From an uncultured Bacteroidota bacterium (lineage in GTDB: Bacteria > Bacteroidota > Bacteroidia > Chitinophagales > Chitinophagaceae), in NCBI GenBank assembly GCA_903887005.1, contig CAISOH010000026.1, positions 1 through 37,167 of the forward strand: a stretch of DNA of 37,167 nt. Direction: 5' to 3'. This document shows, one piece after another, positions 1 to 37,167 of the stretch. Made by a program: the position numbers and the translations under genes. Positions within the stretch are counted from its first letter, which is position 1, and each line of letters starts with the position of its first letter. Under the pieces are notes generated by a model. That model saw nothing but the letters and a program-made list of their open reading frames with translations. It was not told the origin of the DNA and made no database searches.

Positions 1-16
1 ATAATAATAAATATAC

Positions 17-24
17 TATCTTTG
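17..24 (+). promoter_or_regulatory. Bacteroidota-type -7 promoter box
   Basis: The octamer TATCTTTG matches the Bacteroidota -7 consensus TAnnTTTG exactly and lies 93 bases before the ATG of the first T9SS gene. The matching -33 TTG would fall outside the window, so only half the promoter can be seen. A start here would give an AT-rich leader of about 85 bases. Confidence 0.45.
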
Positions 25-117
25 TCCTAACATTTTATGTCTTTTATACGCCTTTATATACAGATCGTAGATTATTAGTAAAATTCACAATTCCTATTTA
101 ATACTTAAAAAACTCTT

Positions 118-3100
118 ATGAAAAGAATTTATCTTTTAAAACTTATTACCCTGCTGGCCTTGATAATTGGTTGTAATAATAGTGTATTCGCTCAGACTAC
201 CTTTAGTTATACAGGAGCGGTACAATACTATACTGTTCCTTCCGGCGCATCAAATCTCACTGTAGATATACTTGGAGCAAAGGGCGGTGACGCCTGGAGT
301 GGTTACGGTACCGGAGGCGGAGGGGCACGCGTACAATGTATTATGGCAGTTACTCCCGGACAGGTTTTAAATATTTATGTTGGTGATGCAGGTGTAACGG
401 CAACCGGCGCCTATTTAGTGCTTGCCGGCGGCTGGAACGGCGGTGGTAATTCAGGTGGTATAGACTATCCCGGCAGTGGCGGTGGCGCTTCTGATATCCG
501 TATCGGGGGTACGGCCCTTTCAAATCGTGTTGTTGTAGCAGGTGGCGGCGGTGGCGGTGGTTACAGTTGCGCAGGTGGCGGTAATGGCGGTGCAGGCGGT
601 GGCCTTATCGGCGGCAGTGGATTTTACTGTGGCAGCAGCACAACAACTTTGTATTGCCCGACCGGGGGCACTCAGACAGCTGGAGGTGCAAATGGCACCG
701 GTATGGGCGGGAGTGCATCATTTGGTATAGGCTCCAATGCAACTGCATCCAGCTATTCAGGCGGCGGCGGTGGCGGTTATTATGGCGGTGGCGCAGGTAA
801 TAGCGGGGGCAGCGGCGCCGGTGGTTCTTCTTATACAGACCCAATTATTGTAAGCGGAGTTAGCCATACCCAGGGGTATAATACTTCCGGAGCAGGGTCT
901 GTTGTCATAACTCCCCACTTACCTGCAATTGGCGGGATTACCAGTATTTGTGTCGGCAGTACTACTACTTTGACTGATGCTGTAACAGGAGGTACCTGGA
1001 CAAGCTCTAGTACTTCAGTTGCCACAGTTGGCCTTTCAACTGGCGTTGTAACCGGTATGTATGCAGGTACGTCAATTGTTACCTATACAGCTGGGGGCCT
1101 TTCTGTAACCACTATTGTTAATGTTTCGGCTGTGCCAGCACCTCTTACAGGCACAACTTCAACCTGCGTAGGTGGAACAATAACGCTAAGCGATGCGACC
1201 ACAGGCGGCACATGGAGCAGCAGTAATCCATCAGTTGCTGGTATTGGTATTACCACCGGCGTTGTAACCGTCGGTAGTAGTGGCAGCGCTACTATTACTT
1301 ATGCATTAGGTTCAGGCTGTTCTGTAACTAAAGTTATTACTATATATCCCTTACCCACAGTTTATACTGTTTCTGGTGGCGGCAGTTATTGCTCAGGCGG
1401 AACAGGTACTCATATTTATTTGAGCAATTCGGATTTGGGAATTAATTACGACTTATATATGTATGGGGTGTTTATTACAAGGTTACCAGGTACAGGCTCG
1501 ATGCTTGATTTCGGAGCATATACTAGTGCCGGGATGTATTCAGTTATGGCTACTAATTCGGTTACTTCCTGCATTAGCACTATGTCTGGTAGTGCTACAG
1601 TATCCATAAGCCCCTTACCCACAGTTTATACAGTATCTGGCGGCGGCAGTTATTGCACAGGTGGCGCCGGCCTTCATATTTACCTGAGCGGCTCAAATAC
1701 GGGGATTTCATACCAATTATTCTGCGGTCCCTCAGGAGTTGGCATGCCTCTTTCAGGAACGGGAACAGTACTTGACTTTGGAGCACAAACTTATGCAGGC
1801 CCTTATAGTGTGGTTGCTACAAATATCACAACAGGTTGTTATAACAATATGTCTGGCAGCGCTACAATTACTATAGGTTCCTTACCGACTATCTATTCTG
1901 TTACCGGCGGCGGAGGCTTTTGTTTGGGCGGAAGCGGAGTTGCTGTAGGTATAAGTAATTCATCTGCAGGGATCAATTACCAGTTATACCTGGGAGCATC
2001 AAAAGTTGGTAGCACCTGGGCAGGAACAGGCAGCGCTATCAGCTTTGGCCTGCAAACAATAGCAGGCGTATATACTGTAGTTGCCACTGATCCGGTTTCA
2101 GGCTGTAGCAGCAATATGTCAGGCAGTGCTACGGTAACTGTCAGTTCAGTAGTTACTCCAACAATATCTATTACCCCAAGCCCCGGAGATACGGTATGCC
2201 CAGGCACAACGGTTTATTTCACCCCTACTACACTTTATGGCGGTACAGCACCCACTTATGTTTGGAAAGTAAATGGTATTACAATAAGCACAGGGAGTTC
2301 ATTTAGTTATGTCCCATCGAATGGTGATATAGTAAGTGCAGATATGACCAGTTCCCTCCCCTGTGCTTCACCCGCTACAGTAAGTTTTACACTTATGATG
2401 ACGGTTAATTATATGCCGACTATATCAGGAAGTACTTCCGTATGCGTAGGTTCCAATTCAACATTAACTGACGGCACCTCCGGCGGTACCTGGAGCAGCA
2501 GCAATTCTGCAATAGCATCTATTGCCACAATAGGTGGATCCGTAGGCGTAGCTACCGGGATATCGGCAGGCACAAGCATTCTGACCTATTTACTGACTAC
2601 CGGCTGTTATGCAACCACTACCCTGACAGTTAATGCATTGCCGGTCATTACTGCAACCTCTTCTACTTCATGCGGCGATACTTATACACTCACATCAGGC
2701 GGAGGCACACTCTATTCATGGTCCCCATCTACAGGGCTTTCCTGCACTACCTGCGCTGTAACCACTATCAGCCCGTTAGTAACAACAACCTATATAGTTA
2801 CCGGGACGGATGCGAATGGTTGTGTTAATACTAATTCAGTTACCATAAACGGAGACCGCATATTCGGCCATATTACTTTTAGCAGTTCTACTCCCGATAC
2901 CTTGGACATGAAAGTATGGCTGATACAATTCGACCCAACAGATAGTTCTATCGTAGCGCTTGATTCTACTACGACCTGTGTTGTTGACAGCATCACCTAT
3001 TATGAGTTCGATGGCGTACCTAACGGCAATTACTTAGTGAAAGCAAAAATGATATATGGCAGCTATCCCGGCACCAGCGGCTATGTGCCCACCTATGGCT

Positions 3101-3789
3101 TATCGAGCCCTAACTGGTATGCTGCCGCAACGGTTAGTCATACCGGCACTTCAGACAGCCTGCATATCAGTATGGTCTATGGTACCGTACCTGCCGGTCC
3201 CGGCTTTATAAGCGGATATGTTTATTCCGGCGCCGGAAAAGGTACATCAGGCGAAACTCCAGCCGCAGGAATGCTTATTTACCTGAAAGATTTAGGCAAC
3301 AATGTACTTACCTATACTTATACCGATGGTACCGGGGCTTATTCGTTCAGCAACCTGGCTTTTGGCGATTATATTATTTACCCAGAGGAATATGATTACA
3401 ATACCATCTCTTCAGATTTTATTACCTTAAACAGTACTTCTCCATCTGCAACCGCTATTGACTTTAAAGAATTTACCATATCAAGAGTAATTACTCCATT
3501 TGTAATTGGCGCAGGTGTAAAAAACATATTGCCTGACAACAGGCTTAATGTATATCCCAACCCTGCAAGCGGCGTTTTAAATATTCAATGGAAAAACCAA
3601 TCAACCGGAAATGGTCATGTGGTAATAACAGATGTAGTGGGCCGGGAAGTATATCAATCAGCAATAAATATCAATGCAGCATCCGGGCAAACACGTATTA
3701 ACTTAGAAGGTTTGCAGGATGGCATGTACCTGATTACCATTAAATCTGATAATATTAATTACAGCGGTCAATTGCTGATAAAGAAATGA
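118..3789 (+). CDS. Exported glycine-rich, Ig-like repeat protein with T9SS type A sorting domain
   Basis: A 1223-residue surface or secreted protein. Residues 1-26 form a signal peptide ending SVFAQ; an internal IIGC also resembles a lipobox, but the later signal peptidase I site fits better. Residues 27-265 are a glycine-rich domain with runs of Gly, like the Gly_rich family. Two BIG2-like Ig repeats follow (about 270-336 and 343-410), then three repeats of about 90 residues beginning YTVSGGG or YSVTGGG (412-690), a PKD-like segment, another BIG2-like unit (about 776-850), and a carboxypeptidase-regulatory/SdrD-B-like domain (about 1020-1120). The last 75 residues are a T9SS type A signal (YPNPASG, DVVGREVY, GMYLITIKS) that directs outer-membrane export and anchoring. 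The C-terminal third is homologous to that of the gene at 4100. Ligand and function are unknown; adhesion is an inference. A hairpin terminator follows. Confidence 0.9.
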   Translation: MKRIYLLKLITLLALIIGCNNSVFAQTTFSYTGAVQYYTVPSGASNLTVDILGAKGGDAWSGYGTGGGGARVQCIMAVTPGQVLNIYVGDAGVTATGAYLVLAGGWNGGGNSGGIDYPGSGGGASDIRIGGTALSNRVVVAGGGGGGGYSCAGGGNGGAGGGLIGGSGFYCGSSTTTLYCPTGGTQTAGGANGTGMGGSASFGIGSNATASSYSGGGGGGYYGGGAGNSGGSGAGGSSYTDPIIVSGVSHTQGYNTSGAGSVVITPHLPAIGGITSICVGSTTTLTDAVTGGTWTSSSTSVATVGLSTGVVTGMYAGTSIVTYTAGGLSVTTIVNVSAVPAPLTGTTSTCVGGTITLSDATTGGTWSSSNPSVAGIGITTGVVTVGSSGSATITYALGSGCSVTKVITIYPLPTVYTVSGGGSYCSGGTGTHIYLSNSDLGINYDLYMYGVFITRLPGTGSMLDFGAYTSAGMYSVMATNSVTSCISTMSGSATVSISPLPTVYTVSGGGSYCTGGAGLHIYLSGSNTGISYQLFCGPSGVGMPLSGTGTVLDFGAQTYAGPYSVVATNITTGCYNNMSGSATITIGSLPTIYSVTGGGGFCLGGSGVAVGISNSSAGINYQLYLGASKVGSTWAGTGSAISFGLQTIAGVYTVVATDPVSGCSSNMSGSATVTVSSVVTPTISITPSPGDTVCPGTTVYFTPTTLYGGTAPTYVWKVNGITISTGSSFSYVPSNGDIVSADMTSSLPCASPATVSFTLMMTVNYMPTISGSTSVCVGSNSTLTDGTSGGTWSSSNSAIASIATIGGSVGVATGISAGTSILTYLLTTGCYATTTLTVNALPVITATSSTSCGDTYTLTSGGGTLYSWSPSTGLSCTTCAVTTISPLVTTTYIVTGTDANGCVNTNSVTINGDRIFGHITFSSSTPDTLDMKVWLIQFDPTDSSIVALDSTTTCVVDSITYYEFDGVPNGNYLVKAKMIYGSYPGTSGYVPTYGLSSPNWYAAATVSHTGTSDSLHISMVYGTVPAGPGFISGYVYSGAGKGTSGETPAAGMLIYLKDLGNNVLTYTYTDGTGAYSFSNLAFGDYIIYPEEYDYNTISSDFITLNSTSPSATAIDFKEFTISRVITPFVIGAGVKNILPDNRLNVYPNPASGVLNIQWKNQSTGNGHVVITDVVGREVYQSAININAASGQTRINLEGLQDGMYLITIKSDNINYSGQLLIKK

Positions 3790-3815
3790 AATAAAAATAA
3801 TTTTTAGTTAGTTTT

Positions 3816-3845
3816 AACTCCCGCAATAGGTGGGAGTTTTATTTT
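3816..3845 (+). terminator. Rho-independent terminator
   Basis: A 7-bp stem AACTCCC/GGGAGTT with a 9-base loop is followed by a T-rich stretch, 27 bases after the stop of the first T9SS gene. Confidence 0.8.
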
Positions 3846-4099
3846 ATTAACCAATAGTTACTATTCTATAGTTGTTTATATTTTAATAATTTATGTTGAA
3901 GACTTTTATAAAAAAACAAAGAAAAATCCGGGGATATTTATATATATTTACGTGATTGAAAATAAAAAATCATAATAAATCTACCCAACCCTATTAATTA
4001 TTTATTACGTCTTATTTATAGTTAATTAAGCAGTCTTAATAATAACCGAAGAATAATAATTGACATCCACCTTTATAAAACCAATTAAAATTTAAAAGT
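3846..4099. other. AT-rich intergenic leader region
   Basis: With the terminator before it, this makes 310 bases without a gene. It is very AT-rich. TATATTTA at 3943-3950, followed by CG, resembles the -7 box TAnnTTTG with one mismatch and could start the mRNA of the gene at 4100 with a leader of about 140 bases. No TTG is visible at the right distance upstream. I see no riboswitch fold or ORF here. Confidence 0.4.
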
Positions 4100-7000
4100 A
4101 TGAAGAAGAACTTTACTCTCACATTATTGGCGGTGTTGTTTTCTTTTACCTCCTTCGCCCTAAGTTCCATATCCGGAACAAAAACCGTTTGCGTTGGTAA
4201 TACAACTGGTTTAAGTGATTCCACAACAGGTGGAGTTTGGTTTAGCGGAAACACCGCGGTTGCCACCATTAGCTCCACAGGAGTTGTTACCGGCGTTTCT
4301 GCAGGTACTGCGCTTATCAGTTATTATTACGGTACGGTAGTGACAACTACGGTAACCGTAAACCCGGTGCCCTATACTATTGGCGGACCTTCTACAGTTT
4401 GTGCAGGTTCTACAATAACTTTAAGTGATGCAACATCAGGTGGTGCATGGTCAAGTTCAAATACAGCCTATGCGACTGCTAATGCTACAAGTGGTATAGT
4501 TACCGGTGTCTCTCCGGGAGTTGTAAATATATATTATGTTATGAGCAGTGGCTGCGGCGCATACCATACTGTTACAGTTACCGGTTCTGTTATCACTGGT
4601 TCTTCCACAGTTTGTGTTGGTTCCACGGTAACCTTGAGTGATGCAACGACAGGCGGTGTATGGTTCACCAGCAGTACTTCTGTTGCTACAGTAAGTTCAG
4701 GCGGAGTGGTAACAGGAGTTGCAGCAGGAACCTGCCTCATTTCCTATTATGCAAGCGGATGCATAGCTACTAAAACTATGACAGTTTCTTCAACTGCACC
4801 TTCCATATCAGGTCCTTCAACAGTATGTGTAGGATCTACAATAACTGAGAGTGATGCTACAACCGGTGGTTCGTGGAGCAGCAGTAATACCGGCGTTGCA
4901 ACTATTACTTCAGGCGGAGTCATTACAGGTGTTTCGTCAGGTACAGCAACTATTTACTATGTAGTCAGCGGATGTTATGCTTATAAAACTGTAACAGTAA
5001 GCAGCGCTTCATCCATATCCGGGTCTTCCACTGTTTGTGCAGGCTCCACAATAACATTGAGTACTTCTACTACCGGAGGCTCCTGGAGCAGTAGCGATAC
5101 AACAAAAGCCAAGGTGAGCACAGGTGGAGTTGTTACCGGTGTTGCAGGGGGTACTTGTACAATTTACTATTCTGTCAGCGGATGTTACGCATATAAAACA
5201 TTAACTGTTACCGGAGGATCTACAATCTCAGGCCCTTCATCTGTTTGTATAGGCTCCACAATTACATTGAGTGACGCGACTTCAGGCGGCTACTGGTTCT
5301 CAGGCAGCACAGCAGTTGCTACTGTAAGTTCAGGCGGAGTGGTAACAGGTATTGCTGCAGGAACTTGCCTTATTTCGTATTATGTGAGCGGATGTGTTAC
5401 CACAAAAACAATTACGGTTACCACTGGGGCTTCTGCCATTTCAGGTCCTTCCACAGTTTGTGTTGGCTCTACAATTACAGAGACCGATGCAACAACAGGC
5501 GGCTCATGGAGCAGCAGTAACACTGCCGTAGCATCCATAGGTGCAACAAGTGGAGTTATAACAGGTGTTTCCGCCGGAACAGCAACTATCTACTACATAG
5601 CTGGCGGATGTTACGCTTATAAAACAGTGACAGTTACCACCGCAGCAACATTATCCGGGTCTTCAACAGTTTGTGTTGGATCCACGATAACATTGAGTAC
5701 TTCCACAACTGGTGGCAGCTGGATCAGCAGTGATACAACCAAAGGAACGGTTAGTTCAGGTGGAGTGGTTACCGGCATAGGAGCAGGAACTTGTACTATT
5801 TACTACTCAGTAGGCGGATGTTACGCATATAAAACTGTAACTGTTACCAGTGGATCAACTATTTACGGACCTTCAACAGTTTGCGCAGGTTCTACAATAA
5901 CATTGAGTGATGCTACCTCAGGCGGAACCTGGATAACCAGCAGTACGTCGATTGCGACTGTTAGTACTGGCGGTGTGGTTACAGGTGTTTCAGCGGGAGT
6001 AGTAAATATTTATTATTCAGCAGGTGGATGTTATGCATATCATACTGTTACTGTAACCGGAGGAGCTACTATCTATGGCCCTTCAACAGTTTGTGCAGGA
6101 TCCACAATAACATTAAGTGACGCAACTTCAGGCGGCACCTGGATCACCAGCAGTACTTCAATTGCAACCGTTAGCACAGCCGGTGTGGTTACAGGTGTTT
6201 CATCAGGTAGCTGTACCATATACTATTCTGTAGGCGGATGTTATGCTTATCATACTGTAACTGTTACCGGTGGAACAATCTCAGGTCCTTCTACAGTTTG
6301 TATCGGCTCCACAATAACTTTAAGCAGTGCTACTACAGGTGGTACCTGGACTACAAGCGGTACTTCGATAGCAACGGTTAGTTCCGGCGGTGTGGTAACA
6401 GGTGTTTCTGCAGGTACATGTACCATTTATTATTTAGTGGGCGGATGTTATGCTTATAAAACTGTAACTGTCACCGGAGGTTCTACAATCTACGGGCCTT
6501 CAACAGTATGTACAGGTTCTACAATAACCTTAAGTGATGCTACTTCAGGCGGTTCATGGATATCAGGCAGTACATCGATAGCAACTGTGAATCCTACCAG
6601 TGGTGTTGTTACCGGTGTTTCTGCAGGTGTATTGAATATTTATTACAGTGCTGGCGGATGTTATGCTTATCATACTGTAACAGTTACAGGGGGCGCTACT
6701 ATCTATGGACCTTCCACAGTTTGTGCGGGTTCCACAATAACTTTAAGTACTGCAACTACAGGAGGTACCTGGACTTGCAGCAGTTCATCAGTTGCTACAG
6801 TTAGCTCTGGTGGAGTGGTTACCGGTGTTTCAGCAGGTACTTGTAATATCTACTATTCTGTGGGCGGATGTTATGCTTATCATACTGTTACTGTTAGCGG
6901 TGGAGCAATATCCGGGCCTTCTACAGTTTGCACTGGCTCCACAATAACATTAAGCAGCGCGACAACAGGAGGTACCTGGACTACAAGCAGTTCTACAGTT

Positions 7001-8752
7001 GCTACTGTTAGTTCCGGCGGTGTTATCACCGGCGTTTCATCAGGCACTTGTACTATTTATTATTTAGTGGGCGGATGTTATGCATATAAAACAGTAACGG
7101 TTACCGGGGGATCTTCCATCTCTGGTCCTTCAACAGTATGTGCAGGTTCTACAATAACTTTAAGCGATGCAACTTCAGGTGGTACTTGGTTTGCAGGAAG
7201 CACTTCAATTGCAACTGTTAGTTCAGGTGGCGTCGTTACGGGAGTATCAGCAGGAGTAACAAGTATATATTATGTTGTTGGTGGCTGTTATGCTTACTAT
7301 TCAGTTACTGTTACCGGAGGCGCTACTATCTACGGGCCTTCTACAGTTTGTGCTGGATCCACAATAACTTTAAGTGACGCAACTTCAGGCGGTACCTGGA
7401 TTACCAGCAGCACTTCAATTGCAACAGTTAGTACAGGTGGTGTGGTTACCGGTGTTTCGGCAGGTACTTGTAATATTTATTATTCAGTGGGCGGATGTTA
7501 TGCTTACCATACTGTTACGGTTACAGGTGGGGCTACTATCTATGGGCCTTCCACAGTTTGTACAGGTTCCACAATAACTTTAAGTGATGCAACCTCTGGC
7601 GGTACCTGGATTACCAGCAGTACTTCTACAGCAACCGTTAGTTCCGGAGGAGTGGTTACCGGCGTTTCCGGAGGTACATGTACTATTTATTATTCCGTTG
7701 GAGGATGTTATGCTTATCATACCGTTACCGTTACAGGAGGCGCTACTATCTACGGGCCTTCCACAGTTTGTGTCAGCTCAACAATAACTTTAAGCGATGC
7801 AACATCAGGAGGTACCTGGACTTCAAGTAGTACTTCAATAGCAACAGTTAGTTCCACTGGAGTTGTTACCGGTATTTCTTCAGGCACTTGTAACATTTAC
7901 TATTTAGTTGGCGGATGTTATGCTTACCATACGGTAACAGTTACCGGTACTGCTCCTATCTATGGGCCATCCTCAGTATATGTTGGTTCCACAATAACTT
8001 TATCAGATGCAACAACCGGCGGTACATGGATAAGCAGTAGTACATCATTAGCCACGATTTCAACTGGTGGTGTGGTTACCGGGGTAAGCACCGGAGTATT
8101 AAATATCTACTATGTAATTGGAGGATGTGGTGCTTATCATACAGTTACTGTTCTGTCAGCGCCTCCCGGATATATTAGCGGCACAGTTGTTACCGGCTCT
8201 CCGAAAGGTACATCAGGTGACATGCCTGTTATTGGCTTGCTCATTAACCTGAAAGATGTTGCCAATAATGTAATTACATATACGAATACAGACAATACCG
8301 GAGCATATTCTTTCAACAGCTTGCCTAATGGCGATTATATCATTTATCCGCAGGATATTGATTATATTACTACCCCATCTCCGGTTATTACCCTTGGTGG
8401 TTCTGCCGTATCAGTAACCGGAATTAATTTCAAAGAATATACTTCAACAAAAACTATTGTACCAGTTATTGCAACAGGTATAAAATCAATATCCAATGTT
8501 GGCGAACTGAGTATTTTCCCTAATCCAACTAATGGCAATCTGAACATTAAGTGGGGAAATCAGTTACCTGGAATTGCTAATGTAGTAATAACAGATGTGG
8601 TAGGTCGTGAAGTATATAAATCCGGTTTAAACATTAATACTGAATCCGGGCAAACACAAATTGGATTATCCGGTTTGAATAATGGTGTTTATCTCATTAC
8701 AATTAAGTCTGATAATATTTATTATAGCAGCAAACTGATTTTGCAAAAATAA
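4100..8752 (+). CDS. Large exported protein of 19 tandem Ig-like (BIG2-type) repeats with T9SS sorting domain
   Basis: A 1550-residue surface protein. Residues 1-20 are a signal peptide (SFTSFA). Residues 23 to about 1354 are 19 tandem units of about 70 residues, each with the pattern GPSTVCxGSTITLSDATSGG, TW, IATVSSGGVVTGVSAGT, IYY, GGCYAYxTVTV. Most units have one Cys near the start and one near the end, suggesting a disulfide per domain. Unit 19 has Tyr in place of the first Cys. A carboxypeptidase-regulatory-like domain (about 1356-1460) and a T9SS type A sorting domain (last 75 residues: FPNPTNG, DVVGREVY, GVYLITIKS) close the protein. The tail is paralogous to that of the gene at 118, so the two genes probably arose by duplication and swapping of repeat modules. 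A stalk or adhesin role is inferred from architecture only. Confidence 0.9.
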   Translation: MKKNFTLTLLAVLFSFTSFALSSISGTKTVCVGNTTGLSDSTTGGVWFSGNTAVATISSTGVVTGVSAGTALISYYYGTVVTTTVTVNPVPYTIGGPSTVCAGSTITLSDATSGGAWSSSNTAYATANATSGIVTGVSPGVVNIYYVMSSGCGAYHTVTVTGSVITGSSTVCVGSTVTLSDATTGGVWFTSSTSVATVSSGGVVTGVAAGTCLISYYASGCIATKTMTVSSTAPSISGPSTVCVGSTITESDATTGGSWSSSNTGVATITSGGVITGVSSGTATIYYVVSGCYAYKTVTVSSASSISGSSTVCAGSTITLSTSTTGGSWSSSDTTKAKVSTGGVVTGVAGGTCTIYYSVSGCYAYKTLTVTGGSTISGPSSVCIGSTITLSDATSGGYWFSGSTAVATVSSGGVVTGIAAGTCLISYYVSGCVTTKTITVTTGASAISGPSTVCVGSTITETDATTGGSWSSSNTAVASIGATSGVITGVSAGTATIYYIAGGCYAYKTVTVTTAATLSGSSTVCVGSTITLSTSTTGGSWISSDTTKGTVSSGGVVTGIGAGTCTIYYSVGGCYAYKTVTVTSGSTIYGPSTVCAGSTITLSDATSGGTWITSSTSIATVSTGGVVTGVSAGVVNIYYSAGGCYAYHTVTVTGGATIYGPSTVCAGSTITLSDATSGGTWITSSTSIATVSTAGVVTGVSSGSCTIYYSVGGCYAYHTVTVTGGTISGPSTVCIGSTITLSSATTGGTWTTSGTSIATVSSGGVVTGVSAGTCTIYYLVGGCYAYKTVTVTGGSTIYGPSTVCTGSTITLSDATSGGSWISGSTSIATVNPTSGVVTGVSAGVLNIYYSAGGCYAYHTVTVTGGATIYGPSTVCAGSTITLSTATTGGTWTCSSSSVATVSSGGVVTGVSAGTCNIYYSVGGCYAYHTVTVSGGAISGPSTVCTGSTITLSSATTGGTWTTSSSTVATVSSGGVITGVSSGTCTIYYLVGGCYAYKTVTVTGGSSISGPSTVCAGSTITLSDATSGGTWFAGSTSIATVSSGGVVTGVSAGVTSIYYVVGGCYAYYSVTVTGGATIYGPSTVCAGSTITLSDATSGGTWITSSTSIATVSTGGVVTGVSAGTCNIYYSVGGCYAYHTVTVTGGATIYGPSTVCTGSTITLSDATSGGTWITSSTSTATVSSGGVVTGVSGGTCTIYYSVGGCYAYHTVTVTGGATIYGPSTVCVSSTITLSDATSGGTWTSSSTSIATVSSTGVVTGISSGTCNIYYLVGGCYAYHTVTVTGTAPIYGPSSVYVGSTITLSDATTGGTWISSSTSLATISTGGVVTGVSTGVLNIYYVIGGCGAYHTVTVLSAPPGYISGTVVTGSPKGTSGDMPVIGLLINLKDVANNVITYTNTDNTGAYSFNSLPNGDYIIYPQDIDYITTPSPVITLGGSAVSVTGINFKEYTSTKTIVPVIATGIKSISNVGELSIFPNPTNGNLNIKWGNQLPGIANVVITDVVGREVYKSGLNINTESGQTQIGLSGLNNGVYLITIKSDNIYYSSKLILQK
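4166..8164 (+). repeat. 19 tandem ~210-bp coding repeats with three-unit higher-order period
   Basis: The repeat array averages 210 bp per unit. Units 3-5 (4589-5221) and 6-8 (5222-5857) pair one to one: 3 with 6 (LISYY, no YAY), 4 with 7 (ITESD/ITETD), 5 with 8 (ITLSTSTTGG, SSDTTK). Units 9-11 (5858-6484) and 12-14 (6485-7114) pair likewise, the third member of each having LSSATTGGTWTT and YYLVGGCYAYK. The array therefore grew by duplication of about 630-bp three-unit blocks, not only by single-unit steps. Confidence 0.85.
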
Positions 8753-8778
8753 TGAATAGGATGATAATGATTATTTTT

Positions 8779-8811
8779 AAGCTCCCGGTCTAAAAACCGG
8801 GAGCTTTTTTT
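8779..8811 (+). terminator. Rho-independent terminator
   Basis: A perfect 11-bp stem AAGCTCCCGGT/ACCGGGAGCTT with a 6-base loop runs into a T stretch, 27 bases after the stop of the 19-repeat gene. Confidence 0.88.
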
Positions 8812-8834
8812 AACCATAAATTACTACAATATTT

Positions 8835-9023
8835 AACCCGGATTTTGCAGTCAAATCAAACGTGTAGCTTAGAAATATGACCAGATAAAAGAATTCTCAG
8901 AATGTCCCGATTCCACCATTTCCAACTGCACAGCAGTTGGATTTTGAATAGCAAAAGTCAATACTGGCAATGGTTTCAGCTGACGCAAACTTAAAAAAAG
9001 TTATCTACTGCAAAATCCGGGTT
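8835..9023. mobile_element. MITE-like element with 17-bp perfect terminal inverted repeats
   Basis: AACCCGGATTTTGCAGT at 8835-8851 is repeated exactly in reverse complement at 9007-9023, enclosing 155 bases with no convincing gene. A short hairpin (CCAACTGC/GCAGTTGG) lies inside. This is the form of a miniature inverted-repeat element or an internally deleted insertion sequence. I see no clear target-site duplication. It abuts the broken cysC remnant on its right, so it may have taken part in that break. The parent family cannot be named from sequence alone. Confidence 0.6.
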
Positions 9024-9085
9024 GAAATGATAGCGATCCCGTTGCTTTTGCAACCGTTCTTGTTTTTTCTTTTCTTCCTCTATTA

Positions 9086-9343
9086 GATGATTACCTAGAA
9101 ATTTTTGTTGATGCAAGCTTAGAAACTTGTAAAGCACGTGATATAAAAGGATTGTATAAATTGGCGGAGCAGGGGAAAATTAAAAACTTTACAGGCATTG
9201 ACAGCCCCTATGAAAGACCTGCTTCGCCTGACATTCATTTGCATACGGACACTGAATCAGTTAACAATTGTGTGAATAAAATACTCCATTATCTCAACCA
9301 AAAAAATGTTATTACTATTCAAGTAGCACTCCAATTACAATGA
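9086..9343 (+). pseudogene. cysC: 3' fragment of adenylylsulfate kinase (APS kinase) gene
   Basis: The frame reads DYLEIFVDASLE, then CKARDIKGLYKLAEQGKIK and NFTGIDSPYE to a stop at 9341-9343. This is the C-terminal part of APS kinase, which makes PAPS from adenylylsulfate and ATP; the ARDxKGLY, NFTGIDSPYE and P..P.IHL.TD motifs are all recognisable. The N-terminal half with the P-loop is absent, and no ATG opens the frame before the homology. Upstream residues (9026-9085) are hydrophobic and do not look like CysC. The rest was apparently lost in a rearrangement, possibly involving the element ending at 9023. The remnant should be inactive. A sulfotransferase, which would use PAPS, lies 1 kb downstream. 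Confidence 0.8.
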
Positions 9344-9394
9344 TTGACTTTATGTCAAAGCCTGATTACTTTTACATTCTTAGTTTGTAAGTTT

Positions 9395-9907
9395 ATGAAT
9401 GAACATTATTTTCTTAAAAGTAACCGCATCGGCTTTCGTACATGGTCGTTTGATGACATGGATATTGCCATTGAACTGTGGAGTGCTCCAGAAACTACTA
9501 AATATGTTGGTGGCCCATTATCAAGTTCTCAAGTGCAAAGACGCCTGTTAACAGAAAGGGCAATTTTGCGGTTGCACAACATACAATACTGGCCGATGTT
9601 TTTGTTAGAAACAAATGAGCTTATTGGCTATTGTGGGCTAAGGCCATACAAGCCTGCCGATAAAATATATGAAATTGGTATTCTCATCAAATCTGCATTT
9701 TGGGGCAAAGGATTTGGCGAAGAAGCAGCGCAAACCGTAATTGATTATGCGTTTACCGTTTTAAGGGCAAGCTCACTCTTTGCCGTTCATAACATAGCAA
9801 ATACTCATTCAAAACCGCTACTTCTGAAATTAGGATTCCATTATAGTCATGAAGAATATTCTGTAAGCACCGGTCAACATGATCCTTCATACACACTTAT
9901 CAGATGA
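9395..9907 (+). CDS. GNAT family N-acetyltransferase (RimJ/RimL-like)
   Basis: A 170-residue acetyltransferase that would transfer acetyl from acetyl-CoA to a protein N-terminus or a small amine; the substrate cannot be told. It opens with RIGFRTWSFDDMD, the usual start of the RimJ/RimL (Acetyltransf_3) type. The acetyl-CoA pyrophosphate loop is at residues 103-108 (WGKGFG), and the late conserved stretch is N136 to F148 (S139-K-P, LLLKLGF). The ATG at 9395 is chosen because the open frame before it is not GNAT-like and lies directly after the cysC remnant. It ends 35 bases from a convergent small gene. Confidence 0.85.
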   Translation: MNEHYFLKSNRIGFRTWSFDDMDIAIELWSAPETTKYVGGPLSSSQVQRRLLTERAILRLHNIQYWPMFLLETNELIGYCGLRPYKPADKIYEIGILIKSAFWGKGFGEEAAQTVIDYAFTVLRASSLFAVHNIANTHSKPLLLKLGFHYSHEEYSVSTGQHDPSYTLIR

Positions 9908-9942
9908 TATGACCCAAAGATGGAATTATTTAGAACGGTCTT

Positions 9943-10134
9943 TTAGCTGTTCTTACTTGGATAAGTAATGGGGCCACCGATAATATGATGCATATCAACT
10001 GATTCCATCAGAGTATCATCCAAAGGTTCCATGCTTTTAAGACTTTGGGCACGACACATTCTTTCAATCATCCAATCTAATGTTGATTGAAGTTTATCCA
10101 CTTTAGCATGTAAGAGTTTAATATCTTCTTCCAT
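9943..10134 (-). CDS. Small acidic helical protein, function unknown
   Basis: A 63-residue ORF, last in the minus-strand cluster and 30 bases after the preceding small gene. Residues 1-30 have a heptad-like hydrophobic pattern (EDIKLLHAKVDKLQSTLDWM) typical of a coiled-coil helix. The C-terminal part ends IIGGPITYPSKNS. No signal peptide is present and no family is recognised. Position and codon use make it more likely than not to be real. A peptide-precursor reading based on the Gly-Gly pair is possible but unsupported. Confidence 0.5.
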   Translation of the reverse strand: MEEDIKLLHAKVDKLQSTLDWMIERMCRAQSLKSMEPLDDTLMESVDMHHIIGGPITYPSKNS

Positions 10135-10164
10135 CTTTATATAATTAAAGTATTTGTATATAAT

Positions 10165-10386
10165 TCAGAAAACATTATTTATGTTGGCAATATTAGTGAT
10201 GTTTTCTAAAGATGAGTTAGGAGATACTTGAACACAGCAAGAACATGTTGTTATATGCGCCTTATAACTTCCTTCGGCAGTTGACTCAATCGTATATGCC
10301 CATGAATCAAGCAGAGAATTTTTTAGTTCTTTATTTGGTACGTTATTGCCATCAGTATCCATATTCTTAGATTTATTTATATCCAA
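10165..10386 (-). CDS. Small Cys-containing protein overlapping the sulfotransferase gene
   Basis: A 73-residue ORF whose ATG lies inside the last codons of the sulfotransferase gene (14-base overlap), a layout that implies translational coupling. The first 38 residues are hydrophilic; residues 47-51 are TCSCC, followed by a Ser/Asn-rich tail (VQVSPNSS). There is no signal peptide and no known domain. The compact Cys cluster after a leader-like half resembles a modified-peptide precursor, but no RiPP-type modifying enzyme is seen. It could equally be a metal-binding protein or a partner of the sulfotransferase. Function unknown. Confidence 0.55.
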   Translation of the reverse strand: MDINKSKNMDTDGNNVPNKELKNSLLDSWAYTIESTAEGSYKAHITTCSCCVQVSPNSSLENITNIANINNVF

Positions 10387-11191
10387 AATAATCGTTGTAC
10401 CATTGATATTGTTTCATGATCCAGTCGTAAACGTCTTTTCCGAGAATTGATTTCGCATCTGACGGCTTCATTTGAAGTGATGACCGGATGTCGTGGAGTC
10501 CGGCAAAGCCATAAATCTCGTCATCCTCTTTGGTTGTTTGTTCTATGTGTTCGAAATTATTTTTGAAAGGCTCTATGCCAAGGTATTGATACACTCGTTT
10601 CATTTCCATTTCGGGGTGTAGGCAAAGGGACTCATACTTGATAAAAAGCATTTTTTTGTCTATGCCTTGCCGCATGGCTTCAGAAAGGCGTTCTACGGCA
10701 AGCCCAATCGGTGGTGAATTGAACCAAATATCTACACGCTTTGGAGTGCTGGTGCCCTGCATAGTAGCGTGGTTTACAATGCTATTCGATTTGTGCTGGT
10801 TTTGACGGAACATCTTTTCCATTGAGGCTATAATATCAGGCAGAGAGCGGACAAGGCAGATGATCTTGGGATCTGGATAAAAACTGTTGATAAAATCGTA
10901 ATGCGCAAAATGCCCTCTGGATTTATCTATAACAAACGGCTTATCAGTAATCGCATTATAATAGCCGTGGATACCTTCCCGGCAAAAGCCTAAAAAAGCC
11001 TTTTTCATCAGATTTGCATCCTGAGCTTTGAACTCCGGGCTTTCTGTGTAGTTATGGCGTGCGGCATAGAGAAGTTCCAGCAAACCGCTTGTTGACGATG
11101 CATAAAACCGTGGATCCTGATTCATGAGGTTCTGGAATACGGTACTGCCAACACGAGGCAGGGATGACTGGAAGAAGATTTTATCAGGCAT
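10373..11191 (-). CDS. PAPS-dependent sulfotransferase
   Basis: A 272-residue cytoplasmic enzyme expected to transfer sulfate from PAPS to a hydroxyl or amine of a carbohydrate, lipid or small molecule. Residues 9-22 (SSLPRVGSTVFQNL) form the 5'-phosphosulfate-binding loop, and R115 to S123 in CLVRSLPDIIASM form the 3'-phosphate-binding segment. Both are standard for the Sulfotransfer family, and the length fits. It follows the GT9/FkbM fusion gene by 103 bases and overlaps the next small gene. A decayed copy of its first eight codons is found at 18112-18135. A role in sulfating a surface glycan made with the neighbouring transferases is inferred from context. Confidence 0.85.
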   Translation of the reverse strand: MPDKIFFQSSLPRVGSTVFQNLMNQDPRFYASSTSGLLELLYAARHNYTESPEFKAQDANLMKKAFLGFCREGIHGYYNAITDKPFVIDKSRGHFAHYDFINSFYPDPKIICLVRSLPDIIASMEKMFRQNQHKSNSIVNHATMQGTSTPKRVDIWFNSPPIGLAVERLSEAMRQGIDKKMLFIKYESLCLHPEMEMKRVYQYLGIEPFKNNFEHIEQTTKEDDEIYGFAGLHDIRSSLQMKPSDAKSILGKDVYDWIMKQYQWYNDYFGYK

Positions 11192-11294
11192 GTTGTAAAT
11201 TCAAAGAAAAATTAAAGTAGTTAGCTAAGGTATTATGCAGAAACCCATTCATTGCCTCTCTTTTGGAGAAGTGTTGGATGGGCATAATCTCCTG

Positions 11295-12932
11295 CTAATT
11301 CTTTACATATATAGTATTTGCTTCGTAGTCGAATCCGTTAAGCTCAAAAGAGCCTTCCAACTCACAGAAGCCACGGGTCAGCAGGTATTCGTCAATTTCA
11401 GGTTTCAGAGTGTGGCCTTCGTAGTAGGGTTTAAGACCTACCTCAGTCATGATGATACGGGTGTTCTTCAGGATATTGTCTGCCCCTTTTAACACCAGTA
11501 ATTCTGCACCCTGAACATCCATCCACATAATATCCACTTCCGATATGTTGTTATTTTCGCACCAGTTATCCAGTGTATCTGCCTGAACTGCGATCTCTGT
11601 CTGAACAAGATTCTGCCCGAAAGGAGTACCGTTAAGCCCATCCATAAACCGGAACATGGAGGACGCTCCTACATTGGGGGTAGAGCTTAACTCCGGGTCC
11701 ACAGCAAAGAAAGGTATTTCTCCCGTTGAATCGCCTAATGCCAGATTATGCACCTTAATGCGGTTCTTATTATGGTCATCCAATTTATTGTGCCTGTTTA
11801 CGCATAGCTCATATGAAGCCGGTACCGGCTCAAAAGCATCAATTTTGGCATCCTGAAAAAATTGTGCGAACTCAATACTTTGACCAAGATGACAACTGCC
11901 GATTTCCAGAACTTGTTTTATATTTGAAAGATCAGCTTTGCCTGCCAAACGAGCGAGCCTGCTGGCAACCATGCTATTGCTATTATTTTCAGTATTTACA
12001 TTTTCGGCGATTCTCAGGTTTCCATTCTGATATGTGTTTCCATGAAGCGCCAATTTACCCTGCATAAGGGCATTTGCTATTTTGGCAGCATTATATATCT
12101 CTCCTTCATGGTTGTAAGGAAATTCAATTGGCGTACCGGTTATATTGAATTTGCTAAGGAAAGAGTGCTTCAATTCTGGTTTAACCGTTGGGGGATTGGC
12201 AATAACATTGGTATGCATATCATAACCGAATTGTGCGGCCACCATAGGGTCTATGAGGCAAACTACTGATGGTAAGCCAAGAGCCGCCGCTGCATGTTGA
12301 CTGAAACTGTCAATAAGCAACCGCTTATCGCTCATCATTAATAGCACGGCAAGAGCACGGAAATTCGCATGTACGGGTGTAACATTCTGCAATGCCAACT
12401 GATCTTCACGCCTGATATGGAATATCTGATAATCATTAGCAAAGGCGTTTACTATATATTGGGCGATGGCTAATGGAATATCCCGTGTCCAAGAGTATTT
12501 ATTGGGCTGGTTTTGCGCTCCACCGTTGGTCTGAACAACCATAATCGGCTTTTGAGACTGAAACTGGTTGGAATAGAAACCCCTCTCCCTGCTGTTAATG
12601 AACAGTTCTGGTTGTTCTCCATTGTATTTTATCCCGAACATTTCGCACCATGTTTGAATAAGGTGGTGCCGGGCGGTAACAAAATCAATCTCCAGATAGG
12701 GATTGTGCAGCATGAGCTTTAGTTCCTGCCCTTTTACATTGCGCTGCCAGAAGTATTGCATTTCATGGAATGCAAGGTTCTGGTCCACATTATTATTGCA
12801 GAGAAAAACATCGGGGTAACCCGAGATCACTATTAGTTCGTCATCTGGGTATTGCGCTTTTATAGCCTTGCATACGGCAGTAGCAATGATGCATTTCCCC
12901 AAGCCGCCATCTATCTGAAAGATTATTTTCAT
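11295..12932 (-). CDS. Fusion of GT9-like (heptosyltransferase-type) domain and FkbM-family methyltransferase
   Basis: A 545-residue two-domain enzyme. Residues 1-290 look like a glycosyltransferase family 9 fold: a Gly-rich start (IDGGLGKCIIATAV), TNGGAQNQPNKYSWT at 135-149, and the acceptor/donor region SDKRLLIDSFSQHAAAALGLPSVVC at 201-225. Residues 320-545 are a FkbM methyltransferase: SAM-binding VLEIGSCHLG at 341-350, acidic FEP at 367-369, and WMDVQGAE at 470-477. FkbM enzymes O-methylate sugars and similar hydroxyls. The fusion suggests a sugar or surface component that is glycosylated and methylated by one protein. It is followed by the sulfotransferase and preceded by the NHL gene (45-base gap). 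The exact substrate is unknown. Confidence 0.8.
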   Translation of the reverse strand: MKIIFQIDGGLGKCIIATAVCKAIKAQYPDDELIVISGYPDVFLCNNNVDQNLAFHEMQYFWQRNVKGQELKLMLHNPYLEIDFVTARHHLIQTWCEMFGIKYNGEQPELFINSRERGFYSNQFQSQKPIMVVQTNGGAQNQPNKYSWTRDIPLAIAQYIVNAFANDYQIFHIRREDQLALQNVTPVHANFRALAVLLMMSDKRLLIDSFSQHAAAALGLPSVVCLIDPMVAAQFGYDMHTNVIANPPTVKPELKHSFLSKFNITGTPIEFPYNHEGEIYNAAKIANALMQGKLALHGNTYQNGNLRIAENVNTENNSNSMVASRLARLAGKADLSNIKQVLEIGSCHLGQSIEFAQFFQDAKIDAFEPVPASYELCVNRHNKLDDHNKNRIKVHNLALGDSTGEIPFFAVDPELSSTPNVGASSMFRFMDGLNGTPFGQNLVQTEIAVQADTLDNWCENNNISEVDIMWMDVQGAELLVLKGADNILKNTRIIMTEVGLKPYYEGHTLKPEIDEYLLTRGFCELEGSFELNGFDYEANTIYVKN

Positions 12933-12977
12933 GTTTTATTTTTAAATATATATTATATCCTGTTAAAATATTTTTAC

Positions 12978-14585
12978 TTACTCTTTTACAAATTTACTAA
13001 TTGCCTGTCTTTCATTATCTATTATCCTGATCATATACATTCCTCGCGAGAGCTGATGTACAGATATATTATCCGTATTCAGCACTCCTTCCAGCAAGGT
13101 GCGCCCCACCATATCCAGAACTTGATACTGTACTCCAGCAAGCGTAGCATACTCTATATCCAGATACAACACATCTGCAACCGGATTCGGGTATGTCCAT
13201 AATGATCCGTTAGCCGTTGAAGACAGATGAGGTGAGGCTACCCCTGTCTTATCTATTGTAACTATATGCCCAACTGAAGTAGTGCTGTCATAACACCCCC
13301 ATGTGGCGGTAGAGACCACTCTTGCCGTAATAGTATCTATGCCTGGACCCTTGGTATAAGAAACAAATGGCACAGTGGTCGTTGCAAATTGAATGCCATG
13401 ATTCATCCAGCGAATGGCATAGCTGGGTCCGGCATTAGCCACTGTAGCAGTCACTGTAACGGTGGTGCCAGCTTTGGCAATAACTGTACCCGAAAGGGAA
13501 ATAGCAGGAACAATGTATATAATGGGGTAAGTCACTTTTCGCACCTCAGCATTAAAAGCATCAGAAATATATAGGCTTCCACAGCCATCAACGGCCAAAC
13601 CGTTTGGATCTTTCAACTGAGCAGCAGTCGCCGGGCCTCCATCCCCGCTGAAGCCGGGAGTGCCATTACCTGCTACGGTATATATTGTGCCTGTTGTGTT
13701 TATTCGATAAATTTCAGCGAAATTATCATCAGAACAATATAAGTTTCCCTCTGCATCAAATCTAAGATATATAGGTTTCAATTTCGATGAAGTAGCTGGT
13801 ATGCCTCCCACGGTGACCGCAGTTAACCCATTACCAGCAACTGTCGTGATAATTCCTGTCGCCACATCCACTTTGCGAACCCGAACGACTTCAGCTATAT
13901 ATAAATTTCCTACACTATCTGTAGTGATTCCATTCGGATAGTATAATTCGCTTGTATCTGCCAGCCCGTTGTCTCCATTATAACCAGCAATACCAGTACC
14001 TGCTATTGTAGAAATGATACCAGAAGGGTTAACTTTTCTGATTCGTTGATTTAACTGATCTGAAATATACAAGTTATTATTTTTATCAATGCAAATAAAC
14101 CATGGAGTGTTTAAATTAGCATTGGTAGCCGGTAATCCATCCCCGGAAAAACCAGCGGTTCCATTTCCAGCTATAGTAGTAATAATACCTGTTTTTTGAT
14201 CTACCCTGCGTATACGATTATTACCAACATCTGCAATCAACAAATTGCCAGCAGTATCAAGTGCAACGTCATGAACACTATTAACCATTGCCGCAGTGGC
14301 AGGGACTCCATCTCCTCCAAACCCTGAAACTCCGGTTCCAGCAATGGTTGTGATAATATTTAATGGAGAGACCATACGTATCCGGTTGTCACATGCAACA
14401 TAATAATTACCTTGCATGTCAAATACAGCGCCCTGAGGCCCTAAAACCTGAGCTGCTGTGGCAGGACCTCCATCTCCCAATGTGGAACCTCCTCCAGCAA
14501 ATGGAGTAATAATCTGAGCAAAAACAGAATAATTATTAATATTTGCGAATATGATGAATGCAAGAGTCTTTAAGATTCTTTTCAT
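12978..14585 (-). CDS. Exported NHL-repeat beta-propeller protein with T9SS sorting domain
   Basis: A 535-residue exported protein. Residues 1-24 are a signal peptide (SVFAQ). Six NHL repeats (about 25-355) carry the recurring GDGGPATAA, VALDTAGNLLIAD, NNRIRRV and ITTIAGNGTAGFSGDG blocks and should fold into a beta-propeller. An Ig-like segment (about 360-450) follows, then a T9SS type A tail (YPNPVADVLYLDI, DMVGRTLLEG, LSRGMYMIRI). The protein should be exported through the type IX system and act at or outside the outer membrane, probably in binding carbohydrate or protein. It lies 69 bases after the Cys-rich repeat gene and is probably co-transcribed with it. Confidence 0.88.
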   Translation of the reverse strand: MKRILKTLAFIIFANINNYSVFAQIITPFAGGGSTLGDGGPATAAQVLGPQGAVFDMQGNYYVACDNRIRMVSPLNIITTIAGTGVSGFGGDGVPATAAMVNSVHDVALDTAGNLLIADVGNNRIRRVDQKTGIITTIAGNGTAGFSGDGLPATNANLNTPWFICIDKNNNLYISDQLNQRIRKVNPSGIISTIAGTGIAGYNGDNGLADTSELYYPNGITTDSVGNLYIAEVVRVRKVDVATGIITTVAGNGLTAVTVGGIPATSSKLKPIYLRFDAEGNLYCSDDNFAEIYRINTTGTIYTVAGNGTPGFSGDGGPATAAQLKDPNGLAVDGCGSLYISDAFNAEVRKVTYPIIYIVPAISLSGTVIAKAGTTVTVTATVANAGPSYAIRWMNHGIQFATTTVPFVSYTKGPGIDTITARVVSTATWGCYDSTTSVGHIVTIDKTGVASPHLSSTANGSLWTYPNPVADVLYLDIEYATLAGVQYQVLDMVGRTLLEGVLNTDNISVHQLSRGMYMIRIIDNERQAISKFVKE

Positions 14586-14654
14586 GGCTTTTCAGAATAT
14601 TTATTTTTATGAATATTAAATTGCGTTTATGTCAAAGAATGACATTAGTAATAA

Positions 14655-17630
14655 TTAATGTACATAAACTCTGCATGTTGTCGAGCAATGATAAATTGTA
14701 CCTGTTGGAAATGAAGTAACAGCAAATTCGTTAGGTGTATTCAGAATAACCATTCCATTAACCCAGAGTGCATTGTTGATGAGCGATGAAGTGATATTGC
14801 ATCCGAATATACCTGAATAGTTGCATCCATGATCGGAATTGCCTGAGCCACCGAAAATACTGGAATACCCACCTGAAAGAGTATTTGAATTACCACCAAT
14901 GACAACAGAATTGCAAGCCGTATCTATAATATTCCCGCTACCTCCGGCGATAGAAGAAAATGCATAGCCTTCATTGATAACATTATCGCATCCACCACCA
15001 ATAAAATGCCAGCAACCGCAGCAAATAGTATTGCAACTGCCTGAAAATATACCATTATAAGTACCCTGATACAAAGAGGATGCCGATCCGTAAATGCAAT
15101 TTAGCTGGCCTCCACCAATAGTGTTATAACAGCTAAGCCCGGTTGCATGACTGATGCTGTTCCCGCTACCGCCGACCATTGAGTCGGATATGTATCCTGA
15201 AACAGTATTAGCGCAACCGCCGATAATTATAGTTCCTTCGCCTCCGCAAACATTATTACATAAACCACCGCCGGTAAAACCATAATCCGATACGTATGGC
15301 CCAGCTACAGCGCAGTTCTTGAAACCTGAGACAATAGTATTGCTTAAGCCACTTACTTGAACGCAACAGCCAGTACCGATAAAGCTGCCAGCGCCATTCG
15401 TAGAATTATGGTCACCTGAAACTATAACGGCCCCATCACCGTTTGTTATATTAGCGCATCCTGTGCCAATCATACCATAAGCTGAAGGGCAGACGGTATT
15501 ACAGACCCCTCCCCCAATAAATGCATCGCAGGAATTGCAGATTAAGTTCTTAGTCCCACCAAGGATGGTACTCGACTCGCTTTGATTATAAGTATCATAG
15601 GGCCCGGAAATACAGTTGCAATAACCACCGGTAATAACAGCCGTTAAACTTCCCCCTACACAGTGACCGCCACCACCACCTATATAGGAGCAATCGGAAA
15701 TATATACACCAGAATTGGTAATACAATGACCAATACCGCCACCGATAAAGCTATGCGGAACTTTTAAATCAATGATTTGCTGTGCGCCGCCCAAAATCGT
15801 GCCATACCTGCCGGATACTGTGTTGTTGCAACCGCCACCAATAAAGGCATTACAGCCACTGCCGCCAGCAACGGCACTAACCACTGTATTCAACTGGCCG
15901 CCAAAGACGGAACTATAAACCCCTGCCTGCATTATGGTATTCTGGCTGCCGCCCTCAATGATGCCATAAGATGCTGTTAGCGTATTGGTTTTCCCGCTGC
16001 TAACGGTTGAAGCTATGCCTCCATTAATGCAGTTGCGGCGACCACCTGAAATAGTGCTGTTACAATCACCAGTAAAAATACAGTTGGTGTTGCCGCCACT
16101 AATTACGCTGTTAGGTGCAGTGGTACCAATGATATTGTGCAGGCCTCCGTTAATTACACCTCCGTCGGAGCCAGTAGCTATATTATTGCAGCAGCCGCCT
16201 CCAATAAATGATTTGATGCTTTGCACTGCATTGCAACAGCCCCCCCCTATGAAGAGATAATTTGCTGACCGAATGCAATTGGCTGCGCCACCCATAATAA
16301 CGCCATTGGACACAACCGGGAAGATGCAGTTATGGCATCCACCTCCGATAAAGCCATTCAAAGATCTGTTGACAATAGTGCTGTCAATACAATTGCATGC
16401 TCCCCCGCTGATCGTGCCATAGGTCGAAAACGAGGTGTTGACTTTATTGCATAGTCCACCACCAATGAAAGCAGCATTGCTTATAATAGTATTCAGGCAT
16501 CCCCCAGCGATAACGCCAGACGAAACGCCTGTGCAAATCATATTTGATATGCCACCGCCGACAGATCCACGGGGAGAGTTCGCATCTATGCAGTTATAAA
16601 AACCACCGCCTATGGTTCCGTAGGTTGAATTAGTATTGACCCTGTTTTGAGCACCACCCCCTATAAAAGAAAAATTACTTGTGATGGAATTATTACAGCC
16701 TCCGGGAAGTGAGCCCGAATTGACAGGTGTTATACAATTGTTTTGACCGCCTCCTAAAAATGCGTATGCGGAGCCTGAACATACCTTATTGGTGTTTCCT
16801 CCGCCTAAAACGCCATATACAGCCGTTTGGTCAATGATGTTGATACAGCCACCACCAATAAAGCTATACGGAGCACTATTACATACTTCATTTGAATTTC
16901 CACCGCCTATCACGGAGCAGGCAGCGCCAGGATGTATGCGGTTGATGGTACCACCACCTATAAAACTACCATTGGCATCGTTTCCTATACCGGTTACGCC
17001 TGTAATACTGTTGTTACACCCCCCCATGATAACACCACAACAGGAGAAAATGTCTATTTTATTGCAGCACCCTGCCCCTATAAACGAATTATCCGAAAAT
17101 ATTTTATTGCAAATACCGCTGCCAATGGCACTAATAGGAGACTGGATATTGTTACTCAGTCCACCACCAATGAAAGAGTAATTGCCGGAGGCGCTTATCA
17201 AATTGCAACACCCACCAGCGATGGAAGCGCAGCTAACGCCAATCATGCTGTTATAATACCCTGAACCCGTAAAATTCGCATTTCCACTATTAATGATATT
17301 GCCATAACCATTGGAAATAGTATTGTAACTACCGGCAGATATGGAGTTGGCACCGCCATTATCAATAGTATTATAGTAACCGGAAACTGTATTACCACAA
17401 CCATTGCTGATTGTATTAAAGCAACCATTACCTCCGGCAGCTACATTAATTGTATTGCTACAACCCATGATTATAGTAGAGCAATCAGCGGAATTGGTGT
17501 GGGATGCAGTGAGAGGGCCACCTAATATGCTGGAATCTGTACTGGTCATAGTCCCGGCACTTGTGGGACCAGTTGCAATTGTTTTCATGGCACCCGTAAT
17601 GCCTGCATTACAAAAAATTTGAAATGGCAT
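14655..17630 (-). CDS. Giant Gly/Asn/Cys-rich repeat protein, YadA-head or tail-fibre-like
   Basis: A 991-residue protein built from roughly 40 short units of about 20-26 residues with the pattern (S/Y)xIGGGxxNxI, for example SFIGGGCCNNI and GVIMGGAANCI. This periodicity resembles the beta-roll head repeats of trimeric adhesins and some phage fibre proteins. It holds about 65 cysteines, many directly before the repeat Asn (CN) or doubled (CCN), which is exceptional for such proteins. No signal peptide, transmembrane segment or T9SS tail is visible, so the export route is unclear. The C-terminal 45 residues differ (LWVN, FPTGTIYHC, CRVYVH) and recur in a pseudogene fragment at 17972-18111. It is first in the minus-strand cluster with NHL, glycosyl/methyl- and sulfotransferase genes. 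A surface fibre or sheath role is inferred. Confidence 0.75.
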   Translation of the reverse strand: MPFQIFCNAGITGAMKTIATGPTSAGTMTSTDSSILGGPLTASHTNSADCSTIIMGCSNTINVAAGGNGCFNTISNGCGNTVSGYYNTIDNGGANSISAGSYNTISNGYGNIINSGNANFTGSGYYNSMIGVSCASIAGGCCNLISASGNYSFIGGGLSNNIQSPISAIGSGICNKIFSDNSFIGAGCCNKIDIFSCCGVIMGGCNNSITGVTGIGNDANGSFIGGGTINRIHPGAACSVIGGGNSNEVCNSAPYSFIGGGCINIIDQTAVYGVLGGGNTNKVCSGSAYAFLGGGQNNCITPVNSGSLPGGCNNSITSNFSFIGGGAQNRVNTNSTYGTIGGGFYNCIDANSPRGSVGGGISNMICTGVSSGVIAGGCLNTIISNAAFIGGGLCNKVNTSFSTYGTISGGACNCIDSTIVNRSLNGFIGGGCHNCIFPVVSNGVIMGGAANCIRSANYLFIGGGCCNAVQSIKSFIGGGCCNNIATGSDGGVINGGLHNIIGTTAPNSVISGGNTNCIFTGDCNSTISGGRRNCINGGIASTVSSGKTNTLTASYGIIEGGSQNTIMQAGVYSSVFGGQLNTVVSAVAGGSGCNAFIGGGCNNTVSGRYGTILGGAQQIIDLKVPHSFIGGGIGHCITNSGVYISDCSYIGGGGGHCVGGSLTAVITGGYCNCISGPYDTYNQSESSTILGGTKNLICNSCDAFIGGGVCNTVCPSAYGMIGTGCANITNGDGAVIVSGDHNSTNGAGSFIGTGCCVQVSGLSNTIVSGFKNCAVAGPYVSDYGFTGGGLCNNVCGGEGTIIIGGCANTVSGYISDSMVGGSGNSISHATGLSCYNTIGGGQLNCIYGSASSLYQGTYNGIFSGSCNTICCGCWHFIGGGCDNVINEGYAFSSIAGGSGNIIDTACNSVVIGGNSNTLSGGYSSIFGGSGNSDHGCNYSGIFGCNITSSLINNALWVNGMVILNTPNEFAVTSFPTGTIYHCSTTCRVYVH

Positions 17631-17971
17631 AAAAAAAATTTAATGTGGATGAATGGTGTCAGGGACTTTGTATTAATTTAAATTTATTTACTAAGCAACG
17701 ATGAAATAATTTTTAATTAATTTGTCTTTTTTTTATTTTCATTAATAAAACTATTTGCACTTTTACATGTCTATTGATGGACCTACCCAAAAACAAGAGG
17801 CTATTGCCGAACCGCCATCTCCAAACTACTGTTGGAGTGCAACTGCACCCGCCGCTGACGTATGTTGTGTTGATCTGTGAAAAACAATTTTGTTTTAATA
17901 CAACGAACAAAAAAGATAAGATTGCTGCTATTAAAAAAGTTGTCATAGATTAAGGCATAATATTTCAAAAT
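17631..17971. other. Spacer upstream of the repeat gene; overlapping short ORFs of uncertain status
   Basis: No established gene lies here. Three overlapping short frames compete: plus 17767-17880 (37 residues, MSIDGPTQKQ to ADVCCVDL), plus 17777-17953 (58 residues, ending KIAAIKKVVID), and minus 17713-17946 (77 residues with a hydrophobic N-terminus and GGCSC). At most one can be real and none has recognisable homology. The minus-strand promoter of the repeat gene should lie between 17631 and 17760, but no exact TAnnTTTG is evident. Confidence 0.35.
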
Positions 17972-18111
17972 TTACTTTACATAAACAGAACATAAACCAC
18001 CACTGCAACAATAATATAATGCGCCTGATGGAAGACCAGTACAGGAGTTAGGCATATTAGTTACCACCAAACTATTGACCCAAAAGTTCGAATCACAAGT
18101 ATGTGCATACA
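17972..18111 (-). pseudogene. C-terminal remnant of a second Cys-rich repeat protein
   Basis: The minus-strand frame ends at a TAA (17974-17972) and reads SNFWVNSLVVTNMPN, then GLPSGALYYCC and CSVYVK. It matches the end of the 991-residue protein (ALWVNGMVILNTPN, FPTGTIYHC, CRVYVH) in order and spacing, including the paired Cys. No GGG repeats precede it and it has no start codon, so it is the 3' remnant of a deleted paralogue. It joins directly to a fragment of a sulfotransferase start. Confidence 0.75.
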
Positions 18112-18135
18112 CTGAAAGAAAATTTTATCAGGCAT
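18112..18135 (-). pseudogene. First eight codons of a second sulfotransferase gene copy
   Basis: The minus-strand stretch from an ATG at 18135 encodes MPDKIFFQ and differs at only two third-position bases from the start of the intact sulfotransferase gene (11191 downward). After codon eight it passes abruptly, out of frame, into the repeat-protein tail remnant. It marks a deletion junction between two members of a duplicated gene cluster. Confidence 0.7.
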
Positions 18136-18148
18136 CAGGTAATAGTTA

Positions 18149-18318
18149 TTACTGGATTCTTACAAAAATTGGATTGTCTTTGCTTTTCAACGAATCTAAT
18201 GATTTATTATCAAAATCAAATACTTCTTGAAAATTATTTTTAAACACTACTTTTATACAATTACTTTCTATTAAAATAAGTAAGGTTGAATATAAATACC
18301 TCGTCAATAAATTTGTAA
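18149..18318 (-). pseudogene. Possible C-terminal gene remnant, family unknown
   Basis: The minus frame stays open from about 18318 to a TAA at 18151-18149 without an ATG. It reads as ordinary protein (LLILIESNCIKVVFKN, then FDFDNKSLDSLKSKDNP, ending IFVRIQ). Together with the neighbouring remnants it may be the tail of another decayed gene. No family is recognised, and a chance open frame cannot be excluded. Confidence 0.4.
18286..18315 (+). promoter_or_regulatory. Bacteroidota promoter of the GT25-like gene
   Basis: TTG at 18286-18288 and TAAATTTG at 18308-18315 are 19 bases apart, matching the Bacteroidota -33/-7 arrangement (TTG, 17-23 bases, TAnnTTTG). The ATG at 18334 lies 18 bases after the -7 box, giving a very short leader. 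Confidence 0.6.
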
Positions 18319-18333
18319 AAACAATAAAATTTT

Positions 18334-18987
18334 ATGCCTGATTTTACATATAGAGCATTGACTTTGGATGCATATTTCGAGAAGATATTTTACATTAATT
18401 TGAAAAAAGACGCTTCCCGGAATATAAATATGATTAGCCAATTCAAAAAATTCGACATCACTAATTATGAAAGGTTTGAAGCAATAGAATTAACCGAATT
18501 GCCAGAGGTGGAGAAATTCCGAAACTTTAATAAGAATGACCTAAAATATCTTAAAGGTCAGTTGTCATGTCGTGCATCGCATATTGCATGTATAAAAATG
18601 GCTAAACAACGGAATTATGCAAAAATACTCATACTGGAAGATGATGTTGCATTCACTGAAAATCCCAATCAATTATTAACGCAAAATCAGGAAATATTAA
18701 ATGATTGGGATATGCTGTATTTTGGTGGACTTATTGAACCATTTTTCAGAAATCAAATAGTTTGCACACATGCTTATGCTGTAAAAAATACCCTGTATGA
18801 AAACATAATACACATGGCTGATGCCTCCGGAATGGAAATTGATAACTTTTATGCAAAAATCATACAGCACATGAGCTATAATTATAACCAGTCAGGCAAA
18901 TATAATATCAGGATTATAATGCCGTTTAATACTATTTATCAAAGTATATCATTATATTGCCCTAATGAAGATGCTATATTCTATTGA
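18334..18987 (+). CDS. Glycosyltransferase family 25 protein (LPS/glycan biosynthesis type)
   Basis: A 217-residue cytoplasmic enzyme that would transfer a sugar to lipopolysaccharide or another surface glycan. It has the family 25 pattern: FYINLKKDASRN at residues 19-30, RFEAIE shortly after, then CRASHIACIKMA at about 78-89 and the metal-binding ILEDDVAF at about 98-105. The C-terminal part is less conserved and the length is at the short end of the family. It stands alone on the plus strand behind its own promoter, next to the remnants of a duplicated glycan-modification cluster. Confidence 0.82.
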   Translation: MPDFTYRALTLDAYFEKIFYINLKKDASRNINMISQFKKFDITNYERFEAIELTELPEVEKFRNFNKNDLKYLKGQLSCRASHIACIKMAKQRNYAKILILEDDVAFTENPNQLLTQNQEILNDWDMLYFGGLIEPFFRNQIVCTHAYAVKNTLYENIIHMADASGMEIDNFYAKIIQHMSYNYNQSGKYNIRIIMPFNTIYQSISLYCPNEDAIFY

Positions 18988-19049
18988 CTTGTTGATGGCA
19001 AAAAATGAACATCCACCACCCTGAAATTCAAGTTCTGTTGTAAGGCGGA

Positions 19050-19082
19050 TTGAAAAGCAAAATGACCAAAATCATAAATTTG
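19050..19082 (+). promoter_or_regulatory. Bacteroidota promoter of the exported-protein gene
   Basis: TTG at 19050-19052 and TAAATTTG at 19075-19082 are 22 bases apart. They lie inside the longest possible reading frame, which supports translation starting later, at the ATG at 19140. A second near match, TATCTTTC, lies closer to that ATG. Confidence 0.5.
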
Positions 19083-19139
19083 CCATTTGATTGTAGGTAT
19101 TTTCCGTCAACTAATTTATCTTTCACTAAAATTTTAAAA

Positions 19140-20033
19140 ATGACTTTTTCATCCCTCAGACATTTTCTGACCTTATTATTTGCTGTCATTTCGATAAATG
19201 CTTTCGCAAAAAATACTCAGAAGGTTATCCTACATTTCAACGGTTACAAAGGTAATATCGCATATAGAACCGGCGCACCTACCTTCTTGGAATACCATTA
19301 CTTCTATGTAAGCAATCCTAAGGGTGATACTGTGATTGAGTTAGAGGGAACTGCTGACGAACTTTACTATTTCGATAATGGCGCATATTTGGACTCATCG
19401 GCATTTTCCTTTTACAAAAAGGATGGTCATATCATATCGCAATCCTCGACAGAATCGGTAGATTTCAAAGTAATTAAGGACAAAAATGGCAATGATTCTA
19501 TCCCGGTATTTACATTTAAGACATGCACCATTAAGGTTAAAACTAACGGTTTAACATCCCCGTATATGTTTTCACCCTTTGCCTTGATAAAAGGGCAGTC
19601 CTCTACTAACGGGGCTAGTTTCAACTATGTTACTGGCGATATGACCGTTACACTTATTAAGGACATGAGATATACTCTTGACAATGGTGGGCTAAATGTA
19701 ATATTTATGCACGATGGCATGGGAGATGAAGCAGACACAACGGTTACTGCAATACCTTTCAAAGTTGATAAAAATGGCTTTGTAAAAACAAGTCTACCAG
19801 GAGCAGCAATAGGAATTGGAAATACTCTTTCATTCAATACTTCAACTGTTACAGTTGATCCTTTTATTATTACTGGTCAATCAAATATTTCGGTGAGAAT
19901 ACCTAATGGCAATGGTGGCAATCGCTATATTACAAAGCCCACGAAAGTAACAGTATTCAAGTACTTAGCTAACATGATATTCTGGAATGATGCGGGTAAT
20001 CATCTGCGTACATTCTTTTTCAGGGAATTGTAA
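19140..20033 (+). CDS. Exported protein of unknown function
   Basis: A 297-residue protein starting MTFSSLRHFLTLLFAVI, with a signal peptide ending about residue 24 (SINAFAK). The frame could open at 19050, but that would bury the signal peptide and overlap the promoter, so 19140 is preferred. The mature part is rich in beta-prone segments and Asn/Asp/Gly turns (GDTVIELEG, NGGLNVIFMHDGMGDEADT) and has one Cys. No T9SS tail and no recognised domain are seen. It probably resides in the periplasm or at the cell surface. A hairpin follows at 20054. Confidence 0.75.
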   Translation: MTFSSLRHFLTLLFAVISINAFAKNTQKVILHFNGYKGNIAYRTGAPTFLEYHYFYVSNPKGDTVIELEGTADELYYFDNGAYLDSSAFSFYKKDGHIISQSSTESVDFKVIKDKNGNDSIPVFTFKTCTIKVKTNGLTSPYMFSPFALIKGQSSTNGASFNYVTGDMTVTLIKDMRYTLDNGGLNVIFMHDGMGDEADTTVTAIPFKVDKNGFVKTSLPGAAIGIGNTLSFNTSTVTVDPFIITGQSNISVRIPNGNGGNRYITKPTKVTVFKYLANMIFWNDAGNHLRTFFFREL

Positions 20034-20053
20034 TCTATAACCTTAAATGAAAA

Positions 20054-20081
20054 GAACTTGTACTACTGAAAGTACAAGTTC
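20054..20081. terminator. Hairpin between convergent genes (bidirectional terminator)
   Basis: An 11-bp perfect stem GAACTTGTACT/AGTACAAGTTC with a 6-base loop, preceded by A-rich and followed by T-rich sequence. It lies between the exported-protein gene and the convergent small gene at 20127. The same stem recurs at 20441-20496. Confidence 0.7.
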
Positions 20082-20126
20082 GTAAAACTATTTTTCTTCG
20101 TCAACACTAAGTGCTTCCAGACTTAC

Positions 20127-20351
20127 CTAATACGCATCTTCATTATCTGGGTTACATATTGAACACCAATAACAAAAATTATTACCTTGATGATTGGCAC
20201 TACCGCATTCACCGGTATGTTCACAACGACTATCCATGTTCACAACTTCATGTATGTTCTTGGTTGAATGAATGTGGAGTGTTTCCTCTTTTTGTTCATC
20301 AACTAACATAACATCTTCTTCCGAATAATGTATTTCTGAATCTCGATACAT
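20127..20351 (-). CDS. Small Cys/His-rich protein, possible zinc-binding
   Basis: A 74-residue acidic protein. Its C-terminal half has C43 and H45, C49, H54, then C60-x2-C63-x2-C66 (CYWCSIC), a set suited to a small zinc site. The N-terminal half is acidic and His-containing (DEQKEETLHIHST). The opposite frame is also open, but this strand gives the more protein-like composition. No family is recognised. It lies between two related hairpins, beside the remnant of a mobile element, so it may be element cargo. Confidence 0.5.
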   Translation of the reverse strand: MYRDSEIHYSEEDVMLVDEQKEETLHIHSTKNIHEVVNMDSRCEHTGECGSANHQGNNFCYWCSICNPDNEDAY

Positions 20352-20440
20352 ATGCGAATGTTTTTAAAAAATGAAATCCAGGAAGCCTGAATCAACATAA
20401 AGATATGTATAATTTAAACTTCAATTGCGAAAAAGTTTTT

Positions 20441-20496
20441 GCACAAAATGAAAAGAACTTGTACTTATGGGAGTACAAGTTCTTTTCATTTTGTGC
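20441..20496. terminator. Perfect 25-bp stem hairpin
   Basis: The arms 20441-20465 and 20472-20496 are exact reverse complements around the loop TATGGG. The inner 11 bp are identical to the hairpin at 20054, and the outer arm adds GCACAAAATGAAAA. It lies 12 bases after the stop of the minus-strand DUF932 gene and probably ends its transcript. A perfect arm of this length is unusual and may indicate a mobile or REP-like palindrome. Confidence 0.7.
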
Positions 20497-20507
20497 CTTG
20501 CTGACTT

Positions 20508-21281
20508 TTAGTTCCCGGCTAATTCCAAAGTATAGTTGAACAGCTTTGAATCCGTATCCCTTTGATTTTGGAATGATTTTTTCAGTTTGTCATGTATCAC
20601 TTCATTAAAGGCATTGTATAGATGCCACATATTAGGAGCAGTATTCAATAAGCCGCTTTCCCTGTTAATGATGCCAATAACAGTCCTGGCATTGAGTGAA
20701 GGCGCCGGGTTCTTTTCACTTGACTCATACATGAACAATTTCAAATCCTCACAAGTTAGCTTTACATACTCTTCAATGTTGTCAATCCTTTTCTCAGCCA
20801 GTACCTCAAATTTGCGCTTCAATTCAAAATACTCATTGTTCATAAACTTAGCTATCAAATATTTTATGTTTGGCATAACCACCTCTGCAATTTCTCCCCG
20901 GTGTTTGATGTTAAACCCGATTTGTGAATTAGCTATATGCAGCCCGTTATTACAGATTTTGCGGTAGAAACCGAAGTGGCCCGAAGTGCGGGTAGAACCG
21001 TCATAGCTATTCGTGAAACGAAGCATTGGTCTTAATTCGTCCATCCCGTTCTTTACTGTGATAGCCAGTGAATCATCATTCAAAATATGGTCAACTGCGA
21101 ATGAACGGTTTTCCCTGTTTATGCTGCGGGTAGCGGTTGAAATGTTTGCCTCTAAAAGCATGTTTTCTACTCCTGCATAGAATACTTCGTTTGGCAGGTG
21201 TCCGTATGAATTGCTCACTACGTTTACAATCTTGCCGTCAGAAAGTATCACTTTGTCTACCCGATAGCTCAGCGTATTTTT
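20508..21281 (-). pseudogene. 5'-truncated DUF932 (phage/plasmid-related) gene
   Basis: The intact part encodes about 255 residues of a DUF932-family protein, a group carried by phages, plasmids and integrative elements with no firm function. Recognisable family features are NVVSNSYGHLPNEVFY, LRFTNSYDGSTR and GFYRKICNNGLHI. The frame continues upstream of a GTG at 21251 (SYRVDKVILSDG) to about 21281 without a good start, then runs into an oppositely oriented integrase fragment. Family members are usually longer at the N-terminus, so the beginning is missing. Expression from GTG cannot be excluded. Confidence 0.72.
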
Positions 21282-21629
21282 GATAAGTATGCGGAAGGCT
21301 TTCCACCATGTCCTACGAACCAGCCGTTCAATGACTATCTGAAAGAAATAGGCAAAAACATACCTTCACTAAAGAAGCCGTTTCTGAAAAAGATAACCAG
21401 AGGTGGACAGGTGCAGGTAGAAAAATATGAGAAATGGCAATTGCTTCAGAGTCATACAGCAAGGAGGACCTTCTGCACGTTGGAGCATATGAAGGGTACG
21501 CCGATATTCACTATCATGGCTATATCGGGGCACAAGGATGTAAAGGTGTTCAAGAACTATGTTAAATCAAATGGGGAGGAGAACGCAGAAATCATGCGTA
21601 ATGCGTGGCGGGAGCGTGGCGAAGTTTAA
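21273..21629 (+). pseudogene. C-terminal fragment of a tyrosine recombinase (integrase)
   Basis: The frame reads RIFDKYAEGFPP and FNDYLKEIGKNIPSL, then HTARRTFCT, MAISGHKDVK and FKNYVKS, ending at a TAA. These hold the HxxR box, the GH dipeptide and the catalytic Tyr of phage-type integrases, but the core-binding domain and the first catalytic Arg are gone. The break coincides with the truncated end of the DUF932 gene, so one rearrangement probably damaged both. It ends 145 bases from the 3' end of tRNA-Arg, the usual place for an integrase of a tRNA-targeted element. Confidence 0.85.
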
Positions 21630-21650
21630 TAAATACATGGCATATAATGT

Positions 21651-21676
21651 AAAAGACCCCGAAAATGGGGTCTTTT
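21651..21676. terminator. Rho-independent terminator after the integrase fragment
   Basis: A 10-bp perfect stem AAAAGACCCC/GGGGTCTTTT with a 6-base loop, flanked by A and T runs that would let it act in both directions. Confidence 0.82.
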
Positions 21677-21727
21677 GCATTTGAAATGGCTTAAAAAAAT
21701 GCCACAAATTCTGCCACAAATAAAAAT

Positions 21728-21760
21728 AAAGCGTTGTAAATACTTGATTTACAACGCTTT
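21728..21760 (-). terminator. Hairpin downstream of tRNA-Arg
   Basis: A perfect 14-bp stem (AAAGCGTTGTAAAT and its complement) with a 5-base loop. On the minus strand it lies just after the tRNA and is followed by T-rich sequence, so it probably ends the tRNA transcript. Confidence 0.65.
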
Positions 21761-21773
21761 ACAACTCTACTTG

Positions 21774-21847
21774 TGACCCGGATTGGATTCGAACCAATGA
21801 CCCCCAGCTTAGAAGGCTGGTGCTCTATCCAGCTGAGCTACCGAGCC
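21774..21847 (-). tRNA. tRNA-Arg (anticodon UCU)
   Basis: A 74-base cloverleaf read on the minus strand. The acceptor arm GGCTCGG pairs with CCGGGTC (two G-U pairs), and the discriminator is A. The D arm holds AGCTCAGCTGGATAGAGC, the anticodon arm is CCAGC-CTTCTAA-GCTGG with anticodon TCT, and the T loop is GGTTCGAATCC. CCA is not encoded. The adjacent integrase fragment suggests this gene served as an attachment site. Confidence 0.95.
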
Positions 21848-21905
21848 GGCTCAACTTGAATTCAAAAAGTGTGCAAAAGTAAAGAAAATATCGTTAATAA
21901 ACAGG

Positions 21906-22805
21906 TTATTTATTATCCATGCCCGGTGGGGCTTCTCCGTCTTTTAATATAGTCACCGGAATAAGGTCAGTGAGGTAGTTCCACATTTCATTATTCCATC
22001 TGAATCCATCGTATTGCCCGCTCGGCGCGTATGTATATTTACGACGGGGGTCATTTCCCTGTGAAACTAATTTATCAAAGATGATAACTTTCTTTTCTTC
22101 ATCCCAATTCATTGAGGCCTGAACGCCTTTTTTGTATTCCAGAACAAAGCGGTTAATCCTTTGCTTAGGGAAATTTTCTGACGCCACACCAAAAATTGGC
22201 GCACCAAAGGTTACACCATGTTCATCTATTGTCATAGGGTCAAGCACTTTCCTGTTGCTTAATGGGCTGGATGCATTGAGTCCGAAAAGAGTATATACAG
22301 CATGGCCGTTAACCTCGTGAGACATGATGCGGTAAATTATCGCTCCAAACCATTTTCTATTAGTTAAAATACTGTCTGCGGCACCCTTTCCTAACTGATC
22401 CGCATAATCAAGCAGCCCATACAATTTTAATTTTTCCTCTGGCATTTGTATGGCCCCGTAATACCGTTTTAATACAGTAGAAGGGGTTATCTCCCAGTTG
22501 AATATGCGGAAAGCATTATCATCACTGTAAATAATATTTATCTTTTCTTTTAGCTTGTCGAAAGGATAATAATAGGAATTAGGAATTTTCAGAGCATGAA
22601 TTAATTGCCTTACAAACCGCTCTGAATAGGAAATATGCGTATCAGGTAAAAAGGCATTATACATAGAATCAGCGGTGGAAATCAAAGAATCTTCCATGAT
22701 TTGGAACCGTTCCATGTTCTGGGGTGGTATTTCCTGAGAAAATGCCATGCCTCCGGCAAAAAGCGTACAAACAAACGCCATGAAAACAAATATTTTCTTT
22801 ACCAT
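21906..22805 (-). CDS. Exported protein of unknown function
   Basis: A 299-residue protein when started at the ATG giving MVKKIFVFMAFVC; an upstream frame to 22886 would place 27 extra residues before the signal peptide and is less likely. The signal peptide ends near GGMAFSQ. The mature protein is mixed alpha/beta and contains IMSHEVNGHAVYTLFG, which suggests a metalloprotease at first sight, but the histidines are spaced HExxxH, not HExxH. No T9SS tail or membrane anchor is visible. It is divergent from the HdrD-like gene; an 18-bp palindrome lies in the shared promoter region. Confidence 0.72.
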   Translation of the reverse strand: MVKKIFVFMAFVCTLFAGGMAFSQEIPPQNMERFQIMEDSLISTADSMYNAFLPDTHISYSERFVRQLIHALKIPNSYYYPFDKLKEKINIIYSDDNAFRIFNWEITPSTVLKRYYGAIQMPEEKLKLYGLLDYADQLGKGAADSILTNRKWFGAIIYRIMSHEVNGHAVYTLFGLNASSPLSNRKVLDPMTIDEHGVTFGAPIFGVASENFPKQRINRFVLEYKKGVQASMNWDEEKKVIIFDKLVSQGNDPRRKYTYAPSGQYDGFRWNNEMWNYLTDLIPVTILKDGEAPPGMDNK

Positions 22806-22897
22806 TGTAATCACGATTTTCATTACCTCAAACCTAAACATTTTTTTGTTAAAAATACTATAAGTTGACATAACTATGTTTTTCACGTAAAAGCCAT

Positions 22898-22915
22898 TAA
22901 TTTGGCGCCAAATTA
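22898..22915. promoter_or_regulatory. 18-bp perfect palindrome, possible operator
   Basis: TAATTTGGCGCCAAATTA reads the same on both strands. It lies 9 bases before the ATG of the HdrD-like gene, in the spacer to the divergent exported-protein gene. Its form and place suit a dimeric repressor site or overlapping divergent promoters. Confidence 0.45.
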
Positions 22916-22924
22916 GCTTGCCTG

Positions 22925-24241
22925 ATGCACTTAATACAACAAATACTGTTTATTATTTCCTCAATTGCCGCCATATATATATTCACCAAGAAGGTTACGG
23001 AAATGCGGCGTAATATAATGCTGGGGCGTGCTGAAGACCTCAGCGACCATAAAAGTGAACGCTGGAAAAACATGGCGCTCCTGGCTCTTGGACAAAAAAA
23101 GATGTTCAAAAGACCGTTACCCGCTTTGCTGCACCTTGCCGTTTATGCGGGGTTTATCATCATCAATATTGAGATACTGGAAATATTTCTGGATGGAGCG
23201 TTTGGTATGCACCGTTTGTTCGTGCCAGTAATCGGCCCGGATTTGTATTCATTCCTGATTGGATTCTTTGAAATTCTCGCATCAATGGTGCTGATAGCGT
23301 GTGTCATATTTCTGATACGCAGAAATATCCTGAAAGTGAAGCGTTTCAATATGAAAGAGCTAAACGGCTGGCCACGCGAAGACGCTAATATTATCCTGAT
23401 TACAGAGGTAATACTCATGAGCCTGTTCCTGACCATGAATTCTGCCGACCTTGCATTGCAAAGCCATAATGCCGAACATTATACACATACAGCAACATTC
23501 TGGATAACCGGTAATTTTGCCGGTATGTTTTCCGGCCTTTCAGATGGCACATTGATGGCTATTGAGCGTGGCTGCTGGTGGCTGCATATCCTGGGCGTGT
23601 TCTTTTTCCTCAACTATCTGCCCTACTCCAAGCACTTCCATGTGATACTTGCATTCCCTAACGCCTACTATTCCAAACTGATACCGCAGGGCGAAATAAA
23701 GAATATGCCGGAAATACAGAACGAGGTACTGTATATGATGGAGCCGGATAAAGCCCCGGCAACCTCTGCTGAAACGGAACAAAAGCGCTTCGGAGCTAAG
23801 GATGTTATGGACCTTAGCTGGAAAAACCTGCTGGATGCATACTCCTGCACCGAGTGTGGACGATGCACCGCAGTATGCCCCGCTAACCTCACCGGCAAGA
23901 AACTATCTCCCCGCAAAATAATGATGGATACCCGCGACCGCCTGGAAGAAGTGGGTAAGAATATTAACCTCAATAAAGAGTTTAAAGATGATGGAAAATC
24001 TTTACTGAAGGACTATATAACAATAGAAGAACTCCGGGCCTGCACCACCTGCCAGGCATGTGTAGAAGCCTGCCCGGTAACTATTGATCCAATATCTATT
24101 ATCATGCAATTACGCCGCAACTTAGTAATGGAAGAAAGCAATGCCCCGCAGGAATGGAATATGATGTTTGGAAACATAGAAAACAACATGGCACCCTGGA
24201 AATTTAGTCCTGATGACAGGGATGCGTGGGTGAATAGTTAA
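22925..24241 (+). CDS. HdrD/HdrC-like membrane iron-sulfur protein
   Basis: A 438-residue inner-membrane electron-transfer protein. About five hydrophobic segments lie in residues 1-245 (for example 4-20, 66-88, 108-131, 155-170, 216-232), similar to the NarI/HdrE-like membrane domain. The cytoplasmic domain holds two [4Fe-4S] sites, C308-x2-C311-x2-C314-x3-C318 and C373-x2-C376-x2-C379-x3-C383, each followed by Pro. Such proteins pair with an HdrB-like subunit holding CCG domains. That partner begins at 26550, separated by an inserted ATPase/HNH pair. In Bacteroidota the two genes are generally adjacent (established pattern, recalled and not checked here). The electron donor and acceptor are unknown. 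Confidence 0.85.
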   Translation: MHLIQQILFIISSIAAIYIFTKKVTEMRRNIMLGRAEDLSDHKSERWKNMALLALGQKKMFKRPLPALLHLAVYAGFIIINIEILEIFLDGAFGMHRLFVPVIGPDLYSFLIGFFEILASMVLIACVIFLIRRNILKVKRFNMKELNGWPREDANIILITEVILMSLFLTMNSADLALQSHNAEHYTHTATFWITGNFAGMFSGLSDGTLMAIERGCWWLHILGVFFFLNYLPYSKHFHVILAFPNAYYSKLIPQGEIKNMPEIQNEVLYMMEPDKAPATSAETEQKRFGAKDVMDLSWKNLLDAYSCTECGRCTAVCPANLTGKKLSPRKIMMDTRDRLEEVGKNINLNKEFKDDGKSLLKDYITIEELRACTTCQACVEACPVTIDPISIIMQLRRNLVMEESNAPQEWNMMFGNIENNMAPWKFSPDDRDAWVNS

Positions 24242-24243
24242 TG

Positions 24244-24275
24244 GCTCAATGGCTTAATTGCTCAATGGCTTAATT
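24244..24275 (+). repeat. Perfect 16-bp tandem duplication
   Basis: GCTCAATGGCTTAATT occurs twice in a row three bases after the stop of the HdrD-like gene, at the left edge of the inserted ATPase/HNH module. It could be a boundary scar or simple spacer repetition. Confidence 0.7.
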
Positions 24276-24329
24276 AATGTGAAAATGTGAAGAAAATTTT
24301 AAGGTAATTTTACTTTTCAAAGAATTAAA

Positions 24330-25745
24330 ATGGCTGAGGAAAATAAGGGTATATATTTTACTGAACTGACACTCGAAAACGTAAGGTGTTTTGGAGATAA
24401 AGCTGTTTTGAAATTAAGTAATGATAAAGGCGATTGGAGCAGGTGGAATGTGATATTGGGGGATAATGGAACAGGGAAAACCACTTTATTGCAATGTCTA
24501 GCAGGAATGGAATTACAATTAGATTCAGTTTTAAATGATGATGTAAATCTCGATTTCCAAGATCACTCAAAAAATGAATGGAGTCCGACAATTTTTTTAA
24601 ACAGCAAAACTTTTTTTTACAATACGAAATATAACGACGTTTCCGAGTATAGAAGTAAATCCTTTGTTTCAACAGAGACTATACGAGTTTTAGTAAAAGC
24701 CGATGTATTTAGCGAAGAAACGTCAAATAATGTACAAATTGGATTTGGAAATTACAATTCTCTATGGAGAATTAATTGGCGCATATCCACTAAAGTAGAA
24801 GCATTTAAAAATTTATTTATTTTAGGATATGGGGCAAACAGATCTATAGATTTCCAAATTTTATCTGAGAAAGAAATCGAACCGGAAAATTCTAAAACTT
24901 TATTTGATGAAGAAGCAAAACTTATTAATGCTGAAGAGTGGCTTTATCAGATGGAATTTGCTGCAAGTAGAGAATCGGAAATTAAAAAGGAAGCAATTGA
25001 AAAACGTGATTTAATTATTAGTTGCCTTAAAAATATTTTACCAGATATCACCGAGATAAGGTTTAAAGAACCGACAACAATTGATAAGCCTATCCCTCTT
25101 CTTGAATTCAAAACTCTTTATGGATGGGTAAGTATAAAAGAGTTGAGTTTTGGCTACAAAACTATGGTTGCATGGATAGTTGATGTAGCTGCAAGAATGT
25201 TTAAGAGGTATTCAAATTCTGATAACCCGTTGGAAGAACCAGTGGTTATACTTGTTGATGAAATAGACCTGCACCTACATCCCAAATGGCAAAGGCAGAT
25301 TTTTGACTTTTTGGAAAAGCGTTTTCCAAGAGCTCAATTCATTGTTACTGCTCACAGCCCGCTCATAGTGCAAAGTGCGCCTAAAGATGCTAATATTATT
25401 GTGCTCAAAAAGGAAAAAGTTGGAGATGAGTATGTGGTGAAAATTGATAACGATGTAGAATCTGTGAGGAACTGGCGTATAGACCAGATAATGAGTAGTG
25501 ATATTTTCGGATTGAACACTTCACGTAATCCTGAAATAGAAATGCAAATGTTAGAACGAAAAAAATTGTTACAAAGAAACGATCTAAATGAAGATGAAAA
25601 GAAAAGATTAGATGAACTGAATGAAATATCTTATAATTTACCCACGGCAGATAACCCATCTGATATTGAAGCAATGGAAATCATTAGAAAAGCGGCCACA
25701 TTTTTAAAGAATAAACAAAACGGGAATGATACAAATCAGAAATAA
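24330..25745 (+). CDS. AAA family ATPase of a Septu-type (PtuA-like) defence module
   Basis: A 471-residue SMC/OLD-like ATPase. Walker A is G44DNGTGKT51, the ABC-type signature is LSFGYKT at 272-278, Walker B is VVILVDEID at 305-313, and the switch histidine is TAHS at 340-343. The tail (about 385-471) is charged and helical (EMQMLERKKLLQ, EDEKKRLDELNE), like the ATPases of Septu and retron Ec78. Its stop overlaps the start of the downstream HNH gene by 20 bases. In known Septu systems PtuA and PtuB form a complex that restricts phage; this role is inferred from domains and gene order. The module is less GC-rich than its flanking genes, consistent with recent insertion. Confidence 0.85.
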   Translation: MAEENKGIYFTELTLENVRCFGDKAVLKLSNDKGDWSRWNVILGDNGTGKTTLLQCLAGMELQLDSVLNDDVNLDFQDHSKNEWSPTIFLNSKTFFYNTKYNDVSEYRSKSFVSTETIRVLVKADVFSEETSNNVQIGFGNYNSLWRINWRISTKVEAFKNLFILGYGANRSIDFQILSEKEIEPENSKTLFDEEAKLINAEEWLYQMEFAASRESEIKKEAIEKRDLIISCLKNILPDITEIRFKEPTTIDKPIPLLEFKTLYGWVSIKELSFGYKTMVAWIVDVAARMFKRYSNSDNPLEEPVVILVDEIDLHLHPKWQRQIFDFLEKRFPRAQFIVTAHSPLIVQSAPKDANIIVLKKEKVGDEYVVKIDNDVESVRNWRIDQIMSSDIFGLNTSRNPEIEMQMLERKKLLQRNDLNEDEKKRLDELNEISYNLPTADNPSDIEAMEIIRKAATFLKNKQNGNDTNQK

Positions 25746-26490
25746 AATTGGTTCTGTAGCTCCCAAAGTTTTAACTAATGAAGGAGTTGCAAAAACTGAT
25801 AACTATAAAACTGAATTCAACAACGGAGCAACTGAATTCAAATTTGATTCAGGGATTTATGGGCATAAAGAAGTAAAAGAAAGACTGGTAACATTGCAGC
25901 AGGGTAAATGTTGCTTTTGCGAGTCGAAAATAAGGCATATATCTTATGGTGATGTAGAACATTACAGGCCAAAAGCCGGATGGGTACAAAATAATGAGCC
26001 AATTAATAAACCTGGTTATTACTGGCTCGCTTATGATTGGGACAACTTACTGTTATCTTGCCAACTTTGCAATCAGCAATTTAAGAAGAACTACTTTCCA
26101 TTACTAACTGAAAATAGCAGGGCAAGAAATCATAATGAGGATATAAATAATGAAGACCCGTTATTCATACATCCGGCAAATGAAAACCCTGAAGAATATA
26201 TTGAGTTTAATGAAGAAATGCCAATAGCGGTTGATAATAAAATCAGGGGGACTGTAACTATTACCAATCTTGGATTAGACAGAGAACTTTTAAATGAGCA
26301 ACGAAAGAAAACTTTGAATATGGTTAGCGATATATACAATTTAGCTAAAAATTTTCCTGATAATCCACCGGAACTCAAGAAGGTAGCAAAAGATAAAATA
26401 ACCAAATACCATGTAGATTCTGGAAGAGATGAAACTGAATACGCCTCCATGCTTCGATGTTTTTTCAGAAAGAACCCTATAGATTTTTAG
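25726..26490 (+). CDS. HNH endonuclease, PtuB/TIGR02646-like, partner of the upstream ATPase
   Basis: A 254-residue nuclease. Zinc ligands are C62-x2-C65 (KCCFCESKI) and C112-x2-C115 (SCQLCNQQ). The catalytic HNH part is DVEHYRPK (H79), WDNLLL (N107) and CN (N116) with K120. This is the arrangement of the HNH family found with retron Ec78 and Septu ATPases. The gene starts within the ATPase gene, implying coupled translation and a shared complex. It would degrade or nick nucleic acid when triggered by infection; specificity cannot be told. An AT-rich spacer separates it from the HdrB-like gene. Confidence 0.87.
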   Translation: MIQIRNKIGSVAPKVLTNEGVAKTDNYKTEFNNGATEFKFDSGIYGHKEVKERLVTLQQGKCCFCESKIRHISYGDVEHYRPKAGWVQNNEPINKPGYYWLAYDWDNLLLSCQLCNQQFKKNYFPLLTENSRARNHNEDINNEDPLFIHPANENPEEYIEFNEEMPIAVDNKIRGTVTITNLGLDRELLNEQRKKTLNMVSDIYNLAKNFPDNPPELKKVAKDKITKYHVDSGRDETEYASMLRCFFRKNPIDF

Positions 26491-26549
26491 ATGAGCTTAA
26501 ATCAGTAATATTTTGAATTTTGAATTTTAACTTTTGAATTTTTTAGTTT

Positions 26550-27326
26550 ATGTCCATAAAATCAATGGCTGAATATGCGGCGAACGGAGAAACCCCGGAA
26601 ATAGTTTTTTGGGTGGGTTGTGCCGGTAGCTTCGACCAGCGTGCACAAAAAATCACTAAAGCATTTGCCCAGATACTTGATAAGGTAGGTATTAAATTTG
26701 CGATACTTGGTAAGGAAGAAATGTGTACCGGCGACCCTGCGCGCAGAGCAGGTAATGAGTTCCTGTTCCAGATGATGGCGTATAATAATATTCATACACT
26801 GAATACTTACGGCATTAAAAAGGTGGTAACGATTTGCCCGCATTGCTTTAATATCTTTAAGAATGAATATCCTGCCCTTGGAGGAAATTACGAGGTAATG
26901 CACCACACTACTTTTTTACAACAATTGATAAATGAAGGCCGCATAAAACTGAAAGACGGCGGCGCATTCAAAGGCAAAACAATCACTTATCACGATAGCT
27001 GTTACCTGGGCAGGGGCAATGGTATCTATGAAGCTCCACGCGAAGTTTTGCAGGCATTTGATACACAGCTTGTGGAAATGAAAAGCTGCCGCAGCAATGG
27101 TATGTGTTGCGGTGCAGGTGGGGCTCAGATGTTCAAAGAAGAAGAAGCAGGTACAACAAGAGTGAATTTTGAACGGGCAAATCAGGCTATGGAAACCGGA
27201 GCTACGGTAATAGCCTCCAACTGCCCGTTTTGTATGACTATGCTGACAGATGGCGTAAAGAATAAGGAAAAGGAAGATTCGGTGAAGGTGCTGGATATTG
27301 CTGAAATGGTGGCGATGTCTTTGTAA
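26550..27326 (+). CDS. HdrB-like CCG-domain iron-sulfur protein
   Basis: A 258-residue cytoplasmic protein with two cysteine-rich CCG domains, as in heterodisulfide reductase subunit B and LutA/GlpC-type redox proteins. Visible ligands are C24, C59, CPHC at 96-99, C151, C180, CCG at 186-188 and CPFC at 225-228. It should bind an unusual [4Fe-4S] cluster and work with the HdrD-like membrane protein encoded at 22925. The intervening ATPase/HNH pair breaks up what is normally a compact operon. Whether it keeps a promoter of its own in the AT-rich spacer is unclear. Confidence 0.85.
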   Translation: MSIKSMAEYAANGETPEIVFWVGCAGSFDQRAQKITKAFAQILDKVGIKFAILGKEEMCTGDPARRAGNEFLFQMMAYNNIHTLNTYGIKKVVTICPHCFNIFKNEYPALGGNYEVMHHTTFLQQLINEGRIKLKDGGAFKGKTITYHDSCYLGRGNGIYEAPREVLQAFDTQLVEMKSCRSNGMCCGAGGAQMFKEEEAGTTRVNFERANQAMETGATVIASNCPFCMTMLTDGVKNKEKEDSVKVLDIAEMVAMSL

Positions 27327-27454
27327 AGTCAAAATTCAAAAGTCAAAACCCAAAAGTTTACCGCGACTTAATAAACTCTCTGGCATAATTTTAATAGAAT
27401 ATAGCTGCAACTCCATAAATTTACGTTATTGGGGATATAGGTGAATTTATTATT

Positions 27455-27817
27455 ATGAAAAACAAAACATTAGTACTCGGAGCATCAGAAAACCCAGAAC
27501 GATATAGCAATAAAGCTATCCTGAAATTATTAAGTAAGGGGTACGAAGTAGTAGCTATAGGTAAAAAAGCAGGAAAGGTAAAGAATGTAGAAATACAGAC
27601 ACAGCCAGTGAAAACCGATGATATTGATACAGTAACCCTTTATCTTAATCCTCTTCATCAACAACCATATTACGATTACATCCGTTCCTTAAAACCCCGC
27701 CGTATTATCTTTAATCCCGGCGCCGAAAATGAAGAACTGGAAAGCCTTGCCGCACAAGATGGTATTGATATTCTTGAAGCTTGTACGTTGGTTATGTTGG
27801 GAACAGGGCAGTATTGA
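27455..27817 (+). CDS. CoA-binding domain protein
   Basis: A 120-residue single-domain protein of the CoA_binding_2 (YccU-like) type with a Rossmann-like fold. Evidence is LVLGASENPERYSNKAI near the N-terminus, the parallel strand/helix pattern (YEVVAIG, VTLYLN, RIIFNPGAENEEL) and the conserved EACTLVMLGTG end. It probably binds CoA or a nucleotide; no physiological role is established for the family. TAAATTTA at 27416-27423 is a near match to the -7 box, 31 bases upstream. Confidence 0.85.
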   Translation: MKNKTLVLGASENPERYSNKAILKLLSKGYEVVAIGKKAGKVKNVEIQTQPVKTDDIDTVTLYLNPLHQQPYYDYIRSLKPRRIIFNPGAENEELESLAAQDGIDILEACTLVMLGTGQY

Positions 27818-27915
27818 GATTAAGGCAAAAGTTAAAAGTGAAAACCAAAAAGTTTTTCTATTGTACCCAAGAAAGTTCCTGATATTTACGTCTATATAGT
27901 AAAGGGGTAAATCAA

Positions 27916-28701
27916 ATGTCAACATCTAAAGCCGCACCAGTCATTTTCCTGAAATCCATTATTGGGTTATTTGCCTTTGTTTTCATTCAAACTTCTATTT
28001 TACAAGCACAAGAAATAAGAGGCAGAATACTTGATGAAAAAAAAGAACCGCTACCAAGCGCAGTAATACAAGTATATCAGAATGGGATTTTTAAAGGTGG
28101 CGGTGTAACGGATTACGATGGTGATTATATGATCGGACGATTGGCTACCGGAGATTACGATATTTTAGTAATCTATGCACGCTTCGATTCTCTAATTATT
28201 AAAACAGTCAAAGTAAATGAAAGCCAGATAACAACTCTGAATAGTGTACTAGAACTACCACAATGGCATAGGCATAGGCATAGCCATATTACAACTTATT
28301 ATTCTTCTATTTCCGGTGCAATTACTGGACAAATACTTGATAACAAGAAAAACCCCTTAAGGGCTTTATTGCAAGCATTTCAAAATAACAAATTAATAGC
28401 GCTCGTTGAAACAGATATTGATGGTTATTATTATTTCAATCAAATAGAACCTGGATTTTATAATTTGAAAATAAAATGTAAAAAATATAGAGAAACTGTC
28501 GCTAATGCAGTAATAGTTACACAAGATAATATTTCAACAGTAAACATTAATCTTGAATTGGGCAACGATACTTGTTCAACCCCGAGCATAAAGCAATATT
28601 CGCCTTCGTCCATACAAACTGATCATGATTTCAATAAACTGATAAATAAAATGGTTGAAGATATTGTACCAATGGAGAATTATCAATATCAGCAAAAATG
28701 A
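27916..28701 (+). CDS. Exported protein with two carboxypeptidase-regulatory-like domains
   Basis: A 261-residue exported protein. A signal peptide covers about residues 1-31 (ends ILQAQ). Two CarboxypepD_reg-like beta-sandwich domains follow, at about 32-115 (IRGRILDEKKEPLPSAVIQV, TDYDGDYMIGRLATGDYDI) and 135-220 (ITGQILDNKKNPLRAL, DIDGYYYFNQIEPGFY), joined by a His/Arg-rich linker (QWHRHRHSH). The TonB box and beta-barrel normally attached to such domains are absent, and so is a T9SS tail. It is probably periplasmic or surface-located. The frame continues open for 57 codons after the stop. Confidence 0.8.
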   Translation: MSTSKAAPVIFLKSIIGLFAFVFIQTSILQAQEIRGRILDEKKEPLPSAVIQVYQNGIFKGGGVTDYDGDYMIGRLATGDYDILVIYARFDSLIIKTVKVNESQITTLNSVLELPQWHRHRHSHITTYYSSISGAITGQILDNKKNPLRALLQAFQNNKLIALVETDIDGYYYFNQIEPGFYNLKIKCKKYRETVANAVIVTQDNISTVNINLELGNDTCSTPSIKQYSPSSIQTDHDFNKLINKMVEDIVPMENYQYQQK

Positions 28702-28884
28702 CCCCCACAAACGAAATCAACAGCCAACGGAGAAGACCATGCTACTTTGAAAAACGGTACGATCAAAAATCAAACAAAACAATTGGTGCAAACAGAAATC
28801 AAACTTGACATGGACAACCCCACCAAAAGAACCTACACCCGCGAAGAAATAAACAACATGCCCACCAGGTAATCCAACCAGTTA

Positions 28885-28911
28885 ACCTTTTAACCCTTTA
28901 ACCCTTTAACC
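28885..28911. repeat. Short tandem repeat (TTTAACCC units)
   Basis: Three to four copies of a TTTAACC-type unit lie just beyond the 3' end of anmK. Simple spacer repetition; no function is evident. Confidence 0.7.
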
Positions 28912-28915
28912 ATAA

Positions 28916-29998
28916 TCACCCCAGCCACAACGCCCCGCCTACGCTATCCCTGCTGGCGCCTGTAACGCTGCTGAGCACATTTACTTCTTCCCGCCACCTG
29001 AGCGTGCCTATCAGTGCCATTACCAGGGCTTCTTTATATTTCACCACATTCGCGTCTGGCACCACTACAGTTACTTTATAAGGAGTCAGCAGCTTCTGTA
29101 ATTGCGCAATTAAAAAGACATTGAAAGCTCCGCCGCCGGTAGCTAATAGTGTTGCATGGTCCTTCCTGTGCGGATGTTGTTTTACTGCTTCTGCTATCTG
29201 CTCGGCAATGTGTTGGGTAGCCGTATGCAGCAGGTCAAAATTTTTGTGACTGCTTTCTAATAATTTCGGGAACACCAGGTCTCGTGCGGCCTCATTACTC
29301 AACGATTTAGGCGGTTGCTGCTGGTAGTAATCACCGTTATTCAGTTCGTCAAGTACATTTACTAATAAGCCTCCCCTGGCAGCCATAGCGCCGTCCTTGT
29401 CCATCGCTTCACCTTCCATTTCTGCCAGGGCATTTAAAATCTGGTTTGCCGGGCATATATCAAATGCCAGTAAAGATCCCTTATGTGGCACAGTAATATT
29501 GGCTATGCCTCCTATATTCAGCAGATAATCATAATTGCTGAATAACAGCTTATCCCCAATAGGTACTATAGGAGCGCCTTGCCCATCCAGCGCCACATCC
29601 ATTGCCCGAAGGTCACTGATTACAGGTAAGCCTGTAATAGCCGCTATTGCAGCGCCATCGCCTACCTGGAAGGTAGTATTATTTTCCGGCTCATGAAAAA
29701 CCGTATGCCCATGCGATGCTATAAAATGCACCTTATGACTTAACTCATACTGCGCAATAAATTCGTTTATTCTTTCCCCCAGATACTTTCCATATCCGGT
29801 ATGCAACTTTAAAAAATCACTTACATTAATATCTGACGCATGTTGCAATGCCGTTATCCATTTATCGCTATAAGGAAGACAATCCGCCTGCAGTATCTCA
29901 TAGCTCCACTGCCCTCTAACCTCCTCCAATTGAACATACGCTATATCCAGTCCATCCAAAGAACTGCCTGACATCAACCCGATAACTTTATAAACCAT
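28916..29998 (-). CDS. anmK: Anhydro-N-acetylmuramic acid kinase
   Basis: A 360-residue enzyme that phosphorylates and opens 1,6-anhydro-MurNAc to MurNAc-6-phosphate in peptidoglycan recycling. The N-terminal phosphate loop GLMSGSSLDGLDI, HGHTVFHEP, FQVGDGAAIA, LNIGGIANIT and the late ATGGGAFN motif are all characteristic of AnmK, and the length is normal. It precedes no obvious partner gene; surE lies upstream on the same strand about 120 bases away across an AT-rich repetitive spacer. Confidence 0.95.
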   Translation of the reverse strand: MVYKVIGLMSGSSLDGLDIAYVQLEEVRGQWSYEILQADCLPYSDKWITALQHASDINVSDFLKLHTGYGKYLGERINEFIAQYELSHKVHFIASHGHTVFHEPENNTTFQVGDGAAIAAITGLPVISDLRAMDVALDGQGAPIVPIGDKLLFSNYDYLLNIGGIANITVPHKGSLLAFDICPANQILNALAEMEGEAMDKDGAMAARGGLLVNVLDELNNGDYYQQQPPKSLSNEAARDLVFPKLLESSHKNFDLLHTATQHIAEQIAEAVKQHPHRKDHATLLATGGGAFNVFLIAQLQKLLTPYKVTVVVPDANVVKYKEALVMALIGTLRWREEVNVLSSVTGASRDSVGGALWLG

Positions 29999-30006
29999 GC
30001 TGCAAA

Positions 30007-30117
30007 AATAGAAATTTGTAATTGGGAAATTGATGATTGGAATTAGGAATTTGTAATCGGGAATTTGGATTGCTACCTGAACTTTTTGGTTTTAACTTTT
30101 AAATTTTGACTTAAAGT
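30007..30117. repeat. Degenerate AT-rich spacer repeats
   Basis: The surE-anmK spacer is built of imperfect copies of GGAATTTGTAAT and TTTTAACTTTT/AAATTTTGA units. Similar runs occur at 26513-26548, 27327-27355, 27822-27857 and 30903-30932. Confidence 0.6.
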
Positions 30118-30897
30118 TTACAAATCCCATTCGCTCTCCAGCCACTCTTTCATTTTCAAATCTGTAAAGTCTATTTTAATGGGGACTATTGACGCAAAGC
30201 CTTCATTAAGGGCATCCACATCTGTTCCCGGCTCTTTATCCATGAATATGAATTTACCGGTCATCCAATAATAATCCTTTCCGCGCGGGTCAACCCTGTG
30301 CTCGAATTCTTCCGCCCACCTTGCATTCGCTTGCCGGCATATTTTCATGCCCTTAAATGTTTCCTTAGTAACTATCGGAATATTCACATTCAGTAAAATA
30401 TGAGGTGGCATCTTTTGGGCAAGCATCCGTTGGGTAAGGTCGCGCGCAACCATTCCTGCTACCGTAAAATCTGCGTCAAATTTATAATCCAGTAAGGACA
30501 GCCCGATAGAAGGCACCCCCTCTATGGCTGCTTCCATAGCGGCGCTCATAGTACCTGAGTAGATAATATTGATAGAATGATTGGCGCCATGGTTTATGCC
30601 GCTAAGGCATATATCGGGCCTTTTGTGCAGTATTTTATCGCGCGCCAGTTTCACACAATCGGCGGGGGTACCGCTGCACTGCCATGATTCCACTCCTTCC
30701 CCTTCAAACACATGCACCTTATTAAGCCGGAGCGGATCGCCAATAGTTATCGCATGTCCCATACCCGATTGAGGGCTATCGGGCGCTACTACAATTACCT
30801 GTCCTAAATCTTTTACCGCCTCTACCAATGCCAGAATGCCCGGAGATGTTATACCGTCATCGTTAGTAATAAGGATAACGGGCTTTTGTTTGTTCAT
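30118..30897 (-). CDS. surE: 5'/3'-nucleotidase SurE
   Basis: A 259-residue metal-dependent phosphatase acting on nucleoside monophosphates. Family motifs are ITNDDGITSPGI (metal-binding Asp pair) near residues 10-20, VVAPDSPQSGMGHAIT, SGTPADCV, and SGINHGANHSINIIYSGT (metal-binding Asn). The start is taken at the ATG at 30897 (MNKQKPVILITNDDG); an ATG 18 bases upstream would add six residues with no family support. Divergent from the second ATPase/HNH pair. Confidence 0.95.
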   Translation of the reverse strand: MNKQKPVILITNDDGITSPGILALVEAVKDLGQVIVVAPDSPQSGMGHAITIGDPLRLNKVHVFEGEGVESWQCSGTPADCVKLARDKILHKRPDICLSGINHGANHSINIIYSGTMSAAMEAAIEGVPSIGLSLLDYKFDADFTVAGMVARDLTQRMLAQKMPPHILLNVNIPIVTKETFKGMKICRQANARWAEEFEHRVDPRGKDYYWMTGKFIFMDKEPGTDVDALNEGFASIVPIKIDFTDLKMKEWLESEWDL

Positions 30898-31059
30898 GGT
30901 TAATTCAAAAGTCAAAAATCAAAATTCAAAAGAGTGGTTGATACCTCTCTAAATCATGCTACAAAGATAAGCACAATACTGGCCGTTGATAATATTATTA
31001 AGTAACCTTGCTTAGGAATCTGGCTTTAGTTATTTATCTTTATACCTTAAAATTTATCA

Positions 31060-32436
31060 ATGAAAATTTCTAAAATAGAAATTAAGGATTTTCACCAATT
31101 CAAGGATTTAACTATTGACCTGACTTATCCTAAAGGTCATGCAAAAGAGGGACAACCTTTGAGTAAGGTTTGCTTTATAGGACAAAGCGGTACAGGGAAA
31201 ACAAGTATATTGGAGTTGATTCCGAAATTCTTATATAATTACGATACACAACTCATTGAAAAATCTAATTACGACTTGAATTTAGAGAATATAGAAATCA
31301 CTGTCGTATTTGGCAACAAAAATGAATACGAAAGCAAAATAAGGTTCAACTCGCATAAAGGCAACAGAGAATATTTAAGCGGCTGGGAATGGGGTGAAAA
31401 CAAACATGCAAATGAAGAAGTAAATTATGAAATCGTTGCTGATTTTCTTGATAACAAATGGATTAATGGAACATCAACTAAGCCTATCTATTTTCCAGCA
31501 AATCTGAATTTCGATATGGAAATAAAGATGGGCGACTCTTTAATAGACACTGAAATAATTGATTTCAGTACACAAAAAGTTGCATTGGTCTGGAATTTAA
31601 TTTTAGAAAAAGTAAAAAAATATCAAGAAAAGGAACTTCAGATAAGACAGGAATTATCCAAAATCGTTGAGCAATACTCTGATAACTTAGATATCATAAG
31701 AACAGAGCTCAAAAAGCTCGAAGATTGGAAAGAAAGAGAATTTAACCCTATTAAGGATATAGCGGATCATTGTCTTGATGAATTGTTGTTACCTTTCAAG
31801 TTGAAAGTAAAAACCGAACTTGACATCAAGATAAAAGACGATATTGGATTTATCAAATTAGTAGACGTTGCTAAAAAAGAAATACCGGATAGTTTATGGA
31901 GCACAGGAACTAAACAAGTAGTTTTAAGTGCAATGCCTTTATACCTCTTAAAGCCAAATCATACTATCATATTGTTTGATGAACCGGAACGCTCTTTGTA
32001 TCCAGATATGCAACGATTTATTGTTGAATATTATTCCTCATTTACAAAAAAATGTCAATTTATTTATGCTACACATTCGCCAATTATTGCTTCCAATTTT
32101 GAACCTTGGGAAATCGTGGAGCTAAAGTTTAATGAAGCTGGAAAAATATACAGGGAACTGTATTATGATGGTGAAAACCATATTAATAATTACAAATGGA
32201 ATCCTAGGTATATGCGATGGGATGATATTCTGCAACGTATTTTCGATATGGAAAGTGATGGCAGTCCCGCACGGAAACAAAAGCTGGATGAATTAGCTAT
32301 GAATAATGTGAAATTTAAGAAACTAAAACAAGCTGGTAAAGAAGATAGCGATGAAGCTAAGAGTATCCTGAAAAATATCAGCCACTTATCCAAAGACCTT
32401 TCACAATGGGATTTAAAGAATTATGCAAAAGATTGA
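31060..32436 (+). CDS. AAA family ATPase of a second, diverged ATPase/HNH module
   Basis: A 458-residue SMC/OLD-like ATPase. Walker A is G41QSGTGKTS49, the signature region is WSTGTKQ at 280-286, Walker B is TIILFDEPE at 302-310, and the switch histidine is ATHSP at 337-341. A coiled-coil stretch lies at about 175-225. The C-terminal region (380-458) is charged and helical, analogous to PtuA tails. It shares architecture but little sequence with the ATPase at 24330, and overlaps its downstream gene by 14 bases. It is probably the motor or sensor of a defence module; this is inferred from domain order and gene pairing. Confidence 0.8.
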   Translation: MKISKIEIKDFHQFKDLTIDLTYPKGHAKEGQPLSKVCFIGQSGTGKTSILELIPKFLYNYDTQLIEKSNYDLNLENIEITVVFGNKNEYESKIRFNSHKGNREYLSGWEWGENKHANEEVNYEIVADFLDNKWINGTSTKPIYFPANLNFDMEIKMGDSLIDTEIIDFSTQKVALVWNLILEKVKKYQEKELQIRQELSKIVEQYSDNLDIIRTELKKLEDWKEREFNPIKDIADHCLDELLLPFKLKVKTELDIKIKDDIGFIKLVDVAKKEIPDSLWSTGTKQVVLSAMPLYLLKPNHTIILFDEPERSLYPDMQRFIVEYYSSFTKKCQFIYATHSPIIASNFEPWEIVELKFNEAGKIYRELYYDGENHINNYKWNPRYMRWDDILQRIFDMESDGSPARKQKLDELAMNNVKFKKLKQAGKEDSDEAKSILKNISHLSKDLSQWDLKNYAKD

Positions 32437-33076
32437 CAAAACTGCAGATAAAATCCTGTCAACAAAATATAAAAGCTGGCTGGATAAACTGATTGAAGAA
32501 AACACCATACATGATGGAAGGTACTGTTACTATTATGATGATATAGTAATGAATTTGTTCAAATGCCAGTCAGGCGTTTGCACTTATACTGAGATGTATA
32601 TTTGCCCAACAGAGTTGTATGCGAACGGGAACTGGACAAAAGGAAGATATAAAATACCGGATAATGCTGAATATAAACGAATAGACCACTTAGGTGAATT
32701 AGAGCATTTGGATGCAGAAGATAAAAAGTTGCATTACTGGAATTGGGACAATCTTTTTATGATTCATGCAAAAATAAACAGCATTAAATCTGATGCTGTA
32801 TTAGTGCCTTATTTAAAACCCGACTTAGAAGATTATTTTCCTGAAAAATATTTTGATTACGATGATGAGACTCACCGTTTCATACCCAATACGGATATAG
32901 AAGACCCTATTATTACTAAAGAAATTCAAAACATGATTGACAAGGTATTATACCTCAATCATGGTGTGGTAAGAAATGAAAGAAGGGACTATATCAATGT
33001 TATCAGGGACAAAAGAGAAAGAGGCGAACCCTATGTTATTGATAGATTCTTCACTTCCATTAAATGGACGCTCTAA
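32423..33076 (+). CDS. Diverged HNH-like nuclease partner with a degenerate zinc site
   Basis: A 217-residue protein. It aligns by eye with the PtuB-type nuclease at 25726: GVCTYTE (50-56) against KCCFCE, GELEHLD (91-97) against GDVEHYR, WNWDNLFM (106-113) against YDWDNLLL, and HAKINSIKSD (115-124) against CQLCNQQFKK. The catalytic H95 and the N110 and N119 positions are kept, but three of the four zinc-ligand cysteines are lost (only C53 remains). It may be a zinc-free HNH nuclease or an inactive derivative. Coupled to the upstream ATPase by a 14-base overlap and followed by a strong terminator. Function is inferred. Confidence 0.65.
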   Translation: MQKIDKTADKILSTKYKSWLDKLIEENTIHDGRYCYYYDDIVMNLFKCQSGVCTYTEMYICPTELYANGNWTKGRYKIPDNAEYKRIDHLGELEHLDAEDKKLHYWNWDNLFMIHAKINSIKSDAVLVPYLKPDLEDYFPEKYFDYDDETHRFIPNTDIEDPIITKEIQNMIDKVLYLNHGVVRNERRDYINVIRDKRERGEPYVIDRFFTSIKWTL

Positions 33077-33245
33077 TAAGAATCTAATCACTAGTAACCT
33101 CCGCAACTATGGTTAATGATTTCAGGTGGAGGAAGTAAGGAAATGTCTCACCTCATCGAATATTACTTGCTATGATTTAAACTGTTAATTCAAATACCCT
33201 ATTCCCGGAATTACGAATGGAAAATGCTAACAGCCTAAAAACAAT

Positions 33246-33277
33246 GGCTGTCTCTTGTGTTTGAGACAGCCCTTTTT
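33246..33277 (+). terminator. Rho-independent terminator of the second ATPase/HNH module
   Basis: A 9-bp perfect stem GGCTGTCTC/GAGACAGCC with an 8-base loop followed by C-C-T5. It lies 170 bases after the nuclease stop, and convergent ilvE ends 23 bases further on. Confidence 0.85.
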
Positions 33278-33299
33278 CAAAAATATTCTTAATTGCAAA

Positions 33300-34370
33300 T
33301 TACACACTTACAGCCCAGCCATGAATATCAGTCTTGCGGCCATAGCGGATGTCTGCCAATTCCTTTTTGAGCCAGTTGGCCACTTCCCATGTTTCCATTG
33401 GAGGGAGCAGCATTTTATCTTCATGGAAGGTAAGCGCATATATGGGCGCTATGGATGCGGCGGTGCCGGTACCAAAGGCCTCTTTCAGTTGCCCGCTTCT
33501 GTAAGCTGCTTCTATTTCATCTATGCTTAACGGACGCTCTTCAACTATGATGCCCTTCTCGCGGAGCAAGGTAATAACACTGTCGCGGGTAACGCCTGCC
33601 AATATGGTATCCTGCGTAATATCAGGTGTTATTACCTTATCCCCTATTACAAAGAACACATTCATAGTGCCGATTTCCTGCACATATTTATGCTCAAAAC
33701 CATCTGTCCAGAGTATCTGGTCATAGCCCATTTTCTTTATCTGCTGTGTGGGATACATGCTCATGCCATAGTTGCCTGCCGCCTTGGTGAAGCCTATGCC
33801 ACCGGGGAAAGCTCGTACGTACTTGTCCTGCACATAGATAGATACCGGGTGATTGTAATAAGGCCCTGCCGGGCTGGTAATGATCATGAACATGAATTTT
33901 TCTGCCGGGCGAACACCGATAAACTCATCTATCGCCAGCATGAAGGGGCGGATATACAAGGAGGACTCCTCTCCGGTTGGTATCCAGTCGCGGTCAAGGT
34001 CAATTAACTTGCGCATACCTTCAATAAATATGTACTCAGGGACTTCCGGCATGGCCATACGCTCTGCGGAGCGGTTCATACGGGTCCAGTTATCATAAGG
34101 ACGGAATATGAGCGGATTGCCTTCCGGGTCTTTATATGCCTTGACGCCTTCAAATATCGCCTGGCCATAATGAAAAAACGTAGTCGCCGGGCTAAACGTC
34201 AGATCATGGAATGGCATTATTTCCGGTTGTTTCCAAACGCCATCTTCATAATATGCAACCAACATGTGGTCAGAATATGTTTTACCGAACTGAATATTAG
34301 AAGGGTCCAACTCGCCAATCCGGCTATTTTCCACTTTACTAACCTTAATGTCTAACGCAGTTACGATCAT
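33300..34370 (-). CDS. ilvE: Branched-chain amino acid aminotransferase
   Basis: A 356-residue PLP enzyme (fold type IV) that transaminates Leu, Ile and Val with 2-oxoglutarate. Features are FHYGQAIFEGVKAYK, NRSAERM, the PLP lysine in GGIGFTKAAGNYG (K196 in this numbering), QEIGTMNVFFV, LAGVTRDSV and EAFGTGTAASI, all standard for the BCAT-II type. The start is set at the ATG giving MIVTALDIKV; one three codons upstream is possible. Stands alone on the minus strand. Confidence 0.95.
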   Translation of the reverse strand: MIVTALDIKVSKVENSRIGELDPSNIQFGKTYSDHMLVAYYEDGVWKQPEIMPFHDLTFSPATTFFHYGQAIFEGVKAYKDPEGNPLIFRPYDNWTRMNRSAERMAMPEVPEYIFIEGMRKLIDLDRDWIPTGEESSLYIRPFMLAIDEFIGVRPAEKFMFMIITSPAGPYYNHPVSIYVQDKYVRAFPGGIGFTKAAGNYGMSMYPTQQIKKMGYDQILWTDGFEHKYVQEIGTMNVFFVIGDKVITPDITQDTILAGVTRDSVITLLREKGIIVEERPLSIDEIEAAYRSGQLKEAFGTGTAASIAPIYALTFHEDKMLLPPMETWEVANWLKKELADIRYGRKTDIHGWAVSV

Positions 34371-34489
34371 AATGCCCAAATTAAATTAATATTGTAAAGA
34401 TTATTTTTGCAAATAAACAACTTTTTTGGGGAAACCTTTATGATGGCGGTCAACTTTCGGTTTTTGAGATGATGCATTATTAGGGGAGA

Positions 34490-34525
34490 CGGAAGCATTC
34501 CGAATATGGAGGCGGAAGCATTCCG
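34490..34525. repeat. Duplicated 13-bp palindrome
   Basis: CGGAAGCATTCCG occurs at 34490-34502 and 34513-34525. Each copy is a small hairpin, and outer bases (AGACGG/CCGTCT) let the pair fold together. It lies in the promoter region of the gene at 34553. Confidence 0.65.
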
Positions 34526-34552
34526 TCTCTACCACAAAATAAATTTTATTAT

Positions 34553-35026
34553 ATGGAATATATTAATATTATTAAAACAGACATTGTTGCAAACAAACAT
34601 GATGTGTTTTGGGAAGATATTTCTTCCTTTATTGACAATGCTAGTCCAAGGCCGGTACTTATTATCGTAAATGACTGCGAACAAGGGAGTGCAGAAAACC
34701 TTCAATTGCAGAAAATGCTGGATGCCTGCAGGCTGCAACCTGAACAATTTAATATTATCAGGCTGCAAAAAGACGATCAGGTTGCCTGGCATCAATTGCG
34801 GGAGCGTCTTGATCCCAACATTATATTTTTAATAGGCATTATGCCCATACAGTTAGGTATATCCGCTTTTTTCAGGCTGAATGCTCCTAATAGTTTTAAC
34901 GACAGGATATGGTTGCCAACACTTGATATTGCTGAATTGGAGAAACATGCGGATATAAAAAAACAATTATGGATTAATGGGATAAAGCCTGTTTTTATTG
35001 ATAAGCCTCTCCCCCTTCGACAATAG
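34553..35026 (+). CDS. Conserved-looking small protein, function unknown
   Basis: A 157-residue cytoplasmic protein with alternating strands and helices: PVLIIVND (strand), LQLQKMLDACRL (helix), FNIIRL (strand), RLDPNIIFLIGIMPIQLGI (strand and helix), then KKQLWINGIKPVFI. The pattern recalls small replisome-associated or glycosylase-like folds, but no motif allows a name. No signal peptide. Followed by a hairpin at 35070 and recQ; co-transcription is uncertain. Confidence 0.7.
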   Translation: MEYINIIKTDIVANKHDVFWEDISSFIDNASPRPVLIIVNDCEQGSAENLQLQKMLDACRLQPEQFNIIRLQKDDQVAWHQLRERLDPNIIFLIGIMPIQLGISAFFRLNAPNSFNDRIWLPTLDIAELEKHADIKKQLWINGIKPVFIDKPLPLRQ

Positions 35027-35069
35027 CTCAGGACAAGTTAGGAGAGGTGAGGCCGAATGAAACGAGAAC

Positions 35070-35102
35070 AGGTGTGCCACACTTTGAAAGAGTGGCACAC
35101 CT
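35070..35102. terminator. Hairpin between the small gene and recQ
   Basis: An 11-bp perfect stem AGGTGTGCCAC/GTGGCACACCT with an 11-base loop. No T run follows, so it may be a weak terminator or a leader structure before recQ, which starts 34 bases later. Confidence 0.5.
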
Positions 35103-35135
35103 CCAGTTTACAAATGTTAATTTTAGATTTCAAAT

Positions 35136-37082
35136 TTGCCGTCACCTGAACAAATATTAAAACAATACTGGGGCTACAACAGCTTCCGCCCGTTGCAGGA
35201 GGAGATAATCAACAGCATCCTTGACAACAGGGATACGCTGGCGCTCCTGCCTACAGGAGGTGGAAAATCTTTGTGTTTCCAGGTCCCGGCATTGCTGAAA
35301 GATGGCTTTTGTATGGTCATATCGCCGCTTATTGCATTGATGCAGGACCAGGTAAGCCGGCTAAAACACCTTGATATTCCGGCAGCCTGTATCCATTCCG
35401 GTATGCATTATTATGATGTGCGGCGCACGCTTGATAATGCCATGCATGGAGCCTATAAACTATTATATATTTCTCCTGAAAGATTGCAGACCACCTTATT
35501 CCGGGAGTATATGACTGAATTTGACGTGAGTATGATAGCGGTTGACGAGGCGCATTGTATTTCACAATGGGGACATGACTTCCGGCCAGACTATCTGAAA
35601 ATAGCAAGCGCAAGGGAAGTATTTCCAAACGCCCCTATCCTTGCGCTGACAGCCACTGCTACTACTGATGTAAGGCAGGATATAGTAAAGCAATTACAAT
35701 TTCAAGACCCTGCAGTATTTAAGCAGAGTTTTGCCAGGGATAATATCTTTTATAGCATAAACTACAGCGAGAATAAAAATGCAGATACATTAAATAGTAT
35801 CCATAAAAAAAATTGCAGTATTATCTATACCCGCAGCCGGAAGCAGACAGAAGCAATCGGCAATTACCTGGAGCAATCAGGTATGGAGACGGCTGTTTAT
35901 CATGCAGGTTTATCGAAAGAGAAAAGGGAAGATGCGCAGGAGCAATGGATGACAAACCGTGCACCTGTAATGGTTGCTACAACTGCTTTCGGTATGGGGA
36001 TTGACAAGCCGGATGTACGTATGGTGTTGCATTATGACGCACCTGAACATCTCGAAGCTTATTACCAGGAAGCCGGAAGGGCCGGCCGCGACGGAGCAAC
36101 CTCATTAGCCGTGGCATTTTATAACAGCGCTGATATAAAACGCCTGCATGATAGTATAGCGTTGCAGTTTCCTCCGGAAGCTTATCTGCGACAGGTGTAC
36201 CAGGCTGTTGTGGAATATCTGCAGATTCCCATAGGCACTGAGCCGGATAAATACTACCCTTTTGACCTGTTTGATTTTTGCAGAAAATTCTCCCTGCAGG
36301 CAAACCAGGCCATACACGCCCTTAAACTATTAGAGCGGGAGGAGCTTTGGACGCTGAGTGAATCAGTCTATAGCCCGGCTACTGTACAGTTTATTGTTGA
36401 CCGGCATATTTTAGATGATCTGGATAAAGTCAATCCGGAATTGGGATATGTAACAATTGGCCTTTTGCGGATGTATAATACCATTTTTCATTTCCCTACT
36501 TCTGTCAGGGAATCTGCGATAGCCAAACAGCTAAAGATGAAACAGGAGGAAGTGGTGCAGTCATTGGAACAATTGAACAGAATGGGAATTGTAGCATATA
36601 ATAAGCCCGGCGAAGGCCCGCAAATGTTCTTCCATCATTATCGCGTTGACAGCCGCCATCTTATCATAGACCTGAACCGTATCCATATTTTGCGCAAACG
36701 CCATGAGGCGCGCACAGAAGCAATGATAGATTTCCTTGAAAATACAAGTGTATGCCGGGAACGGATACTATTATCTTACTTCGGTGAAAAACCACAGAAA
36801 GATTGTGGGCATTGCGATGTATGCCGGGATAAACAGGCTGTAAATTTCAATCATAAAGAACTATGGAATGAGTTATTAAACAAAATAAAACAAACGGGGA
36901 ATACTACCGTAAAGGAATTGGTAACACCCTACCCTGCTGCCATGAAAGCTGATATGCTGGCACTAATCAGGAATATGCTGGATGAAGGAATTGTTTTTTT
37001 AGAAAAAGGAGAACTATACTTCACACCGGATAAAAATGTGCAAAAGAGGTTTCTCGCAAAGGCGCAAAGCCGCAAAGGATAA
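35136..37082 (+). CDS. recQ: ATP-dependent DNA helicase RecQ (Bacteroidota short type)
   Basis: A 648-residue 3'-5' DNA helicase of recombination and repair. Motif I is TGGGKS at 40-45, motif II is DEAH at 137-140 followed by CISQWGHDFRPDY, and motif VI is QEAGRAGRDG at 311-320. A zinc cluster C540-x16-C557-x2-C560-x2-C563 has the usual RecQ spacing but comes about 190 residues after the helicase core instead of directly behind it. No HRDC domain is seen. The only good start in frame is TTG at 35136, since a stop lies 12 bases upstream and no in-frame ATG precedes the conserved SPEQILKQYWGY. Confidence 0.93.
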   Translation: MPSPEQILKQYWGYNSFRPLQEEIINSILDNRDTLALLPTGGGKSLCFQVPALLKDGFCMVISPLIALMQDQVSRLKHLDIPAACIHSGMHYYDVRRTLDNAMHGAYKLLYISPERLQTTLFREYMTEFDVSMIAVDEAHCISQWGHDFRPDYLKIASAREVFPNAPILALTATATTDVRQDIVKQLQFQDPAVFKQSFARDNIFYSINYSENKNADTLNSIHKKNCSIIYTRSRKQTEAIGNYLEQSGMETAVYHAGLSKEKREDAQEQWMTNRAPVMVATTAFGMGIDKPDVRMVLHYDAPEHLEAYYQEAGRAGRDGATSLAVAFYNSADIKRLHDSIALQFPPEAYLRQVYQAVVEYLQIPIGTEPDKYYPFDLFDFCRKFSLQANQAIHALKLLEREELWTLSESVYSPATVQFIVDRHILDDLDKVNPELGYVTIGLLRMYNTIFHFPTSVRESAIAKQLKMKQEEVVQSLEQLNRMGIVAYNKPGEGPQMFFHHYRVDSRHLIIDLNRIHILRKRHEARTEAMIDFLENTSVCRERILLSYFGEKPQKDCGHCDVCRDKQAVNFNHKELWNELLNKIKQTGNTTVKELVTPYPAAMKADMLALIRNMLDEGIVFLEKGELYFTPDKNVQKRFLAKAQSRKG

Positions 37083-37167
37083 TGAATTGAAATAAGTAAA
37101 TTATAAAATCAAGACCGCAAAGTCCCGCGAATTAATCAATGCACAATTTTATGTGGCTGCAAGTATA

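What the first reader, a model, noticed from the sequence alone, without database searches (positions are those of the whole stretch)
31060..33076. Second ATPase/HNH-like pair with three of four zinc cysteines lost
The pair has the same order, sizes and start-stop overlap as the Septu-like module 6 kb away, yet the sequences are very different. The nuclease partner keeps the His and Asn positions (GELEHLD, WDNLF, N119) but replaces CxxC with CTYT and the second CxxC with HAKI. This could be an undescribed, zinc-independent branch of the ATPase-HNH defence class. The protein has diverged enough that a simple domain search may miss it.
Basis: partly seen in the sequence, partly recalled or inferred. 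Interest (0 to 1): 0.68.

Follow-up and report, generated by a model that had tools for sequence, protein, structure and literature searches.

The report
Septu-type defence pair lacking zinc knuckle
This is a two-gene bacterial defence module of the known Septu kind (an ATPase plus an HNH nuclease) whose nuclease belongs to a widespread branch that keeps its predicted active site but has lost the zinc-binding knuckle found in the usual nuclease.

Summary
Window 31060-32436 / 32423-33076 encodes an ATPase (458 aa) overlapping a 217-aa partner that keeps one of four zinc cysteines. The partner has no Pfam match, but its model (pLDDT 95.9) matches retron-Ec78 PtuB (Z 15.6, 174 of 217 residues; best non-PtuB row Z 4.5); profile comparison with zinc-bearing PtuBs gives 99.3%. 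The ATPase matches PtuA best (Z 24.4; PADLOC PtuA E 4.8e-66). So this is a divergent PtuAB (Septu) pair with no retron beside it.

The loss is not local decay. In the window and 80 relatives C53, H95, N110 and N119 are kept in 81 of 81; position 56 is T in 80, S in 1. 78 of 80 relatives have the ATPase upstream; the other two start at contig ends. The sampled branch is one clade (100/100).

It is neither unique nor wholly unseen: PADLOC profiles PDLC00274/PDLC00347 already cover another pair with the same CxxT state, and the tree needs several changes of zinc state. I found no text on zinc-less PtuB in the searches made. Zinc content, target and defence are untested. New variant of a known kind.

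The parts
31060..32436 (+). PtuA-type ABC/SMC-like ATPase, 458 aa
   Evidence: PADLOC PtuA PDLC00274 E 4.8e-66; AlphaFold model pLDDT 90.1; VIA Z 24.4 to PtuA 8ee4_E, 24.2 to Septu 8eea_D with 377 residues aligned
31180..31203 (+). Walker A of the ATPase, GQSGTGKT (residues 41-48)
   Evidence: read; G41, G46 and K47 invariant in 60 of 60 rows
31900..31917 (+). ABC signature-like STGTKQ (residues 281-286)
   Evidence: read; S281 and G283 invariant in 60 of 60; motif name recalled
31966..31986 (+). Walker B, IILFDEP (residues 303-309)
   Evidence: read; D307 invariant in 60 of 60, E308 at least 90%
32071..32079 (+). THS switch (H-loop-like), residues 338-340
   Evidence: invariant in 60 of 60; motif name recalled
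32423..32436 (+). 14-nt overlap of the two genes
   Evidence: in relatives 45 of 78 pairs overlap and 31 have a gap of 0-30 nt
32423..33076 (+). PtuB-type HNH nuclease without zinc knuckle, 217 aa
   Evidence: model pLDDT 95.9; VIA Z 15.6 to Ec78 PtuB 9u9y_H; hhalign 99.3% against zinc-bearing PtuBs
32579..32593 (+). CTYTE (residues 53-57): first knuckle with Cys53 kept and the second Cys replaced by Thr56
   Evidence: C53 81 of 81, T56 80 of 81 and 1 S, E57 81 of 81
32600..32692 (+). insertion between first knuckle and catalytic His (about residues 60-90)
   Evidence: C53 to H95 is 42 residues in the window and 34-54 in the 31 window-type tree rows, against 13-22 in the 44 other rows, which include zinc-less L092 and L093
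32705..32707 (+). predicted catalytic His95 of HNH
   Evidence: 81 of 81; aligned with the EH of zinc-bearing PtuBs
32750..32752 (+). HNH Asn110 (W-x-W-D-N)
   Evidence: 81 of 81
32765..32779 (+). HAKIN: site of the lost second CxxC (H115, I118), followed by the kept third HNH residue Asn119
   Evidence: column 115 is D 33, H 15 and others of 81; N119 81 of 81
33246..33271 (.). terminator-like hairpin on both strands, between the pair and the convergent gene 33300-34379
   Evidence: consensus match only
24330..26490 (+). context: first Septu module of the window, zinc-bearing (PtuA 24330-25745, PtuB 25726-26490)
   Evidence: PADLOC PtuA PDLC00304 1.1e-140 and PtuB PDLC00339 4.2e-86

Best explanation
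The pair is a PtuAB (Septu type I-like) anti-phage module from a distinct branch. SHOWN by computation: the ATPase has the PtuA fold including the C-terminal part; the partner has the PtuB fold from end to end; the genes are almost always adjacent; the predicted HNH active site (H95, N110, N119) is invariant; three of the four zinc ligands are gone while C53 stays. INFERRED: the ATPase oligomerises and holds the nuclease inactive, infection releases or activates it, and the HNH site with one catalytic metal cuts nucleic acid (tRNA or DNA, as reported for characterised PtuABs) and so stops phage growth. INFERRED: the knuckle was structural, and its place is taken by packing around C53/T56. The extra loop 60-90 may help but is not needed, since L092 and L093 have no such loop and no knuckle either.
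For: Partner: Foldseek ranks 1-8 are all chains of PtuB or its TIGR02646 name in retron entries, best E 3.5e-5; VIA Z 15.6, rmsd 3.1, 174 of 217 aligned, against Z 4.5 for the best non-PtuB row, a Cas9 HNH; hhalign 99.3%, E 1.6e-20; of the 75 rows of A3, 75 match PADLOC HNH_I-A and 72 PDLC00347 at E 0.001 or better, 68 match NCBIfam PtuB at 0.01 (the window's own does not). ATPase: VIA rows 1-20 all come from PtuA, Septu or PtuAB-retron entries (Z 24.4-20.3), then AriA 19.7, then SMC/Rad50 heads at 17.5 and below. Pairing: 78 of 80 loci, the other two at contig ends; overlap or gap of at most 30 nt in 76 of 78. Active site 81 of 81. Branch: 31 of 31 sampled rows in one clade, 100/100. Zinc ligands go together: in the 75 tree rows, 35 of 35 with the second Cys have two or more Cys in the stretch after N110; 40 of 40 without it have one or none; all 75 keep H and N. 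Function by kinship: in Septu EcB88, PtuA Walker K43/D316 and PtuB H75/N91 are needed for defence and the system cuts tRNA-Tyr (PMC13096335: start of abstract, passages); retron-Eco7 PtuAB depletes tRNA-Tyr (PMC11555353, passages). Acquired DNA: G+C 0.32-0.33 against 0.42-0.45 in the kilobases beside it.
Against: No defence, cleavage or metal data are known to me for this branch. NCBIfam PtuB matches the window protein only at E 0.02 and 14.6 bits, far below its 150-bit cut-off. The closest PADLOC PtuB profiles match it weakly, PDLC00347 over about half its length (E 1.8e-8 and 5.8e-8). No relatives were found in the viral, plasmid or phage collections, where a mobile defence module might be expected. 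A different metal site is not ruled out: C48 (59 of 81), C61 (55 of 81) and H30 (74 of 81) are common, though none is invariant. Reported PtuAB targets are divided between DNA and tRNA, so the target cannot be read off by kinship.
Confidence: 0.85

Rival explanations
1. The partner still binds a structural metal, but at a rebuilt site made of other residues (for instance C53 with C48, C61, H30 or H115).
For: C53 is invariant although its three classical partners are gone; C48 is C in 59 of 81, C61 in 55 of 81, both in 45 of 81; H30 is H in 74 of 81.
Against: 12 of 81 have neither C48 nor C61, 14 have C48 alone and 10 have C61 alone, so the pair does not come and go together. Position 115 is H in only 15 of 81. 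C53 stays in other zinc-less or partly zinc-less rows as well (40 of 40 rows without the second Cys, 9 of them outside this branch).
Confidence: 0.12
2. The partner is a dead nuclease: the fold is kept for binding the ATPase, and the ATPase or another factor does the work.
For: Loss of a structural element, and no measured activity.
Against: H95, N110 and N119 in 81 of 81 and K122 in 80 of 81 rows, in relatives as low as 29% identical; a dead enzyme would be expected to drift here.
Confidence: 0.05
3. The module is not Septu but a separate ATPase-nuclease class, such as a PARIS-like (AriA) or OLD-like system, that took up an HNH protein.
For: The ATPase also hits AriA (1.4e-24), and AriA rows are close in fold (Z 19.7).
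Against: PtuA is better by sequence (4.8e-66 against 1.4e-24), and many PtuA rows also cover the C-terminal part (to residue 451-458) where the listed AriA rows stop near 365. The partner is PtuB-like over its whole length.
Confidence: 0.05
4. The cysteine changes are recent decay in one genome.
For: None beyond the loss itself.
Against: 80 relatives share the state and the 31 sampled rows form a single clade supported 100/100.
Confidence: 0.01

Closest known systems
PADLOC profile pair PDLC00274 (PtuA1) / PDLC00347 (PtuB1), best members L092 and L093 in Bacteroidota
   Same: Adjacent ATPase and PtuB-like partner; CAYTE with no second CxxC; the window ATPase hits PDLC00274 at 4.8e-66.
   Different: The partner is 195-196 aa and lacks the insertion before the catalytic His; the window protein scores only 31 bits to PDLC00347; the tree does not join the two groups with support.
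Zinc-bearing PDLC00351-type PtuB, also in this genome at G000:C369:6751-7350
   Same: The A3 profile reaches it at E 2.1e-11, over profile positions 87-212; it shares the (K/R)PD stretch after the HNH.
   Different: Has all four cysteines (CSFC...CHNC).
Retron Ec78/Eco7 (type I-A, Septu type II) PtuAB
   Same: Best structural match of the partner and among the best of the ATPase.
   Different: Ec78 PtuB keeps CAYC (alignment); retrons have a reverse transcriptase gene, not found here; Ec78 PtuA is 550 aa.
E. coli Septu PtuAB (8eea) and Septu EcB88
   Same: Two genes, PtuA/PtuB folds (8eea_G Z 14.4, 8eea_D Z 24.2).
   Different: Identity 16-17% on the structural alignments; the zinc state of 8eea PtuB was not read here.
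PARIS (AriA/AriB)
   Same: Related ATPase fold.
   Different: The partner here is PtuB-like HNH; AriB is a different nuclease (recalled).

Membership tests
Septu (PtuA/PtuB, type I) | PtuA-type ATPase by sequence and fold, with Walker A/B | tested here: met
Septu (PtuA/PtuB, type I) | PtuB-fold HNH partner with His and Asn active-site residues | tested here: met
Septu (PtuA/PtuB, type I) | ptuA and ptuB adjacent, same strand | tested here: met
Septu (PtuA/PtuB, type I) | No reverse transcriptase gene (this separates type I from type II/retron I-A) | tested here: met
   Window neighbours are AnmK, SurE, an aminotransferase of class IV, an ORF without Pfam match (34553-35026) and a RecQ-type helicase. 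In 78 related pairs a YxDD-like screen of ORFs over 200 aa within 1.5 kb gave two strings, a peptidase M1 and a PCMD protein; 69 of the 78 have more than 1.2 kb upstream of the ATPase. The related loci were not scanned with a reverse transcriptase model.
Septu (PtuA/PtuB, type I) | Called by PADLOC's own thresholds | not testable with these tools
   Profile matches were seen, but the thresholds are not shown by the tool
Septu (PtuA/PtuB, type I) | Anti-phage activity | not testable with these tools
   Needs an experiment
Zinc-knuckle PtuB subgroup (the common kind, not the whole family) | Four knuckle cysteines, CxxC and a second pair | tested here: not met
   One of four in the window; 35 of the 75 tree rows have them. 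Not defining for PtuB as a whole, since PADLOC's PtuB profile PDLC00347 has its best members without it.
NCBIfam NF041761, retron Ec78 PtuB | Curated cut-off of 150 bits | tested here: not met
   14.6 bits; only 1 of 247 Bacteroidota genomes holds a match over the cut-off
Retron type I-A / Septu type II | Reverse transcriptase and msDNA gene beside ptuAB | tested here: not met
   No reverse transcriptase among the window neighbours; msDNA not searched
PARIS | AriB-type partner | tested here: not met
   The partner is PtuB-like; its 12 PADLOC matches are HNH_I-A and PtuB only

The most novel reading that the evidence does not exclude
Zinc-less PtuBs are a functionally separate kind of Septu nuclease. 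C to T at the second knuckle cysteine, together with loss of the second pair, arose several times while the first cysteine was always kept, so that cysteine has a second job (packing, redox sensing or substrate contact) unmasked when zinc is lost. The branch then differs in target or trigger, and its TPR-fused PtuAs are direct sensors of phage proteins.
Probability: 0.15. Interest if true: 0.62.

Novelty: new variant of a known kind. Interest (0 to 1): 0.42.

Why it matters
It suggests that the knuckle of a widespread defence nuclease is dispensable and has changed state more than once, sparing one cysteine and the HNH residues in every row examined. That gives a ready natural experiment on what the zinc knuckle does. 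It also gives a signature (QxGxCAYTE ... [ED]H[FYL] ... WxN ... NxxK ... KPD) by which proteins without a Pfam match can be annotated as PtuB-like. For surveys it means such Septu pairs are missed where only Pfam or the NCBIfam PtuB cut-off is used.

Tried and rejected
Searched and found nothing: relatives in IMG/VR viral contigs, plasmids and phages. No match there is not evidence of absence elsewhere.

Empty-site test: I looked for relatives in which the genes flanking the pair are neighbours. The SurE gene 30118-30915 is present in 34 of 35 genomes of the genus; 30 of these places became loci, one of them the window's own. In none of the other 29 did the aminotransferase gene 33300-34379 show within the 1.5 kb or less held beside SurE. 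In five of the six loci I read, the next gene looked like a signal peptide peptidase (name recalled); in the sixth, L218, it did not. So the exact insertion could not be shown.

Considered and dropped: a rebuilt zinc site from C48/C61 (no joint conservation); recent decay; a three-gene system with two nucleases (L025 and L027 carry a second zinc-bearing ATPase/nuclease module beside the zinc-less one, so I read them as neighbouring modules).

Limits: the 22 zinc-bearing PtuBs of alignment A5 were picked by me for having the knuckle, so that their four cysteines are invariant is no independent result. The tree has 75 rows picked by hand, 31 of 81 window-type and 44 others from the 141 distinct ORFs. 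The bootstrap had not settled and several long branches meet. Changes have no direction, and the zinc states were assigned by me from the alignment. For the zinc-bearing label the best tree needs 6 changes and starred branches alone force 3; zinc-less against the rest needs 5 on the best tree. A3 leaves out 5 truncated rows (L053, L075, L079, L080, L084) and L030, near-identical to L029.

Papers not held, so not read: Li et al. 2024 on PtuA/PtuB, a retron I-A structure paper and Retron-Septu in Science; I know them only from citations in other papers. Whether they report zinc in PtuB I could not check. 'No text found on zinc-less PtuB' rests on searches over one open-licence library; of the papers listed I read passages of seven and of the rest the listings only.

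Full report
WHAT IS THERE. Two genes on the + strand, 31060-32436 (458 aa) and 32423-33076 (217 aa), overlap by 14 nt. They sit between two genes on the other strand, SurE (30118-30915) and a class IV aminotransferase (33300-34379). G+C is 0.32-0.33 over the pair and 0.42-0.45 in the kilobases beside it, which fits acquired DNA. A hairpin with T tails on both strands lies at 33246-33271, between the pair and its convergent neighbour (a consensus match only).

THE ATPASE. It matches PADLOC's PtuA profile PDLC00274 at E 4.8e-66 and AriA at 1.4e-24. The model made from 60 aligned rows has mean pLDDT 90.1. Its 20 best VIA rows come from PtuA, Septu or PtuAB-retron entries (Z 24.4 down to 20.3), then AriA (19.7), then SMC and Rad50 heads (17.5 and below). 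Many of the PtuA rows, 8eea_D among them, are aligned to residue 451-458; the top row 8ee4_E ends at 404 and the AriA rows near 365. Lysine of Walker A, aspartate of Walker B, S and G of the signature-like STGTKQ, and THS are invariant in 60 of 60.

THE PARTNER. Pfam gives nothing; PADLOC gives weak PtuB matches (HNH_I-A 1.8e-8, PDLC00347 5.8e-8); NCBIfam's PtuB scores 14.6 bits against a cut-off of 150. Its relatives do better: of 75 rows, 75 match HNH_I-A and 72 PDLC00347 at E 0.001 or better, and 68 match NCBIfam PtuB at 0.01. The fold agrees: pLDDT 95.9, Foldseek ranks 1-8 all PtuB chains, VIA Z 15.6, rmsd 3.1, 174 of 217 residues against Ec78 PtuB, and Z 4.5 for the best row that is not PtuB. 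A profile of 75 rows against 22 zinc-bearing PtuBs gives 99.3%, E 1.6e-20, 175 columns.

THE ZINC KNUCKLE. In the window protein C53 is kept; T56, H115 and I118 stand at the other three places. Over the window and 80 relatives: C53 81 of 81, Y55 81, T56 80 (one S), E57 81, H95 81, N110 81, N119 81, K122 80. Position 115 varies (D 33, H 15, others). In the 75-row tree set the ligands are lost together: 35 of 35 rows with the second cysteine have two or more in the stretch after N110, 40 of 40 without it have one or none, and all 40 keep the first cysteine. H and N of HNH are present in all 75. Nine of the 40 lie outside the window's branch.

THE INSERTION. From C53 to H95 there are 42 residues in the window and 34-54 (median 38) in the 31 window-type rows, against 13-22 (median 17) in the 44 other rows, zinc-bearing or not. 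So the insertion marks this branch but does not go with zinc loss in general.

BIAS. The 80 relatives came from a scan for two peptide patterns, one of which contains C[AT]YTE (151 stretches, 90 relatives, 80 kept). The other pattern does not contain it, and all 80 rows have the motif (one with S for T). Searches without patterns agree. Among 99 related genomes 6 have a match, the window's own included, and the other 5 are CAYTE. Among 247 Bacteroidota genomes the close matches are the window, G193, and two in G284; the G193 copy and one of the G284 copies are CAYTE, the second G284 copy holds a stop and was not read. The weaker rows there are zinc-bearing PtuBs (G000:C369, G122:C4) and other zinc-less ones (G248, G332).

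PAIRING. 78 of 80 loci have the ATPase upstream; in L029 and L049 the gene starts 132 and 0 bases from the contig end. Of 78, 45 overlap, 31 have a gap of 0-30 nt, and two have 128 and 249 nt. Some of the 78 ATPase reading frames are cut by a contig end or are short or split (L015, L026, L032, L069).

SPREAD. The 80 loci are Bacteroidota 62, Campylobacterota 7, Pseudomonadota 3, Thermodesulfobacteriota 2, Aminicenantes 4, uncultured 2. The 31 sampled rows form one clade, support 100/100.

NOT ALONE. PADLOC's PDLC00274 has its best members in L092 (628 bits) and L093 (538 bits); their partners are PDLC00347 (308 and 241 bits), 196 and 195 aa, with CAYTE and no second CxxC. Other rows are zinc-less (L109, L139, L107) or partly so (L192, L193, L195, L201). 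The tree needs 5 changes between zinc-less and the rest; for the zinc-bearing label it needs 6, of which starred branches force 3. Direction cannot be told, and long branches make some places unsure.

TWO MODULES, ONE SITE. The window's other module (24330-26490) is an ordinary zinc-bearing Septu from a distant part of the tree, so the two are not recent copies. It lies between an iron-sulphur (Fer4) gene, 22925-24241, and a CCG-domain gene, 26550-27326. In genome G094 the zinc-less type sits between relatives of these same two genes (52% and 68% identical). Different Septu modules have thus used the same place. The window's genome has two further PtuB-like genes, C369:6751-7350 and C393:11979-12530, both zinc-bearing.

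HOW IT PROBABLY WORKS. By kinship: in Septu EcB88, changes of Walker K43/D316 in PtuA and H75/N91 in PtuB end defence, and the system cuts tRNA-Tyr in the variable loop (PMC13096335; passages, start of abstract). Retron-Eco7 PtuAB depletes tRNA-Tyr and neither protein alone stops growth (PMC11555353, passages). Others report DNA as the target (that paper's account of Li et al.; table of the review PMC12948488). I take the pair to be an ATPase-gated HNH nuclease that acts on nucleic acid during infection; gating and target are inference. The knuckle in PtuB is most likely structural, so its loss should not stop catalysis as long as H95, N110 and N119 stand; that is inference from HNH chemistry in general (recalled).

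NOVELTY. A new variant of a known kind. PADLOC's profiles already reach the ATPase and another zinc-less pair, but I found no text on zinc-less PtuB in the searches named under Tried and rejected. The key structure papers were not held, so a remark in them cannot be excluded.

Noticed in passing
L025 5679-7574 and 2-1402 (cut), L027 2260-4470, L028 3875-5998, L063 1897-3543, L067 1302-2930: In at least 5 of the 80 loci the window-type PtuA carries an N-terminal array of TPR repeats (Pfam TPR_17 6.9e-41 in L027, 1.2e-37 in L028, 8.1e-16 in L067; L025 and L063 read by eye). A search for PtuA with TPR listed one unrelated paper.
   Followed up: partly
L082 3947-6004: A window-type PtuA of 685 aa with an N-terminal extension of about 240 aa that has no Pfam match.
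   Followed up: partly
L025 2567-5657, L027 1-2103: A zinc-bearing Septu-like module (in L025 with a TPR-fused ATPase) lies beside the zinc-less one, as a tandem.
   Followed up: partly
window 22925-27326 and L011 3815-8720: The same gap between a Fer4 gene and a CCG-domain gene holds a zinc-bearing Septu in the window and a zinc-less one in G094: a shared insertion site.
   Followed up: yes
G000:C369:6751-7350 and G000:C393:11979-12530: Two further zinc-bearing PtuB-like genes in the window's genome, making at least four.
   Followed up: no
L193, L195, L201 and L192: PtuB-like proteins with partial knuckles (CAYL or CAFS with one later Cys), possible intermediates of zinc loss.
   Followed up: no
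L020/L052, L021/L057, L022/L024, L054/L069/L082: Several draft genomes carry two or three copies of the zinc-less type on different contigs, judged by accession prefix.
   Followed up: no
G284:C2:5211-5618: A copy of the zinc-less partner interrupted by a stop codon in a genome that has an intact copy elsewhere.
   Followed up: no
L094 2500-3705: A ThiF-family gene (Pfam 5e-35) lies 20 nt upstream of the ATPase of this pair, on the same strand.
   Followed up: no
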